Of a stretch of DNA of 64,000 nt, positions 1-64,000 are shown piece after piece. How positions within the stretch are numbered: the first letter of the stretch is position 1; each line of letters starts with the position of its first letter. A program made the position numbers and the translations under genes. This stretch comes from Gammaproteobacteria bacterium (GTDB lineage: Bacteria > Pseudomonadota > Gammaproteobacteria > HK1). Under the pieces are notes generated by a model. The model searched no databases and was not told the DNA's origin. It saw only the letters and a program-made list of their open reading frames with translations. Location of the stretch: NCBI GenBank assembly GCA_021773645.1, contig JAJFJU010000012.1, positions 496,001-560,000 of the forward strand, written 5' to 3'.

Positions 1-802
1 TCAGGAGGATGGGGATGAGGGGCTGGAGTATGAGCGAGAGCTGGACGTGGAGCCTTCCGAGCCTAGGGTTGAGCGGATAGTAAATCCACTAGCATTGCCC
101 AAGGGGGCTCAGGCCGGGAACTTGCTGCATGGGCTGCTGGAGCAGCTGGATTTCCCCACGGCCCAGGGACCCTTGCTGCGCGAGGCGATAATTGCAGCTC
201 TGCAGCGTGATGGCTTCGACTCGGCTTGCGCAGCGGCGGTAGAGATACTCATCGCTAATCTTCTTGATACCCCCTTAGATAGTGCGGGGACATTGCGCTT
301 GCGTGATATCGGGGTCGGACAGAAGTGTGCGGAGCTGAGTTTTTGGTTCCCGGTCCTGGGCTTGAAGGCCAAAGACTTGAATGCGGTATTAGCGCGCTAT
401 CAGGTGCCGGGCAACCACGCTTATCACTTCCGCGAAATCATGGGGATGATGAAGGGCTATATCGATCTGGTGTTTGAACATCAGGGGCGCTATTACCTGG
501 CAGACTATAAATCCAATCACCTGGGTGACAATCCTGGGGCCTATGATGCGGCGGCGCTGGCGGAGGCCATGGCTGCCCATCACTACGAGTTGCAGTACCT
601 CATCTACGCGGTTGCCCTCCATCGTCACCTTGCAACCCGTATCCCAGACTATGACTACGACACCCATTTCGGGGGTGTTTACTATCTCTTTCTGCGCGGT
701 ATCGAGCCGGCTCTGGGGCCCGTTAGTGGCATCTATTTTGATCGCCCGGAACGTGCCCTTATCGAGTCCCTGGATGGCCTTTTTGCAGGGGGGGTCGTAT
801 GA
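1..802 (+). CDS. recB: RecB C-terminal nuclease domain (partial, 5' end outside window)
   Basis: The C-terminal part of the beta subunit of exonuclease V (RecBCD), which loads on double-strand breaks and does all DNA cutting in the complex. The frame is open from base 2. The RecB nuclease signature is visible: a GNLLHG segment with the metal-binding His near base 130, KGYIDLVF, then LADYKSNHLG near base 500 carrying the catalytic Asp and Lys of the PD-(D/E)XK fold, and QYLIYAVALHRHL, the QxxxY-type motif. The stop overlaps an ATG of a bridging reading frame leading to recD. The helicase part must lie upstream of the window. Confidence 0.95.
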   Translation, partial: QEDGDEGLEYERELDVEPSEPRVERIVNPLALPKGAQAGNLLHGLLEQLDFPTAQGPLLREAIIAALQRDGFDSACAAAVEILIANLLDTPLDSAGTLRLRDIGVGQKCAELSFWFPVLGLKAKDLNAVLARYQVPGNHAYHFREIMGMMKGYIDLVFEHQGRYYLADYKSNHLGDNPGAYDAAALAEAMAAHHYELQYLIYAVALHRHLATRIPDYDYDTHFGGVYYLFLRGIEPALGPVSGIYFDRPERALIESLDGLFAGGVV

Positions 803-948
803 GCAGAATTGCTTTCACTCGCCCCACGTGGCAACGGGCTACGTTCACCGTAGGGCGGACCATGTCCGCCTTCGCCTCGCCACATCATCGCAATGGCGGA
901 CATGGTCCGCCCTACGCAGCTGGCCACCTTGCTGGCGAGTTGTCATGA
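799..948 (+). other. 49-codon bridging reading frame between recB and recD, spanning a REP pair
   Basis: An ATG overlaps the recB stop by 2 bp. The frame reads through both REP units and ends in a TGA that overlaps the recD ATG (ATGA). The peptide is mostly translated REP sequence and resembles no protein I know. It may simply keep ribosomes moving from recB to recD after the repeat inserted. It could also be chance. No function is claimed. Confidence 0.3.
849..916 (+). repeat. Inverted pair of REP units (BIME-like)
   Basis: Two 22-bp arms (849-870 and 895-916) are perfect reverse complements around a 24-bp centre. Each unit is GTAG followed by the stem GGCGGAC, loop CAT, stem GTCCGCC, or its complement. 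The GTAG tetranucleotide next to an imperfect palindrome is the known layout of REP sequences acted on by RAYT transposases, and a RAYT gene lies at 9648-10181. The pair sits exactly between recB and recD. Confidence 0.9.
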
Positions 949-2681
949 GCGTGCTGGCCGGTTTGCGGCGGATGGTAGGCGACGGTGATGTACGCGAGTT
1001 GGACTGGCACTTTGCCCGTTTTATGGCGCAACTCGATAGCGCGGAAAGTGCAGACCCAGTATTGGGAGCCTGTCTCGCCAGTGCTGCCGTGGGCCGTGGT
1101 AGTACCTGTTTGCGTCTTTCCACCTGGGCGGGTCAGACGCTTGCCGGGGGACTGCAAGTTCCCGCGCGGAAGGATTGGCAACAAACGCTCGAGGCCTCAT
1201 CGGTGGTGGGTGCGCCGGGAGAGCATGCTCCGCTTATCTTTGATGGCGATGAGCGACTGTATCTCGCTCGTTATTGGCAGGAGGAGGGGGTGCTGGCCAA
1301 GGCCCTGCGGGAGCGTGCTTTGGCGCTGCCTTCGGATGCGGATGAGGCGCTGCTTGAACGCGGTCTGGAACGGATGTTTCCAGGTGATGCCGGAGAAGCC
1401 GGTAGTCAGCGTGCCGCTGCCGCCATGGCGGTGCGCCATTCTCTGGCGGTGATCTCCGGCGGTGCGGGTACCGGCAAGACCCATACCGTGGCACGTATTC
1501 TTGCGCTGCTGGCGGAGCAGGCTTCAGCCGATAACTGGTGTGCCTTACTTGCGGCACCCACTGGCAAGGCGGCGGCGCGTTTGGCCGAGGCGGTGCGGGC
1601 GCAGAAGGTAGAACTCGGCATGGATGCGGTATTGCCTGAAACCGCGAGTACCCTGCATCGCTTGCTGGGCTATGGGGGTGGGGGTTCACCCCGCTACCAT
1701 GCCGGACGGACGCTTGTTGCTGATGTGGTGGTGGTGGATGAGGCCTCCATGGTGGACTTGCCGATGATGCGGGCACTGGTGGACGCCCTTGCCCCCACCA
1801 CCCGCCTGATTTTGCTGGGTGACAAAGATCAGCTTAGCTCGGTGGAAGTGGGTACGGTGCTCGGTGATATCTGTATTGCTGCCGGGAAGGGTGGGGTGCT
1901 CGGCCCCTGTGTACAAACTTTGCAGAAAAGCCGGCGCTTTGCTGAGTCCCAGGGTATTGGGCAGTTAGCCATGGCGATCAACGCGGGCGATAGTGAGCGG
2001 GCCCTGGCAGTTTTGTATGACGATAAATTCCCCGCTGTTTCTCTGCAGCCGTTAGCCGCCAGCGGCGTAGATCAGCAAGGATTACAGCGGCTTGCTGAAC
2101 CTTGGGGTGCGGTCCATCGTGATACGGTCGCAGCCCAGGTATTGGCGGCACAGCAGCATTTCCGGGTGCTGTGCGCAGTGCGTGAAGGGCGCTCCGGTAT
2201 CCACCACGTCAACGCGGGGGTTGAGCGGGTACTGCGGCTACAGGGGAAGATCGCTGGCAACGGGCGTTGGTATGCGGGGCAGCCGTTGCTGATTCGGCGC
2301 AATGACTACAGCCTGCAATTATTTAATGGCGAAACCGGTGTGGTGCTGGCGGATCCTGAGCGGGATGGCGAGCTTTCCGCATTTTTTGCCGCGGGGGAGG
2401 GCTCCGTGCGTAGTTTTGCGCCGGCGTTGCTGCCAGCCCATGATTCCGCCTATGCACTGACGGTGCATCAGAGTCAGGGTTCGGAATTTGATCGCGTTAT
2501 TTTGGTATTGCCCCCGGAGGGCAGCCGCATGCTAAGCCGGGAGCTGCTTTACACCGCCTGTACCCGGGCGCGGCAGGAAATCGAGATTTGGGCGAGTGAA
2601 CAGACCGTATTACAGGCCGTAGCTCAACGGGTGGAGCGGGCCTCGGGGCTTGAAGTACGGTTGGCAGAGGTGGACGCATGA
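945..2681 (+). CDS. recD: RecD, exonuclease V alpha subunit (5'-3' helicase)
   Basis: The fast 5'-3' helicase of RecBCD, a superfamily 1B motor. From the ATG at 945 the protein has 578 residues, normal for RecD. Visible motifs: Walker A GGAGTGKT (about residues 172-179), motif Ia AAPTGKAAARL, Walker B VVVVDEASMVD (about 261-271), motif III LLGDKDQLSSVE, motif V LTVHQSQGSEFD and motif VI LLYTACTRAR. The 945 start gives a typical RecD N-terminus. Earlier in-frame starts would translate the REP repeats and recB in a foreign frame. The gene follows recB, as in most gammaproteobacteria. Confidence 0.95.
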   Translation: MSVLAGLRRMVGDGDVRELDWHFARFMAQLDSAESADPVLGACLASAAVGRGSTCLRLSTWAGQTLAGGLQVPARKDWQQTLEASSVVGAPGEHAPLIFDGDERLYLARYWQEEGVLAKALRERALALPSDADEALLERGLERMFPGDAGEAGSQRAAAAMAVRHSLAVISGGAGTGKTHTVARILALLAEQASADNWCALLAAPTGKAAARLAEAVRAQKVELGMDAVLPETASTLHRLLGYGGGGSPRYHAGRTLVADVVVVDEASMVDLPMMRALVDALAPTTRLILLGDKDQLSSVEVGTVLGDICIAAGKGGVLGPCVQTLQKSRRFAESQGIGQLAMAINAGDSERALAVLYDDKFPAVSLQPLAASGVDQQGLQRLAEPWGAVHRDTVAAQVLAAQQHFRVLCAVREGRSGIHHVNAGVERVLRLQGKIAGNGRWYAGQPLLIRRNDYSLQLFNGETGVVLADPERDGELSAFFAAGEGSVRSFAPALLPAHDSAYALTVHQSQGSEFDRVILVLPPEGSRMLSRELLYTACTRARQEIEIWASEQTVLQAVAQRVERASGLEVRLAEVDA

Positions 2682-2754
2682 TGGGGGGCACGGGCATTAA
2701 AGAATGGCGGTCAGCGGCCGCTCATATGCGGGTAAACGAAGGCTAGGGGAAACG

Positions 2755-3765
2755 ATGAAAATACTGGTAACCGGTGCCGCAGGCTTTATCGGCGCGAATC
2801 TGAGTGAACGCTTGCTGGAGCGTGGCGATGAGGTCATTGGTCTCGACTGCCTCAGCGACTACTACGATGTAGGGCTAAAAAAGGCTCGCTTGGCACGCCT
2901 TCAGCCCTACGACAATTTCCGTTTCGTAAAACTCGATCTGGCCGATGGCGACGGTGTGGCGCGGTTGTTTGCCGAGGTGCGGCCGCAGCGGGTTGTGAAT
3001 CTGGCGGCGCAGGCGGGGGTGCGTTATTCGATGAAAAATCCGCTCGCCTATGTGGAATCGAATATCGTTGGCTTTGCCCATGTGCTGGAGGGTTGCCGGC
3101 ACAACGAGGTGGAGCACCTGACCTATGCCTCCACCAGCTCGGTCTATGGTGCCAATACGCTGCAGCCCTTTTCCGTACACCATAATGTTGACCACCCCTT
3201 GTCTTTCTATGCGGCCAGTAAAAAGGCCAATGAACTGATGGCCCACAGCTACAGCCATCTCTATGGATTGCCCACCACCGGGCTGCGGTTTTTCACCGTT
3301 TATGGTCCTTGGGGTCGTCCCGATATGGCGCTCTTCTTATTCACCCGCAATATCCTCGCAGGCAAGCCCATTGACGTCTTCAATTACGGTAAGCACCGGC
3401 GCGATTTCACCTACGTGGATGACATCGTTGAGGGTGTAAGGCGGGTGCTGGATCGGCCGGCACCGCGTAATGATGAGTGGAATGGCGATAGCCCCGATGC
3501 GGCATCGAGCCGAGCACCCTATCGTCTCTACAACATCGGCAATCAGACGGCGGTGGAATTGGATCACTACATCAGTGTTTTGGAGGACTGCCTGGGCAAG
3601 AAGGCCGAGCGCAACCTGCTGCCGTTACAACCAGGCGATGTGCCGGATACCCTGGCCGATGTAGAGGATCTGGTACGTGATCTCGACTATCGGCCCAACA
3701 CACCGGTGGAGGTGGGGATACAGAATTTTGTTGATTGGTATAAAGAATATTACGGGGTGAATTGA
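2755..3765 (+). CDS. NAD-dependent epimerase, probably UDP-glucuronate 4-epimerase
   Basis: An extended short-chain dehydrogenase of 336 residues that most likely interconverts UDP-glucuronate and UDP-galacturonate. It shows the Rossmann motif TGAAGFIG at residues 7-14, the active-site region STSSVYG, and the YxxxK pair in YAASKKAN. The [13 protein letters not shown] segment and [10 protein letters not shown] are typical of the CapI/LspL UDP-glucuronate epimerase branch. Start chosen at 2755, with an AGGGGAA ribosome site just upstream. Its stop overlaps the next gene by one base, and ugd two genes on would supply its substrate. A UDP-GlcNAc epimerase activity (WbpP type) is less likely but not excluded. 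Confidence 0.85.
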
Positions 3766-5051
3766 TGGCACATGGAAGAAAAATTGCGGTAATCGGGCTT
3801 GGTTATGTGGGCTTGCCGGTAGCGGTGGCCTTTGGCCACCAAGGCTCTGCAGTGGGTTTCGATATGAACGGCGCGCGGGTGGCAGAGCTCAACAAGGGGC
3901 ACGATCGGACCGCCGAGGTGACAGCGGATGAGCTGGCAGCGACCAACGTGCTGTTTACCGCTAATCCTATGGATTTGCCCAAGGCCGATTTCTTTATAGT
4001 CGCGGTGCCGACCCCCATTGATGCTGCCAAGCGGCCCGATCTCATGCCTTTGCTGGGGGCCACCTCGACGGTGGGGTCACAACTGAAGAAGGGCGACATT
4101 GTGGTGTTTGAATCCACGGTCTATCCCGGGGTCACAGAGGAATCCTGTGTGCCGGTACTGGAACGTAGCTCGGGGCTGAAATGTGGTGTGGACTTCAGCG
4201 TGGGCTACTCGCCGGAACGGATTAATCCGGGCGATAAGGAACACAGTTTTACCACCATCACCAAAGTCGTTTCTGGTCTTGATGAGGAAACCCTGGAGAT
4301 CGTCGCTGAGGTCTATAGTTCGGTGGTCACGGCCGGGGTACATCGGGCAGCCACCATCAAGGTGGCAGAGGCCGCCAAGGTGATTGAGAACACCCAGCGT
4401 GATCTCAATATCGCCCTGATGAACGAACTGAGCCTCATTTTTGATCGCCTCGATATCGATACCCGGGACGTGCTGGCAGCGGCCGGCACCAAATGGAATT
4501 TTCTACCCTTTACACCGGGGTTGGTGGGTGGGCATTGCATTGGCGTGGACCCCTATTATCTGACCCACAAGGCCACCATGGTTGGCTACAACCCTCAGGT
4601 GATCTTGGCCGGGCGGCGGATCAACGATGAAATGGGGGCCTTTATGGCCGGGCAGGTGGTGAAGGCTCTGATCCACCGGGGTGAGACCGTGCGCCACAAT
4701 GTAGTCACCGTACTGGGATTGACCTTCAAGGAGGATGTTCCGGATCTGCGCAATACCAAGGTCATTGATATTATCCGTGAGCTGGAAGATTACGCACTGG
4801 ATGTGCAGGTCCATGACCCACAGGCGGATGTGGCCGAGGCGGAACAGGAATACGGCATTACCCCACTGGACTTCGATGCACTCAAGCCGGCGCAGTGTGT
4901 GATTTTGGCGGTTGCCCACAAAGAATATCTGCAACGTGGCTGGGCCTTAGTTTCAGAGCTGTTGAGCGGCGGAGAAGGCGTGGTTATCGATGTAAAGGGC
5001 GTATTGCCCAGGGACGAGATACCGGCAGGGATCACCCTGTGGCGTCTGTGA
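3765..5051 (+). CDS. tviB: UDP-N-acetyl-hexosamine 6-dehydrogenase, TviB/WbpO-like
   Basis: A 428-residue UDP-sugar dehydrogenase that makes a 2-acetamido uronic acid (UDP-GalNAcA or UDP-GlcNAcA) by two NAD-dependent oxidations. It has the N-terminal GLGYVGLP dinucleotide motif, the segment STVYPGVTEE, and the catalytic Cys in GGHCIGVDPYYL. The pattern with SPERINPGD is that of the TviB/WbpO/WbpA group rather than UDP-glucose dehydrogenase. The ATG shares a base with the upstream TGA, so the two genes are translationally coupled. Substrate choice between GlcNAc and GalNAc cannot be fixed by eye. Confidence 0.88.
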   Translation: MAHGRKIAVIGLGYVGLPVAVAFGHQGSAVGFDMNGARVAELNKGHDRTAEVTADELAATNVLFTANPMDLPKADFFIVAVPTPIDAAKRPDLMPLLGATSTVGSQLKKGDIVVFESTVYPGVTEESCVPVLERSSGLKCGVDFSVGYSPERINPGDKEHSFTTITKVVSGLDEETLEIVAEVYSSVVTAGVHRAATIKVAEAAKVIENTQRDLNIALMNELSLIFDRLDIDTRDVLAAAGTKWNFLPFTPGLVGGHCIGVDPYYLTHKATMVGYNPQVILAGRRINDEMGAFMAGQVVKALIHRGETVRHNVVTVLGLTFKEDVPDLRNTKVIDIIRELEDYALDVQVHDPQADVAEAEQEYGITPLDFDALKPAQCVILAVAHKEYLQRGWALVSELLSGGEGVVIDVKGVLPRDEIPAGITLWRL

Positions 5052-5067
5052 CAGGAGCTATTAAGCA

Positions 5068-6372
5068 ATGAATGTAACTATGGTGGGTGCAGGTTATGTG
5101 GGCCTGGTGTCGGGGGCATGTTTTGCAGAATTCGGGGCCCAGGTCACCTGTCTGGATGTGGATGAGGGCAGAATCGCGTCCCTGTCCCGAGGCGAGATCC
5201 CCATTTACGAGCCGGGTCTGGCGGATCTGGTGGCGAAGAACCAGGCGGACGGTAGTTTGCACTTCAGTACCGATTTTGCTGAGGCAGTGGGCGGTGCGGA
5301 TCTGGTGTTTATTGCGGTGGGAACCCCCAGCCGTCGTGGTGACGGACATGCTGATCTTGGCTATGTCTTTGCCGCTGCCCGCGAGATAGCCCAACATCTC
5401 TCCGACTACACCGTCATCGTGGATAAATCCACCGTACCCGTGGGCACTGCCCGCCAGGTGGCGCGCATAATTGGCGAAGAGAACCCGGAGGCCGATTTTG
5501 ATGTAGCCTCGAATCCCGAGTTTCTGCGTGAGGGTGCGGCCATATCTGACTTCATGCGCCCGGATCGGGTGGTGCTTGGAGTGGAAAGCGAGCGGGCCGA
5601 GCAGCGTTTGCGCGAGCTCTACCGACCACTGAATCTCATCGAGACGCCGTTGGTGATTACCAATCTGGAAAGTGCGGAGCTGACCAAGTACGCCGCCAAT
5701 GCCTTTCTCGCCACCAAGATCAGCTTTATCAACGAGATTTCCGCCCTCTGTGAGGCGGTGGATGCCGATGTGCATGCGGTGGCGCGTGGCATGGGTCTAG
5801 ATGGCCGTATCGGCCGCAAATTCCTGCACGCTGGCCCCGGTTATGGTGGTTCCTGCTTTCCCAAGGACACCCTGGCGTTGGTACGTACCGCTCAGGAAAA
5901 CAGTGTTTCCTGTCGCATCGTCGAGTCGGTAGTGGAGGTAAACGCTGCCCAGCGGGCCCGCATGGTGCACAAGATTCGCCGCGCGCTTGGAGGCAGCGAA
6001 GCGGGCAAGACGATTGCGGTGCTGGGTCTTACCTTCAAGCCCGAGACCGACGATATGCGCGATGCCCCGGCGCTCGCGATCCTGCCGCCGCTGCTGGAAA
6101 AAGGAGCGGTAATTCGGGCTCACGACCCGCAAGGCATGGACGAGGCACGCAAGCTGTTACCGGCAACCATGCATTACTGCGATGACATCTACGAAACAGT
6201 GGCGGGTGCCGATGCAGTGATAATGATGACCGAGTGGAATTGTTATCGTGGGCTTGATTTGCAACGCCTCAAAGAAGGTATGGCGGGCGATGTGTTTGTG
6301 GACCTGCGTAATGTCTACGAACCGGAGCAGATGCAGGCCGCCGGGTTTCAGTATTTCGGCGTCGGGCGCTAG
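5068..6372 (+). CDS. ugd: UDP-glucose 6-dehydrogenase
   Basis: Oxidises UDP-glucose to UDP-glucuronate for surface polysaccharides. 434 residues, the usual bacterial length. Motifs: GAGYVGLVSGACFAE at the N-terminus, VGTPSRRGDGHADL, STVPVGTA, the catalytic Cys in GYGGSCFPKDT, and the C-terminal LTFKPETDDMRDAP. An AGGAG ribosome site lies about 10 bases before the ATG. It is the third gene of a small UDP-sugar cluster and is distinct from the preceding TviB-like paralog. The last base of its TAG stop is also the first base of the MITE that follows. Confidence 0.95.
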   Translation: MNVTMVGAGYVGLVSGACFAEFGAQVTCLDVDEGRIASLSRGEIPIYEPGLADLVAKNQADGSLHFSTDFAEAVGGADLVFIAVGTPSRRGDGHADLGYVFAAAREIAQHLSDYTVIVDKSTVPVGTARQVARIIGEENPEADFDVASNPEFLREGAAISDFMRPDRVVLGVESERAEQRLRELYRPLNLIETPLVITNLESAELTKYAANAFLATKISFINEISALCEAVDADVHAVARGMGLDGRIGRKFLHAGPGYGGSCFPKDTLALVRTAQENSVSCRIVESVVEVNAAQRARMVHKIRRALGGSEAGKTIAVLGLTFKPETDDMRDAPALAILPPLLEKGAVIRAHDPQGMDEARKLLPATMHYCDDIYETVAGADAVIMMTEWNCYRGLDLQRLKEGMAGDVFVDLRNVYEPEQMQAAGFQYFGVGR

Positions 6373-6532
6373 GGGAGCTCTGATTTATTCTGAGCGAAGT
6401 AGATTGTGATTCAAAATGTTCAGCTTTGAGGCATTGATTGCACGTAATAGCTGGCTATTACGAAGAGCAGTAACGATAAAGATGGACATTTTGGGCGCAA
6501 GGTACGAGTTCACGAATAGATCAGAGCTTCCT
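6372..6532 (+). mobile_element. 161-bp MITE, copy 1, inserted in the ugd stop codon
   Basis: A non-coding element with about 19-bp imperfect terminal inverted repeats (left AGCTCTGATTTATTC, right reading GAATAGATCAGAGCTT) and TA on both sides (6370-6371 and 6533-6534). The centre is a strong hairpin, CGTAATAGC then TG then GCTATTACG. Two further copies lie at 20414-20574 and 58896-59054. The small size, inverted ends and TA duplication fit a MITE mobilised by an IS630/Tc1-mariner type transposase, which is not in this window. Confidence 0.85.
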
Positions 6533-6545
6533 TAGCATGGAAGTC

Positions 6546-6564
6546 GCCATCGGTATTCGATGGC
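6546..6564 (+). other. Hairpin in the rfaH leader
   Basis: GCCATCG, loop GTATT, CGATGGC: a perfect 7-bp stem directly upstream of the AAGGGA ribosome site of rfaH. There is no T-run, so it is not an intrinsic terminator. It could affect rfaH translation or stability, but nothing more can be said. Confidence 0.35.
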
Positions 6565-6587
6565 AATAATGAAGAAGGGAAGCATTG

Positions 6588-7085
6588 ATGGACGCCTGGT
6601 ATCTCCTTTACAGCAAGCCCCGCGGTGAGCGGCTGGCCCTCGAAAATCTGACTCGCCAGGGCTATCGTGCCTATTTGCCCGTGCTGCGCGCCCGGCGCCG
6701 GCGCGAGCGCCGTTATTACGATGTAATCGTCCCCATGTTTCCCCGCTACCTATTTCTTCAACTCAATGATGAGACCGAGGACTGGGGTCCTATCCGCTCC
6801 ACAATTGGGGTAGCTAATATGGTGCGCTTTTCCAGCCATGCGGCGGTGGTTCCAGATGCTCTGGTAGAGGCCCTACATGCGCGCGAAGATGCCGATGGGG
6901 TGCAATGCCTGCCGGAGGTAAAACTCAAACCCGGGGATCGGGTGCGCATCCGTGACGGCGCAATGGCGGGCTACGAGGCCATTTTTGAGGCATCCAGCGG
7001 AAAAGAGCGGGTGGTTTTATTACTGGAATTGGCGGATCGCAGTGCCCGCATCGAGGCACCGCTATCGGGGATTGAGGCGGTTTAG
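6588..7085 (+). CDS. rfaH: RfaH-type NusG paralog, operon-specific antiterminator
   Basis: A specialised NusG paralog that joins RNA polymerase paused at an ops element and keeps it, and the coupled ribosome, going through long surface-polysaccharide operons. 165 residues from the ATG at 6588, preceded by AAGGGA. It starts WYLLYSKPRGE like RfaH, has the FPRYLFLQL core of the NGN domain, and ends in a KOW-like domain (PGDRVRIRDGAMAGYEAIF). It stands alone rather than in secE-nusG-rplK context, as RfaH does. A perfect ops site at 26715-26727 ahead of a 31-kb polysaccharide operon strongly supports the assignment. Confidence 0.9.
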   Translation: MDAWYLLYSKPRGERLALENLTRQGYRAYLPVLRARRRRERRYYDVIVPMFPRYLFLQLNDETEDWGPIRSTIGVANMVRFSSHAAVVPDALVEALHAREDADGVQCLPEVKLKPGDRVRIRDGAMAGYEAIFEASSGKERVVLLLELADRSARIEAPLSGIEAV

Positions 7086-7139
7086 AACCGGCAGCCAACC
7101 CATGGCTACCTAACACCCAATTTTTAACCGTCGCTGGCC

Positions 7140-7207
7140 GGCGCACATAGTGCGCCCTACGGGGGTTTGAAGGCGGGATGTGTGTGGTAGGACGGGCCGT
7201 GCCCGCT
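7140..7207 (+). repeat. Divergent REP pair
   Basis: 7140-7160 is GGCGCAC-ATA-GTGCGCC followed by CTAC (minus orientation). 7187-7207 is GTAG followed by GACGGGC-CGT-GCCCGCT (plus orientation). The first unit differs from the common GGCGGAC stem but both arms changed together, so pairing is kept. With 7224-7343 it fills the roughly 300-bp gap after rfaH, in which I see no gene. Confidence 0.8.
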
Positions 7208-7223
7208 GATTGCACGGCTGTTT

Positions 7224-7343
7224 GGCAGACATGGTTTTGTGCAGGGATGCACTTATGCCGCGATGGTATTACGCGCATGGATGCACGGGAGTAGGGCAAT
7301 GCAGGAGCAATTGCCGAGGATGCCAAGGAGCGGTCTGCCCTAC
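7224..7343 (-). repeat. Long-loop REP, 120 bp
   Basis: GGCAGAC at 7224-7230 pairs with GTCTGCC at 7333-7339, followed by CTAC. This is a REP in which the 3-nt loop is replaced by about 106 nt. The loop starts ATGGTTTTGTGCAGGGATGC, the same module as in 9481-9552 and 10265-10336, and carries an extra segment with GGCAAT/ATTGCC arms. The outer stem differs from the other copies yet still pairs. Confidence 0.8.
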
Positions 7344-7383
7344 CAGGGAGATGGGCGCCTCTGGGATGGCCCAATGGTTGCGG

Positions 7384-8919
7384 CTACCACACCCCCGGAA
7401 TAAAGCGATAGAGTACGTGTTTGCAGTAGCTCCGGTAGTCTGGGTCCTGACGCAGATGGCGCTCTTCGGTCATTGCTCGCAGGTAGTAAATAAAATTCCA
7501 TGCCCCTAGAAACACAAACTGCATTGGGTTGCTGAAATTGGTGATGCTGCTAGCCCACCAGGCGAGGTTTTTGCAGGTGTAGGCTGGGTGGCGTATCAGG
7601 GCGTAGGGTCCCTGGGTGAGGATACCGCGATGGGTCAGGTTGGAAAAGCGCAGCCCGAAGGCCATGGTTGCCCATACATAAATGGCATATAGCACTAGGC
7701 TAAAGGTCTTCAGCCCCACCTCCAGCCACACTGACTGAAAAATCCAGTAGGCAGTGGAAAAACCCGTCGGGCCATAGGGCAGATAACCATTAGCCACGCC
7801 GTTAAAGGGTGGATAACAGATCAGTGCCACCAGCCAGCCACTCATGGTGGGGTCGACACTACGCGACTTGTTGTCAAGCCAGCGTGAGGAGGCGCAATAG
7901 CCGATGAGCCCCAGCCCCACATCTACCACGAACATGCTGTGGAACAGCACCCAGTAGGCGGCGTCAAAGGACTGTTTCCAGTGCACGCCGATGCGGCCCG
8001 AGCCATCCAGGTACCGACCCAGGAAGGTAGAAAGCTGGCCGAATTCGTTGAATAGAAATACCACCATCAGCGGCACGAAGAAGAGTTTCACCCCCAGATC
8101 CCGCAGTAGTGCGAGATTACGACGGTCATTCAGTATTCGCCGCAGTCCGGTATAACCGGGGTGCAGTACGCGTCGCATCATGCCGCGCAGGATCAGCAGC
8201 AGTACGAAGCCCGCATCCACCCGATGTTCGTAGCGATGCCCGCGATAACGAGCGGTGATCAGCGCATAGGGAAAGCCGAAAAACAGATAGGCGCTATATA
8301 GATAGGCGCAGACGATGCGCCAGTTCTCATAGTATTTGTTGCCATAGAAGGGGTGGGAAAAGGTGATGGCGAGCACCAGGGTGAAGGCGAGCAAGCCCGC
8401 CCCCCAGCGCCAGAAGGCACTGCGCAGGGCCCAGGCGAAGGGCGAGCGCACAATGCGATCCTGACTGCGATCCCGCCATAGCCAGGGCAGTAGCATGGCT
8501 CCCGCCTGTAGCGCGAACACCACCTCCATGCGATTCCACTTCCAGCCGCCAAGCTCCTGCAGTGGGGCCGAGAGTAGCCAGGCGGCACCCTGGGCGATGC
8601 CGAAGATTCCCCCCAACGTTACGGCGCTAATGGCTAGGATCAGTGCCCGCCCAGTGCGGTTGCGGATGAACTCCCAGCTCACCATGAACTGGAAGCCGAG
8701 CAGCACGATAAATAAAATGTCGTAGTAGTTTCGGGTGATGGAACGGAAATGATAGTCGGCGGGTAGCCAGCTCAATGCGCCCGTAATAGGGGGGCCGCCA
8801 GCCGGCAGTACCCGGGTCTGGTATAGCGCGTAGGCGATGGCCATACACAGCAGATAGCAGCCACCGAGTACCCCGGTGGACTGGTTTTGGCAGCCTTTGG
8901 TGACATCAAATTCGTGCAT
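7384..8919 (-). CDS. Polytopic membrane protein with C-terminal ICMT/PEMT-like methyltransferase signature
   Basis: A 511-residue protein with roughly ten hydrophobic segments spread along its length. The last 100 residues have the isoprenylcysteine/phospholipid methyltransferase pattern: TQGPYALIRHPAYTCKNL, then a hydrophobic stretch, then TEERHLRQDPDYRSYCKHV, which in this family bind SAM and the membrane substrate. The long N-terminal membrane part is unlike ordinary ICMT proteins of about 200 residues and I do not recognise it. The start at 8919 (MHEFDVTK) has AGG six bases upstream. It is convergent with rfaH and divergent from the pilin gene. Function is inferred only from the C-terminal motif. 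Confidence 0.7.
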   Translation of the reverse strand: MHEFDVTKGCQNQSTGVLGGCYLLCMAIAYALYQTRVLPAGGPPITGALSWLPADYHFRSITRNYYDILFIVLLGFQFMVSWEFIRNRTGRALILAISAVTLGGIFGIAQGAAWLLSAPLQELGGWKWNRMEVVFALQAGAMLLPWLWRDRSQDRIVRSPFAWALRSAFWRWGAGLLAFTLVLAITFSHPFYGNKYYENWRIVCAYLYSAYLFFGFPYALITARYRGHRYEHRVDAGFVLLLILRGMMRRVLHPGYTGLRRILNDRRNLALLRDLGVKLFFVPLMVVFLFNEFGQLSTFLGRYLDGSGRIGVHWKQSFDAAYWVLFHSMFVVDVGLGLIGYCASSRWLDNKSRSVDPTMSGWLVALICYPPFNGVANGYLPYGPTGFSTAYWIFQSVWLEVGLKTFSLVLYAIYVWATMAFGLRFSNLTHRGILTQGPYALIRHPAYTCKNLAWWASSITNFSNPMQFVFLGAWNFIYYLRAMTEERHLRQDPDYRSYCKHVLYRFIPGVW

Positions 8920-8974
8920 GGGTGCCTATTATCCCCAATGTCGTGGTCCGGGTCTCATTTTTGCATCGGAAAGT

Positions 8975-9004
8975 TTGCGATGCTTCCAGAGCCCCGTTCA
9001 TAAT
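8975..9004 (+). promoter_or_regulatory. Possible sigma-70 promoter of the pilin gene
   Basis: TTGCGA at 8975-8980 and CATAAT at 8999-9004 with an 18-base spacer, about 40 bases before the pilin ATG. The match is moderate and was found by eye only. Confidence 0.35.
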
Positions 9005-9044
9005 GACGCGGCGGATCAGGCCACCATGTCAGGAGAGATGAGTC

Positions 9045-9452
9045 ATGAAGAACTTTCACCGAAGTGCGGGTATTACCCTGATGGAATTGATGATAGTGGT
9101 TGCCATCATCGGCATCATCGGAGCCTTTGCCTACCCGGCCTATCAGGATTATGTGCGCGAGGCGCGCCGGGCCGAGGGTCGTAACCTGCTACTGCAGGCG
9201 GCCAACCGGGAAGAGCGCTTTTTCGCCGATAATAATACCTACACAAACGTTATGACCCAGCTCAGCTTTGCCGCCGACCCGGCAGTCTCGGAGAACGCCT
9301 TCTACACCGTGGATGCCACTGCCGCCAGCGCCACCGCCTACAGCCTCACGGCAACCGCCCAGGGTCTCCAGGCCACGGATACTGAATGTGCCACCATCAC
9401 CCTCAATTCCCTGGGACAGAAGGGCTCCACTGGCGGCGGCGACTGCTGGTAG
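9045..9452 (+). CDS. Type IV pilin-like protein, PilE family
   Basis: A 135-residue prepilin. The N-terminus MKNFHRSAG is followed by [22 protein letters not shown], the class III signal. PilD would cut after Gly9, methylate the new N-terminus, and Glu at mature position 5 is present. Next come [20 protein letters not shown] and [12 protein letters not shown], typical of PilE-like minor pilins, and a C-terminal pair of cysteines (TECATITL and GDCW) that probably forms the D-region disulphide. The ribosome site AGGAGA lies 9 bases upstream. No other pilus genes are nearby, so it is an isolated minor pilin or pilin-like gene. Confidence 0.9.
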
Positions 9453-9480
9453 TAGCCCCAGATTTTGACCACCGCTGGAC

Positions 9481-9552
9481 GGCGGACATGATTTTGTGCA
9501 GGGATGCACTTATGCCGTGACGGCATGGATGCCGGAGAGCGGTCCGCCCTAC
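9481..9552 (-). repeat. Long-loop REP, 72 bp
   Basis: GGCGGAC at 9481-9487 pairs with GTCCGCC at 9542-9548, followed by CTAC. The 54-nt loop contains GTGCA-GGGA-TGCAC and ATGCCGT-G-ACGGCAT hairpins. It is nearly the same as 10265-10336, and the two lie on either side of the RAYT gene. Confidence 0.85.
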
Positions 9553-9575
9553 CGCCCCGTCGGAATTATCGTCAC

Positions 9576-9596
9576 GTAGGGCGGACCGTGTCCGCC
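9576..9596 (+). repeat. REP unit upstream of the RAYT gene
   Basis: GTAG followed by GGCGGAC-CGT-GTCCGCC. The loop differs (CGT for CAT) while the stem is intact. It lies 51 bp before the transposase start. Confidence 0.85.
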
Positions 9597-9647
9597 AAAC
9601 AGCCCGATTTTAACCACCATTCATAACCATAATGACAAGGATGTCAG

Positions 9648-10181
9648 ATGCCAAACTATCGCCGTGCCAGTGTTCCGGGCGGCTCCTATTTCTTCACCTT
9701 GGTGAGCTGGAAACGACGCCCAAACCTCACTACCCCGGCCTTCCGTACAGCCTTGCGTGCTGCAATTACAGCCGTTCGCCGATCCCATCCATTTCAGATA
9801 GATGCCTGGGTCTTGCTTCCTGATCACTTACATTGCATGTGGACTCTGCCGCCCGACGATGCTGACTATCCCAGGCGCTGGTCAATGATTAAACGCCTGA
9901 CCAGCCAGGCCCTTCGAGGTGCTGATAACCCGGTTATTCCTGGGCAACGGAGGAAGTTTGGAATTTGGCAATCCCGGTATTGGGAGCATCTCATTCGCGA
10001 TCAGAAGGATTTGAATCAACATCTGGATTATTTGCACTGGAATCCTGTTAAGCACGGGCATGTCCCGCGGGTGGAAGACTGGCCATACTCAAGTTTTCAC
10101 CGCTATGTGAACGAAGGAAAATATCCCGAGGCCTGGGGTGATATTCCGCCGGATGAAAAGGATGGCCGTTTTGGTGAATAA
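9648..10181 (+). CDS. RAYT: REP-associated tyrosine (Y1, HUH) transposase
   Basis: A single-strand-specific HUH nuclease related to IS200/IS605 TnpA that recognises and cuts REP sequences near their GTAG. 177 residues. The HUH motif is His60 and His62 in LLPDHLHCMWTLP. The catalytic Tyr is about residue 128 in HLDYLHWNPVKHG, and FGIWQSRYWEHLIRDQKDL is typical of the family. AAGG lies 7 bases before the ATG. REP units with the expected GTAG plus palindrome flank it at 9481-9596 and 10216-10336, as is known for RAYTs. RAYTs are usually domesticated single-copy genes, not active insertion sequences. Confidence 0.93.
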   Translation: MPNYRRASVPGGSYFFTLVSWKRRPNLTTPAFRTALRAAITAVRRSHPFQIDAWVLLPDHLHCMWTLPPDDADYPRRWSMIKRLTSQALRGADNPVIPGQRRKFGIWQSRYWEHLIRDQKDLNQHLDYLHWNPVKHGHVPRVEDWPYSSFHRYVNEGKYPEAWGDIPPDEKDGRFGE

Positions 10182-10215
10182 GCGGTAGCGATTCTGGCGC
10201 GCTGGATACGGGCTC

Positions 10216-10336
10216 GTAGGGCGGACCATGTCCGCCAAATATCTTGTTTTTACCGCCGCCGAACGGCGCACATGCTTTTGTGCAGGGATGCTCTTATGCC
10301 GCGACGGCACGGATGCCGGAGAGCGGTGCGCCCTAC
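10216..10336 (+). repeat. REP plus long-loop REP downstream of the RAYT gene
   Basis: 10216-10236 is GTAG followed by GGCGGAC-CAT-GTCCGCC. 10265-10336 is a minus-orientation long-loop unit with stem GGCGCAC/GTGCGCC and terminal CTAC. The stem differs from 9481-9552 at one pair, and both sides changed. The rest of the 10182-10673 gap is the leader of the PEP-CTERM gene; 10337-10600 shows nothing else I can name. Confidence 0.85.
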
Positions 10337-10601
10337 GAGGATTTGTCAGAAATTTTTACGCTTCTGAACCCGCTAGCAGTGCGTAGTTGCCGCTTGCACC
10401 TGCCAAGACGCTTTAACCGCACTATAAAAACAGAGGAACAAACAATTACTTAAGTGTTTATTTTTAGGTTTTACCACAGCTTGCCCAAGACTCGGGAAGG
10501 GAAGGTGCCACGTCAGGAAACTTTACACCTGCCGGACAGAGCACCTCTTGGGTAGAGAACGTGATGTCCTAACGTTATGAATAATAAGCAAAAACAAATG
10601 A

Positions 10602-10617
10602 TGGCATGGGGTTTGCA
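10602..10617 (+). promoter_or_regulatory. Sigma-54 (RpoN) -24/-12 promoter
   Basis: TGGCATGGGGTTTGCA matches the consensus TGGCAC-N5-TTGCA with a single change. GG (10603-10604) and GC (10615-10616) are at the required spacing. Transcription would start near 10628, 45 bases before the PEP-CTERM gene. RpoN control together with PrsK/PrsR is known for PEP-CTERM genes in other proteobacteria. Confidence 0.8.
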
Positions 10618-10673
10618 TTAAACCCCCTCACATGAAGCAATAAAGCACGAAGCAAACTTTCGGAGCACAGAAC

Positions 10674-11522
10674 ATGGCAACAAAACGAATTCTAAGTCTC
10701 ACGGCGCTGACCCTCGCGGGTGGGCTGTGTTATGCGGGTCTGGCGGGTGCGTTGGTTATTATCCCGGAGGATGAGCCCAATAATAGTCTAGGCTCGGCGC
10801 AGGAAATAATGGATGCTGACTTCTCGCTTGATGGCAGCTTCGACATTGGCGACATCTCCGGCAACAATACCTCTGGTACCATTCCCCACGTCACTATCCG
10901 TGGCCTTGGTGGCGACGGCACTGTCGATTACTACTCTTTTATGGTGTCCACTGCCGGTTCCAGGGTGATTTTAGACATTGATGACGGCGGAACGGGCGAT
11001 AGCCTGGATACAAAAATGGCTGTGTGGGACCCGTCGGGTCATCTAGTAACCACCCTTAGCGGCGCTGGACATAATAGTGTTGTTGGTGATGATTCACTTG
11101 TTTCGATGGGGGCTTCGGGAAGTCTTTCTTTTGGGGGGGAGTCTCCCCCGGAGTCTCCGGACCCTTTCCTGGAGGGCATCTTGGGAGATGCCGGACTGTA
11201 TGTCGTGGGGGTTACGGAAGTTGGTGGCGATGTTGCCTTTAGTACGGGTGATTCCCTTCGCCTTGATTCCAACTGTCAACACTTTGATTTTCCGACACCG
11301 CCGATTTGTCTTGAGTCGTCGCTATCAGAAGGAGGATGGTATAGCGAAGTGAACAACTTTCTAGGGACGTGGGGTCCTGGTGGAGGTCTTACACAGGTGG
11401 GCTCTTCTTACACCCTCCATATCTCTGTGGATGAGAGCGATGTTCCCGAACCCACGACCTTGGCGCTTCTCGGCCTCGGCTTGGCTGGCATGGGCTTTGG
11501 TGCCCGCCGTCGCAAACACTGA
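10674..11522 (+). CDS. PEP-CTERM sorted exported protein
   Basis: A 282-residue secreted protein. It has an N-terminal signal peptide (MATKRILSLTALTLAGGLCYAGLAG, cleavage near there) and a C-terminal PEP-CTERM sorting tail: VPEPTTLALLGLGLAG, a short hydrophobic helix, then ARRRKH. An exosortase (EpsH/XrtA type) cuts at this tail, linking the protein to exopolysaccharide export. The middle resembles a bacterial pre-peptidase (PPC-like) beta domain (DEPNNSLGSAQ, GDGTVDYYSFMV). It has a CGGAG ribosome site, a sigma-54 promoter and an intrinsic terminator, so it is a single-gene unit. No exosortase is in the window. Confidence 0.9.
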   Translation: MATKRILSLTALTLAGGLCYAGLAGALVIIPEDEPNNSLGSAQEIMDADFSLDGSFDIGDISGNNTSGTIPHVTIRGLGGDGTVDYYSFMVSTAGSRVILDIDDGGTGDSLDTKMAVWDPSGHLVTTLSGAGHNSVVGDDSLVSMGASGSLSFGGESPPESPDPFLEGILGDAGLYVVGVTEVGGDVAFSTGDSLRLDSNCQHFDFPTPPICLESSLSEGGWYSEVNNFLGTWGPGGGLTQVGSSYTLHISVDESDVPEPTTLALLGLGLAGMGFGARRRKH

Positions 11523-11551
11523 CAAGCATCGCTTATTGTTCCTTTCCGAAT

Positions 11552-11574
11552 CCCGCTCCGGCGGGGTTTTTTTT
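11552..11574 (+). terminator. Rho-independent terminator of the PEP-CTERM gene
   Basis: CCCGC, loop TCCG, GCGGG, then G and eight T, 30 bases after the stop codon. Confidence 0.85.
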
Positions 11575-11726
11575 GTGCAGGGACGCACTTATGTCGCGAT
11601 GGCATGGATGCCAAGGAGCGGCGCTTGTGCAGGGACGCACTTATGCCGCGATGGCATTACGCGCATGGATGCGCGGTAGTAGGGTAACGCAGGAGCAGTT
11701 ACCGAGGATGCCAAAGAGCAGTCCCT
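11572..11726 (+). repeat. Two tandem copies of the long-loop module without REP stems
   Basis: From 11572 (TTTTGTGCAGGGACGCACTT) and again from 11624, the module seen inside the long-loop REPs recurs, here without outer REP arms. The second copy has the extra segment of 7224-7343. Its internal arms are GGTAAC/GTTACC where that copy has GGCAAT/ATTGCC, so base pairing is kept though the sequence changed. This fills most of the 11523-11924 gap, where I see no gene. Confidence 0.7.
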
Positions 11727-11736
11727 AGCCAAGCGC

Positions 11737-11790
11737 CGCTCCCGCACATCCTGTGCTCCGCGACATAAGGCCATCCATGGCCAAAGTTTG
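11737..11790 (+). repeat. Dispersed repeat, copy 1
   Basis: Starts CGCTCCCGCACATCC and includes AAGGCCATCCATGGCCAAAG. It aligns with 16255-16309 at roughly four bases in five. Confidence 0.6.
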
Positions 11791-11861
11791 GTAGGGCGGG
11801 CCGTGCCCGCCGAATAGGCTTTCATAGCCGCTTAATATGCGGCAGACATGGTCTGCCCTAC
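11791..11861 (+). repeat. Inverted REP pair with variant stems
   Basis: 11791-11811 is GTAG followed by GGCGGGC-CGT-GCCCGCC. 11841-11861 is GGCAGAC-ATG-GTCTGCC followed by CTAC. Both stems differ from the commonest form and both keep perfect pairing. A short GTAG...CTAC remnant is visible at about 11893-11906. Confidence 0.85.
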
Positions 11862-11924
11862 ATGTTGATGATAGCGAGTCGATTCAAACCGGGTAGCCGT
11901 GCCCTACGACTGTTTTCTAACTTC

Positions 11925-12767
11925 TCACGGGGCCTCGTTAAGCGCCCAGTCATAGTCGTGGCTGGCTATGTTCTTCACATTCCTTAGCCTCGCTCGCAAG
12001 GGCATTACCGCATATTTTCTGAGGTGGCTGAGCAGGCCCACCTCATCGTCGCCAAAGTCTTCTCCAAACCAGATAAAAATGCTCGAAACGTGCAGACGTC
12101 CATCCTGTACGGAAACGCCGCGTGGATGATTGATGAATTCCCGGGCGGCGGCATCCAGCAGTGCCTCGCTGTTGTCTGCGGTAAAGGCTTCACGTTGCAA
12201 GTTGGGGCACCCCAGGGAGGCGCAGTTGAGGGCGTAATGGATGCGCGGATTCCGCCAGATGGGGCGTAGGATGCGGTGTTCGATATCGTTCAGGCTGAGC
12301 TCTTCAGACTCAATCTGAACGAGATTTTTATCCCAGGGGCCAACCGTAAACCAGCCCGGTGAAATGCGGATGTCACGGATGCTTTTTACCGGGTAATGCG
12401 CGAGCACGGTCTGCACCGTGAGGGCGTTGTAGAGGTTGATCCAGTAGGCGCGTTGTTGGCCGCGATTGAGGCGGCTGACCGGGGTGTTGGCCAGTCTATT
12501 GATGTAGCCGTCGAGTGCCTGGCGCGCCGTGGGGGAGACACGGCCGTAGGCAATCCGATGTATGCCATCGGCGTTTGGTTTGACGTATTGCTGAAGAAAT
12601 TGCGTCCAGGCGGCGTGATTGATGGTTTCCGTGGCAGCGGAATCGTGGGCTTGCCAGCGTTTCCAGAGTTCAGCCTTGGGCGCGGCGCTGGCGATGGATG
12701 TAAAGCAGAGCAGGGCTGTTATCAGTAGCCCTGCTGCTGTGGAGTGGTGGATGAGAGTCTTCGACAT
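11925..12767 (-). CDS. DUF547 family exported protein
   Basis: A 280-residue protein with a clear signal peptide (MSKTLIHHSTAAGLLITALL, then an Ala-rich cleavage site near residue 29). The DUF547 marks are QRAYWINLYNALTVQTVLAHYP in the first half, and IHYALNCASLGCPNL and FGEDFGDDEVGLL in the second. The family is widespread in proteobacteria and its biochemical role is not established. The start at 12767 is chosen because it gives the signal peptide; earlier in-frame starts would translate REP sequence. It lies alone between two repeat zones. Confidence 0.88.
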   Translation of the reverse strand: MSKTLIHHSTAAGLLITALLCFTSIASAAPKAELWKRWQAHDSAATETINHAAWTQFLQQYVKPNADGIHRIAYGRVSPTARQALDGYINRLANTPVSRLNRGQQRAYWINLYNALTVQTVLAHYPVKSIRDIRISPGWFTVGPWDKNLVQIESEELSLNDIEHRILRPIWRNPRIHYALNCASLGCPNLQREAFTADNSEALLDAAAREFINHPRGVSVQDGRLHVSSIFIWFGEDFGDDEVGLLSHLRKYAVMPLRARLRNVKNIASHDYDWALNEAP

Positions 12768-12869
12768 TCGGCAATATTTCCATATGGTGTGTGGGGGGAA
12801 TGTGGTGTTTCGTGTATCCCCTTCGACCATGAAATATGGAAATGTTCCGTGTCCGTGTTGTCGATTGAT

Positions 12870-12937
12870 ATAGGGCGGACCATGTCCGCCGAATTGCTTT
12901 GCCTTGGCCGTCACCTGGCGGACATGGTCCGCCCTTG
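12870..12937 (+). repeat. Inverted REP pair
   Basis: 12870-12890 is ATAG followed by GGCGGAC-CAT-GTCCGCC. 12917-12937 is GGCGGAC-ATG-GTCCGCC followed by CTTG. The stems are intact but both outer tetranucleotides are off the GTAG/CTAC consensus, possibly a decayed pair. It is upstream of the DUF547 gene, within the 12768-13135 gap. Confidence 0.8.
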
Positions 12938-14098
<1,161 letters not shown>

Positions 14099-14144
14099 CG
14101 CTCATAACAGTATCTACCTATGGATGATGGAAACCGGTTACTTT

Positions 14145-14669
14145 CTAGGCAGCAGCTGATGCCGGGCGTCTGAACTCTGTGCCGTGGCACTTGGGGCAGG
14201 GGGGGATGTGGCCGGTGTGGTGGAAGTGAAGGTGCTGGCCGCAGCCACGACATTCCAGAGTGCCGGGGCCACTGACCTCTCCAGTGCCTAGAATCGTGCC
14301 TTCCTGGGCGCGAGTGGCTAGGCGGTCCAGTTCCAGGCGGGTGTGGTCGACCATGCCAGAAAAGAGATCCCGTAGGCGCTCTTCTATCAGCTCCATATCA
14401 AAGCGCAGCCAGTCTCCCAACTCATCGCCGCTTTCATTCAGGTGGTCTGCCGCGTCATCTACATCACGTCGCAGATAATGGGCCACCTTTTCCGATTCTT
14501 CGCGGCTTAATTCACCGAGGGAAACGGCCTTTTCTCGGGCCTTGTCCAGCAGCTGAGAGAGCGTTGGCACGGCCTCGGTACGGGCTTGTTCCAAGGTGTT
14601 GCGGGCACGCTCCAGCATGCGTTCGTAGCCGTGGAGCAGATGTTCTTGGGATTTATTATTGTCGGTCAT
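14145..14669 (-). CDS. YbeL-like protein with C-terminal zinc ribbon (DUF1451)
   Basis: A 174-residue protein. The N-terminal two thirds is helical and charged (YERMLERARNTLEQARTEA, DVDDAADHLNESGDELGDWL). The C-terminus has a zinc ribbon: LECRGCGQHLHFHH, then IPPCPKCHGTEFRR, giving four cysteines in two CxxC pairs. This is the DUF1451 layout of E. coli YbeL, whose function is not known. Start placed at MTDNNKSQ (14669); an ATG four codons earlier is possible. It is divergent from radA with about 150 bp between them. Confidence 0.8.
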   Translation of the reverse strand: MTDNNKSQEHLLHGYERMLERARNTLEQARTEAVPTLSQLLDKAREKAVSLGELSREESEKVAHYLRRDVDDAADHLNESGDELGDWLRFDMELIEERLRDLFSGMVDHTRLELDRLATRAQEGTILGTGEVSGPGTLECRGCGQHLHFHHTGHIPPCPKCHGTEFRRPASAAA

Positions 14670-14816
14670 GGGCCTATTCATCCAATGGCAATTAAGGGCT
14701 GTGCTAATGATTGCTTTTCCTACCCTGAAGTTTAGCCTGAATCTATCCTCTGCGGGATGAATGGTCGGCAGCTGAAGGCTACAATCAGCGGCCACTCCAA
14801 ACTAAGATGTTTTTCC

Positions 14817-16184
14817 ATGCCCAAAGCGAAACCCTCCTATCAGTGCCAGTCCTGTGGCGCACGTCATTCTAAATGGGCCGGCCAGTGTGGCACCTGTGGC
14901 GAATGGAATAGCCTGCTGGATGCGGCACCTGCACCACCGCCAGCCAAAGATAATCGCTACGGGGGTTATGCGGGTAACGAGGACAGCGCTATTCTCTCGG
15001 CGGCTGAGGTGACGGTGCAGGAGACCAGTCACGAACCTACCGGTATCAGGGAACTGGATCGGGTGTTAGGCGGTGGTCTGGTGGCGGGTTCGGTGGTGCT
15101 CCTCGGGGGTGATCCCGGTATTGGTAAGTCCACCTTGTTATTGCAGGTCTTGACCCGGTTGCACGATAGCCGCGGTGCTGCCTTTCTCTATGTCACCGGT
15201 GAGGAATCGTTGGAGCAGGTGATTTTGCGGGCGCAACGCTTGGGATTGACCACCGATGAGTTGCGTTTGTTGGCGGAGACCCGGGTAGAGCAGATCCTCG
15301 CCCTGGCGCAGAAGGAAAAGCCGCGGGTGATGGTGATCGATTCGATTCAGACCATCTATACCGAGGCGCTGGGTTCGGCCCCTGGTGGCGTTGCCCAGGT
15401 GCGTGAGAGCACCGCGCGGCTTGTGCGTTATGCCAAGCAGACCGGCACGGTGTTGTTCCTTGCCGGTCATGTGACCAAGGAAGGAGCGCTGGCCGGTCCA
15501 CGGGTGTTGGAGCATATGGTGGATACGGTACTTTATTTCGAGAGTGAGGCGAGCAGCCGTTTCCGCATTATTCGGGCGGTGAAGAACCGCTTTGGCGCGG
15601 TGAATGAGTTAGGCATCTTCGCGATGACGGAGAAGGGGCTGCGTGAGGTGGAGAATCCCTCGGAGATGATGTTGGTGTCCGATGGGGAGGAAAGCGCGGG
15701 TAGTGTCATCATGGCGACCCGCCAGGGCACCCGGCCCTTGCTGGTGGAGGTACAGGCACTGGTGGATGACTCGGCGCTGGGTAATCCACGGCGGGTGACC
15801 GTGGGCCTGGAGCAGAATCGCCTGGCCATGTTGTTGGCGGTGCTCAGCCGTCACGGCGGGGTAGCTAGCCTGCATCAGGATGTATTCGTTAATGTGGTGG
15901 GCGGCGTACGTATTGGTGAGACGGCGGCAGATTTGCCGGTGGTGCTAGCGGTGCTCTCTAGCCTTCGGGATCGCCCGGTTTCAAGGCAACTGCTGAGTTT
16001 TGGTGAGGTGGGGCTGGCGGGAGAGATTCGCCCGGTACCCTATGGCGAGGAACGCCTCAGAGAGGCGGCCAAACACGGTTTCCAGCGAGCGGTAATCCCC
16101 AAGGGAAATGCCCCGCGGCGTGCTATCAAGGGTCTGAAGATCATTCCGGTCACGCGTCTACACGAGGCCCTGGCCGCAATCTAG
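14817..16184 (+). CDS. radA: DNA repair protein RadA (Sms)
   Basis: A hexameric DnaB-like helicase with a Lon-protease-like C-terminus that processes recombination intermediates. 455 residues, the normal length. In order: a four-Cys zinc finger (CQSCGARHSKWAGQCGTC), Walker A GGDPGIGKST, Walker B VMVIDSIQT, the RadA-specific KNRFG in VKNRFGAVNELGIF, and a LonC-like domain (DVFVNVVGGVRI, PVSRQLLSFGEVGL). The start at 14817 gives the canonical MPKAKPSYQC beginning. No good ribosome site is seen. Confidence 0.95.
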   Translation: MPKAKPSYQCQSCGARHSKWAGQCGTCGEWNSLLDAAPAPPPAKDNRYGGYAGNEDSAILSAAEVTVQETSHEPTGIRELDRVLGGGLVAGSVVLLGGDPGIGKSTLLLQVLTRLHDSRGAAFLYVTGEESLEQVILRAQRLGLTTDELRLLAETRVEQILALAQKEKPRVMVIDSIQTIYTEALGSAPGGVAQVRESTARLVRYAKQTGTVLFLAGHVTKEGALAGPRVLEHMVDTVLYFESEASSRFRIIRAVKNRFGAVNELGIFAMTEKGLREVENPSEMMLVSDGEESAGSVIMATRQGTRPLLVEVQALVDDSALGNPRRVTVGLEQNRLAMLLAVLSRHGGVASLHQDVFVNVVGGVRIGETAADLPVVLAVLSSLRDRPVSRQLLSFGEVGLAGEIRPVPYGEERLREAAKHGFQRAVIPKGNAPRRAIKGLKIIPVTRLHEALAAI

Positions 16185-16211
16185 AAAAATCCTCATGCGG
16201 CACCATACTGC

Positions 16212-16325
16212 GTTAAAAATCGGCTCAAAATGCTCGCTTACTCATTTGCAGGATCGCTCTCGCACATCCTTGTGCTTTGCGATCTAAGGCCATCCGTAGC
16301 CAAAGCTTTTTCGCCGGTTTTTGCC
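16212..16325 (+). repeat. Dispersed hairpin-forming repeat, with copy 2 of the 11737-11790 repeat
   Basis: Outer arms GTTAAAAATCGGC (16212-16224) and GCCGGTTTTTGCC (16313-16325) pair at about 10 of 13 positions. Inside, 16255-16309 matches 11737-11790. It lies between the convergent radA and PilZ genes and may end their transcripts. Confidence 0.55.
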
Positions 16326-16370
16326 TTGTCTTGCGCTCGCCTGAAAATTTTTCGACAGTCTGCCTGTGGA

Positions 16371-16751
16371 TCACAGCAGCGCAGAAAGCTCGCGGTGCAG
16401 GAGTTTTTCGTCGCCGAGATTGAGCTCCACCAAGCGTTTGAGGTGCTCAAAACTTTCCATGCTGATGTGCTCGCAGCGTAGCCCCATGCGTTCACTTTCA
16501 ATGTGGGTCAGGAAGACCTCCATATCAATGGTGGTATCGCTGCCCTCCAGTTTGATCTGTAGCTGTGCCTCACTGTTATCTGCAGTTTTTTCCCAGTCTG
16601 CCGGGCGTGCTATCAAGGCGCCCTTGATGGAGATATCGAGCAGTTCTGTCTCCCAGTTATGGTCATCCTGGCTGAGGGTGGCCTGAACTTTAAAAGGAAA
16701 ACGTGTGAAATGTCGGCGTTCCTGACCGCTCTGTCCTGCTTCCGTACCCAT
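16371..16751 (-). CDS. PilZ-domain c-di-GMP binding protein
   Basis: A 126-residue single-domain PilZ protein. The two c-di-GMP binding motifs are present: RxxxR as RRHFTR (Arg13 and Arg17) and D/NxSxxG as DISIKG (Asp38, Ser40, Gly43). The rest fits the six-stranded barrel. Such proteins pass the c-di-GMP signal to motility, pili or polysaccharide systems. The partner is unknown. The pilin and the polysaccharide operon in this window are candidate outputs by context only. Confidence 0.88.
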   Translation of the reverse strand: MGTEAGQSGQERRHFTRFPFKVQATLSQDDHNWETELLDISIKGALIARPADWEKTADNSEAQLQIKLEGSDTTIDMEVFLTHIESERMGLRCEHISMESFEHLKRLVELNLGDEKLLHRELSALL

Positions 16752-16812
16752 ACTGAATTCTCCAGAAAATGAGGTTTAAGCGTTCATTATATGATGTTGT
16801 GGAAGGGCGTGG

Positions 16813-18102
16813 TTAATTCTTGCCGCGCGCCTTTGCTTTGGAACGGCCGGCAGGATTGAGCTTAACGGTTTTTACACCGTGTTCCGTGGTTTGAACTATC
16901 TCCACGGGGTAGCCGGCAAGGCGCAGGCTGGTACCCGGTTCGGGGATATTTTCCAGATATTCGATAATTAGCCCATTGAGTGTTTTTGGGCCGTTCTCGG
17001 GCAGGCTCCAGCGCATGCTGCGGTTCAGTTCACGGATATTGGAGGCGCCATCAATGAGGTAGGTGCCATCGGCTTGGGGATGAATATCAATGTTATCCGC
17101 TGCGGGATCAGTGGTGAATTCACCCACGATTTCTTCCAGGATATCCTCCAGGGTGACCAACCCCTGAATATCTCCGTACTCGTCCACCGCCAGTGCAATG
17201 CGCCGCCGTTTATTTTGAAACAAGCCAAGCTGGCGATTGAGTGGCGTGGCGAGCGGCACAAAATAGGGCTCTTCTAACTGCTCAATCAGCTCTTTCTTAT
17301 CCAGCGCATTGGTATGTACCGGCCCCAGCATGCGCCGTAGGTGAATGATGCCGGCAATATGATTGATATCGCCGCGAAATACCGGCAAACGGGTGTGCTG
17401 ACTGGTCGTTAGTTGATGCAGAATCTCGTGCTCGGGATCATCCAGATCTATGCCGGCAAGTTCGGCGCGCGGCACCATGATGTCCTCCACCGTGACTTTT
17501 TCCAGATCCAGAATGCTCACCAGCATGCGCCGGTGGCGGCGAGAGATGAGATTGCCCGCTTCCTTGACCACCGTGCGCAACTCATCGGTGCTGAGATCCG
17601 TAGCCTTTGTTGTTTCTGCAGGCAGTAGGCGAAACAGCTTTAATAAGCTATTGGCAATCCAGTTCACCAGCCATACCAGCGGATAAAACACCCGTAGTAA
17701 AGGAGCCAGAATCCGGCTTGCTGGAAAGGCAATGCGCTCTGGATGTAGCGCAGCGAGGGTTTTGGGGGCGACCTCGGCAAAGATCAGAATAACCAGGGTG
17801 AGCAGGAAGGTCGCGACGACGATTCCATTTTCACCTAATAGCCGTAGGGCAATAATAGTGGCGATTGCCGAGGCGAGGATGTTGACGAAGTTATTGCCTA
17901 ACAAGATCAGACCTATGAGTCGATCCGGGCGTTTCAGGAGTTCACTTACCCGATGGGCGCCACGGTGTTGTTGGCGCGCCAGATGGCGTAGCCGATAGCG
18001 GTTGAGGGCCATCATGCCGGTCTCTGATCCAGAGAAAAAACCGGACAGCAGAATCAGCAGGAAAAGGATTCCGCCAAGTATTGAAAGGGGAAGATCAGTC
18101 AT
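16813..18102 (-). CDS. CNNM/CorC (HlyC) family membrane protein, YfjD-like
   Basis: A 429-residue protein. The N-terminal DUF21/CNNM domain has about four membrane segments (LSGFFSGSETGMMALNRYRL is the family hallmark), followed by a CBS pair (VEDIMVPRAELAGID and LALAVDEYGDIQGLVTLEDILEEIVGE) and a C-terminal CorC_HlyC domain. The family is tied to magnesium/cobalt efflux or Mg2+ homeostasis. The order yfjD-ypjD-ffh, with ffh divergent, is the E. coli arrangement and supports orthology to YfjD. Confidence 0.9.
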   Translation of the reverse strand: MTDLPLSILGGILFLLILLSGFFSGSETGMMALNRYRLRHLARQQHRGAHRVSELLKRPDRLIGLILLGNNFVNILASAIATIIALRLLGENGIVVATFLLTLVILIFAEVAPKTLAALHPERIAFPASRILAPLLRVFYPLVWLVNWIANSLLKLFRLLPAETTKATDLSTDELRTVVKEAGNLISRRHRRMLVSILDLEKVTVEDIMVPRAELAGIDLDDPEHEILHQLTTSQHTRLPVFRGDINHIAGIIHLRRMLGPVHTNALDKKELIEQLEEPYFVPLATPLNRQLGLFQNKRRRIALAVDEYGDIQGLVTLEDILEEIVGEFTTDPAADNIDIHPQADGTYLIDGASNIRELNRSMRWSLPENGPKTLNGLIIEYLENIPEPGTSLRLAGYPVEIVQTTEHGVKTVKLNPAGRSKAKARGKN

Positions 18103-18129
18103 GCGCAGGCCGTCCGCAATGGATGCATA

Positions 18130-18933
18130 TCAGGACTGTTCCAGCAGCAGTTCCAGCACCAGCTTGCTGCCGAAGTAGGCCAGCATCAGTAGAGAAAATC
18201 CGGACAGACTCCAGCGCGCCAGGCGTGGACCCCGCCAACCAAAACGCCAGCGCCCCAGTAACAATATCGCGAAGACTAGCCAGGCGATGGCCGAGAGCAC
18301 GGTTTTGTGGATCAGATGCTGGGCGAACAGGTCCTCCAGAAACATGAAGCCACTTAATAAACTAAGGCTTAGCAAGGAAAAACCCACGGCAATGAACTGA
18401 ATGAGCAGGCTTTCCTGAACTTGCAGTGGGGGCAAGATGTGGCGCAAATGGCCAGGGCGATGATTTCTCAGACGGCGTTCCTGTACCGCCAACAGCACCG
18501 ATTGCAGGGCTGCGATAGTAAGGATGCTATAGGCAAAGAGCGAGGTTGCCACATGCAGCTCCGGGCCAGCGCCTTGCTCTCTGGGCAGCAGGTGTATCCC
18601 GGGATAGAGTGCGCTAAGCAATACGCCGAGAGCGGCCAGCGGCAGGGCGAAAAGGGCGAGATTATCCAGTGGTTGGCGCAGGGCGCTGGCGCTGACCACG
18701 GTTAAGGCGATGAGCCATGCGCTCAGGGATATGGCATTGAAAAACCCGAGATTGATGTCGGTGCCGGCAAAGGTGCTCTGGTGGAGTAATAGGCCGTGTA
18801 ACGCGAGGGCAGCAAAGGCGACAGCGACCCAATGGCGTGGTTTCGCATGGTTATTGCCAGCAGCAAAAAACAGGCACCAGCTCAACAGGCCGGTGGCCGC
18901 CAGATAGAGGGTGATGCTTATGGGGTTAAGCAC
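18130..18933 (-). CDS. ypjD: YpjD-like inner membrane protein, CcsA/CcmC-type fold
   Basis: A 267-residue integral membrane protein with about eight hydrophobic segments, matching the cytochrome c assembly (CcsA) domain family. Histidines lie in HVATSLFAYSILTIAALQSV and HLIHKTVLSAIAW, as in the heme-handling relatives. YpjD itself is of unknown function. It precedes the CorC-like gene on the same strand (27-bp gap) and is divergent from ffh, the standard gammaproteobacterial order. Confidence 0.88.
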   Translation of the reverse strand: MLNPISITLYLAATGLLSWCLFFAAGNNHAKPRHWVAVAFAALALHGLLLHQSTFAGTDINLGFFNAISLSAWLIALTVVSASALRQPLDNLALFALPLAALGVLLSALYPGIHLLPREQGAGPELHVATSLFAYSILTIAALQSVLLAVQERRLRNHRPGHLRHILPPLQVQESLLIQFIAVGFSLLSLSLLSGFMFLEDLFAQHLIHKTVLSAIAWLVFAILLLGRWRFGWRGPRLARWSLSGFSLLMLAYFGSKLVLELLLEQS

Positions 18934-19012
18934 TTTTAGGCTTTTCTAAGTGGGCGCATGGTGGGAGCAATCATGCCAAGAAAGGGGCGGGTCGGAAAGG
19001 TGGCTGTTTGAC

Positions 19013-19021
19013 TGCTAGAAT
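19013..19021 (+). promoter_or_regulatory. Extended -10 promoter of ffh
   Basis: TGC-TAGAAT is an extended -10 box, 31 bases before the ffh GTG. No good -35 is visible at the usual spacing, which is common for extended -10 promoters. Confidence 0.45.
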
Positions 19022-19052
19022 GCGCCGTTGGAATCAATGGTGAGGAATCCCT

Positions 19053-20414
19053 GTGTTTGAAAATTTGAGTGAACGCCTTGGCGCTAGCCTGAAGCGCCTG
19101 CGTGGCAGCGGACGGCTGACCGAGAAGAATATTCAGGATGCCCTGCGCGAGGTGCGTATGGCGCTACTGGAGGCGGATGTCGCCCTGCCGGTGGTGCGGG
19201 ACTTCATTGAGCAGGTGCGTGAGCGAGCCTTGGGCCGCGATGTAATGCAGAGCCTGAGCCCCGGCGAGGAGCTCATCCGCGTGGTGCGCGATGAGTTGAC
19301 CCATTTGATGGGCGATGTCGGTGGCGAACTGGATCTAAAGGTTACGCCTCCCGCCGTGTTCCTGATGGCTGGTCTGCAAGGTTCGGGCAAGACCACCACG
19401 GTGGCCAAACTGGCGCGCTGGCTGAAGGAAAAGCAGAAAAAGAACGTGCTGGTGGCGAGCTGTGACGTCTATCGCCCGGCCGCTATGGAGCAGTTGGAAA
19501 CGCTGGCTAATGAGGTGGGTGCCCGCTGTTATCGGGGCGAGGGCGGCGCTACACCGGTTGCCATCGCCACGGCTGCCGTAGACACCGCGCGCAAGCGTGC
19601 CTGTGATGTGGTGATCATCGATACCGCCGGTCGTCTGCACGTGGACGAGGCCATGATGGGCGAGATCAAGGCGCTCCATGAGGCGGTGAATCCGGTGGAA
19701 ACGCTGTTCGTGGCAGATAGCATGGCCGGTCAGGATGCGGCTAATGTAGCCCGCGCCTTCGGTGAGGCGCTGCCGCTCACCGGCGTTATTCTCAGCAAGG
19801 CCGATGGTGACGCTCGCGGTGGTGCGGCGCTGTCCATTCGGCAAATAACCGGCAAACCCATCAAGTTTCTTGGGGTAGGGGAAAAGACCGAGGCACTGGA
19901 GGTGTTCCATCCGGAGCGGGTGGCCTCGCGCATCCTTGGTATGGGCGATGTGCTGGGTTTTATTGAGGAGGCGGAGCAAAAACTCGATCGCAAGCATGCT
20001 CAGAAGCTTGCTCAGAAAATCAAGAAAGGTAAGGGCTTCGATCTGGAGGATTATCGCGATCAGCTACGCCAGGTGCGCAGCATGGGTGGGGTTTCCAGCC
20101 TGCTGGAGAAACTGCCGGGTGGTGGCAAGCTGCCGGGAGCTGCTCAGGAGCAGGCGGGCGAGCGTGAATTGATACGCTCCGAGGCCATCATCAATTCCAT
20201 GACTCCGCTGGAGCGTCGTCGGCCAGCTATAATCAAAGGTTCGCGCAAGCGGCGCATTGCCGCGGGCTCCGGCACCCAGGTACAGGACGTGAATCGCCTG
20301 TTAAAGCAAATGACGCAGATGCAGAAAATGATGAAGCGGATGAAGAAACGCGGTGGTATGGGCCAGTTGCTGGCGGGGCTTAAGGGCGGTGGGCGTCCTG
20401 GTATGCCCTTTTAG
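19053..20414 (+). CDS. ffh: Signal recognition particle GTPase Ffh
   Basis: The protein subunit of SRP, which binds hydrophobic signal sequences on ribosomes and docks them to FtsY. 453 residues from a GTG with GAGGA upstream. NG domain: P-loop GLQGSGKTTTVAKLA, then DVYRPAAMEQL, VVIIDTAGRLH, and SKADGDARGGAALS. M domain: LEDYRDQLRQVRSMGG, GSRKRRIAAGSG (RNA binding) and the Met-rich MTQMQKMMKRMKKRGGM. The TAG stop shares its G with the second MITE copy. Confidence 0.97.
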   Translation: MFENLSERLGASLKRLRGSGRLTEKNIQDALREVRMALLEADVALPVVRDFIEQVRERALGRDVMQSLSPGEELIRVVRDELTHLMGDVGGELDLKVTPPAVFLMAGLQGSGKTTTVAKLARWLKEKQKKNVLVASCDVYRPAAMEQLETLANEVGARCYRGEGGATPVAIATAAVDTARKRACDVVIIDTAGRLHVDEAMMGEIKALHEAVNPVETLFVADSMAGQDAANVARAFGEALPLTGVILSKADGDARGGAALSIRQITGKPIKFLGVGEKTEALEVFHPERVASRILGMGDVLGFIEEAEQKLDRKHAQKLAQKIKKGKGFDLEDYRDQLRQVRSMGGVSSLLEKLPGGGKLPGAAQEQAGERELIRSEAIINSMTPLERRRPAIIKGSRKRRIAAGSGTQVQDVNRLLKQMTQMQKMMKRMKKRGGMGQLLAGLKGGGRPGMPF

Positions 20415-20574
20415 GGAAGTTCTGATTTATTCTGGACGGAGCAGATTGCTATTCAAAACATTTAGCTTTGAGGCGCTGATCGCACGTAATAGCAGGCTAT
20501 TGCGAAGATCAGCAATGATAAAGGTGGGGGTTTTGGGTTCATGATGCGAGTTCACGAATGGATCAGAGCTTCCG
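20414..20574 (+). mobile_element. 161-bp MITE, copy 2, inserted in the ffh stop codon
   Basis: Same length and ends as copy 1: GGAAGTTCTGATTTATTC at the left, GAATGGATCAGAGCTTCC at the right, TA at 20412-20413 and 20575-20576. The central hairpin is longer: GCTGATC at the base pairs with GATCAGC, and inside it GTAATAGC-AG-GCTATTGC. It is intergenic between ffh and the rpsP promoter region. Confidence 0.85.
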
Positions 20575-20598
20575 TAGGTTTTTGGGGTGAGAAAGCCC

Positions 20599-20626
20599 TT
20601 ACTATTTGAGTAGAAGCGCGTACAAT
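20599..20626 (+). promoter_or_regulatory. Possible promoter of the rpsP-rimM-trmD-rplS operon
   Basis: TACAAT at 20621-20626 with a weak TTACTA at 20599-20604, spacer 16. It is placed just downstream of the MITE and about 75 bases before rpsP. The -35 match is poor. Confidence 0.35.
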
Positions 20627-20702
20627 AACGCCCTTTTTGGTCCTGCCCTTTGCGGGTGGGAAATCTGACATTTATCACTCACTCAGGGTGCGCAGGATAA
20701 AG

Positions 20703-20972
20703 ATGGTAACCATACGTTTGGCCCGTACGGGCGCTAAAAAGAAACCTTTCTATCACGTCGTGGTGGCGGACAGCCGCAATAAGCGAGACGGGCGTTTTAT
20801 CGAGCGCGTCGGGTTTTTTAACCCCTTTGCCACTGGTGGTGAGCAGAAATTATCGCTGCAACGTGAGCGCATTAGCCACTGGGTCTCCCTGGGGGCGCAG
20901 ACCTCGGCGCGGGTTTCAAACCTGCTCCAGCAGCCGGTGGAAGAGCAGGCTGCGGTCGAAGCTGAAGCTTAG
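20703..20972 (+). CDS. rpsP: 30S ribosomal protein S16
   Basis: 89 residues beginning [20 protein letters not shown], the canonical S16 N-terminus, followed by [23 protein letters not shown] lies 8 bases upstream. The alternative upstream start at 20637 is rejected because it would add residues no S16 has. First gene of the rpsP-rimM-trmD-rplS operon. Confidence 0.97.
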
Positions 20973-21019
20973 AAACGTCGCTGCACCCACGTAGGGTGTG
21001 GGCAGGATAATAGTCGCCA

Positions 21020-21526
21020 ATGCCTGAGCTTCACCTTATGAGCGTGGGCAAGATCGCCGGGCCTTTTGGGGTGCGGGGCTGGCTGAAGGTTCGTTCCTTT
21101 GTTGAACCGGCCGAGAGCTTGCTGCATAGCAAGTTATGGCGGCTTGGCGCGAAGCAGGATTTCCGCGAATGGAAACTGGAGTCGGGTCGGCTTCATGGTC
21201 GTTTTCTGGCGGTTAAACTGGCCGGTTGTGAGGATCGGGATGCGGCGCAGGCGCTGGCAGGGCTAGAAGTCCTGCTAAGCCGGGAAGAATTGCCCGCTCT
21301 GTCTGAAAATGAATATTACTGGGATGACTTGATTGGCCTCCGGGTGATTAACACCGATGAAGTTGAATTAGGTCGGGTCACCGAGTTGATGGAGACCGGT
21401 GCCAACGACGTGCTCGTAGTGCAGGGGGAAGAAGAACGGCTCATTCCCTATGTGTGGGAGCAGGTGGTACAGCGCGTTGATCTGGAGGCTGGAATATTAC
21501 GGGTCGATTGGGGGCTGGATTACTGA
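21020..21526 (+). CDS. rimM: Ribosome maturation factor RimM
   Basis: A 168-residue 30S assembly factor that binds S19 and helps mature the 16S rRNA 3' domain. N-terminal RimM barrel: VGKIAGPFGVRGWLKVRSF. C-terminal PRC barrel: YYWDDLIGLRVINTDEVELG, ETGANDVLVV, RLIPYVWEQVVQRVD. The position between rpsP and trmD is conserved. Confidence 0.96.
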   Translation: MPELHLMSVGKIAGPFGVRGWLKVRSFVEPAESLLHSKLWRLGAKQDFREWKLESGRLHGRFLAVKLAGCEDRDAAQALAGLEVLLSREELPALSENEYYWDDLIGLRVINTDEVELGRVTELMETGANDVLVVQGEEERLIPYVWEQVVQRVDLEAGILRVDWGLDY

Positions 21527-21562
21527 GCCACTGAGGCAGCACCCGGGGAAACGAGGCTACGT

Positions 21563-22318
21563 ATGCGCATTGGCGTGATTACCCTGTTTCCCGAGATGCT
21601 TGACGCGATTGGCGATTACGGTGTCAGTTCGCGAGCGCGGCATAAGGGGATCTGGGAGCTGGCCTGCTGGAACCCCCGGGATTACACCGAGGATCGCCAT
21701 CGTACGGTGGATGATCGTCCCTATGGTGGAGGCCCTGGCATGCTGATGAAGGTTGCACCATTGCGCGGTGCCATTCAGGCGGCACGACAGACACTGGGTG
21801 ATGCGGCACGGGTTATTTATATGTCGCCCCAGGGTAAGCGCCTGCAACAGGCTGATGTGCAAGCGTTGGCAAAGCAGCCGTCGGTCATTCTGCTTTGCGG
21901 GCGTTATGAGGGTGTGGACGAGCGTTTGATTGCCGCGGAGGTGGATGAGGAATGGTCCATCGGCGACTATGTTTTGAGTGGCGGTGAAGTGGCGGCAATG
22001 GCAGTGATAGATGCCACGGTCAGATTATTGCCCGGCGCTTTGGGCGATGCGGATTCGGCCCTACAAGATTCATTTATGGCGGGTTTGCTGGACTGCCCCC
22101 ATTACACCCGCCCGGAAGACCTGGGCGGTGATGAAGTGCCGCCGGTATTACTTTCCGGTGACCACGAGGTGATACGGCGTTGGCGGCTTAAACAGGCCCT
22201 GGGACGTACCTGGTTGCGCCGGCCGGACTTATTAGCGGATCAAGAGCTGGCAGCGGAGCAGGCGGAGCTGCTAGCAGAATTTATTGCCGAGCATGAGGGC
22301 GATACGGAATCAGAATAA
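21563..22318 (+). CDS. trmD: tRNA (guanine-N1)-methyltransferase TrmD
   Basis: Makes m1G37 in tRNAs and prevents +1 frameshifting. 251 residues, the normal length. SPOUT trefoil knot motifs [11 protein letters not shown] and [11 protein letters not shown] are visible, as are the N-terminal ITLFPEML and [13 protein letters not shown]. Third gene of the operon. Confidence 0.97.
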
Positions 22319-22375
22319 CAGTGGCATGGTCAGCATTATTTGTGGATCGTGTGTTTAGACGACGAGGATTAAGGC

Positions 22376-22726
22376 ATGGGCAACATCATTGAAGAAATTG
22401 AAGCGGAACAGATTGAACGTGAGGTTCCACGCTTCAACGCGGGTGACACCGTGGTGGTTCGGGTAAAGATTAAGGAAGGCAATCGTGAGCGTTTGCAGGC
22501 CTTTGAAGGCGTGGTTATTGCCAAGCGCAATCGCGGCGTTAACTCCGCTTTTACGGTACGCAAAATCTCTCATGGTGAAGGGGTGGAGCGAGTTTTTCAG
22601 ACCCACAGCCGTGCCAGTGAGGACATCACCGTCAAGCGTCATGGCGATGTGCGTGGTGCCAAGCTTTATTATCTGCGCGAGCGTACTGGTGTCTCGGCTC
22701 GAATCAAGGAAAAGCTGAAACGGTGA
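22376..22726 (+). CDS. rplS: 50S ribosomal protein L19
   Basis: 116 residues, beginning [20 protein letters not shown] and containing [30 protein letters not shown] and [10 protein letters not shown], all typical of bL19. GAGGA precedes the ATG. Its stop overlaps the GTG proposed for the next gene, and an intrinsic terminator follows 38 bases later. Confidence 0.97.
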
Positions 22727-24477
22727 GCTTCAGCGTTTCCGGGCAGTTGGCGCGGAATCAATATAAACGGGGATTCCGCTGCACGCGGGGTGCCCGTTTT
22801 TTTTCGCCTCTATCCTGGGTGCTGCTTTTCATGTTCGCTATGCCTTTGTCCGTACTGGCGGTCGAGGATGATTTTCGTCAGATAGAGGAACTGGCAGCGA
22901 GCGGGATCCCCGCCTTTGCGCTGCGCCGCCTGGAACAGGTGCAGCCTGAGTATTATCGGGACTTCGAGTCCTGGATGCGCTGGGAGCGGCTGCGTATCGG
23001 CATTTATCGACGGCAGGATCATTGGGCGGCGATGTTGGAACGCTTACAAAAGCTTCCTCACGGTTTACCCGCGGACTTTCGCTTATGGGCGGCTATCCAG
23101 CAGATCGAAGGCTATAGTCAACTCGGGCGCAATGAGGATGCCCAAATACTGCTGGGGGCCCTGCTCTGGGACCGTGACATCATTCCCAATGACGAGCACC
23201 TTCGCCTGTTTCGTCGTCACATCATCGCACTGCATCTCGCCTCTGGGCGGCTAGAGGATGCCCGCAGTGCCTCCCGCCGTTATCGCCTAGATTACACCGA
23301 TGATAGCCCGGCCTGGCACTTGCTGCTGGCTCGGGTTTTACTGTCCTCGGGGCAGATGGAAGCGGCGCTCGCGGGTCTCGCCGGGTTAGACGGTGCCGCG
23401 GCAAAGGCGCTAGGTTTAATCGCTGAAATCAATGCCGATTCGTCTGCGCAAGCCACCTATGACCGTGCGGCCAAACTGGCCTTGCAACTGCTGCCGCAAC
23501 TGCGCCGTTGGTTTTGGCAGGAAGTCGTCGCTGTAGCTGGAGAAAGACAGGCTATACGTCTGCAGCTGCTATCACTGGAGGCCTTGACGGCACTGCAGTT
23601 ATTGCCGCCAAAAGAGCCTAGCCAAGGCTTGTTATCTGCCTACGCTGGTTATGCGGAAGCATTGGCACTTGCAGCGGAACTTTCACCAGCTGATGCCGTG
23701 TCGCTGATGCAATATGCCGGAGAGCGACGGTCTCACGACCCATTGGCGGCACGAGCGTTATATGCCCATCTTAGTGTGAGCTCGACGGAGCCCGGGTTAC
23801 GCCACCAGGCGCACCAACAATTGGCAGGGCTATTGGCGGGAATTCATGCGGGAATCTTGTTGCGGCACCTCTATCCCATCAACGACGCCCTGCCCACAGT
23901 GGTTTACCCCGCGTTAGTCGGGCATCTGCTCGATGCTCGGGACTTGAGCGCGGTGGCGCGGATTTTTTCGCGGTGGCGGCAGCCTGCGAAGGGAGTAGCT
24001 CTTTACTCGTGGCAAATAGCCTGGGCCCATTTCAGTCTGCACGCGGGCAAGCTTGAGGATGGTCTCGCTTTACTGACTCGATTGCTGGAGCAGCCACCGG
24101 CTGCCCCGTTGCCAGAGCGCTTAATAGGCGAGGCTCTAGATTTTGCTGGGCGGGTGCCAGACGCAGGCCGTGCTTTTGTGCAGGCCGTGCTGATGCGACG
24201 CGGGAAGTCTGAAGTTTCTCCCGAGCTTTGGTTTCGGATCGGTGTATTCTTCGCCAAGATTGGGGATGATGATGCGGCAGTGACGGCCTTTCTTCCAGCG
24301 ATGGTTTCAGGGGCTGATAGTCGTCTGGCTCGACGCAGTCTTGCCGCTGCACTGGGGCGATTGGGAGTACGGGCAGATGCCGAGCAGATTTACCGGACAC
24401 TGCTGAAGGAGGAGCCCGACCCGCTTTCGCGGGTGGTGTTAGAGCAAGCGCTGTTTGAGCTGGGGACGTCAAAGTAA
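22723..24477 (+). CDS. Exported helical-repeat (TPR-like) protein, start uncertain
   Basis: A large alpha-helical, Leu/Ala-rich protein (584 residues from the GTG at 22723) with repeated helix pairs suggesting TPR-like solenoid repeats. A hydrophobic stretch ending [10 protein letters not shown] looks like a signal peptide. The first codons overlap rplS and then run through a textbook terminator (22765-22804). The true start may therefore be GTG 22819 or ATG 22831, but those give a signal peptide without positive charges. Followed by ogt-like and xerD in overlap. I do not recognise a specific family. Exported or periplasmic scaffold is an inference. Confidence 0.7.
22765..22804 (+). terminator. 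Rho-independent terminator of the rpsP-rplS operon
   Basis: AAACGGG pairs with CCCGTTT, inner CCGC with GCGG, followed by eight T in total. It lies 38 bases after the rplS stop, inside the apparent N-terminal coding part of the next gene. Confidence 0.85.
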
Positions 24478-24959
24478 TGGCCTCCAAATACACCCACACG
24501 GCAATATTAAACACGGCAGTGGGCAAGGTCGGGATACGCGTTTGCGATAATCATCTGGTGGGCACCGAATTTCTCCCGTCAGATGCCCCGGAGCGGGCAC
24601 CGACTGACGATATTAGCCGTGAGGCGGTTCGGCAATTACTGGCCTATTTTGCTGACCCCAATAGCCATTTCAACCTGCCGCTGGCGGTATCAGGCACACC
24701 ATTTCGACAACGGGTATGGCAGGCGCTGACGGAAATTCCCCCTGGTCAGCCGGTCAGTTACGGTGCCCTGGCCACCAAACTTGGTAGTGGTGCGCGCGCA
24801 GTGGGCGGGGCCTGTCGGTCCAATCCGCTACCCATTATCGTCCCTTGTCACCGGGTTGTAGGCGCTCACGATCTGGGTGGCTTCTCCGGTAGTACCGGCG
24901 ATGAAACCTTGTCTATAAAGAGCTGGTTGCTTGAGCACGAAGCACCTCCCCACGCCTGA
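24477..24959 (+). CDS. ogt: Methylated-DNA-protein cysteine methyltransferase
   Basis: A suicide repair enzyme that moves O6-methyl (or larger alkyl) groups from guanine to its own cysteine. 160 residues with the active-site IVPCHRVVG, the helix-turn-helix region FRQRVWQALTEIPPGQPVSYG, the arginine finger stretch ARAVGGACRSNP, and GGFSGSTGDE. A short N-terminal RNaseH-like domain is present, so the layout is Ogt-like rather than Ada. The ATG shares a base with the upstream TAA, and the 3' end overlaps xerD. Confidence 0.92.
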   Translation: MASKYTHTAILNTAVGKVGIRVCDNHLVGTEFLPSDAPERAPTDDISREAVRQLLAYFADPNSHFNLPLAVSGTPFRQRVWQALTEIPPGQPVSYGALATKLGSGARAVGGACRSNPLPIIVPCHRVVGAHDLGGFSGSTGDETLSIKSWLLEHEAPPHA

Positions 24960-25839
24960 GGACGAGGCGATTATCGAGGTTTTCCTCGATAATCTGTGGA
25001 TGGAGCGGGGCCTGCGGGATAATACCCTGGCGGCTTATCGCAGCGATCTCCGGGCCTTCGCCGCGTGGCTTGCCCCTCAAGGCCAGGGCTTGCTCTCGGT
25101 CCAACGGGCGGATGTGCTTTCCCATATTGCCAATCTTGATCAATTGTCGCCGTCCACTTTAGCGCGACGGCTCTCCAGTCTGCGCCGGTTTTATCTTTAT
25201 CAGGTGCGTGATGGTCATATGCAGTCGGACCCCTGTGAACGTATCGATCCACCTCGCCTGGGCCGTCCCTTACCCAGGGGCCTTGGCGAGGCCGAGGTGG
25301 AAAAACTGCTACAGGCTCCCGATCTTTCCAAACCCGAAGGCTTGCGGGACCGCGCCATGCTGGAGCTTTTGTATGCCACCGGGCTGCGGGTGTCGGAGCT
25401 GATTTCCCTTCAGACCCTGCAGGTAAACTTTCGTCAGGGGGTGGTGCGGGTAGTGGGTAAGGGTGGTAAGGAACGTCTGGTTCCCATGGGTGAGGAGGCT
25501 TGCCACTGGCTGGAGCGACATCTGGCCGAGGCACATTCCGTGTTGCTGCGTGGGCGTGCAGATAATGCGCTATTTCCCACCCGCCGTGGTAGCTCCATGA
25601 CCCGCCAGGCCTTCTGGCACCTGATTCGGCGGCATGCTTTAAAGGCTGGTATTGCGGGCGATATTTCCCCCCATACGCTACGCCATGCCTTTGCTACCCA
25701 CTTGCTTAATCACGGTGCCGATCTGCGGGTGATCCAGATGCTGCTGGGGCACAGCGATATTTCCACCACCCAAATCTATACCCATGTGGCGCGCCAGCGC
25801 TTGGCTGATCTACACGCCCGTCACCATCCTCGGGGCTAG
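24931..25839 (+). CDS. xerD: Tyrosine recombinase XerD
   Basis: Resolves chromosome dimers at dif with XerC under FtsK control. 302 residues. N-terminal SAM-like core-binding domain: FLDNLWMERGLRDNTLAAYRSDL. Catalytic set: Arg in YATGLRVSEL, Lys in GKGGKER, HxxR in SPHTLRHAFATH, His in LLGHSDIST, and the Tyr nucleophile in TQIYTHV. The start is TTG at 24931, overlapping ogt by 29 bases; no ATG lies before the core domain. Confidence 0.94.
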   Translation: MSTKHLPTPEDEAIIEVFLDNLWMERGLRDNTLAAYRSDLRAFAAWLAPQGQGLLSVQRADVLSHIANLDQLSPSTLARRLSSLRRFYLYQVRDGHMQSDPCERIDPPRLGRPLPRGLGEAEVEKLLQAPDLSKPEGLRDRAMLELLYATGLRVSELISLQTLQVNFRQGVVRVVGKGGKERLVPMGEEACHWLERHLAEAHSVLLRGRADNALFPTRRGSSMTRQAFWHLIRRHALKAGIAGDISPHTLRHAFATHLLNHGADLRVIQMLLGHSDISTTQIYTHVARQRLADLHARHHPRG

Positions 25840-25996
25840 AGTTATGCTACGTGAGGGGAACTGGCCCAGGGAATATCACTTAAGGGTTCTTTAATGGTGA
25901 TATCTTGAAGCATATTTCAGGGAATCGGTGTAAAACACAGCGTGTGTAATTTTCGCGTGAATTCCGAGGATTAATGCATTTTCCCTTGCCCGGTTG

Positions 25997-26025
25997 TTGA
26001 CCCCATTTCCCTTGATATCTATAGT
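25997..26025 (+). promoter_or_regulatory. Strong sigma-70 promoter ahead of the EPS regulator and operon
   Basis: TTGACC (25997-26002), 17-base spacer, TATAGT (26020-26025). The -10 ends 9 bases before the ATG at 26035, so the transcript would start only about 3 bases before the start codon. This is probably the main promoter for the regulator and perhaps for the whole polysaccharide operon. An ATATCAC/GTGATAT inverted repeat at 25873-25903 upstream could be an operator; this is speculative. I see no gene in 25840-26034. Confidence 0.75.
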
Positions 26026-26034
26026 GTTCATCCT

Positions 26035-26646
26035 ATGAACGAGCTCGACCGTAAGGAGGCCCTGACCCTAGGAATCCTTGAGGCTATTGATGAGGGAAAT
26101 GACGTCACCCAGCGCCGAATGGCGCGTCGGCTCGACGTTGCCCTTGGGCTTGCCAACTCCTATCTCAAACGTTGTGTGCGTAAGGGCTTGGTGAAGATCC
26201 AACAGGTGCCTGCGAACCGCTATCTCTATTACCTGACCCCACAAGGCTTTGCCGAGAAAGGTCGCCTCACCGCCCGCTATCTCTCCTATTCTTTCTCCTT
26301 TTACCGGCAGGCGGGTGAGTCCTGCACCTTACTTTTTACGGAATGTCGAGACCGGGGCTGGAATCGGGTGCTGCTCTGTGGGGCATCCGAATTGGCGGAA
26401 ATTGCTTCCTTACGCGCCCTAGAAGCAGATGTAGAGGTGATAGGAATTCTTGATCGCTCCGGCAAGGAAGGACGATTTCTCGGTCATGAAGTGATGAGTG
26501 TTATTGAAGAGAGGGGTGATGAATTTCATGCTTGTGTACTTACCGAACTCTCCGAGCCGCAGGAAAACCTCAGTTATCTGGAGGGCAGGGTGCCGTCAGA
26601 GCGGATATTGATACCGGGAATTCTGGGCCTCAAGCCAGAGGCCTGA
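26035..26646 (+). CDS. MarR-type EPS-associated regulator with C-terminal Rossmann-like domain
   Basis: 203 residues. Residues about 8-75 form a winged helix of the EPS-associated MarR family (ILEAIDEGNDVTQRRMARRL, then a recognition-helix region and YLYYLTPQGFAEKGRLTARY). Residues about 105-200 look like a small Rossmann-type domain (RVLLCGASELAEIASLRAL, VEVIGILDRSGKEGRFLGHEV), perhaps binding a nucleotide or sugar nucleotide. Such regulators sit at the head of polysaccharide clusters, as here. No ribosome site is visible and the promoter sits almost on the ATG, suggesting a leaderless mRNA. Ligand and targets are unknown. Confidence 0.82.
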   Translation: MNELDRKEALTLGILEAIDEGNDVTQRRMARRLDVALGLANSYLKRCVRKGLVKIQQVPANRYLYYLTPQGFAEKGRLTARYLSYSFSFYRQAGESCTLLFTECRDRGWNRVLLCGASELAEIASLRALEADVEVIGILDRSGKEGRFLGHEVMSVIEERGDEFHACVLTELSEPQENLSYLEGRVPSERILIPGILGLKPEA

Positions 26647-26714
26647 AAGATGGATTAATGGTTCCAGGATGGGGACCAAAAGACAGTTCTGCCATGTGGA
26701 TGATGTGTCCGCAG

Positions 26715-26727
26715 GGCGGTAGCGTGC
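26715..26727 (+). promoter_or_regulatory. ops element (RfaH recruitment site)
   Basis: GGCGGTAGCGTGC is identical to the core ops sequence known from E. coli rfa/rfb and related operons. It lies 119 bases before gmd, in the leader between the MarR-type gene and the polysaccharide operon. RNA polymerase pauses at ops and the exposed non-template strand recruits RfaH. The rfaH gene is in the same window (6588-7085). Confidence 0.9.
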
Positions 26728-26845
26728 CTGAACTGCATCGTCGTGTACACCGCTATCTGTTTTAGGGAATACGCAATCGGTACGCAAGATTCATGATTGG
26801 TATACATCTCTGTGACAGTCATAACTATTCTTGGGAAACAATAGA

Positions 26846-27928
26846 ATGAAGCGTGCATTAATTACGGGTATCACAGGGCAGGATGGTGCGTATCTTGCAG
26901 AGTTTCTGTTAAAGAAAGGCTATGAAGTTCACGGGGTCAAGCGCCGTAGCTCTTTGTTTAATACCGACCGAATTGACCATCTTTACCAGGATCCGCATAT
27001 CCTCGATCGTCGATTAATCCTCCATCACGGCGATATGACGGACTCTTCCAGCCTGCTTCGGATTATGCAACAGGTGCAGCCGGATGAAATATACAATCTG
27101 GCCGCTCAGTCCCACGTGGCAGTTTCATTCGAGGAGCCTGAATACACCGCTAATTCAGATGCTATAGGGCCTTTGCGGGTACTCGAGGCCATTCGTATTC
27201 TCGGTCTCGAGAAGAAATCCCGTTTTTACCAGGCTTCTACCTCGGAGCTTTTCGGAAAGGTGCAGGAGAGCCCGCAAAAGGAGACCACGCCCTTCTACCC
27301 ACGTTCACCCTACGCCGTGGCCAAACTCTACGCATACTGGATCACGGTAAATTACCGTGAGGCATACGGGATCTATGCCTGTAATGGCATTCTTTTCAAT
27401 CACGAGTCTCCCGTTCGGGGTGAAACTTTCGTTACTCGAAAGATCACCCGCGCATTAGCGCGTATCAAGCTTGGTCTGCAAGATTGCCTCTATCTCGGAA
27501 ATCTTGACGCCTTGCGTGACTGGGGTCATGCCAAGGACTACGTCGAAATGCAGTGGCTGATGCTGCAGCAGAAAGAGCCAGAAGATTTTGTGATTGCCAC
27601 GGGCGTTCAATACTCAGTACGAGACTTTGTAAATATTGCCGCACAAGAATTAGATATTGTGGTCGGCTGGAAAGGTGCAGGTGTTGAAGAGAAAGGTTAC
27701 GACGAGAGCGGAAACTGTATCGTTGCAGTTGACCCCCGCTATTTTCGGCCCACGGAAGTTGAGACGCTTCTTGGTGACCCATCAAAGGCCAAGCAAAAGC
27801 TGGGATGGGTACCGAAGATTAGCTTTCAGGAATTGGTGGAAGAGATGGTTCGTGAAGACTTCAAACAGGCAGAATGCGACGAACTGGTGAAGCGCCATGG
27901 CTTTAGTGCCTATGACTATCATGAGTAG
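26846..27928 (+). CDS. gmd: GDP-mannose 4,6-dehydratase
   Basis: Converts GDP-D-mannose to GDP-4-keto-6-deoxy-mannose, the first step to GDP-L-fucose. 360 residues. Motifs: [16 protein letters not shown] at the N-terminus, [28 protein letters not shown], the active-site [11 protein letters not shown] and [10 protein letters not shown] (YxxxK), [14 protein letters not shown], and [16 protein letters not shown]. Start at 26846 rather than an upstream weak codon. First structural gene after ops; the partner fcl is at 31426. Confidence 0.97.
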
Positions 27929-27985
27929 TTCGTCGGCGAGCACTAACGGTCGGGAATGCTTGGGATCAGCTATCGGGTTGAATCT

Positions 27986-29059
27986 ATGAAACTATTGATA
28001 ACTGGTGGTTCAGGATTTATTGGATCTGCCGTTATTCGGTATCTCCTGGCGGAAACTGACCATCATGTTTTAAATGTTGACAAGCTTACCTACGCGGGAA
28101 ACCAAGAGTCGCTGGAAGATATCGAAAAAAATCCATGCTACCAATTTCGGCAACACGATATCTGTGATCAGCCGGCGATACGGAGACTTTTTGCAGAGTA
28201 TAAGCCCCAGGTGGTTATGCATCTCGCAGCTGAATCTCACGTGGATCGTTCCATTGATGGGCCGTCACTCTTCATACAGACCAATATCATGGGAACCTAT
28301 AATCTGCTCGAAGTGGCGAGGGATTATTGGTCTGGTCTAGAGGGCGAAGCAAAGGAGTGTTTCCGGTTCCATCACATCTCGACGGACGAAGTCTACGGTA
28401 GCCTTGGTGATACGGGACTGTTCGTTGAGCAGTCTCCTTATGATCCAAGTTCACCATATTCGGCAAGCAAGGCGGCATCCGATCATCTGGTCAGGGCCTG
28501 GCATCGTACCTATGGTTTGCCGGTCATACTCACCAACTGTTCCAACAACTACGGTCCTCGTCAATTCCCGGAAAAACTGATTCCCCTGATTATCCTTAAT
28601 GCCATTACGGGAAATTCTTTGCCGATCTATGGAAAAGGAGACCAGGTAAGAGACTGGCTTTACGTGGAGGACCATGCACGGGCCTTGTGTCGGGTGATCT
28701 GCGACGGTACGCCGGGCGAGACGTATAATATTGGTGGTCATAATGAAAAGACCAATCTTGAGGTGGTCAAGAGCATCTGTGGGCTTCTGGACGAGATGGC
28801 TTCAGAGCATCGTGTGGGCATTTCTCGTTACGAGGAGTTGATCTCCCACGTAACCGATCGGCCTGGCCACGACGCTCGCTATGCCATAGATGCGGAAAAG
28901 ATTCAGGTCACTTTGGGGTGGCAACCAAAGGAAAGTTTTGAAAGTGGTCTCCGCAAGACTGTGCGTTGGTATCTGGATAATCGCAATTGGTGGCAACATG
29001 TGCAGGATGGGAGTTACCGTGGTGAGCGATTAGGTTTGGGTGTGGGGTTAGTTTCATGA
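27986..29059 (+). CDS. rfbB: dTDP-glucose 4,6-dehydratase
   Basis: Second step of dTDP-L-rhamnose synthesis (RmlB). 357 residues. [15 protein letters not shown] Rossmann motif, [14 protein letters not shown], active-site [26 protein letters not shown] and [17 protein letters not shown] are all diagnostic. The start at 27986 (MKLLITGG) is chosen over upstream in-frame codons. The TGA overlaps the rfbA ATG by 4 bp. Confidence 0.97.
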
Positions 29060-29922
29060 AGGGAATCGTGCTCGCGGGTGGATCGGGTAGTCGCCTTCAT
29101 CCCATAACCCGTGCTGTTTCTAAGCAGCTACTCCCGATCTATGACAAGCCCATGATCTATTATTCCCTCAGCACTCTGATGCTGGCTGGAATTAGGGAAG
29201 TGCTCATCATCTCAACCCCGCAGGACACCCCGCTTTTCCGGAAACTATTGGGTGATGGGCATGAATGGGGGATGAGTTTTAGTTATAAAGTACAGCCGAG
29301 CCCGGATGGTCTTGCACAGGCTTTTGTCATTGGTGAAGAGTTTATCAATGAGTCACCGTGCGCCATGATTCTCGGAGATAACCTGTTTTATGGACATGAC
29401 TTGGCAACACCACTCAAGCGTGCCGCGGCGATAACTCGTGGAGCAAGCGTTTTCGCCTATCGCGTAAACGACCCGGAGCGCTACGGCGTGGTGGAGTTCA
29501 ACAAAAATGGTGATGTCCTTTCGCTGGAGGAAAAACCCCAAAAACCACGTTCTCATTATGCGGTCACAGGACTATATTTTTACGATGAGCAGGTTGTAGA
29601 AATCGCAAAGTCGCTTAAGCCATCAGCGCGTGGTGAGCTGGAGATAACCGATCTTAATAAAAAGTATCTAGAGCAAAATACGCTTAACGTTGAGTTTGTG
29701 GGGCGGGGAAGTGTCTGGCTTGATACCGGGACGCATGAGTCCTTGATAGAGGCAGCCCAGTATGTTCATACCATAGAAAAACGACAGGGACTCAAGATTG
29801 CTTGTCCGGAGGAAATTGTCTGGCGCAATGGCTGGATTACCAACGCCCAACTGGCGGCGCTGGCGGAGCCACTGGCAAGTAATGATTACGGACGTTATCT
29901 GTTGCAATTGTTGGAAGATTAA
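29056..29922 (+). CDS. rfbA: Glucose-1-phosphate thymidylyltransferase
   Basis: First step of dTDP-rhamnose synthesis (RmlA): dTTP plus glucose-1-phosphate. 288 residues, normal length. [18 protein letters not shown], the [16 protein letters not shown] nucleotide/sugar region, [11 protein letters not shown], and [20 protein letters not shown] are visible. Overlaps rfbB by 4 bp. Confidence 0.97.
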
Positions 29923-29927
29923 TTCTA

Positions 29928-30476
29928 GTGATAACGCTGATTCCCACGCGTATCCCCGAGGTTCTTCTACTCGAGCCAGAAACATTTGGAGATGCCCGCG
30001 GATTTTTCTTGGAGAGCTACAATCAGCGTGCTCTAAGAGAAGTTACGGGGATGGAACTATCGTTTGTTCAGGATAATCACTCCCGCTCTGGGCACAACGT
30101 ACTGCGTGGCCTCCACTATCAGATAAAACAGGCCCAGGGAAAGCTGGTTCGCGTCGTCTGCGGGAAGGTATTCGATGTCGCGGTTGATTTGCGTAAGTCT
30201 TCCAAAACCCTGGGTCAATGGGTCGGGGTGGAACTGAGCGAGCAAAACAATCGCCAGTTGTGGATTCCACCTGGTTTTGCTCATGGATTTATGGTCCTGT
30301 CGGAGGAGGCTGATTTCCTCTATAAAACGACAGACTATTACGCACCCGAGTACGAGCGCTGTGTGCGGTGGAACGACCCTGATATAGGTATCGACTGGCC
30401 AATTAAGAGCAGCCCACATCTATCTGGTAAGGATGCTGCCGGTTCACTGTTTTCTGATGCAGAGCTTTTTCCGTGA
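29928..30476 (+). CDS. rfbC: dTDP-4-dehydrorhamnose 3,5-epimerase
   Basis: Third step of dTDP-L-rhamnose synthesis (RmlC), a cupin-fold enzyme. 182 residues. The start GTG is 5 bases after the rfbA stop. The catalytic His lies in RGLHYQIKQAQGKLVRV and the conserved Tyr/Asp region is FLYKTTDYYAPEYERCVRWNDP. Its stop overlaps the rfbD GTG by 4 bp. Confidence 0.96.
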   Translation: MITLIPTRIPEVLLLEPETFGDARGFFLESYNQRALREVTGMELSFVQDNHSRSGHNVLRGLHYQIKQAQGKLVRVVCGKVFDVAVDLRKSSKTLGQWVGVELSEQNNRQLWIPPGFAHGFMVLSEEADFLYKTTDYYAPEYERCVRWNDPDIGIDWPIKSSPHLSGKDAAGSLFSDAELFP

Positions 30477-31378
30477 AATTGCTCGTAATTGGCAGCAATG
30501 GGCAGGTGGGTTGGGAACTTGTCCGTAGCCTTCAGCCTCTGGGAACGGTGATTAGCATTGACCGACATCGTGTCGATCTGGCCGACCTGAAAAGGCTCGA
30601 AACAGTGATTCGTAAGATTGCACCAAATGTCATTATCAATGCAGCTGCTTATACCGCGGTTGACCGGGCAGAGGAGAATGAAACACTAGCCTTTCAGATT
30701 AATGGTCGCGCACCAGAAGTCCTTGCGAGTGAGGCGAAACGAAGCGGAGCGCTGCTCGTTCACTACTCAACGGATTATGTGTTCGATGGTGCCAAAGGGA
30801 GTGCCTATACGGAAGAGGATCCTCCCTGCCCGATTAATGTATACGGGCACAGTAAACTAATGGGTGAGGAGGCAGTCCATAGCGTGGGGCCGGATTATCT
30901 TATCCTCAGACTGTCTTGGATCTACGCGGCGCGTGGCTCCAATTTTCTGCGTACGATATTGAGAATAAGCCAGAAACAGGATGCACTGAGTATCGTTACC
31001 GATCAGGTTGGCGCGCCAACATGGGCTCGCCTAGTTGCGGAATCTACCGCGCACGTCATACGCCAATCGCAATTCGAAAGAGGTCTTGGATCGTTTCGAT
31101 CCGGCCTTTTTCATCTGGCGGCGGCGGGGGAAACGTCCTGGTTCGGTTTTGCCCAGGCAATTATTGAACAGGCGCGGCGTTTTCCGGAGATGAACATCGC
31201 ACTAAAGGAATTGACTGCAATCCCGGGCGCTGATTATCCAACGGCAGCGCAACGTCCCGTGAATTCATGCCTGTCAAGCGCGAAACTCGAGGAGAAATTT
31301 ACGCTGCAAATGGCGGAATGGAAACAATCATTGGTTTTCTGCATGGATGAAGTGCATGCCTGTGTGCAGGGAATCTAA
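30473..31378 (+). CDS. rfbD: dTDP-4-dehydrorhamnose reductase
   Basis: Last step of dTDP-L-rhamnose synthesis (RmlD). 301 residues from a GTG overlapping rfbC. Nucleotide motif GSNGQVGWELVRSL, INAAAYTAVDRAE, STDYVFDGAKG, YGHSKLMGEEAV (YxxxK) and ILRLSWIYAARGSNFLRT are typical. The gene order B-A-C-D is complete and uninterrupted. Confidence 0.96.
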   Translation: MKLLVIGSNGQVGWELVRSLQPLGTVISIDRHRVDLADLKRLETVIRKIAPNVIINAAAYTAVDRAEENETLAFQINGRAPEVLASEAKRSGALLVHYSTDYVFDGAKGSAYTEEDPPCPINVYGHSKLMGEEAVHSVGPDYLILRLSWIYAARGSNFLRTILRISQKQDALSIVTDQVGAPTWARLVAESTAHVIRQSQFERGLGSFRSGLFHLAAAGETSWFGFAQAIIEQARRFPEMNIALKELTAIPGADYPTAAQRPVNSCLSSAKLEEKFTLQMAEWKQSLVFCMDEVHACVQGI

Positions 31379-31425
31379 GAACAGTGGCATCCTAATGGCG
31401 ATAACTATCAATAATCGACTGTCCT

Positions 31426-32487
31426 GTGGATAAGAAAGCAAAAATATTCGTCGCCGGACACAGAGGCTTGGTCGGTTCGGCAATTGTGCGTCGACTGGAG
31501 GCTGAGGATTTTACTAACACTGTTTTAAGAACATCTTCAGAGTTGGATCTGTGTAACCAACAGGCTGTCGACCGGTTTTTCCTGAATGAGCAGCCGGACT
31601 ATGTTTTTCTGGCAGCTGCGCGGGTAGGCGGTATCTATGCCAATGATGCTTATCCCGCTGACTTTATTCGGGATAATCTTCAAATCCAGACCAATGTGAT
31701 TGATGCCGCATACCGAAACGATGTAACAAAACTATTGTTTCTTGGTTCCTCGTGCATTTATCCGAAAATGGCTGACCAGCCCATGTCCGAGTCAGCCCTG
31801 TTAACCGGCGAACTCGAGCCGACAAATGAATGGTACGCGATAGCCAAAATTGCTGGTATCAAGATGTGTCAGGCTTATCACAGACAGTACAGATTCAATG
31901 CCATTAGCCTGATGCCCACCAACCTGTACGGCCCCGGCGATAACTACGATTTGAAAACTTCCCATGTTTTGCCAGCACTGATCCGGAAGTTTCACTTGGC
32001 AAAATTGGCAAAGGCCCTGGATATTGAAGCTATCGAGGCGGACGAGCGCCGATACGGCTGCATTCCTGATGATTTCCTTGGCAGTATCGGTCTGTCCCGG
32101 GACAGTACCTATCCACAACGCCTCATGGTTGATGGATCAGACCCCGTCCAGGTTGTCTTATGGGGAACCGGAGCACCTTTTCGTGAGTTTCTTTATGTGG
32201 ATGATTTGGCTGATTCCTGCCTATTCCTGATGCAAAATTATGATCGCTCTGAAGTCGTAAATATTGGTGTGGGCAAGGACGTGACGATTAAAGATCTGGC
32301 GAAAGAAGTACAGGAGATTGTTGGTTTTGAGGGTGAGGTTATTTGGGATTCGAGTAAGCCGAACGGCACACCCAGGAAATTGCTCGATATCACAAAATTG
32401 AGTGAGATTGGCTGGAAGTCGGAAACAGGTTTTAAGAAAGGGATCCGTTTGGCGTACTCTCATTACTGTGGTGTAATTCCCCTGTAA
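31426..32487 (+). CDS. fcl: GDP-L-fucose synthase
   Basis: An epimerase-reductase completing GDP-L-fucose (FCL/WcaG) after Gmd. 353 residues from a GTG at 31426. [61 protein letters not shown] (YxxxK) and [19 protein letters not shown] are diagnostic. An insertion of about 40 residues before VVLWGTG ([14 protein letters not shown] region) makes it longer than the E. coli enzyme; similar insertions occur in some bacterial homologs. Confidence 0.95.
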
Positions 32488-32628
32488 TGCAGAAATAATC
32501 CCAAGTGACCCGTGTATCTATCGGGAAACTACATTTTACTTCCCCATTTCCTAAACCTCTCTCGTTCCCTATAAAAAGAGAAACTAAATCGGATTTTATG
32601 GCCCCGATATTGTTTTCAGGAGGAGGCC

Positions 32629-32703
32629 ATGCTTTGGTCAGAACGTGTATTAAATGAAGAGCCCTTTCCTAGCATCACACGGCCTGTTTACAAAACGCAT
32701 TAG
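32629..32703 (+). CDS. Possible 24-residue leader peptide overlapping the wzx start
   Basis: An ATG directly after a strong AGGAGG ribosome site opens a 24-codon frame (MLWSERVLNEEPF...) that runs across the start of the flippase gene in another frame. The flippase ATG at 32654 lacks its own good ribosome site. Translating this short frame may bring ribosomes to it. It may also be a chance frame; no homolog is recognised. The rest of 32488-32628 shows nothing I can name. Confidence 0.4.
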   Translation: MLWSERVLNEEPFPSITRPVYKTH

Positions 32704-33955
32704 AGAGATCATCTGGATAAGCTCCGGACAATTCTTTGCTGCTCTCGGCGCCATCGCTGCCATCAAAATACTCACGAATGTGCTGTCGCCAGGAGGCTAC
32801 GGAAAGCTTGCTTTGGGAATCTCCCTGGCCGGCATGATCAATATGTTGGTTTTTGGTCCGTTAGGGCAGATTGTATTGCGATTTTATTCAACCTGCATGG
32901 AGCGTGGGCAGCTAGGTTCCTACATCGGGATTCTCGAGCGTCTACATATCAACTTATCTTTTGGAGTCATTCTGTTTGGTGGTCTGTTATGCGTTCCGAT
33001 TTCGATCCTCTATGGTCAGGTATGGGGGCTAATGGTTTTTCTGGCAGTTCTGTTTGGAATATCGTCCGGAATTCAGGGATCGCTCCTTTCTGTACTCAAT
33101 GCCTCGCAGAACAGGAAATCAGCCGCGTTAAGCCAGGCTCTGGATCCTTGGCTCAGGCTGATAATGGCGGCAGCGATTCTCTATATCTATGATGGTGAGG
33201 ACCGATCTGTACTGGCCGGCTTCATTCTAGGATCCATAGCCGTAGTTATCGTACAAATGTATTTTGTGCGTAGCGAAAAGACCTTTCTGAAAGAAAATAG
33301 AGAGCCTGAACAGTCTGATTTAACCAGGGATTTTGGCCGTTATGGCTATCCATTCGTTGGCTTCGCACTTCTGGCAATTGTGAGTCAGTATGCAGATCGC
33401 TGGATATTGCAGTCGGGGTTAGGAGATGGGACGGTGGGAGTCTATGCAGCGATGCTCCAGATTGCGACTGCACCTATTGCAATTGTAGTGGCAGTGGTAA
33501 CGCAATTCATTATCCCGATCGTTTTTGCCAGAGTTGGCCCAGCCATCAGTCGATCACGCATTGATAGCGGACAAGCGCTCCTGAAGCTGACAGTGATCGC
33601 AGTAGCTCTGGTGTCTGTAGCCCTGACGTGGTTAGCGTATGTCTGGGCCCCGGAGATCGTGAACCTACTAACCAACAAGGAATACACCAAGCATAGCGAC
33701 ATTCTTTGGATCCTGGTTCTGGCAGTAGCATTGTTTAATATCGGGCAGATTCTTGTGGCTACGGGATTGAGCATCAATCGCTCAAACGCGTATCTTTTTC
33801 CAAAGTTTGCCCAAGCGCTTGCTGTTCTGATCCTGGGACTGGTGTGGGTTCAATCTGCTGGTATTTCGGGGATGGCCTATGCCCTGTTAACGTCTTCAGC
33901 CATCTATCTATGCCTGGTTGTTGTTGTAAACAGGCGTTTAATCAGGGCTGTCTAG
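32654..33955 (+). CDS. wzx: Wzx-type polysaccharide flippase
   Basis: Flips undecaprenyl-linked repeat units across the inner membrane. 433 residues with about twelve hydrophobic segments, and the opening WISSGQFFAALGAIAAIKIL, as in lipopolysaccharide biosynthesis flippases of the MOP superfamily. The internal LLAIVSQYADRWILQSGLGD is the family's typical mid-protein segment. It accompanies a polymerase-like gene (38271) and an initiating transferase (53166), so a Wzx/Wzy pathway is indicated. Confidence 0.88.
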   Translation: MKSPFLASHGLFTKRIREIIWISSGQFFAALGAIAAIKILTNVLSPGGYGKLALGISLAGMINMLVFGPLGQIVLRFYSTCMERGQLGSYIGILERLHINLSFGVILFGGLLCVPISILYGQVWGLMVFLAVLFGISSGIQGSLLSVLNASQNRKSAALSQALDPWLRLIMAAAILYIYDGEDRSVLAGFILGSIAVVIVQMYFVRSEKTFLKENREPEQSDLTRDFGRYGYPFVGFALLAIVSQYADRWILQSGLGDGTVGVYAAMLQIATAPIAIVVAVVTQFIIPIVFARVGPAISRSRIDSGQALLKLTVIAVALVSVALTWLAYVWAPEIVNLLTNKEYTKHSDILWILVLAVALFNIGQILVATGLSINRSNAYLFPKFAQALAVLILGLVWVQSAGISGMAYALLTSSAIYLCLVVVVNRRLIRAV

Positions 33956-34000
33956 GTTTGCGGGCTTCTGCCGTATCGTTTCTATGAGAATCTGTTGTAC

Positions 34001-34693
34001 ATGATATTCAAAAATATATTTGACTATAACGAACAAGCCAGGACACAGCATATTTTAAAAGTGGCTGAATCCCTTCCGAAAGGAACGCGAGTTCTGGATG
34101 CAGGAGCTGGCCCCTGCCGATATCGGGAAATGTTTGCTCATTGTGAATATTTGTCGCAGGACTTTGCCCAATTTCACGGTGAAGAACATTCCTATGGGAA
34201 GCTGGATTATGTTGGCGACATTACGAACATAGCAGCAGAGAATGAGTCCTTCGATTTTATTCTCTGCACAGAAGTGTTCGAGCATATACCACGACCTGAT
34301 CTGGCTGTTGCCGAATTCTCCAGGTTGTTAAGGAAGGGCGGAAAACTTTTGATAACCGCACCTTTTGCCGCAGGTATTCATATGGCGCCCTATCACTACT
34401 ACGGAGGATTCTCCCCTTATTGGTATAAGCATTTTCTTCCGGAATCCGGGCTTGCGGTAGACGAGATTATTTCAAATGGAGGTTTCTTTAAGTTATACGG
34501 GCAGGAAACTCGAAGATTTCTAACTCTTCTGACGCCTGTTGGAGTAATCAAGAGGCGTTTGTTTTTGCCTGTTAAGGCAATTCTTGCTCTTTGGTTCAGA
34601 ATATTTGTTCCTGTCGTTTGCCACTATCTTGACTCTCTGGATCGGGACCGAAGCTTTACTGCGGGATACTTTGTGCAAGCCCATAAAGAATAG
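34001..34693 (+). CDS. Class I SAM-dependent methyltransferase
   Basis: 230 residues. SAM motif I VLDAGAGPCRYREMF, acidic strand YVGDITN, then FDFILCTEVFEHIPRPDLAVAEFSRLLRKGGKLLITAPF, the type 11 methyltransferase pattern. The C-terminal helical tail is hydrophobic and might touch the membrane. It probably methylates a sugar of the repeat unit or a lipid-linked intermediate; the substrate cannot be read from sequence. A TTG two codons earlier is an alternative start. Confidence 0.8.
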   Translation: MIFKNIFDYNEQARTQHILKVAESLPKGTRVLDAGAGPCRYREMFAHCEYLSQDFAQFHGEEHSYGKLDYVGDITNIAAENESFDFILCTEVFEHIPRPDLAVAEFSRLLRKGGKLLITAPFAAGIHMAPYHYYGGFSPYWYKHFLPESGLAVDEIISNGGFFKLYGQETRRFLTLLTPVGVIKRRLFLPVKAILALWFRIFVPVVCHYLDSLDRDRSFTAGYFVQAHKE

Positions 34694-34764
34694 AGAATGA
34701 ACGGAATAATGAAAATAGTGATTGGCAGTGCCAGAGTGACGGGTATCAGGAGTAATTGTTTAAT

Positions 34765-35568
34765 ATGAGAGGGATAAAGGCGTGGGTGAAGAGTCGGCCT
34801 TGGCTAAAACGCATGTGTTTGTGGCTAATGCGAGTTTCCACACCTTTAGCTCCGCCACATACACTTGCGGGAATTCATCGATATTGGAGATTTTTTGTAG
34901 ACTATCGACATTTTGTCCGCCTGGGTGGGAACGCGCGCCTGCTCGACTGGTACCCGTGCCTGTTTGACAATACAGACAAGACTGACTTTGACGCGCATTA
35001 CCTGTATCAGGCTGCCTGGGCCTCAAACCGGATTTTTGCACACCGACCAGAAACCCATATAGACGTTGCATCCGAGGTATCCTTTGCTGCCCAGCTTTCC
35101 GCTTTTTGTAAAGTAATATTTGTTGATATTCGTCCCCCTCAGGTATCTCTCGATGGATTCGAGGTTCGAAGTGGGCTAATCACCGCCCTGCCATTCGAGA
35201 ATTCTTCAATAGTCTCTCTTTCCTGCCTGCACGTGATAGAGCACGTGGGTCTAGGGAGATACGGGGACCCGTTGCAGGTGGATGGGCCGCAATTGGCATG
35301 TGCAGAGATAGCGCGAGTTTTAGGTCCCGGGGGCCAGGCATATATTTCCGTTCCTATTGGCCGTCCACGAATAGGATTTAACGGGCTATATGTATTCGAA
35401 GCGGATAAGTTTCCGGAGCTTTTTCCCGGTTGCCGGTTAAAGGAGTTTGCAATGGTAGACACGGACGGGTCGTTTGTAACCGGAGAGAAACCCGAAAGGA
35501 TGATGATACGCGAGCGTGATACCGGTATGGACTTTGGACTTGGGATATATCTTATGGAGAAAATGTGA
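34765..35568 (+). CDS. DUF268 family protein, methyltransferase-like
   Basis: 267 residues. The DUF268 pattern is clear: DVASEVSFAAQLSAFCKVIF, VDIRPPQVSLDGFEV, SLSCLHVIEHVGLGRYGDPL and GPGGQAYISVPIGRPRIGFN. It resembles a SAM methyltransferase fold with an altered motif I. The family is found in polysaccharide clusters without an assigned reaction. AGGAG lies 12 bases before the ATG; a TTG at 34756 sits closer to it and could be used instead. Overlaps the next gene by 4 bp. Confidence 0.78.
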   Translation: MRGIKAWVKSRPWLKRMCLWLMRVSTPLAPPHTLAGIHRYWRFFVDYRHFVRLGGNARLLDWYPCLFDNTDKTDFDAHYLYQAAWASNRIFAHRPETHIDVASEVSFAAQLSAFCKVIFVDIRPPQVSLDGFEVRSGLITALPFENSSIVSLSCLHVIEHVGLGRYGDPLQVDGPQLACAEIARVLGPGGQAYISVPIGRPRIGFNGLYVFEADKFPELFPGCRLKEFAMVDTDGSFVTGEKPERMMIRERDTGMDFGLGIYLMEKM

Positions 35569-36410
35569 GTAGTCTCGGAAGAAAGTTAAAGCTCACCGAA
35601 TTTTCTGAAAACATCTATTCACAGCATGGTGAAGATGGAATTATAGGAAAGATATTTGAGCTCATTGGAGAGACATCCCGGGTTTGTATCGAGTTTGGAG
35701 CCTGGGACGGATTTCACCTTTCGAACACGGCGAACCTTTGGACACACGGGTGGAAAGGGATCCTGATTGAAGGGGTTGAAAGTCGTTACCAGGAACTGAG
35801 AAAGAATATTCAGAATTATGACTGCCTTTGTATCAACGAGTTTGTGGCTCCCTCAGGCAGAAATTCCCTGGAAGCAATATTGGATCGAAATGGGGTTTCT
35901 CATGATATTGACCTTTTGTCTGTCGATATAGATGGCGATGACTATTACATTCTGGAAGGTCTGGAGCGACTTCGACCACGGGTAATTATTTGCGAATACA
36001 ATCCTACAATACCGGCAGAAGTGGATCTCTACGCTGAATACGGGAATTATTTTGGTGCCTCCGTGAGTGCCCTTGTCCGGATTGCTAAAGAAAAAGGGTA
36101 TGCGCTCGTAGGGATTACTGAGACCAACTGTGTATTCGTCCAAAACACCCTTGCGGCCGCATTTTCAGAATTCGAAACCAGTATTGAGGTTATTAAGTCG
36201 GATAAGCAACTGGTCCATCTGGTGACCAGCTATGCCGGAGACTATGTTATTTGTGGTCGGGCGCCTTATGGCATCGCGGTGCCGTATAGAGGGAAGCTTA
36301 CTGGCCAGTGGCACCCATTCCCGCACGGGGCTGGTATTAGGGGAGTCTTGCTCAGGGCTTATCGGGTTTTGAGGCAATTGGCTGGAAGGATGCTTCGGGG
36401 CGAAGGATGA
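35565..36410 (+). CDS. FkbM-like methyltransferase-fold protein
   Basis: 281 residues from a GTG overlapping the upstream stop. The opening YSQHGEDGIIGKIFELIG is typical of a group annotated as FkbM-like. VCIEFGAWDGFHLSNTANL is the SAM loop, followed by WKGILIEGVESR and LLSVDIDGDDYYILEGL. The reaction is unknown, with O-methylation of a glycan the usual guess. It overlaps the following methyltransferase by 4 bp. Base composition here looks clearly more AT-rich than the core genes. Confidence 0.75.
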   Translation: MSSLGRKLKLTEFSENIYSQHGEDGIIGKIFELIGETSRVCIEFGAWDGFHLSNTANLWTHGWKGILIEGVESRYQELRKNIQNYDCLCINEFVAPSGRNSLEAILDRNGVSHDIDLLSVDIDGDDYYILEGLERLRPRVIICEYNPTIPAEVDLYAEYGNYFGASVSALVRIAKEKGYALVGITETNCVFVQNTLAAAFSEFETSIEVIKSDKQLVHLVTSYAGDYVICGRAPYGIAVPYRGKLTGQWHPFPHGAGIRGVLLRAYRVLRQLAGRMLRGEG

Positions 36411-37114
36411 AAGACTTCCGGAGTATTGCATATGAACGCTACAAGAAAGTGTCTGCTCCCGACTACGACCAATACGCCGATGCGTATCGAAGAAGGATAA
36501 GCCATAGGGTCACACCTTCTTCCGATTTGGCTTGTCTGGATATTGCGTGTGGATTTGGTAACTTTCTCGCGTATCTTGAATCCATAGGAGTTCCAAACTT
36601 TACCGGAGTTGATAGTTCCCCGAGCGCGGTCGACGCTGTTCAGAAACGTTTTGGTCAAACCGGCGGAGTGTGTGCGGATGTATTCAAATTTCTCGGTGCG
36701 GCAGAGGTTCAGTATGGCATGGTGAGTGCCCTCGACTTCCTGGAGCATTTAAGCAAAGCAGAAATGTACGAATTTCTGGAGCTTGTTAAGGATGCACTTT
36801 CCGAGGGAGGTCAATTATTACTTCGGGTTCCTAATGCCAGCGGACTGTTCGGAATGTCCTCACGCTACAACGATATTACCCACGAACTTTGTTTTACACC
36901 GAACTCGATTCGTGATGTTCTTGATACTGCGGGCCTCCATCCTATGGATGTCTGGGAGGATACCGGAACTCCCTCCAATCTGGCCCAGTGGGGGCATCGG
37001 CTGGCTTGGGAGTCCGTCAGGCTGGGTGTCCGTTGTCTCGATGCCGTTGAAACCGGAATGTGGGGCGAGGGAATACTTACCCGGAATATGTGGGTCCTGG
37101 CCGCGAAAAAGTGA
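36407..37114 (+). CDS. Class I SAM-dependent methyltransferase
   Basis: 235 residues. Motif I CLDIACGFGNFLAYLE, acidic FTGVDSSPSAVDAV, and a GMVSALDFLEHLSK motif followed by LSEGGQLLLRVPNASG. This is a small-molecule or sugar methyltransferase of the type 12/23 group. The C-terminal part with HRLAWESVRLGVRCLDAVE resembles enzymes that act on nucleotide-linked or lipid-linked sugars. ATGA overlap with the previous gene and GTGA overlap with the next. Confidence 0.8.
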   Translation: MKDFRSIAYERYKKVSAPDYDQYADAYRRRISHRVTPSSDLACLDIACGFGNFLAYLESIGVPNFTGVDSSPSAVDAVQKRFGQTGGVCADVFKFLGAAEVQYGMVSALDFLEHLSKAEMYEFLELVKDALSEGGQLLLRVPNASGLFGMSSRYNDITHELCFTPNSIRDVLDTAGLHPMDVWEDTGTPSNLAQWGHRLAWESVRLGVRCLDAVETGMWGEGILTRNMWVLAAKK

Positions 37115-38274
37115 TCAAGAAACTGCTCAAACGTTCCGATCTATTACGTAAGTTAAACAGCAAGATAAAGTCTTTCCAAATCCGAAGGCGACATGAGCGC
37201 ACGGTGCGCATGTACCAGGGTATGAAGGAAATTGCTGTTAATGTGTCGTGGCAGGCTCGGGTGCAATCGCTCCATAATTCACAAAGGAGTGGAAGCCTGC
37301 GCGTTTTTTTTATGGGTACGGATGAGCAGCAGGACAAGAGCGGGTTTTTACAAGCCCTGCAGCGGTTTTCGGAGGTGCGCTGTTTCATACGCGAAGACGG
37401 ATCGTGGGGACAAAATGACCCTTCCCCCTATCACTTGCGCAGGATACGTAATACGCAGCGCCTGGAAGCGTTGCTTGATGAACATGCCCGTGAAGGCTGG
37501 ATTCCTCAGCTGCTCATTGTGCAAACCTGGGCCTGTCTCGTGGAGCCAGCATGCTTTTCTCGTCTGCGGCAGCGATATGGGCTGTTTATTATCAACATTG
37601 CCATGGATGACCGCCATCAGTACTGGGGGTCAAAGGTGTCCGGGGAGTGGAGTGGCACCTATCCATTGATCCCGCATATTGATATGACGCTTACGGCAGC
37701 ACCGGAGGCGGTGAACTGGTATCGAAAAGAGGGTGGAGCAGCCCTGTTCTTCCCGGAAGCCAGTGACCCGGATATTTTTTTTCCGATGCCAGAACTCCCC
37801 AAGATTCATGATGTTTCCTTTGTAGGCTCGTGTTACGGCCTTCGTGCTGAATTGGTCGCTGCCTTGCGCAAGGCGGAAATAGGCGTTTCGGCCTACGGGA
37901 ATGGTTGGGACGGTGGGCGAATCGATAACGAATCTGTGCCCGCGCTCTTTGCTCAGTCAAAAATCATTCTGGGAGTGTCGGCCATAGGCCATAGTCGTGA
38001 CTTTGTGGGATTGAAACTAAGGGATTTCGATGCCCCTGTCTCCGGCTCCTGCTATATCACGCAGCATAATCAAGATTTGGGGTCTCTGTATCGACTCGAT
38101 AAGGAAATTGTGACCTACCGGGATGTCTCGGATTGCGTTAGGAAGGTGAGGATGTTGCTCGGAGACAAAAAGCTGAGAGAGGAGATTGCCGCGGCAGGTA
38201 GAACGCGTGCACTCGAAAATCACACCTGGGATGCCCGTTTCCGGACTTTATTTGAGGCATTTGGAAGCGAGTGA
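37111..38274 (+). CDS. Glycosyltransferase, CgeB-like GT-B type
   Basis: 387 residues from a GTG that overlaps the upstream TGA. The N-terminal half is divergent. The C-terminal half has the CgeB/Glyco_trans_1_2 pattern: VSFVGSCYGLRAELVAALR, VSAYGNGWDGG, FAQSKIILGVSAIGHSRD, LKLRDFDAPVSGSCYITQHNQDL, and a tail of AAAGRTRALENHTWDARF. It probably adds one sugar of the repeat unit; donor and acceptor unknown. A second gene of the same type lies at 43590. Confidence 0.78.
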   Translation: MIKKLLKRSDLLRKLNSKIKSFQIRRRHERTVRMYQGMKEIAVNVSWQARVQSLHNSQRSGSLRVFFMGTDEQQDKSGFLQALQRFSEVRCFIREDGSWGQNDPSPYHLRRIRNTQRLEALLDEHAREGWIPQLLIVQTWACLVEPACFSRLRQRYGLFIINIAMDDRHQYWGSKVSGEWSGTYPLIPHIDMTLTAAPEAVNWYRKEGGAALFFPEASDPDIFFPMPELPKIHDVSFVGSCYGLRAELVAALRKAEIGVSAYGNGWDGGRIDNESVPALFAQSKIILGVSAIGHSRDFVGLKLRDFDAPVSGSCYITQHNQDLGSLYRLDKEIVTYRDVSDCVRKVRMLLGDKKLREEIAAAGRTRALENHTWDARFRTLFEAFGSE

Positions 38275-39554
38275 GTCAGACGGCGATTTGTACCTTGGAG
38301 GCTGGGGAAAAGAGTGGCATGGCAGGGAAAATCTATCGTCAGATCCGTGCTCACGCAGAAATGCTGTTTCCCTGGATCTTTACCGGAATGTTCGTGCTTT
38401 CCGGAATTTACGAAATCCCCTTTGTTCCACTCGATGTGGGCCTGATCACCTGGATAAAGAAGATACTCTTCGTGCTGTTTATGGCATTGATGGCGAGTGC
38501 TTTACGGTGGCCTCAAGCGGTGAATAGGCAGTTCACGTGGTGGTGCGGACTATGGATTGTTGTGCATATCCTCCATTGGAGCTTCAGGCAGGAATTTGAG
38601 GCAATTTATCTGCATCGCCTTGTCCAGATCACCTATATTTGGCTATTTGTCAGCCTGGTGATGCAACAGAAGTCAGCTACTGGTAATTTTCTTGCTGTTG
38701 ACCGTTGGTTCCGTCCCGCTATTGTTTCGGTAATCTGTCTGTTCCTTGTTATATTCTCAACGTATCCGCAGATCTCTATGGCCATATCCAACGGGCTGGG
38801 CAATAACCGGGTTAATTTTTCTATATGGTTATCTCAGCTGGTTTTTCTGATGTTCCTGGTATCCGGTTCTGGACGCGAGAATATCAGGCATGCCTTACTG
38901 TTGAGCTCGCCGGTACTGGTCTTGCAAGTATTTTCCGGTGGTCGTTCCGGACTGTTGGTGTCTCTTGGTCTTTGTCTCTACTTTGCCTTTCGAGCCGGTA
39001 ACGTCAGGCTGTTGGTTACTGGCGCTATTTACCTCATGCTTCTGGTTTGGCTGAGCGCGTCTTTTTCACCATTGCCTGAGCAGTATCCCGGGACGGCTAT
39101 TTTTCGCATGCCTGGAAGCGCGAATTTCAGCACATTCGATCCGGCCTTCGGTGGTGGTGTCCTCGCATGGATGGACCGGGTGTCCAGCTATCGGATCGGA
39201 ATCATGGCCAGTGCCCTTGAATCTTTGGATCTTGGAACTGCTTTGGCAGGCGTGGGTGTCATGAACTTCAAAGGCGCAGCCATTGGAGAGTTTTGGGATG
39301 TACATAATATTTATGTTCGGGCACTGGGTGAACTGGGAATATTCGGTTTTATTTCACTGGTAATACTGTTGTTACTCCCTTACCGACGCGGGAGAAGTAG
39401 ATCGAGAACTTACTACGCAAAAGCATTTTGTGCCGGGTTTTTGATTCTCGGTATGGTCCATCCGGAACTGCTGACGACAGCTATCAGTACGTGCATGATC
39501 TACTGGCTTGCCTATGCAGAGATCCTGAAAAGCCAGAGTGAGGAAGCGATCTGA
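38271..39554 (+). CDS. wzy: Wzy-like O-antigen polymerase/ligase family membrane protein
   Basis: 427 residues with about eleven hydrophobic segments. The Wzy_C-type region is visible: VFSGGRSGLLVSLGLCLYF, then a large loop and DVHNIYVRALGELGIFGFISLV, the conserved HNxYL-like motif of O-antigen ligases and polymerases. Context with Wzx and glycosyltransferases favours the polymerase. GTG start overlapping the upstream stop. WaaL-type ligase activity cannot be excluded by eye. Confidence 0.78.
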   Translation: MSQTAICTLEAGEKSGMAGKIYRQIRAHAEMLFPWIFTGMFVLSGIYEIPFVPLDVGLITWIKKILFVLFMALMASALRWPQAVNRQFTWWCGLWIVVHILHWSFRQEFEAIYLHRLVQITYIWLFVSLVMQQKSATGNFLAVDRWFRPAIVSVICLFLVIFSTYPQISMAISNGLGNNRVNFSIWLSQLVFLMFLVSGSGRENIRHALLLSSPVLVLQVFSGGRSGLLVSLGLCLYFAFRAGNVRLLVTGAIYLMLLVWLSASFSPLPEQYPGTAIFRMPGSANFSTFDPAFGGGVLAWMDRVSSYRIGIMASALESLDLGTALAGVGVMNFKGAAIGEFWDVHNIYVRALGELGIFGFISLVILLLLPYRRGRSRSRTYYAKAFCAGFLILGMVHPELLTTAISTCMIYWLAYAEILKSQSEEAI

Positions 39555-39557
39555 TTC

Positions 39558-41426
39558 ATGTGTGGGCTCTACGGTATATATTCGGCACAGGGCGACGTTG
39601 ATCGGGAGGCCATAAAAGCCTGCCGGGACAAGCTCGCCCACCGCGGCCCTGATGATTCGGGTTTGTGGTGCGCATCAGACGGGCGTATCGGGCTCGCTCA
39701 TCGGAGACTCGCTGTGGTCGACCTGAGCCCGGCTGGTCATCAGCCCATGCTCACTCCGGACGAACGTTACGCCATCGTATTTAATGGTGAAATCTATAAT
39801 TACCGGGCATTGCGGCGGAAACTCGAGGTGCTGGGTGTAGGGTTTTCGGGTGACTCTGATACTGAAGTGCTGCTGCAAGCTTTCCGGGTCTGGGGTAAAT
39901 CGTGTTTGTCCCGACTCAATGGAATGTTTTCTTTTGTTATTTATGACCAGGGTGATGAGGGTGTTTTACCGAGTCTTTTTTTTGCCAGGGATAGAGTGGG
40001 GAAAAAACCATTTTACTATGTTTCAAAACCCGGGTTTTTTGAATTTTCCTCTGAATTAAAAGCCCTGTCATCGCCGGGAACACTTTCTCTTTCCGCGCTT
40101 AACTTTTACCTGTCTCTGGGTTATATCCCCGGCGATCTTTGTATCGCAGATGCGGTTAAAAAATTGCCGCCAGGGCATTACGGACAGCTTGGTCTCGACA
40201 CTGGAAAACTTGAGATATCTTCTTACTGGAGCCTCCCGGAGAATCGACAGGAGGATATCAATGACCAGAATATCCTGGTTGATGAAGTTGAAAGGCTTCT
40301 TCTGGATTCTACGCGGCTTCGGCTACATGCGGATGTTCCTATAGGTGTGCTTTTATCCGGGGGCCTGGATTCCAGTCTGGTAACTGCAGCTGCCGCTAAA
40401 GTATCCACGGGAACAATCAAGACGTTTTCCATCTCAGTCCCTGGCTCCGAGCTGGATGAGTCGGCACGTGCACGGCTCATCGCCAGGCATTTCTCTACCG
40501 AACATTATGAATTGCCGCTCAATCACCAGGGTATAGAGGCCCTGGATGACATCGCCCCTTTCGTAGATGAGCCGCTGGCGGATTCGTCGTTGATTCCTTC
40601 CTACCTCGTGTCAAAACTGACCAAGGGGGCTGTGACCGTCGCCCTCGGCGGCGACGGTGGCGATGAACTATTTGGTGGCTACAATGATTATTTCCAATCG
40701 CTTGCGGACCACCGACGTTTTGGATGGATTCCCCCCGCCGCGCTGGCGTGGGTTGCCAGATCCGCGGCGCAGCTCCCGGCCGGTGTGCGGGGGCGAAATA
40801 GGCTAGGGTCACTGAGACAGGGGCCCTATCAACAAATGATTTGGGGGCGGCCCTACTTTGATAGCGTTCTCAGGCAGAGAATCATGTCTCCTCAGGCATA
40901 CGAGGCATTGAATGACACTCTGGAGAGCCCTGAGCGTTTCCTGAAAAGACTCTACAAAAAGGGAAATGACCCTGTCGACAGCATGACCCGGACCCACTTT
41001 GGTAGCATTCTGCCGGATGATTTCATGTTCAAGGTTGATCGGGCCAGCATGATGGTATCGCTGGAAATGAGAGCCCCCCTGCTTGACCATCGCCTTGTGG
41101 AATTTGCCTTTGGACGGATCCCAAGCGATTGTAAAGTGACTAACTCGGGTAGCCGTTTTATCCAGAGGTTGCTCGCGCGCCGCTGGCTACCGGCCGGTAT
41201 AGAGAATGCGCAAAAAAAGGGTTTTTCCATTCCCATGGATGCCTGGTTACGGAAGGTGGATGACCGCTGGCATCATGCTTGGATAGATCGTCTGCCTGGG
41301 GTGATTGATCGTGATGCAGCGATGGGCCTACTCAAAGGGCTGAAATCAGGGCGTTCAAACGGAGCGCGGATATTTGCGCTCGTGATGCTCGGATGGTCGG
41401 TTGAGAACCTGGGTTTTTCTTCATGA
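39558..41426 (+). CDS. asnB: AsnB-type glutamine-dependent amidotransferase
   Basis: 622 residues. The N-terminal glutaminase domain has the Cys nucleophile right after Met (MCGLYGIYS), and RGPDDSGLW and VVFNGEIYNYRAL-type segments. The C-terminal synthase domain has the PP-loop LSGGLDSSLVTAAA and GGDGGDELFGGYNDYF. In polysaccharide clusters such proteins amidate uronic acids (as WbpS does) rather than make asparagine. The TviB-like and Ugd/epimerase enzymes at 2.7-6.4 kb supply suitable uronic acids. That role is inference from context. Confidence 0.9.
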   Translation: MCGLYGIYSAQGDVDREAIKACRDKLAHRGPDDSGLWCASDGRIGLAHRRLAVVDLSPAGHQPMLTPDERYAIVFNGEIYNYRALRRKLEVLGVGFSGDSDTEVLLQAFRVWGKSCLSRLNGMFSFVIYDQGDEGVLPSLFFARDRVGKKPFYYVSKPGFFEFSSELKALSSPGTLSLSALNFYLSLGYIPGDLCIADAVKKLPPGHYGQLGLDTGKLEISSYWSLPENRQEDINDQNILVDEVERLLLDSTRLRLHADVPIGVLLSGGLDSSLVTAAAAKVSTGTIKTFSISVPGSELDESARARLIARHFSTEHYELPLNHQGIEALDDIAPFVDEPLADSSLIPSYLVSKLTKGAVTVALGGDGGDELFGGYNDYFQSLADHRRFGWIPPAALAWVARSAAQLPAGVRGRNRLGSLRQGPYQQMIWGRPYFDSVLRQRIMSPQAYEALNDTLESPERFLKRLYKKGNDPVDSMTRTHFGSILPDDFMFKVDRASMMVSLEMRAPLLDHRLVEFAFGRIPSDCKVTNSGSRFIQRLLARRWLPAGIENAQKKGFSIPMDAWLRKVDDRWHHAWIDRLPGVIDRDAAMGLLKGLKSGRSNGARIFALVMLGWSVENLGFSS

Positions 41427-42547
41427 CCGGATCCGGCCCCGTTGCGCCAGTACTCTCGGCTGATCGCTCGGATTTTCTGCATGCGCTCAGGTGGCTGTCT
41501 GCACTGGTGGTCGTGGTTGGCCATGTGCAGATGTATCACCATATCGTAAGTGGTCGCCCGGCCGACCCCGGCAGCCTTTGGGAATACCTTGGATCTCATG
41601 GCCACTACGCGGTCATGGTGTTCTTTGTATTAAGTGGGTTTGTCGTCGCGTATGCGACAGAGGTTAAGGAAGCCCGTGTCCCCGGATATGGGCTAAGACT
41701 ATATCTGGCGGATCGTTGGTCACGGATCTATTCGGTGTTGCTGCCTGCAATCGTGTTCACGATTGCGCTGGATGTCTTTGGAGATGCCTTTTTTAGCGCC
41801 TACTCTGACCCAGAACTGATTCCCCAGGACTACTACCTGTTTAGAGTGGCCACCAATCTGTTTGGCTTGCAGGGGGTCTGGGGCTGGCGGATTCAAATGG
41901 GTAGCAATCCGGCGCTCTGGTCTATTGGATACGAGCTGGCATTCTATGCCCTGTGGGGGATTTTTCATTTCCGGCATACCCTCTGGGCGGGATCGCCGGC
42001 GATTCTCGCTCTGCTCGGTCTCACCTGGGTAGCCGTTTTCGGATGGACGATCGCTTGGTACTTCCTGTTATGGCTACTGGGTGTCATGACATGGAGAATA
42101 GTTGCTTCGAAAGGCTTCGTAAGTGGCCTGTCATTGCCTGTGCCCTTGATGCTGGTTGCGATGCTGGCAGGAAATCATTTAATAAACTATGCACACACCT
42201 TTGCCTCGTATGAACTGGTCAATGATTCATTGTTTGCAATTCTCGTTGCTGTATTTCTTTGCTTCAATCCAAGAATCCCTGGCTTTGTTGGCGACGGAGC
42301 ACGCAGGGTGAATCGATGGATGGCGGACTTCAGTTACTCGCTCTATGCCTATCATTTGCCGATAATTTTCTTTTTGGCCGCATTCCTTAACAGCGCTGAA
42401 ATTCCATACAGGAATTACGCTGTTGAATGCATTGCCTTGCTGGTTATTCCCATGGTCGCGGCGCGTGCCTTGTACTACATCACTGAAGCTAGGCGTTCTG
42501 ACTTGCGGGCATTTCTTTTGCGAATAGCACCAGGACGTACGGAATGA
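41423..42547 (+). CDS. Acyltransferase family 3 membrane protein (OafA/YrhL type)
   Basis: 374 residues with about ten hydrophobic segments. The family's N-terminal RWLSALVVVVGHVQMYHH contains the essential His, and AVMVFFVLSGFVVAYAT and YLADRWSRIYSVLLP follow; SYSLYAYHLPIIFF is the late conserved region. These enzymes O-acetylate, or otherwise acylate, sugars of O-antigens and exopolysaccharides at the membrane. ATGA overlaps on both sides tie it to asnB and the next glycosyltransferase. Confidence 0.88.
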   Translation: MTGSGPVAPVLSADRSDFLHALRWLSALVVVVGHVQMYHHIVSGRPADPGSLWEYLGSHGHYAVMVFFVLSGFVVAYATEVKEARVPGYGLRLYLADRWSRIYSVLLPAIVFTIALDVFGDAFFSAYSDPELIPQDYYLFRVATNLFGLQGVWGWRIQMGSNPALWSIGYELAFYALWGIFHFRHTLWAGSPAILALLGLTWVAVFGWTIAWYFLLWLLGVMTWRIVASKGFVSGLSLPVPLMLVAMLAGNHLINYAHTFASYELVNDSLFAILVAVFLCFNPRIPGFVGDGARRVNRWMADFSYSLYAYHLPIIFFLAAFLNSAEIPYRNYAVECIALLVIPMVAARALYYITEARRSDLRAFLLRIAPGRTE

Positions 42548-43593
42548 GTGGCCCGCTTTTTTCTATCTGCGTTCCCGCCTATAACAGGGCAGCACTTCTG
42601 CCGCCATTGCTTGAGTCAATCATCACCCAGGACTTCGATGATTATGAAATTATCATCGCGGAGGATATGTCACGAGAACGTCCCCAGATTAAGTTAATCG
42701 CTGAGGACTATTCGGAGCATCATCCTGGAAAGATACGTTATATAGAAAACGAGAAAAACCTTGGGTTTGACGGAAACATCAGGGAGCTTGTTGCCAGAAG
42801 CCACGGTGGTTATTGCTTTTTTATGGGCAATGATGACTTGATGAACGAGGGCGCATTGAAAGTTGTGGCGGCGGGCATAAATCGTCATCCTGACGTTGGC
42901 GTTGTATTACGCAGTTATGCCTCCTTCGATGGCGACCCCTCTAATATAAATCAGGTGTTCAGGTATTTCCCGGATGAACGCTTCTTTCCCGCCGGCGCTG
43001 ACGCTGCGTGTACCCTCTATCGTCGCTCGGTGGTGATTCCTGGCGTCGTAATACACCGTCAGACCGCGCTTAAGTATGCAACTGATCGATATGACGGTAC
43101 CTTGCTGTACCAGATCTATCTGGTTGCAAATATCCTTCTCGATCGCAATGGAATCTATCTTCCTGAGATCATTGCGCTATATCGTAACGGGGGAGTTCCC
43201 GAATTTGGTAATGCCGAGGCGGAAAGGGGAAGATTCGTACCGGAAAACAGAACCATCGAATCTTCCGTACAGTTCATGCAGGGAATGCTTGATATTGCCC
43301 AGGGAATAGAACAGGAGAGAGGCATTCCCCTGTATAAAAAAATTCGCGCTGATATAGCCAATTACTCCTATCCCGTACTCTCTATCCAGGCCGACCGATC
43401 CAGAAGTGAGTTCTGCAAGTATTGGATGGCGCTGTGCGGAATTGGATTTTGGCGTTTCCCTCTTTTTCATGTCTATTTTCTAAGCCTCATCACCTTGGGT
43501 GTCGGACGCTCTGACGGCATCATTGCCGCTATCAAGCGTCAGTTGGGGTACACACCGGTGCTGGGAAGCATTTCCCGGGGTAAGACTTTGTGA
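42544..43593 (+). CDS. Glycosyltransferase family 2
   Basis: 349 residues, GT-A fold. FSICVPAYNRAALLPPLLESI is the opening, DDYEIIIAEDMS the nucleotide region, and FFMGNDDLMNEGAL carries the DxD-type metal site. The C-terminal half is cluster-specific. It is expected at the cytoplasmic face of the membrane, adding one sugar to the lipid-linked repeat unit. Overlaps both neighbours by 4 bp. Confidence 0.88.
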   Translation: MSGPLFSICVPAYNRAALLPPLLESIITQDFDDYEIIIAEDMSRERPQIKLIAEDYSEHHPGKIRYIENEKNLGFDGNIRELVARSHGGYCFFMGNDDLMNEGALKVVAAGINRHPDVGVVLRSYASFDGDPSNINQVFRYFPDERFFPAGADAACTLYRRSVVIPGVVIHRQTALKYATDRYDGTLLYQIYLVANILLDRNGIYLPEIIALYRNGGVPEFGNAEAERGRFVPENRTIESSVQFMQGMLDIAQGIEQERGIPLYKKIRADIANYSYPVLSIQADRSRSEFCKYWMALCGIGFWRFPLFHVYFLSLITLGVGRSDGIIAAIKRQLGYTPVLGSISRGKTL

Positions 43594-44672
43594 AGGTATT
43601 GGTGGCCGGAGACTGGCATTCCGAAATCCATGAAACCGCAGTCTCGAGAGCCTTTGAAACCCTTGGACATGAAGTGGTCAGGTTCAGTTGGCACCGTTAT
43701 TTCAGGAAGCCGGGCGGTATATGGGGTGGAATCAGGCGTCTGTTTCGTCGCGCCCAGAACAAGTACATCGTCGGTCCTCGCGTTGCTGCGCTCAACCGGG
43801 ATTTGCTGCGTACGGTTGCAGCCAGTCTGCCGGACATCCTGTTTATCTATAGGGGAACCCATATAACGGGTTCATCCCTGCGGACAATCCGGAGCGTACA
43901 TCCCGCATGTATATTGATTGGCTACAATAACGATGACCCGCTTGGCCCCGGTCAGCCTGGCTGGTTATGGCGAATATTTCTGGCTGCCTTGCCCGAATAT
44001 GATCTGGTGCTTGCCTATCGGCACCACAATATTACGGACTTTTTGGAGCGTGGAGCACCTCGTGTCGAATTGCTCAGATCCTGGTTTATTCCTGAACGAA
44101 ACAGGCCGGTTCAACTGACCGGGCCGGAAAAGCTAGAATTTGAATGTGACGTGGTTTTTGTAGGTCATTACGAGCCCGATCAACGGGTCGAATGTCTTGA
44201 GGAAATTGCAAAAAGAGGCTGGAAACTGAAAGTGTTTGGCCCGGGATATGAATGGGATCCGGTTATTCGTTCAAACCCGTTTCTGGCGTCGCAAGTTCCA
44301 GTGAATCTGGTGTGGGATGAAGACTATAACCGGGCCATATCGGGCGCTCGAATCGCATTATGTTTCTTCTCGAAGCTGAATAGAGATACTTATACCCGAC
44401 GATGCTTCGAGATACCGGCTATCGGCACCATGATGCTTTCCGAATACACGGATGATGTCGCGACACTTTATCTTGAAGGAGAAGAAATCGAGTGTTTCAG
44501 GAGTACAGAGGAGCTCGTTGACAAAATTGAGAAATATCTGGGTGATGAAGTGATGCGTTCAAAACTAGCAAAAAACGGAGCACGGCGAGTCCGAAGTGAT
44601 GGGCATGATGTTGTTTCCAGGATGCAGCAAGTGACTGAATGGGCTGACGATATTCGTGAGACTTGCAAATGA
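43590..44672 (+). CDS. CgeB-family glycosyltransferase
   Basis: 360 residues from a GTG overlapping the previous stop. N-terminal KVLVAGDWHSEIHETAVSRAF and ILFIYRGTHIT, mid CDVVFVGHYEPDQRVECLEEI, and C-terminal FFSKLNRDTYTRRCFEIPAIGT with MLSEYTDDV make it a clear CgeB/Glyco_trans_1_2 member. Same family as 37111-38274 but not a close duplicate. Sugar specificity unknown. Confidence 0.8.
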   Translation: MKVLVAGDWHSEIHETAVSRAFETLGHEVVRFSWHRYFRKPGGIWGGIRRLFRRAQNKYIVGPRVAALNRDLLRTVAASLPDILFIYRGTHITGSSLRTIRSVHPACILIGYNNDDPLGPGQPGWLWRIFLAALPEYDLVLAYRHHNITDFLERGAPRVELLRSWFIPERNRPVQLTGPEKLEFECDVVFVGHYEPDQRVECLEEIAKRGWKLKVFGPGYEWDPVIRSNPFLASQVPVNLVWDEDYNRAISGARIALCFFSKLNRDTYTRRCFEIPAIGTMMLSEYTDDVATLYLEGEEIECFRSTEELVDKIEKYLGDEVMRSKLAKNGARRVRSDGHDVVSRMQQVTEWADDIRETCK

Positions 44673-45370
44673 GGGTGATGCGCAGGATTGTCGATGCCAG
44701 CACACAGACGCTGGGCTGGATGCGCAGAAATCGTCGTGTTGAGACTCATTCAGAGAATGGACCGGTCTGTATCAATCTGGGATGTGGTCTTGCTGTCGCC
44801 CCCAGCTGGATAAATATTGATGGCAGTCTGAACGCTTTGGCGGCCTCGCTGCCACCTGTATTCCACCGCCTTGCCTACAGATTCAGCGGCGCTGCAAACT
44901 ACTATTCCAGAGAGCAGTACCTGACAATTCTGGGCAACCATATCTTTGTACACCACGATCTCAAGTACGGGTTGCCGCTGCACAATGAATCGATAGATTT
45001 CATTTACTCCTCACATTTCCTTGAGCATTTGCCGAAGGCAGCTGCACGCAAATTATTGGAGGAAAGCTTTCGGGTGCTGCGTCCAGGAGGTCTGGTGAGG
45101 GTTATCGTGCCGGATCTTGAATATGCTATCTCTCTTTATGGGGTAGGCCGGTCGGGAGAAATGCTGAGCCAATACTTTTTCGTCTCAGACGATGGTAGCT
45201 ATTTCGCACAACATAAATATATGTATGACTTTTGTTCCCTGGGTGAATTGCTCAGTGACATAGGATTCCGTGATGTTGTCCGATGCGAATATCAATGTGG
45301 GGACACCCCCGATCTTGTCGTCCTCGATAATCGGCCGGACGACTCCCTGTATGTGGAGGCCCGCAAGTGA
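44669..45370 (+). CDS. Predicted SAM-dependent methyltransferase
   Basis: 233 residues. CINLGCGLAVAPSWINIDGSL is motif I, HDLKYGLPLHNESIDFIYSSHFLEHL and LEESFRVLRPGGLVRVIVPDLE follow, a pattern of type 11 methyltransferases common in polysaccharide loci. The start at 44669 forms an ATGA overlap with the upstream stop, preferred over a TTG two codons before. Its stop overlaps the next GTG. Confidence 0.8.
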   Translation: MRVMRRIVDASTQTLGWMRRNRRVETHSENGPVCINLGCGLAVAPSWINIDGSLNALAASLPPVFHRLAYRFSGAANYYSREQYLTILGNHIFVHHDLKYGLPLHNESIDFIYSSHFLEHLPKAAARKLLEESFRVLRPGGLVRVIVPDLEYAISLYGVGRSGEMLSQYFFVSDDGSYFAQHKYMYDFCSLGELLSDIGFRDVVRCEYQCGDTPDLVVLDNRPDDSLYVEARK

Positions 45371-46293
45371 ATCCTGCGGTTGATTGCAACACCGCACTGG
45401 AAACTCCTTATTCGAAGCTTGTTGAGCTATTGAGGGCAATAGGATTGGAGCGCCTGGCCTGGTCGTTACGCAGGCTGCATTGCCCGGTACCACGCGATGC
45501 ACTGGTGCTGGAGGTGGGATCTGGCGGGAATCCCTACCCACGATCGAATGTGTTGCTCGACGCTTATGAGCATACCCGGGAGCGCCATTGGGTTCCGCTG
45601 ACTGCGGATCGCCCTCTGATTCTTGGTTTCGTGGAAAATCTCCCGTTCAAAGACAAGTGTTTCGATTTCGTCATCGCATCTCACGTTCTCGAGCACTCGC
45701 CATATCCCGAGAAATTCCTGTCTGAACTGGAGCGTGTGGCCAAGGGAGGCTATATCGAAACCCCGGATGCGCTTATGGAGCGGATAAATCCCTATCGTGA
45801 TCACCGTCTGGAGGTTTCGGTATGTGAGGGTGCATTGATAGTGCGGAAAAAGGCGGGCTGGATGGTAGATCAGGAGATTGTGTCGCTCTATGAACCCTCC
45901 GCAAAGAGGCATATTGCGGGAGAGACAATCCCCCGTCACCCTTTTGACTTTCACATGCGCTACTACTGGTGGGGAAAGCTCAAATTCAATGTCCAGAACC
46001 CGGACGTTGATGCAAGTTGGAAAGCTGTCTATTCAAACGATGAAAAACAGGAAGAAAATTACCCTGTATCATTAATCAGGAAACGGATTCAGACGTTTCT
46101 GCGAAAAATGTTATCGCAAAATGAGAGAAATAAAACCATTGATATAATTGATCTTATGCGTTGTCCCGTTTGCAAGAAGTCATCACTTGAAAAAATTGAA
46201 GAGATGGTCGTGTGCCGATCATGTCGCGAGCAATATCCTCTGAGCAACGGGCATCCCGTGATGTGTTCGGAGGGCACCCGGACATCAGTGTGA
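45367..46293 (+). CDS. Methyltransferase fused to a Trm112-like zinc ribbon
   Basis: 308 residues from a GTG in a 4-bp overlap. Residues about 47-165 are a class I methyltransferase: VLEVGSGGNPYPRSNVLLD, DKCFDFVIASHVLEHSPYP. The GGYIETPDALMERINPYRDH part is more unusual. Residues 262-302 form a Trm112/UPF0434-like zinc ribbon with Cys266, Cys269, Cys283 and Cys286 (MRCPVCKKSS, VVCRSCREQYPLSNGHPVM). Trm112 normally acts in trans to stabilise methyltransferases, so the fusion is notable. Substrate unknown. Confidence 0.8.
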   Translation: MNPAVDCNTALETPYSKLVELLRAIGLERLAWSLRRLHCPVPRDALVLEVGSGGNPYPRSNVLLDAYEHTRERHWVPLTADRPLILGFVENLPFKDKCFDFVIASHVLEHSPYPEKFLSELERVAKGGYIETPDALMERINPYRDHRLEVSVCEGALIVRKKAGWMVDQEIVSLYEPSAKRHIAGETIPRHPFDFHMRYYWWGKLKFNVQNPDVDASWKAVYSNDEKQEENYPVSLIRKRIQTFLRKMLSQNERNKTIDIIDLMRCPVCKKSSLEKIEEMVVCRSCREQYPLSNGHPVMCSEGTRTSV

Positions 46294-46300
46294 ATTCTGT

Positions 46301-47437
46301 ATGAAGATACTGAATGTCACGGTGCTGCTCGATCCTGTTCGCGGAGGAGGAACTGCAGAACGAACCTGGCAGTTGAGCCGTAATTTGCTGGACTGCGGGC
46401 ATCAGGTGACGCTGCTGACCACAGATGTGGGAATTACCACAGAGCGGAGGCTGTCTCTGGAGGGTGTGCGTGTTGTTTGTCTTCCATGTGTCTTCGAGCG
46501 TTTTTTCGTGGTTTACCCTCACTGGAAGCTTGTTTCAGCAATTGTTAGAGACATTGATGTGATTCACCTGATGGGACACTGGAATATGCTGAACATACTG
46601 GTGTATTTCGCGGCCCGGATACATGCGAAGCCTTACTTCATCTGTCCTGCGGGCGAACTCCTGTTGTTCGGGCGTTCCATGACATTGAAGCGTCTGTTTA
46701 ATGTGGTGTTTGGGAACCGGCTGCTTCGCAATGCGGCAGGCTGGATTGCAGTAACGCCTGATGAGCGCAGTCAATATTCTGATTATGGGATATCGCCACA
46801 ACAGGTCCGAGTATTGCCTAATGGTGTAATGCCGGAAGAATACGCCAGGGTAAATGATACAAACCCGCTTGCGGATATGGGGTTGCAGGGAAAGGATTAC
46901 ATCCTGTTTATGGGGAGGCTGAACCCCATAAAGGGCCCGGATCTCCTGTTGGAAGCGTTTTGTTCCATCGCCCAAAAATTCCCGCAAGTGCATCTCGTTT
47001 TTGCGGGGCCGGATGGGGGGCTGAGAGCTGAACTCGAACAAGTTATCCGTGAACATGCACTGGAAGAACGAACTCATCTGGTTGGCTTTATTTCTGGGAA
47101 CGCCAAAGTAAGCCTCTATCGTAATGCGCTGTTTCTGGCAATTCCGTCCCGCCACGAAGCGATGTCTATCGTGGTATTGGAGGCGGGTGTGGTTGGTGTT
47201 CCGGTACTGTTGACTGACCAGTGTGGATTTGATTCCGTAGGAAAAATCGGTGGCGGCCTGGTTGTCAGGCCCAAGGCTGACGAAATTGCCGGGGGCATGA
47301 TGCAGATGCTCGAGAGGAGGGATGAACTGCCGGGAATGGGGTGGAAATTACAGGCATTGGTTTTGCGTGATTTTACCTGGGCTATCTCGGTTCAGAGACA
47401 CCTCGAGCTCTTTCAGTCGGCAATTAAAGCCGGTTAA
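46301..47437 (+). CDS. Glycosyltransferase family 4 (GT-B)
   Basis: 378 residues. LLDPVRGGGTAERTWQLSR is the acceptor-side loop and VRVLPNGVMPEEY the linker. FMGRLNPIKGPDLLLEAF and FLAIPSRHEAMSIVVLEAG, which carries the EX7E-like donor motif, complete the Glycos_transf_1 domain. It is close to WcaI/RfaG-like enzymes. Which sugar it transfers cannot be told. Confidence 0.88.
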   Translation: MKILNVTVLLDPVRGGGTAERTWQLSRNLLDCGHQVTLLTTDVGITTERRLSLEGVRVVCLPCVFERFFVVYPHWKLVSAIVRDIDVIHLMGHWNMLNILVYFAARIHAKPYFICPAGELLLFGRSMTLKRLFNVVFGNRLLRNAAGWIAVTPDERSQYSDYGISPQQVRVLPNGVMPEEYARVNDTNPLADMGLQGKDYILFMGRLNPIKGPDLLLEAFCSIAQKFPQVHLVFAGPDGGLRAELEQVIREHALEERTHLVGFISGNAKVSLYRNALFLAIPSRHEAMSIVVLEAGVVGVPVLLTDQCGFDSVGKIGGGLVVRPKADEIAGGMMQMLERRDELPGMGWKLQALVLRDFTWAISVQRHLELFQSAIKAG

Positions 47438-47457
47438 CCGCTTAATAATCGCGACAG

Positions 47458-48714
47458 GTGAAACTTCTCGTCATTAGCCAGTACTTTTATCCGGAGAACT
47501 TTCGTATTAACGATCTGGTTTCAGGTCTTGTGGAACGCGGTTACGAGGTTTCCGTGCTAACCGGACAACCCAATTATCCATCGGGTCGATTCTTTTCCGG
47601 ATATGGTTGGCGCGGCCCGCGAAAAGAGTATTACTCGGGTGCTACCGTATTTCGGGTGCCATTACTTGCCCGGGGAACGGGGGGTGGGTTTAGGCTGGCG
47701 CTAAATTACCTTTCCTTCGTTATGTTTGCACTATGGGGAGTCTTGTTCAGATTGCCTCGTACTCCCGGCTTTGATGCCATTTTCGTCTTTGAACCATCCC
47801 CCGTTACCGTGGGCATTCCTGCCGCATTGGCGCGCTGGCGCTATGGCGCGCCGATACTTTTTTGGGTGCTCGACCTGTGGCCAGAGTCGTTGGCGGCGGC
47901 GGGTGCAGTCAAGTCGAAATCTCTGCTTTCTCTGGTAGCAAGATTGGTACGGTGGATTTATTCAAAATGCGATCGAGTGCTGGTCCAGTCGAGGGCCTTT
48001 ATCCCTGAAATTTGCCGGCATGGAGTAGGTCAATCCCGTGTTCGCTACTTTCCAAACTGGGGGGAGGGCGCGCTTGATGGTGCCTTAACCACGAATCACA
48101 TCCCCGCGTTACCTGACGGATTCAGGATCATTTTTACCGGCAATATTGGTGCTGCACAGGATTTTTCTTCCATCCTCGATGCAGCTGCAAAGCTTCAACA
48201 TCGAGGGGATATCCACTGGATTATTGTGGGTGAGGGCCGTATGGCTGCTTGGGCCCGTGCCGAGGCAGGGCGGCGGGAGCTTGGCGGCACGGTGCACTTT
48301 CTGGGACAGTATCCCCTGGACGCAATGCCGGACTTTTTTTCGGCAGCGGATGCCATGCTGCTTAGCCTGCGGCGGGAGCCAATTTTTTCCCTTACGGTAC
48401 CCGGGAAATTGCAGTCCTATCTGGCGAGCGGAAAACCGATATTGGCGATGCTTGACGGCGAAGGCGCCAGAATTGTTGATGAGGCTCATGCCGGATTTTC
48501 GTGTCCAGCCGGCGATGCAGCGGCGCTGGCGACGGCGGCCGAAAAACTGGCGGATTTGCCGGCTGCGGAGCGCGTGCGCCTGGGTGATAATGCGCGTACA
48601 TATTTTGTACGACATTTCGAACGAGAGGGTGTGTTCGATAGTCTGGAGTTATTTTTCCGGGATGCGGTTCAGAATTACAAGGTAGGCCGAGGAGCGAGAT
48701 CCAAGAATGAATGA
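47458..48714 (+). CDS. wbuB: WbuB-like glycosyltransferase (probable L-FucNAc transferase)
   Basis: 418 residues from a GTG. KLLVISQYFYPENFRINDL, VLTGQPNYPSGRFFSGYG, and FVFEPSPVTVGIPAAL with FWVLDLWPESLAAAG are typical of the WbuB/WcaI group. FTGNIGAAQDFSSILDAA and LTVPGKLQSYLASGKPILA complete the GT-B domain. In E. coli O26-type loci wbuB follows fnlABC and transfers N-acetyl-L-fucosamine. Here it directly precedes the same three genes, so that donor is likely. Confidence 0.82.
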   Translation: MKLLVISQYFYPENFRINDLVSGLVERGYEVSVLTGQPNYPSGRFFSGYGWRGPRKEYYSGATVFRVPLLARGTGGGFRLALNYLSFVMFALWGVLFRLPRTPGFDAIFVFEPSPVTVGIPAALARWRYGAPILFWVLDLWPESLAAAGAVKSKSLLSLVARLVRWIYSKCDRVLVQSRAFIPEICRHGVGQSRVRYFPNWGEGALDGALTTNHIPALPDGFRIIFTGNIGAAQDFSSILDAAAKLQHRGDIHWIIVGEGRMAAWARAEAGRRELGGTVHFLGQYPLDAMPDFFSAADAMLLSLRREPIFSLTVPGKLQSYLASGKPILAMLDGEGARIVDEAHAGFSCPAGDAAALATAAEKLADLPAAERVRLGDNARTYFVRHFEREGVFDSLELFFRDAVQNYKVGRGARSKNE

Positions 48715-49756
48715 TAAAGAAAAAATCCGGCAATTGTTTTCCGGTAGCACGGTTTTGATTACCGGTGGAACGGGTTCCTTCGGCAATGAATTTCTACAGT
48801 ATCTTCGGCCTCTTGGTTGTCATGAGGTGCGCATATTTTCTCGTGACGAGCTGAAACAGGAGCAAATGCGAGTTGCGCTCGGGGATGATGGGGTCAAGTT
48901 CTACATTGGTGATGTACGTGACCGCGCCGGCGTGGATTCAGCCATGTGTGGGGTCGATTATGTGTTCCACGCGGCTGCATTGAAGCAGGTTCCGTCCTGT
49001 GAATTCTTTCCTATGCAGGCAGTTATGACCAATATTACGGGCAGTCACAATGTCATTGAATCGGCGATTGCCCACGGGGTAAAGCGTCTGACTTGCTTGT
49101 CTACCGACAAGGCAGTGTATCCGGTCAATGCCATGGGCATGACCAAAGCCTTGATGGAGAAAGTGTTGCAGGCCGCTGCACGTGGTCTAGGCGATAAACA
49201 GAGCGTTTTGTCGAGTGTTCGTTACGGTAATGTTATGTGTTCGCGTGGCTCGGTAATCCCGCTCTTTATCAGGCAGATTCGGGCCCATGAGCCCTTGACG
49301 CTGACGGTTCCGGAGATGACGCGGTTTCTATTGCCATTGCCAGAGGCGATTGAGCTGGTTGCCTTTGCCTTCCAGCATGGTCGCCAAGGCGATCTATTTG
49401 TGCGCAAGGCACCTGCCTGTACCGTCGCACACCTTGCCCAGGCACTGAAAAACCTGTTTCACTCGGATGTTCCGGTGAACATTATCGGGATGCGCCATGG
49501 CGAGAAGATCTACGAAACCCTGGCAACTCGCGAGGAGCTTTCCAAATCTGAAGATATGGGTGATTACTATCGGGTCAACATGGACGATCGCGATCTCAAT
49601 TACGGCAAGTACTTTACCGAGGGTAATGCAACCGAGTCTGTACTTGATGATTATACCTCCCATAATACCGAGCAACTCAATGTTGCGGCCGTCGAAAAAC
49701 TGTTACTGGCGCTTCCGGAGGTACGTGCGGAACTGAAGGCTGCCGGGTGTCTCTGA
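48707..49756 (+). CDS. capE: UDP-GlcNAc 4,6-dehydratase/5-epimerase (CapE/FnlA)
   Basis: First enzyme of UDP-N-acetyl-L-fucosamine synthesis. 349 residues. LITGGTGSFGNEFLQYL, FSRDELKQEQMRV, FHAAALKQVPSCEFFP and STDKAVYPVNAMGMTKALMEK are diagnostic; Met replaces the usual Tyr of YxxxK, as in CapE and FlaA1. The start ATG overlaps the previous gene by 8 bp and has GGAG upstream. CapF and CapG follow. Confidence 0.94.
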   Translation: MNDKEKIRQLFSGSTVLITGGTGSFGNEFLQYLRPLGCHEVRIFSRDELKQEQMRVALGDDGVKFYIGDVRDRAGVDSAMCGVDYVFHAAALKQVPSCEFFPMQAVMTNITGSHNVIESAIAHGVKRLTCLSTDKAVYPVNAMGMTKALMEKVLQAAARGLGDKQSVLSSVRYGNVMCSRGSVIPLFIRQIRAHEPLTLTVPEMTRFLLPLPEAIELVAFAFQHGRQGDLFVRKAPACTVAHLAQALKNLFHSDVPVNIIGMRHGEKIYETLATREELSKSEDMGDYYRVNMDDRDLNYGKYFTEGNATESVLDDYTSHNTEQLNVAAVEKLLLALPEVRAELKAAGCL

Positions 49757-50874
49757 GTATCGGAATTACCGGCGCTGATGGCCTGATTGGCTGGCACGTA
49801 CGGGCATTTCTCCGGACCTTTCGGCCACAAGTAGATGTGCGCCTGGCGACCCGGCCCACCTTTGAAAATGCGGACACGCTGGCACAATTTACCCATGGTC
49901 TCGATGCCATCGTTCATTGTGCCGGAGTCAATCGCGGGAAAGATTCGAAGGTCGAGACCGTTAACATCGAGTTGGCCCACAAGCTGGTGCAGGCCTGTGA
50001 GTCGGCAATGAGGGACGGGGGTCACTATCCCGATGTGGTGTATACCAATTCCACACACGCAGGCTCAAATACTGCGTACGGGCGTGGAAAACAGGACGCG
50101 GCGGTTCTTCTTCTGGAGGCGAGCGCCCGGAATGGTGGCCGCTGCGCCAACCTGATTCTGCCACACGTCTTCGGTGAGTTTGGAAAACCCTTCTACAACT
50201 CGGTTGTGTCCACGTTTTGCCATCAGCTGGCAGTGGGTGAAATAACCCGTATCAATGTGGACGGTGACCTCGAGTTGGTACATGCGCAAACTGTTGCAGC
50301 ACGCTGTATCGCAGCGGTTGAAGGCCGTGAAAAGGGTGACTTACGGATGGGCGGAAGCCCACTAAAGGTAAGTGAACTGCACGAAAAACTGAAGGCAATG
50401 GCCGAGAGTTATTTCTCCCGGAACATCGTTCCGGATTTGCGTGATCGGCATGACCAGGCATTATTCAATACCTTGCGTAGTTATCGCTTTCCTGAACATG
50501 CCCGGAGCACACCTGTCTTGCATCGCGATGATCGAGGCACCTTGTTCGAGGCGGTCAAATCCGATAATGGTGGACAGGCTTTTCTCTCAACCACACATCC
50601 TGGAGTTACCCGTGGAAATCATTTCCACAGCTATAAATTTGAGCGCTTCCTAGTTTGTAAAGGGGAAGCAGAAATTCGTTTGCGGCGTCTGTTTTCCGAC
50701 CAGATTCATAGTTTGAATGTCAGTGGAGACTCCCCGCAGTGTATTGATATACCGACCTTTTACACTCATGACATTAGCAATACGGGTGCTGGAGAGCTGG
50801 TGACGCTATTCTGGGCAAACGAAATTTTTGAACCGGATCGTTCTGATACTTTTTCCGAAATGGTACTCCCATGA
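49747..50874 (+). CDS. capF: Bifunctional UDP-2-acetamido-2,6-dideoxy-hexulose reductase (CapF/FnlB)
   Basis: Second enzyme of the UDP-L-FucNAc path. 375 residues with two domains: an N-terminal short-chain reductase ([45 protein letters not shown]) and, from about residue 255, a C-terminal zinc cupin ([39 protein letters not shown]). CapF has exactly this architecture. GTG start with a 10-bp overlap onto capE. Confidence 0.93.
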
Positions 50875-52007
50875 ATAACAAAATTAAGCTAATGACTATC
50901 GTTGGCACCCGCCCCGAGATTATTCGCCTTTCCCGGGTGTTGGCAAAGCTCGACCGCTATACCGATCATGTCCTGGTTCATACCGGACAGAATTACGATT
51001 ACGAACTCAACCAGATATTTTTTGAAGAGCTGGGATTGCGTGCGCCGGATCATTTTCTGGAAGCGGCTGGAACCACGGCTGCAGAAACAATTGGGAATAT
51101 CATTGCCCGAATCGACCCGCAGCTGGAGGATGAGCAGCCCGATGCTGTTCTGGTATTGGGTGATACCAACTCGTGTCTTGCCGTTATCGCGGCCAAACGG
51201 CGCAAGATTCCTATTTTTCACATGGAAGCGGGAAATCGCTGTTTCGATGCCCGCGTTCCTGAAGAGAGTAACCGCAAAATAGTAGACCATCTTGCCGATA
51301 TTAATATGCCCTATAGCGATATCGCTCGAGAATACCTTTTGCGTGAGGGTTTCCCACCGGACCGGATTATAAAAACCGGAAGCCCGATGGCCGAAGTGCT
51401 CGGCTACTATCGGCCCAAAATCGACGTGTCGGATGTACTTTCCCGCTTGTCTCTAGAGGCAGAGCGCTACTTCGTTGTCAGTTGCCATCGGGAGGAGAAT
51501 GTTGATGCACCGCGTCAGTTGGAAAAATTTGTTTCCATACTTAACGGGATAGCAGAGTGTTATAAGGAGCGCATCATTGTATCGACCCATCCGCGCACCA
51601 GACAGCGTCTGGAGGAAGCCGGTGCTAACCTCGATTCACGTATTGAATTATTGAAGCCACTCGGATTTCCGGACTATATCCACCTGCAGATGTACGCGAG
51701 GGCAGTGCTTTCAGACAGTGGCACGATCAGCGAAGAAAGCTCCATTCTGAATTTTCCGGCCCTTAATATTCGTGAGGCACACGAGCGGCCTGAAGCGATG
51801 GAAGAGGGGACAGTGATGCTTGTCGGACTGGAGCCTGAACGTGTTTTCCAGGCGCTGGCATTGCTGGCCGATCAGCATCGGGGTGGGGAGCGACAGCTGC
51901 AACAGGTAACGGACTACGCAATGCCTAATGTCTCCGATAAAGTTCTACGCCTGATTCTAAGCTACACCGATTATGTGAGCCGTACTGTTTGGCGGAAACC
52001 GGGCTGA
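50871..52007 (+). CDS. capG: UDP-sugar C2-epimerase of the L-FucNAc pathway (CapG/FnlC)
   Basis: Final step to UDP-N-acetyl-L-fucosamine, a WecB-family 2-epimerase. 378 residues. [57 protein letters not shown] and [19 protein letters not shown] are typical of the FnlC branch. ATGA overlap with capF. Together capEFG form a complete pathway. Confidence 0.93.
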
Positions 52008-53062
52008 CGATTACGCCCGACTCTAATGCTGCTTTTGAGGACGGCACGGGCTCCGGCTCCGGCAATAGCGACGGCTTGTATACTACAGCTGCGCTGGTAA
52101 CAGGGGCCTCTGGTTTTATCGGCCGGGCGCTTTGCCTTCGCTTGCAACAAGAGGGAACCCGAGTTTGGACGCTGATGCGCACACCATGTGCTGGCCCCTG
52201 GAACGAGACCATAACGTGCGATCTTGAATGCGACGAGATACCTGTCGCTGCATGCCGAGAGATTGATACGGTTTTTCACTTGGCTGGCAAAGTGCATGCG
52301 CTCGCACAAAGGGGCGAGGCGGACGATTATCGACGGGTAAATGTCGAGGGTACTCGCAAGCTTTTACATGCAGCACAGGCGGCCGGAGTGAAGCGCTTTG
52401 TCTTCATCAGTAGCGTCAAGGCGATGGGCGAGGGGGGGGGGAGGTGCCTTGATGAAGAGGCTGAGATTCCTCCCGAGACACCCTATGGTCAATCCAAGCG
52501 TGAGGCTGAGAAACTGGTACTTGCCGCAGCCAGTGAATACCAATTGCACGCTACGGTGCTGCGCCTTTCCATGGTCTACGGCCCCGGATGCAAGGGAAAT
52601 TTACCCCGCATGTTACGTGCGGTATCCAGAGGACGTTTCCCGCCCTTGCCGGATACCGGCAATCGGCGTTCCATGGTGCATGTGCAGGATGTGGTCCAGG
52701 CAGCATTACTGGTTGCAGAAAAACGCGCTGCAGCAGGGAACGTTTATCTCGTCACGGATGGGCATGATTATTCTACCGCTGAGATCTATCGGCTGGTTTG
52801 TCAGGCTTTGGGTAAACAAACTCCCACTTGGCATATTCCCCAAACGTTACTGCGCGCCATTGCACTTATGGGTGATCTGGGTGGCACGCTAAGTGGGCGA
52901 CGCATGCCACTTGATTCTGATTCATTACAAAAACTGATGGGATCCGCTTGGTATAGCAGCGAGAGACTCAGAACACTGGGCTATCGTTCCGCTTATGATC
53001 TTGCTGCAGGGCTTAAGGAAATGGTGGTGGAGATGGGCCTGAAGCCAGAGGACAGTTCTTGA
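51989..53062 (+). CDS. wbpV: WbpV-like sugar-nucleotide 4-reductase (NAD-dependent epimerase family), start uncertain
   Basis: 357 residues from a TTG overlapping capG. The first 35 residues are poorly conserved, so a TTG near 52076 may be the real start; no ATG is available before [47 protein letters not shown] and [12 protein letters not shown] place it with WbpV/WreQ reductases, which turn the WbpM product into UDP-D-QuiNAc or UDP-D-FucNAc. The neighbours wbpL and wbpM support this. A run of ten G lies within the gene. Confidence 0.82.
52432..52441 (+). other. Poly-G tract (G10) inside the wbpV-like gene
   Basis: Ten consecutive G encode the Gly-rich turn in KAMGEGGG. The reading frame is intact at this length. 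Tracts like this slip during replication in phase-variable surface genes of other bacteria. Confidence 0.9.
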
Positions 53063-53165
53063 CTGGGGTGACAAGATTGCCTGGGCATTTCCTCCTACTT
53101 GTCTATCGTCTTGATGAAGAACGAGAAATCGTTCATGTGTTGAGGATGTGGAGTCATTATAAATA

Positions 53166-54200
53166 GTGCGTGACGTGGGCATGGTGTTGTTGAGCTTCCT
53201 CGTATCACTCGGTATTTCCATTTGGCTGATGAATCCTGGGGCGTGGCTTTTTACCCTGGATCGAGCCAACCACCGTTCTTTGCATCGAGGTGCCGTACCG
53301 CAAGGGGGCGGGCTTGGGATCATTTTTGCGATATTGATGGGTGGGGGTTGGATTGCCTTCAATGAGCAAGGTGTTTCCTACCTGATTTGGCTGGCCTTAG
53401 CGACATTTCTCGTTGTTATGGTTTCCTATCTAGACGATCGTACCGAAGTGGCGCCTAGCTGGCGTATTGCTACCCACCTGCTGGCTGCAGCCATATTGAT
53501 GATAAGCGGATTGACTCCCGTGGAGCTTCAGTTTCCAGGAACGACGTGGATACTGCCCGTAACCCCGGCTTTTATAGTCGGCGTCCTCTTTTTGGTCTGG
53601 ATGATTAATCTCTATAACTTCATGGATGGCATGGATGGTTTTTCCGGCGGGATGGCGGTCGTGGGCTTTGCTGCTTTCGCGATACTCGGGGCACTTCAGG
53701 GGCAGGCTGTTTTCATGCAGTTAAACCTATGTATTGCTGCCGCTGCCGGTGGTTTTCTGGTACTCAATTTCCCACTTGCCCGCATATTCATGGGTGATGT
53801 TGGTTCGGCGACCTTGGGTTTGCTGGCCGGCGCGATGATGCTTTGGGCCAGTCATGACGGGATATTTCCGCTATGGATGGGGGTGCTTATCTTTTCCCCC
53901 TTCATCGTAGATGCCAGCGTCACATTGCTGCGGCGTGGCTTGCGTGGGGAGCGTGTGTGGGAGGCCCATCACAGTCACTATTACCAGCGTCTGGTGCATT
54001 TGGGCTATAGCCATCGACAGGTCGTATTGCTGGAGTATGGGTTGATGCTCGGTTGTGCGGGCTCCGCAATCGTGGCCTATTCGTGGTCTCCCGAACGCCA
54101 ATGGCTGCTTCTGTCCAGCTGGGGTATCGCATACACTTTCATCTTCGTTCTGGTCTATGTTCTGGAGGCCATGAATATCAGAAAGATGGGGATTACGTGA
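53166..54200 (+). CDS. wbpL: Undecaprenyl-phosphate sugar-1-phosphate transferase, WbpL/WecA family
   Basis: Starts the repeat unit by linking a HexNAc-1-phosphate to undecaprenyl phosphate. 344 residues with about ten membrane segments. MraY/WecA-family motifs: VSYLDDRTEV, NLYNFMDGMDGFSGG, FMGDVGSATLGLL and EAHHSHYYQRLVHLG, the basic cytoplasmic loop. GTG start; the 53063-53165 gap holds no clear signal. With wbpV and wbpM this matches the Pseudomonas O-antigen initiation set. Confidence 0.92.
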   Translation: MRDVGMVLLSFLVSLGISIWLMNPGAWLFTLDRANHRSLHRGAVPQGGGLGIIFAILMGGGWIAFNEQGVSYLIWLALATFLVVMVSYLDDRTEVAPSWRIATHLLAAAILMISGLTPVELQFPGTTWILPVTPAFIVGVLFLVWMINLYNFMDGMDGFSGGMAVVGFAAFAILGALQGQAVFMQLNLCIAAAAGGFLVLNFPLARIFMGDVGSATLGLLAGAMMLWASHDGIFPLWMGVLIFSPFIVDASVTLLRRGLRGERVWEAHHSHYYQRLVHLGYSHRQVVLLEYGLMLGCAGSAIVAYSWSPERQWLLLSSWGIAYTFIFVLVYVLEAMNIRKMGIT

Positions 54201-56080
54201 TAGTTATCAAACGGTTAAAAAGTAGTGGCGGAGCCTTTTCTCATGATCTTCTGATGGTGCCTCTGGCTTGGATGGGGGCCTACTGGCTGCGTTTTAATCT
54301 CAGTGCCATTCCTGATGAAGTGTTCCAACCCGCATTGGAGGCATTGCCCGTAGTGATGGTGGTGCAGGGCCTTATGGCCTGGCACTTCGGCCTCTATCGT
54401 GGTGTATGGCGCTTTGCCTCGGTGCCGGATCTGTTGCGCATACTCAAGGCCATTGGTGTGGGTATTGCCCTGTCCGCGGTGACGCTATTCTTATTTACTC
54501 GTATGGAAGGGATACCGCGCTCCATCTTCCCGCTCTACGCCCTATTGCTGGGAATATTTCTTGGTGGCCCACGCCTTATCTATCGTTGGTTGAAGGAACA
54601 CCACCTCTATCAGTCGGACGAGCATAAGGTGCTGATTGTGGGTGCAGGCCATGCCGGCGAGATGCTGATTCGTGATCTGCGGCGGGATCGAGGGCATGGT
54701 TATTCGGTGGTCACCTTTGTGGATGATGACCGGGAGAAGTCTGGGCAAGAGATCCACGGGGTGCGGGTTGCAGGGAGATGTGGACGTATTCCGCGGCTGG
54801 TGAAGCAAATGGGTATCGACCTCATCCTACTCGCCGTGCCCACCGCAAATTCGCGGCAAATGCGCCGTCTCGTGGGGCTGTGTGAAAAATCCGGAGTGCC
54901 TTTTCGTACCCTGCCGCGCATGCAGGATCTTGTTTCTGGGCGTGCTGCGCTAAAGGAGCTGCGCGAGGTTTCTATTGAGGACCTGCTCGGGCGTGAACCG
55001 GTGGCTCTGGACTGGGATGGCATCCGCGCGGGTATCTCGGGCAAGGTGGTGCTGGTAAGTGGTGGCGGGGGTTCCATTGGCTCTGAGTTATGCAGACAAA
55101 TTGCCGGTATAAATCCCGCCGTCTTGGTGGTACTGGATAACAGCGAATACAACCTCTATCGCATTGAGGGGGAATTACAGGAACGCTTTCCTCAGCAGGC
55201 GCTACACGTCTGTCTCTGTGATGTGGGTGATGCGGTAGGCGTAGAGCGTGTCTTTACGACCCATCGGCCAGATTTTGTTTTTCATGCGGCTGCCTACAAG
55301 CATGTGCCGATGCTGGAAACCCGTTTACGGCAGGCCGTGCGCAATAATGTTCGGGGTACTCGCAATCTTGCCGAAGCGGCGATACGCCACGGTGTGAGTA
55401 CTTTTCTCCTTATTTCTACCGACAAGGCCGTTAATCCCACCAATGTGATGGGGGCGAGCAAACGGGTGGCGGAGCTTTTCTGTCAGGGAAAAAGCAGCCA
55501 GGGTGCGACCACCCATTTCGTCACCGTGCGTTTTGGCAATGTGCTGGATTCCGCTGGTAGTGTGGTACCGCTATTTCGCCGGCAGATCGCCGCCGGTGGT
55601 CCGGTGACGGTTACCCATCCAAAGGTCACCCGCTATTTCATGACCATTCCGGAGGCCTGTCAGCTCATCATGGAGGCCTCCGTAGTGGGTAAGGGCGGTG
55701 AGATCTTTGTACTCGACATGGGCGAGCCCATTCGTATCAGTTATCTGGCAGAGCAGATGATCGCGCTGTCTGGAAAGATCCTGGGCGAAGAGATAGAGAT
55801 CATCTACACCGGCCTGCGTCCTGGCGAAAAAATGTTCGAGGAACTGTTCCATGAACAGGAGGGCTTGACGGCTACCGGGCGAGATAAATTGTTACTCGCC
55901 CGCTGTCGGGAGCGTCACTGGGACCGTTGTCTGAATGAAATCATGCGATTGATTGAGGTCGCGGAGGGTGAAAATGACAAGGAACTCGATATGTTGCTGA
56001 ATAAATTAGTGCCGGAATTTTCCCGCAGCCCACAGGACGATCAATCCAATGTAGTGCCGCTTGAGCAGGTGCAACGATGA
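54197..56080 (+). CDS. wbpM: UDP-GlcNAc C4,6-dehydratase, membrane-bound (WbpM family)
   Basis: 627 residues. The N-terminal four or five membrane segments ([16 protein letters not shown] onward) lead to a CoA-binding-like Rossmann domain ([17 protein letters not shown]), then the catalytic SDR domain: [27 protein letters not shown], and [20 protein letters not shown] around residues 404-423, where Met stands for the usual Tyr, as in WbpM. It forms the 4-keto-6-deoxy intermediate used by WbpV. The start GTG at 54197 overlaps wbpL by 4 bp; upstream in-frame starts would overlap it by about 150 bp. Confidence 0.95.
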
Positions 56081-56955
56081 GTGTTCGCGTGCGTAAGGCG
56101 GTGTTTCCTGTTGCTGGTCTGGGCACTCGCTTTCTGCCGGCCACCAAAGCGAGCCCCAAGGAAATGCTGCCAGTGGTGGACAAGCCGCTGATCCAGTACG
56201 CGGCGGAAGAGGCGGTGGCGGCGGGGATTACCGATCTTATCTTCGTTACTGGTCGTACCAAGCGCTCTATTGAGGATCATTTCGACAAGGCTTACGAGCT
56301 GGAAAGTGAGCTGGAGCAAGGCGGTAAGCATGCGCTGTTGGCACAGGCCCGGGATACTCTGCCCGCGGGGATCAACTGCATCTACATCCGTCAGGCCGAG
56401 CCTTTGGGTCTCGGTCATGCGGTACTTTGTGCTCGTCCAGTGGTGGGTGACGAGCCCTTTGCCGTGATTCTTGCCGACGATCTGATCAATGGGGGGACGC
56501 AGGGTTGTCTTTCGCAAATGGTTGATATCTACGAACGTGAGCAGTCCAGTGTCATTGCGGTGGAAGAGATCGACCGTGCCGATACCGATAAGTATGGCAT
56601 CGTGGATATTTCTCCCATTGATGAACGCACCAGCCGCATCGACGCTATTGTCGAAAAGCCCGCACCGGCGGTGGCTCCTTCTACTCTCGGTGTGGTGGGA
56701 CGCTATGTGCTCACACCACGGATCATGGAACTGCTGGCGACCACGGGCAAGGGTGCGGGCGGAGAGATCCAGCTCACCGATGGTATCGCTGCGTTACTGG
56801 CTGAAGAGCGAGTGTTGTCCTGGCGCTTTCACGGTCGGCGTTATGATTGTGGTAACAAGTTGGGCTACCTTGAGGCAGCGGTGGAATATGGTCTCGAACA
56901 CGCGGAAGTGAAGGACAACTTCCGTGCTTATCTCAAGGGTTTGGATTTGGGTTAG
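56077..56955 (+). CDS. galU: UTP-glucose-1-phosphate uridylyltransferase
   Basis: Makes UDP-glucose, the precursor of the Ugd and epimerase products. 292 residues. [62 protein letters not shown], and the late [13 protein letters not shown] are diagnostic of GalU. ATGA overlap with wbpM. Confidence 0.96.
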
Positions 56956-56964
56956 AGATATGCG

Positions 56965-57882
56965 ATGAAGCCAGAAGACCGCGGACCGCATACCAGGCGC
57001 TTCCCCGAACACGGGATCTGGGCGCCGATATTAAGCCCTCTGGATGAGCAATTTTCGCCGGATCCCGAGCGACTCATTGTTCATGCTCAAAAGCTTCTGG
57101 CCGATGGCTGCCGCGGCATACTGCTCTGGGGCAGTACCGGTGAGGCACCGTCCTTTAGCGCCCGCGAGCGGATGGTGTTGTTGGAGCAGTTACTGGAGCG
57201 TGGGCTGTTACCAGAGCATTTGATGATTGGTGTTGGCTGTAGTGCCTGGCCCGATACCCTCGAACTGGCACGCCATGCGCTGGCCCACGCTTGTCCGCGG
57301 CTCCTCGTGGTACCGCCTTTCTATTACAAGGGGATATCCGAGGCGGGTTTATACCGGGTCTACGCGGAATTGGTGGAGGGCCTTGCAAGCGCTGAGTTGC
57401 GGCTCTATCTCTACCACTTTCCGAAACTCTCCGGTGTGCCCATCCCGCTTACGGTGGTGGCGCGTCTGCAAGCCGCCTTTCCTGAGGTCATTGCCGGCAT
57501 CAAGGACAGCTCTGGGGATCCCGCTCATACTCTTGAATACATCCAAAACTTCCCCGATCTTGCCATCTTCCCCGGCACCGAGAGTTTACTATTGTGGATG
57601 CTGGAACAAGGGGGTGCTGGTTGTATTACCGCCAATGCCAACGTACGCGCCGCATCCATTCGTCAGCTCTACGATGCCTGGCTGCATGGCGCTGCAGACG
57701 CCACAAAGCTGCAACAGGCGGTGACCCGTGTGCGAACGGCCATCGAGGCCAATCCACTGATTCCTACCCTCAAGGCGCTAGTGGCACATAGCCGTGAAGA
57801 TACGGGCTGGAAACGGTTGCGGGCCCCTTTCTGCGAGCACGATATTCCCTCGTTGTCCTCCCTGCTTAAATTCCTAAGCTAA
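56965..57882 (+). CDS. DHDPS/N-acetylneuraminate lyase family protein
   Basis: 305 residues, a TIM-barrel aldolase of the DapA superfamily. The Schiff-base Lys is Lys180 in AGIKDSSGD, the conserved Tyr is in LYLYHFPKLSG, and WGSTGEAPSFSARER is the N-terminal phosphate or pyruvate-binding region. The usual DapA details are incomplete, so dihydrodipicolinate synthesis is not certain. It follows galU by 9 bp at the end of the polysaccharide operon, so it may act on a keto acid or sugar acid. The exact reaction is unknown. Confidence 0.85.
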   Translation: MKPEDRGPHTRRFPEHGIWAPILSPLDEQFSPDPERLIVHAQKLLADGCRGILLWGSTGEAPSFSARERMVLLEQLLERGLLPEHLMIGVGCSAWPDTLELARHALAHACPRLLVVPPFYYKGISEAGLYRVYAELVEGLASAELRLYLYHFPKLSGVPIPLTVVARLQAAFPEVIAGIKDSSGDPAHTLEYIQNFPDLAIFPGTESLLLWMLEQGGAGCITANANVRAASIRQLYDAWLHGAADATKLQQAVTRVRTAIEANPLIPTLKALVAHSREDTGWKRLRAPFCEHDIPSLSSLLKFLS

Positions 57883-57915
57883 ACCATTTAGTTCCTACCG
57901 ATGTGGAACCAGTTG

Positions 57916-57983
57916 GTAGGGCGGACCATGTCCGCCTCCCTAACCGTGGAACAAGGAGAGCTGGCGGACATGGTCCGCTCTAG
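57916..57983 (+). repeat. Inverted REP pair closing the polysaccharide operon
   Basis: 57916-57936 is GTAG followed by GGCGGAC-CAT-GTCCGCC. 57963-57983 is GGCGGAC-ATG-GTCCGCT followed by CTAG. The arms can fold into one large hairpin between the operon end and the convergent minus-strand gene, and may stop or protect transcripts. Confidence 0.85.
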
Positions 57984-58016
57984 ACAGTCATAAACCATGG
58001 GAGCGGATGCCCGCTT

Positions 58017-58892
58017 TCATCGGCCCGCAATCTCCTCCACCTTGAGCCAAATCTGGCTGCTTTCATCACCGCGTGCGGTGGTGGCATAGGTAATTCCACT
58101 TTCAGTATCGCTGGAGCGGCGTGAGCTCCCGCCCACTAGTATCCATTCGCCGAGGCGTCCAGAGAGAGTGGTTTGGGCTTGTTGGATATCGATGGCGCCA
58201 CCACCACTGCGACTCAGGTGCGCGCTACGAGGGGAAATGTTTAGCGTCACGCGGTCACCGCTAAGCCGGGGAATCACGTAAAAGCCTGTGGTGACGTCCT
58301 TGTATTGGATCGTGTCGTGGATACTGCTAACACGGCCAGAGACGATTACCTGTCGTTGCCCGAAAGGCACAGATTGCCCGCTACGGATAAAGGCCTCATG
58401 GCCATCGAGGACTCGAATCTGTTGTATGGAGGATTCGTCACTATGCCCACGGGTACGGTGGATGCGTACGCCGGCATCATGCTTGTCGTCTCCAGTGCGC
58501 AGCGTCAGGCCGTCCGCAGAAGGGCTACGTCGACCCGTCTCCAGATGGGTTTGCCCACTCGTTCGGCCGAAGGCCTCGGTACCGCTCGAGTTGAGATTAC
58601 TCCCCGTGCCGCGCCGTACCTTGATGAGCAATTGCCGTGGAGCTTGGTCCAGGCGAGAAAGTAGGCTGCGCAGTTCCGCTATGTTCTGCTCGGTGCCGCG
58701 TACGATGAGTTGATAGCCCATGCCTGTGACAGTGCCTGGCCGGGAAACCAATGGGCGAAGAATGGGTAATAGCGCCTCAGCGCTGCGATAGCGTAGCGGA
58801 ATCACCTCGGTTACCAGTGGGCCCGCCGCTTGGCTGCCGATGCTAAGCAGTAGCAGCAAGGAGAAGAACAGACTTTTTCCGCAGCGCCGCAT
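58017..58892 (-). CDS. Secretin/NolW-like exported protein
   Basis: 291 residues with a signal peptide (MRRCGKSLFFSLLLLLSIGS, cleavage near QAA). Residues about 26-90 form a secretin N1-like (NolW/STN) domain: EVIPLRYRSAEALLPILRPLV and YQLIVRGTEQNIAELRSLLSRLD. Then a Ser/Gly-rich linker, then a region with IQQIRVLDGHEAFIRSGQSVPF and FYVIPRLSGDRVTLNISP, like the beginning of a secretin barrel, but far too short for one. So it is a periplasmic or surface mini-secretin relative of unknown role. The third MITE lies just upstream of its start. Confidence 0.78.
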   Translation of the reverse strand: MRRCGKSLFFSLLLLLSIGSQAAGPLVTEVIPLRYRSAEALLPILRPLVSRPGTVTGMGYQLIVRGTEQNIAELRSLLSRLDQAPRQLLIKVRRGTGSNLNSSGTEAFGRTSGQTHLETGRRSPSADGLTLRTGDDKHDAGVRIHRTRGHSDESSIQQIRVLDGHEAFIRSGQSVPFGQRQVIVSGRVSSIHDTIQYKDVTTGFYVIPRLSGDRVTLNISPRSAHLSRSGGGAIDIQQAQTTLSGRLGEWILVGGSSRRSSDTESGITYATTARGDESSQIWLKVEEIAGR

Positions 58893-58895
58893 CTA

Positions 58896-59054
58896 AGGAA
58901 TCTCTGATCTATTCATGAACGCGTATCTTGCACCCAAAATATCCATCTTTATCGTTGCTGATCTTCGCAATAGAACGACTCACGTGCGATCAGCGCCTCA
59001 AATCTGAACATTTTGAATTGCAATCTACTTTGTCCAGAATAAATCAGAAATTCC
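58896..59054 (-). mobile_element. MITE, copy 3 (159 bp, reverse orientation)
   Basis: Ends GGAATCTCTGATCTATTC and GAATAAATCAGAAATTCC, flanked by TA at 58894-58895 and 59055-59056. The interior contains the complement of the hairpin region of copies 1 and 2, with some decay. Relative to the gene at 59063-59590 it lies, like the other two, directly after the stop codon, 6 bases away. Confidence 0.82.
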
Positions 59055-59062
59055 TAACCTAC

Positions 59063-59590
59063 TCAGATGTGTAAACGGCGTAGTCCGGGATGAGGCTCTG
59101 CCGTTTCCCAGATGAAATCAAAGTTGTGAGCCAGGTCTGCAGCTTGCCCCGGTGCGTTAAAGCATACCGTGCCTTCGTAGCGATCAGCCTGCGGGCGATA
59201 GATCACCCCACGTTGGTCAGCCAGTAAACAGGCATGGTTGTAGTTGGCATTTTCAGCCCGAGGCAGGCGGATATCTATAAAACTGCTGAGCTGTTGCGCC
59301 AGTAGCACTAAGCGATGCTCACGCTGGAACAGGGCTCCGGAATTTTGTAGCAGGATATGGACCTTTGCGCGTGAGCTATTGACGATGAGATCCCTGATGG
59401 CAGTGCAGATCTCGCTATCGTCATAGATCGGCGAGTCGAGATCACGGCTGGTGATAAGCACTGTACGGCGACTATGGCGGAGCATCGCCAAGGTCGCTAG
59501 ACGGTGTTCCGTGCTGCTGTCCACCTCCAGTACCACGTCGTCCTGGTCAGTGGCCAGTTGCTCGAAGTCGATTGGGGGCGATTTTGGCAT
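59063..59590 (-). CDS. Phospholipase D-like small protein
   Basis: 175 residues without a signal peptide. LATLAMLRHSRRTVLITSRDLD and IRDLIVNSSRAKVHILLQN resemble the first half of a PLD-like fold, and NYNHACLLADQRGVIYRP stands where the HKD motif would be (H without K-x-D). So it is likely a non-catalytic PLD-fold protein of the type often found next to purB in gammaproteobacteria. Function unknown. It lies 18 bp after purB on the same strand and is probably co-transcribed. Confidence 0.65.
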   Translation of the reverse strand: MPKSPPIDFEQLATDQDDVVLEVDSSTEHRLATLAMLRHSRRTVLITSRDLDSPIYDDSEICTAIRDLIVNSSRAKVHILLQNSGALFQREHRLVLLAQQLSSFIDIRLPRAENANYNHACLLADQRGVIYRPQADRYEGTVCFNAPGQAADLAHNFDFIWETAEPHPGLRRLHI

Positions 59591-59608
59591 GGTGCTCTCG
59601 ACGCTATC

Positions 59609-61060
<1,452 letters not shown>

Positions 61061-61093
61061 TTATAGTAGTGTATGGATAGCTGGCTAATGACT

Positions 61094-61145
61094 GGCGGAC
61101 ATGGTCCGCCCTACGCACAGATCGGTAGGGCGGACCATGTCCGCC
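61094..61145 (+). repeat. Divergent REP pair
   Basis: 61094-61114 is GGCGGAC-ATG-GTCCGCC followed by CTAC. 61125-61145 is GTAG followed by GGCGGAC-CAT-GTCCGCC. Both units match the consensus perfectly. Located in the 61001-61176 gap upstream of purB, which otherwise contains only its leader. Confidence 0.88.
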
Positions 61146-61176
61146 GGTCAGACTAAAAACCTATTTCTTTTCAATC

Positions 61177-61797
61177 TTAGCGCAGTAGTGCCTGGGGACC
61201 GTGGCGTTGCAGCATTTGATTGAAATAATTGCGGTAATAGGCGACGGCACTGCTGGCATTGGCGGTGACATCGAAGACTTTCCAGCCGGCCGGAGTTTGG
61301 TACATACGGAAATCCAAGCGCACCGGCGGATAGCCGCCGGGGGTTGAAACCCGTGCGCGAACTACGGCCTCCTCAGCCCAGCGCCCCTGGCTGGTGGGAT
61401 AGACGTCAATGCGCGGTAGCGGGCGTGCGTAGGTGCCGAGGTTGCGCGCTAGTGCCGTTAGGAACATTTCTCGCAGGGTGGCATAGAGGCGTTGCTGTTG
61501 CTGCGGATTTAGACGTCTATAGTAGGGGCCAGCCACCCATTTCCCCATGGCAGAAAAATCAAAATGCGGGGCAATCTCACGCTCAATAAAAGCACGGATC
61601 CGATCATTGCTTACGGCCTCCGGGGTGGCGAGAAAACGGCTCAGACGATCGATGCCACCACGGATGACTTCATCGGGCGCAGGCTGCCGCGCCGCATAAC
61701 CCCACGGGTCCGGGGTGGTTGCTGCATTGATTGGCTGGGCGAAGGCACTATGGAAGCCAAACGCCAGAGCTAGGACACAGAGCAGCTTATTCAACAT
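61177..61797 (-). CDS. mlaC: MlaC/Ttg2D family periplasmic phospholipid-binding protein
   Basis: 206 residues. Signal peptide ([20 protein letters not shown], cleavage near AQP). The MlaC pattern follows: IRAFIEREIAPHFDFSAMGK, VAGPYYRRLNPQQQQRLYAT, FRMYQTPAGWKVFDVTANAS and YRNYFNQMLQR. MlaC shuttles phospholipids between the outer-membrane lipoprotein MlaA and the inner-membrane MlaFEDB complex. None of the mla partners are adjacent. It overlaps the 3' end of clpA by 11 bp, so it may be read on the clpA transcript. An alternative start lies five codons upstream. Confidence 0.85.
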   Translation of the reverse strand: MLNKLLCVLALAFGFHSAFAQPINAATTPDPWGYAARQPAPDEVIRGGIDRLSRFLATPEAVSNDRIRAFIEREIAPHFDFSAMGKWVAGPYYRRLNPQQQQRLYATLREMFLTALARNLGTYARPLPRIDVYPTSQGRWAEEAVVRARVSTPGGYPPVRLDFRMYQTPAGWKVFDVTANASSAVAYYRNYFNQMLQRHGPQALLR

Positions 61798-64000
61798 CGG
61801 CCTTGGCCTCACTTTTTTCTATCTCATAGTCAAAGCTAAGCTCATCGTCGCTTACGCTAATGCAAACATGCCCGCCACGCTCCAGTTTTCCAAATAGCAA
61901 CTCCTCGGCAAGCCTTCGTTTGACGTGTTCCTGGATGATGCGCGCCATGGGGCGTGCCCCCATAGTGGGGTCGAAGCCGCGCACCGCCAGCCACTGGCGT
62001 GCATCCTTGTCCAGCTCAATAGTGACGTGGCGGTCGGCAAGCTGGCTTTCCAGCTCCATGATGAATTTTTCCACCACGTGACCGATGCTTTCCTCCGACA
62101 ACGATTGGAAGGGCACGATGGCATCCAGGCGGTTGCGAAATTCCGGCGTGAACAGGCGTTCGATGGCGGCCATGTTATCGCCCGAGTGATCCTGCTCGGT
62201 GAATCCCATGGATGAGCGTCCCATTTCGTGGGCCCCGGCATTGGTGGTCATCACCAAAATCACATTGCGAAAATCTGCCTTGCGGCCATTGTTGTCGGTG
62301 AGGGTGCCGTGGTCCATGACCTGTAGCAGCAGATTGAAGACATCCGGGTGAGCTTTCTCTACCTCGTCGAGTAGCAGTACCGCGTGCGGTTCTTTGTTGA
62401 TTGCCTCGGTGAGCAGTCCGCCTTGGTCGTAACCCACATAGCCTGGCGGGGCCCCAATCAGGCGTGAGACGGTGTGGCGCTCCATATATTCCGACATGTC
62501 GAAGCGGATCAGGGCAATGCCCATGATCTTTGCTAGCTGGCGGGTGACCTCGGTTTTTCCTACCCCGGTGGGGCCGGCGAATAAATAACTGCCGATGGGT
62601 TTCTCCATCTCACGCAGCCCGGAGCGGGCCATCTGGATAGCACTTTCGAGCATCTCGATGGCCGGGTCCTGACCAAACACCACCAATCTAAGATCGCGGC
62701 CAAGCCGGCGCAACACGTCTTTATCGTTAGAGGAAACAGTTTTCGGTGGAATGCGTGCCATGCGCGCTACCACTGCCTCAATATCCGAAACCCCAAGGAG
62801 TTTCTTACGCCGGGAGGGAGGCAATAGCTGTTGCGAGGCACCGGCCTCATCAATGACATCGATGGCCTTGTCCGGCAGGTGACGGTCATTGATATAACGC
62901 TCTGCCAATTCAGCGGCCACCCGCATGGCCTTGCGGGAGAAGCGCAGCTTATGGTGTTCCTCAAAACGTGATTTTAGGCCGAGCAGGATCTGGGTGGTCT
63001 CATCGACACTGGGCTCGGCAATGTCTATTTTCTGAAAGCGTCGCGCCAGGGCCCGGTCTTTTTCAAAGACTCCACGATATTCCTGATAAGTGGTGGCACC
63101 GATACAGCGCAGTTCCCCGGAGCCCAGCAGCGGCTTGAGCAGGTTAGAGGCATCCATCACCCCACCCGAGGCTGCGCCCGCACCGATGATGGTGTGGATC
63201 TCGTCGATGAAGAGCACCGCATTGGGCTCCTCACGCAGCTCCGCCAATATCGCCTTGAAGCGCTTTTCAAAATCGCCCCGGTATTTGGTGCCGGCGAGCA
63301 GTGCACCAAGGTCCAGACAGTAGATAGTGCTTTTGGCCAGCACTTCAGGAACGTCCTGATCCACAATCATCTTGGCCAGCCCTTCGGCAATGGCGGTCTT
63401 GCCTACACCGGCCTCACCCACATACAGGGGATTATTTTTGCGCCGTCGGCACAGCACCTGAATGGTGCGCTCAACCTCCATCTGGCGTCCGATAAGGGGA
63501 TCGATCTTGCCCTGTCGAGCTTGTTCGTTGAGATTACTTGCGTAGGCTTCCAGGGCTCTCTGGCTTTCCTCCCCAGCGGTTGTCTCGGTGTCGTTATCGG
63601 CGGAGAATCGGCCTACCACCTCGTCATCATGAATTTTTGAGATGCCGTGCGATATATGATTGACGATATCCAGCCGGGTGACGTCACGCTTATTGAGAAA
63701 ATAGACCGCAGCAGTCTCGCGTTCGCTGAAAATGGCCACCAGCACATTGGCCCCGGTGACCTCTTTTTTCCCCGCCGACTGAACGTGCAGCACCGAGCGT
63801 TGCAGTACCCGCTGAAAGCCCAGTGTGGGCTGGGTTTCACGTTCATCCTCCATCTCCAGCACCGGGGTGTTTTCATCCAGGTGAAGGCTGATCTCATCGC
63901 GCAGATCATCGAGCTGCAGCCCACAGGCGCGTAGTACCTCGTTGGCCTCTGGATTGTCCAGCAGTGCCAGCAGCAGGTGTTCCACGGTCATGTACTCGTG
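61787..64000 (-). CDS. clpA: ATP-dependent Clp protease ATP-binding subunit ClpA (partial, 5' end outside window)
   Basis: The AAA+ unfoldase that feeds ClpP. The frame is open to the window edge with [14 protein letters not shown] there, so only about 20 N-terminal residues are missing. N-domain repeats, then the first AAA module ([29 protein letters not shown]) and the second ([29 protein letters not shown]). The ClpP-docking tripeptide appears as MGF in SSMGFTEQD, where E. coli has IGL. ClpS would be expected just upstream of the window. Confidence 0.96.

Follow-up and report, generated by a model that had tools for sequence, protein, structure and literature searches.

A dispersed two-hairpin unit with predicted CsrA sites lies within the loops of REP elements in a gammaproteobacterium

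Among the described systems closest to the elements reported here is that of REPs and their RAYTs. From this system as described (PMC2817692) our elements differ in having loops of 54-129 nt, through an inserted unit, rather than 3 nt. Entry of other mobile elements into REP palindromes is known, and the account in PMC1525189 gives five IS families that insert there, e.g. IS1397, IS621 and ISPpu9. In contrast to the insertion sequences of that account, the insert here is a non-coding hairpin unit of ~51 nt, which occurs behind terminators and within its own hairpins as well. Like a MITE the unit is short, non-coding and dispersed, and in one genome (G140) it is carried in an element with inverted ends. 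The unit by itself, however, does not qualify as a MITE, as no terminal inverted repeats were seen by eye in alignments, nor do sites with and without it, also read by eye, show a clear target duplication. Among RNAs, the CsrA/RsmA site is described as a hairpin with GGA in the loop and the consensus RUACARGGAUGU (PMC4347634). The decoy RNAs CsrB and RsmY/Z, as presented in PMC4333381 and PMC4347634, resemble the unit in having repeated hairpins whose loops contain GGA, but the unit is not one transcribed sRNA gene. TwoAYGGAY (RF01731), in the descriptions of PMC2864571 and PMC4333381, shares with it a pair of hairpins whose loops are of the NGGA type, as well as tandem G-A pairs and a proposed binding of CsrA; the unit departs from it in the short stems, the TTAT linker and the enclosing stem, and in being dispersed in multiple copies.

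The window analysed is a stretch of 64,000 nt (positions 496,001 to 560,000 of contig JAJFJU010000012.1), in which the initial annotation had marked three long-loop elements, and their sequences and coordinates proved right. Composite REP 1 (7224-7343, + strand) has the arms GGCAGAC (7224-7230) and GTCTGCC (7333-7339), with CTAC at 7340-7343 and a loop of 102 nt. Composite REP 2 (9481-9552, +), with GGCGGAC (9481-9487), GTCCGCC (9542-9548) and CTAC at 9549-9552, and composite REP 3 (10265-10336, +), with GGCGCAC (10265-10271), GTGCGCC (10326-10332) and CTAC at 10333-10336, both have loops of 54 nt. The loops are long, as claimed, but the 58-106 nt given for them is in each case 4 nt too much. 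The 7-nt arms are fully complementary in all three, and CTAC follows every right arm and stands on the 3' side only, just as had been observed. Plain REPs lie close by, with 3-nt loops at 7140-7160 (-; arms GGCGCAC/GTGCGCC), 9576-9596 and 10216-10236 (both + with a GTAG head), and at 11791-11811 (+; GGCGGGC/GCCCGCC) and 11841-11861 (-; GGCAGAC/GTCTGCC, the arms of composite 1).

The long-loop elements are ordinary REPs whose loop holds another dispersed element. In our preferred reading, which we put at a probability of about 0.75, the REP loop was entered by a covarying unit of ~51 nt, one of a family that enters hairpin loops and terminator ends and carries predicted CsrA sites. Insertion of the dispersed two-hairpin unit into the 3-nt loop of an ordinary REP is shown by the discrete loop lengths and by one orthologous plain REP. 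A census of 61 stretches from three congeners, taking a right arm GTNN[GA]CC followed by CTAC with an exactly complementary left arm at most 160 nt away, gave loops of 3 nt (46 REPs), 54 nt (four), 102 nt (two) and 129 nt (one) and no others, and all seven long loops share the start and end of one insert. Beyond the window they include one more composite in the same genome (L019, the same as L213) and three with exact arms in the congener G001. The window genome also holds 26 exact-arm copies of the plain, 3-nt-loop REP, in 21 stretches, with the left arm GGCGGAC in 17, GGCGCAC in five, GGTGGAC in two, and GGTGCAC and GGCAGAC in one each. In the congener G002, compared through sequences and BLAST coordinates, the REP orthologous to composite 3 is plain and without the insert. 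Against a general account by insertion, composites 1 and 2 have no orthologous plain REP in G002: at their places the entire REP is missing, so these two may have arrived ready-made. The elements had been put forward as a REP class of no described form, in which pairing across the long loop seemed selected or recently repaired. A new class and selected long-range pairing are both rejected, given the census of loop lengths, the arm variants that plain REPs already carry, and the one orthologous plain REP; what is seen instead is a plain REP plus an inserted unit. 'Long-loop REPs' with covarying arms can arise by insertion.

The unit consists of hairpin 1 with an ANGGA loop, the linker TTAT, and a stem ending in GA/GA around hairpin 2, again with an ANGGA loop. 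With the covariance model R1 it is found at 9494-9543 in composite 2 (+; 75.1 bits) and at 10278-10327 in composite 3 (+; 71.2 bits). The 102-nt loops hold an additional 48-nt two-hairpin unit; in composite 1 this type C unit (7270-7317, +), with two further GGA hairpins, sits in the hairpin-2 loop of the first unit and breaks it up. A change of one inner arm pair from GGCAAT/ATTGCC to GGTAAC/GTTACC, reported earlier, is present in the copies at 7291 and 11679. Downstream, a terminator-like hairpin with a T tract (11552-11574, +) immediately precedes a cluster of units, a layout that is the same in G002. The cluster comprises a solitary unit outside any REP (11573-11622, +; 75.1 bits), a tandem unit broken up by a type C unit (11625-11722, +; 50.1 bits) and an inverted unit of type B (11735-11784, -; 60.8 bits), and another type B unit lies at 16253-16303 (-; 53.5 bits; all with R1).

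The covariance-model search that the initial annotation had proposed as a check returned many further copies with significant covariation, and the hairpins that it had noticed within the loop are among those that covary. In the genus (40 units) pairing is 93.3% against 79.7% after shuffling, and both sides have changed in 10 of 13 pairs, in 70 cells against 19.2. Outside the genus (54 units) the figures are 97.6% against 81.9%, with 93 double-changed cells against 25.1, though the number of pairs with a double change, 7 of 13, hardly exceeds that of the shuffles (5.7). The unit is a family of its own with a conserved, covarying structure. A covariance model counts 48, 51 and 78 units for the three congeners and detects the family in 74 of the 274 class genomes; units are common in part of the Gammaproteobacteria and also present in a second class. 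Most matches cover the insert only, so that the majority of units lie outside REPs. Single queries of a plasmid and a phage collection gave no match, no family of Rfam 15 reached its gathering score in the window, and there was no Rfam match up to E 5 within 7150-11900. No paper was found in a literature search with sequence strings of the unit and with CsrA combined with REP, MITE or sponge, a search that left subscription journals mostly uncovered, and this widespread unit looks undescribed so far.

The positions of the units, and sites with and without them, are observed directly. Outside the genus a terminator-like hairpin lies directly upstream of 32 of 82 copies, whereas on the opposite side such a hairpin adjoins 2 of 82 and the rate in shuffles is 7.6%; within the genus the enrichment is weaker (12 of 103 against 3, p 0.03). 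A type C unit is present in one composite (L019) and absent from its ortholog (L022), the hairpin-2 loop of one orthologous unit is found with and without a second unit, and one orthologous repeat and the position before valS each occur with a unit and without it. Other hairpin loops contain units too, as individual cases inspected by eye show (L106, L133, L148 and two palindromes of Sedimenticola), while palindromic arms do not flank units in general (in 3 of 97 and in 2 of 103, where about 2% would be expected). In our reading units enter hairpin loops, one another's included, settle immediately 3' of terminator-like hairpins, and are carried along by further mobile repeats, REPs and MITEs among them; we infer a targeting of single-strand DNA.

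Structured RNA is a plausible reading of the unit. Its loops fit the CsrA/RsmA consensus closely, and because both do, the unit as RNA would offer a CsrA dimer two candidate sites. Both loops are ANGGA in 73 of 82 copies outside the genus and in 75 of 103 within it, N often being G or A and not the Y of an AYGGAY loop; the count of fitting loops in the outside set is biased, since the search pattern partly fixed the loop letters. CsrA is encoded twice in the window genome and once each in G001 and G002, as well as in 49 of 54 unit-bearing genomes of the class that were tried and 28 of 29 in a sample of the phylum, a co-occurrence that is phylogenetically clustered. TwoAYGGAY was considered as the identity of the unit and rejected, as it scores only 25.1 bits (E 0.149) in the window genome, against a gathering score of 43, and in G001, G002 and G003 nothing matches it up to E 1. 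A more tentative extension is that a self-nesting element with paired putative CsrA sites, spreading by its own mobility through hairpin loops and terminators, forms a genome-wide CsrA sponge, which we consider doubtful. If it were true, REPs, MITEs and gene ends would be turned into scattered CsrA-binding RNAs. Should CsrA bind the unit, post-transcriptional regulation would have a source in mobile repeats; should it not, the unit would be a clean case of hairpin-into-hairpin insertion.

It is possible, if on balance improbable, that the unit has no role as RNA and is a single-strand DNA substrate, like REPs or the ends of IS200/IS605, moved by a Y1 or RAYT protein, with the GGA loops as DNA landmarks. 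Insertion into hairpin loops without clear target duplication would agree with this, and folded DNA tolerates G-T pairs as RNA does. There is also a RAYT-like gene nearby, between composites 2 and 3 (9648-10181, +; 177 aa; Y1_Tnp, PF01797, E 2.1e-5, 25 bits with a cut-off of 23), whose orthologous DNA in G002 is 84% identical; it is flanked by REPs, which are recognised as such by their many copies with a RAYT-like gene among them. Y1_Tnp is found in 33 of 36 unit-rich genomes and 19 of 37 unit-less ones (p 0.0002), a raw association uncontrolled for genome size and repeat content. However, two genomes listed as 100% complete, G134 with six units and G249 with nine, have no Y1_Tnp match, and both loops closely match the CsrA consensus. 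The 'RAYT substrate with cargo' considered earlier is possible for the REP part of the composites because of this gene; for the units it meets the same two genomes, and most units are outside REPs.

It seems unlikely that the unit cannot move by itself and multiplies only through the movement of REPs, MITEs and other repeats that contain it. In G140, 18 of the 19 copies read do sit in one MITE with inverted ends, and units of the family f198 are usually inside another repeat, but sites with and without the unit differ at its own ends, in REP loops and unit loops alike, and units follow many different terminators.

Very improbable is a single long-loop REP lineage in which selection keeps the arms paired across the loop. 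In seven of the eight composites the arms, though different, are fully complementary, and the arm change between G002 and the window at the REP orthologous to composite 3 is compensated. The same arm variants are nevertheless present in plain REPs, one plain REP is orthologous to a composite, composites contain inserts of type A as well as type B, and units are mostly not in REPs. The claim that the arms differ yet always pair holds for the three composites of the window but fails in the eighth (L026, on G001:C3), whose arms GGTGCAC/GTACGCC, read by eye, pair with one mismatch and one wobble. Delivery of the unit to terminator hairpins by group II (IIC-like) intron machinery, suggested by a position and orientation like those of group IIC introns, which are located behind terminators in a set orientation, is scarcely credible and was rejected, as the GIIM domain shows no association with the unit (10 of the 36 unit-rich genomes have it, as do 6 of the 37 without units, p 0.27) and none was found in the window genome, G001 or G002.

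Gene context carries no cis-regulatory signal. In the 32 stretches of f198 that were analysed, the closest ORF downstream is on the same strand in 13, on the opposite strand in 14 and not called in five, at least two of which do have a same-strand gene. In the remaining sets the upstream ORF is on the same strand in 58 cases and the opposite strand in 41 (p 0.11), by a crude ORF caller that placed 68 of 168 places inside ORFs of at least 90 aa, many probably spurious. As there is no clear orientation of units to genes, regulation by CsrA in 5' leaders is not favoured and was dropped. Little transcription from upstream should reach units right behind terminators. In the first ten f198 loci, read by eye, the unit lies just upstream of a recognised gene in seven.

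The three REP palindromes with long loops described in the initial annotation were borne out, with loops of 102 nt (7224-7343), 54 nt (9481-9552) and 54 nt (10265-10336). Among these composites lie plain REPs with a 3-nt loop (7140-7160, 9576-9596, 10216-10236, 11791-11811 and 11841-11861), and between the second and third composites is a gene for a Y1_Tnp protein (9648-10181), by its setting a RAYT (REP-associated Y1_Tnp transposase). Using one composite as a query in its own genome (G000) gave 20 matches, the majority of which were the insert without REP arms. The content of the loops is another element, separate from the REP. The composites are adjoined by genes for a ComP-like minor pilin (9045-9452) and a PEP-CTERM protein (10674-11522). 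A transposase gene of the IS110 family, matching DEDD_Tnp_IS110 and Transposase_20, lies at 13136-14098; IS110 elements are known to target REPs (PMC1525189).

The insert is a dispersed two-hairpin unit of ~51 nt, found as types A and B, and a census of REPs with exact arms in G000 and the congeners G001 and G002 suggests how it comes to lie there. Loops of 3 nt were seen 26, 6 and 14 times, respectively, those of 54 nt twice each in G000 and G001 and never in G002, those of 102 nt twice in G000 only and one of 129 nt in G001 only. These lengths are additive: 54 is 3 + 51 and 102 is 54 plus the 48 nt of a further two-hairpin unit, type C. In G002 the orthologue of 10200-10340 carries the plain REP GGCGGACATGGTCCGCCCTACGAGG in place of the composite, with 84% identity on the RAYT side and 71% on the other; the other two composites are absent from G002, as are their REPs. 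The G001 orthologue (L022) of the composite in stretch L019 is without the type C unit, the gap falling exactly in the hairpin-2 loop, and a unit nested in the hairpin-2 loop of another unit at a G002 site is missing from the G000 orthologue (L201). Similarly, a unit directly before a putative valS is present in L196 (9692-9742) and L245 (11863-11913) and absent from L223. Both types occur in G001 composites, type B in one and type A in another. From these comparisons the composites appear to arise by insertion. The unit before the putative valS lies where a coding region ends, and G000 and G002 have it while G001 does not.

The initial annotation had proposed a covariance-model search as a check; further copies proved plentiful and their stems covary above shuffles. 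In an alignment of 40 units hand-picked from three congeners, from which chance matches, units whose hairpin 2 is interrupted, two rows from a further genome (G027) and three near-duplicates had been excluded, hairpin 1 is GNNCA-N-GGA-TGNNC, followed by TTAT and a stem (GCCGC..GCGGC, with GA/GA beside it) that encloses hairpin 2. The A and GGA of both loops are invariant (40/40). Paired cells made up 93.3% (79.7% when shuffled), 10 of 13 pairs had changed on both sides (6.9 in shuffles) and 70 cells were double-changed (19.2). A second set, of 54 distinct units of 51 nt from beyond the genus, aligned in MAFFT without gaps once units of other lengths and seven loci of G001/G002 contigs had been removed; here the figures were 97.6% paired cells against 81.9%, 93 double-changed cells against 25.1 and 7 pairs with a double change against 5.7. 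As the pattern that fetched these units left inner stem positions free and fixed most loop letters, they are a fair test of covariation and not of loop conservation. Amongst 179 distinct 50- and 51-mers G-U pairs outnumber A-C (111 to 52), favouring the modelled strand, though a bias of the model search towards such pairs may contribute.

At E ≤ 0.01 the covariance model of the unit (R1) gave 48, 51 and 78 matches in G000, G001 and G002, which may be lower bounds since 150 candidates were scored per genome. Under stricter filters 74 of the 274 class genomes had matches, and at E ≤ 1e-4 so did 29 of 398 across the phylum, 17 of them from a family (f198) outside the class. Hosts named from the pattern scan include Sedimenticola, a Solemya gill symbiont, Woeseiaceae and Thiohalomonas.

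In 36 of the 97 pattern-scan copies the unit directly follows a terminator-like hairpin and its T tract, against 2 with one on the other side and 7.6% in shuffled upstream sequence; for the congener set the figures are 12 of 103, 3 and 5.6%. Without the 15 own-genus copies in the pattern-scan set this became 32/82 against 2/82. The gene context of the units showed no clear orientation; flanking ORFs were presumed, by eye, to be sufS, metG, trpC, pdxJ, pcm and valS. One unit apparently lies within the leader region of a pilin-like gene and in frame with it (L005 near 1505, G000:C28:169743; by eye). A general test for arms flanking units was negative. By eye, other REPs hold a unit in the loop, as GTAGGAGCGGCTTT-unit-GAAGCCGCGA in L106 and similarly in L133 and L148, as do two Sedimenticola palindromes.

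CsrA, a regulator that binds GGA hairpin loops in RNA, has the consensus RUACARGGAUGU (PMC4347634), and unit copies with GTACAGGGATGTAC fit it exactly. Both loops are ANGGA in 73/82 outside-genus and 75/103 congener copies, and such loops top all perfect 4-bp/6-nt hairpins in the congener stretches (ATGGAT 74, AGGGAT 64 and AAGGAT 43 of 11,593 on both strands, where the mean is below 3 per loop). CsrA genes number two in G000 and one each in G001 and G002, and CsrA is encoded in 49 of 54 unit-bearing class genomes tried (of 74); four of the other five are <90% complete and the fifth, G138, is at 95%. Taking both 398-genome phylum samples as identical genomes, CsrA is found in 28/29 unit-bearing genomes against 192/369 others (p = 6e-7), with the unit-bearing genomes clustered in few families; the sole exception, G501, is 74% complete. 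CsrA binding has been proposed for TwoAYGGAY RNA (Rfam RF01731; PMC4333381). An alignment of one unit array to that model matches both loops, yet scores only 25.1 bits against a gathering score of 43.

Y1_Tnp was encoded in 33 of 36 class genomes with at least six R1 matches and in 19 of 37 without units, the unit-rich exceptions being G115 (73% complete), G134 and G249. A group II maturase domain was found in 10/36 and 6/37, respectively. Group IIC introns sit behind terminators, in the same position and orientation as the units that follow such hairpins. Y1_Tnp matches number 11 in G002, some broken or in tandem, and two each in G000 and G001.

Units also lie within other repeats. G140 has 64 R1 matches, and by eye 18 of 19 copies examined there belong to a MITE-like repeat, whose ends read, for example, TTAAGGAAGCTCTGAATAAG and CTTATTCAGACCTTCCTTAA. 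Of the 10 copies viewed over a longer stretch, 9 have the repeat complete. This repeat (L282-L300) is ~230 bp with many near-identical copies, and its row of hairpins includes the two-hairpin unit along with two others that have GGA loops. The f198 units usually lie within another repeat, TTTGTG-unit-CGGTGAAA or similar; in L302-L311 and L322-L353, from a class other than the window's, this is a low-complexity repeat, CTCTGCGTCCTTTGTG-unit-CGGTGAAA, near genes. The window's genus also has a longer repeat, AAGACAAGG..AAAAATTGGCGAAAAAGC.., which occurs with and without a unit inside at orthologous positions (L246 near 10028, L208 near 6884).
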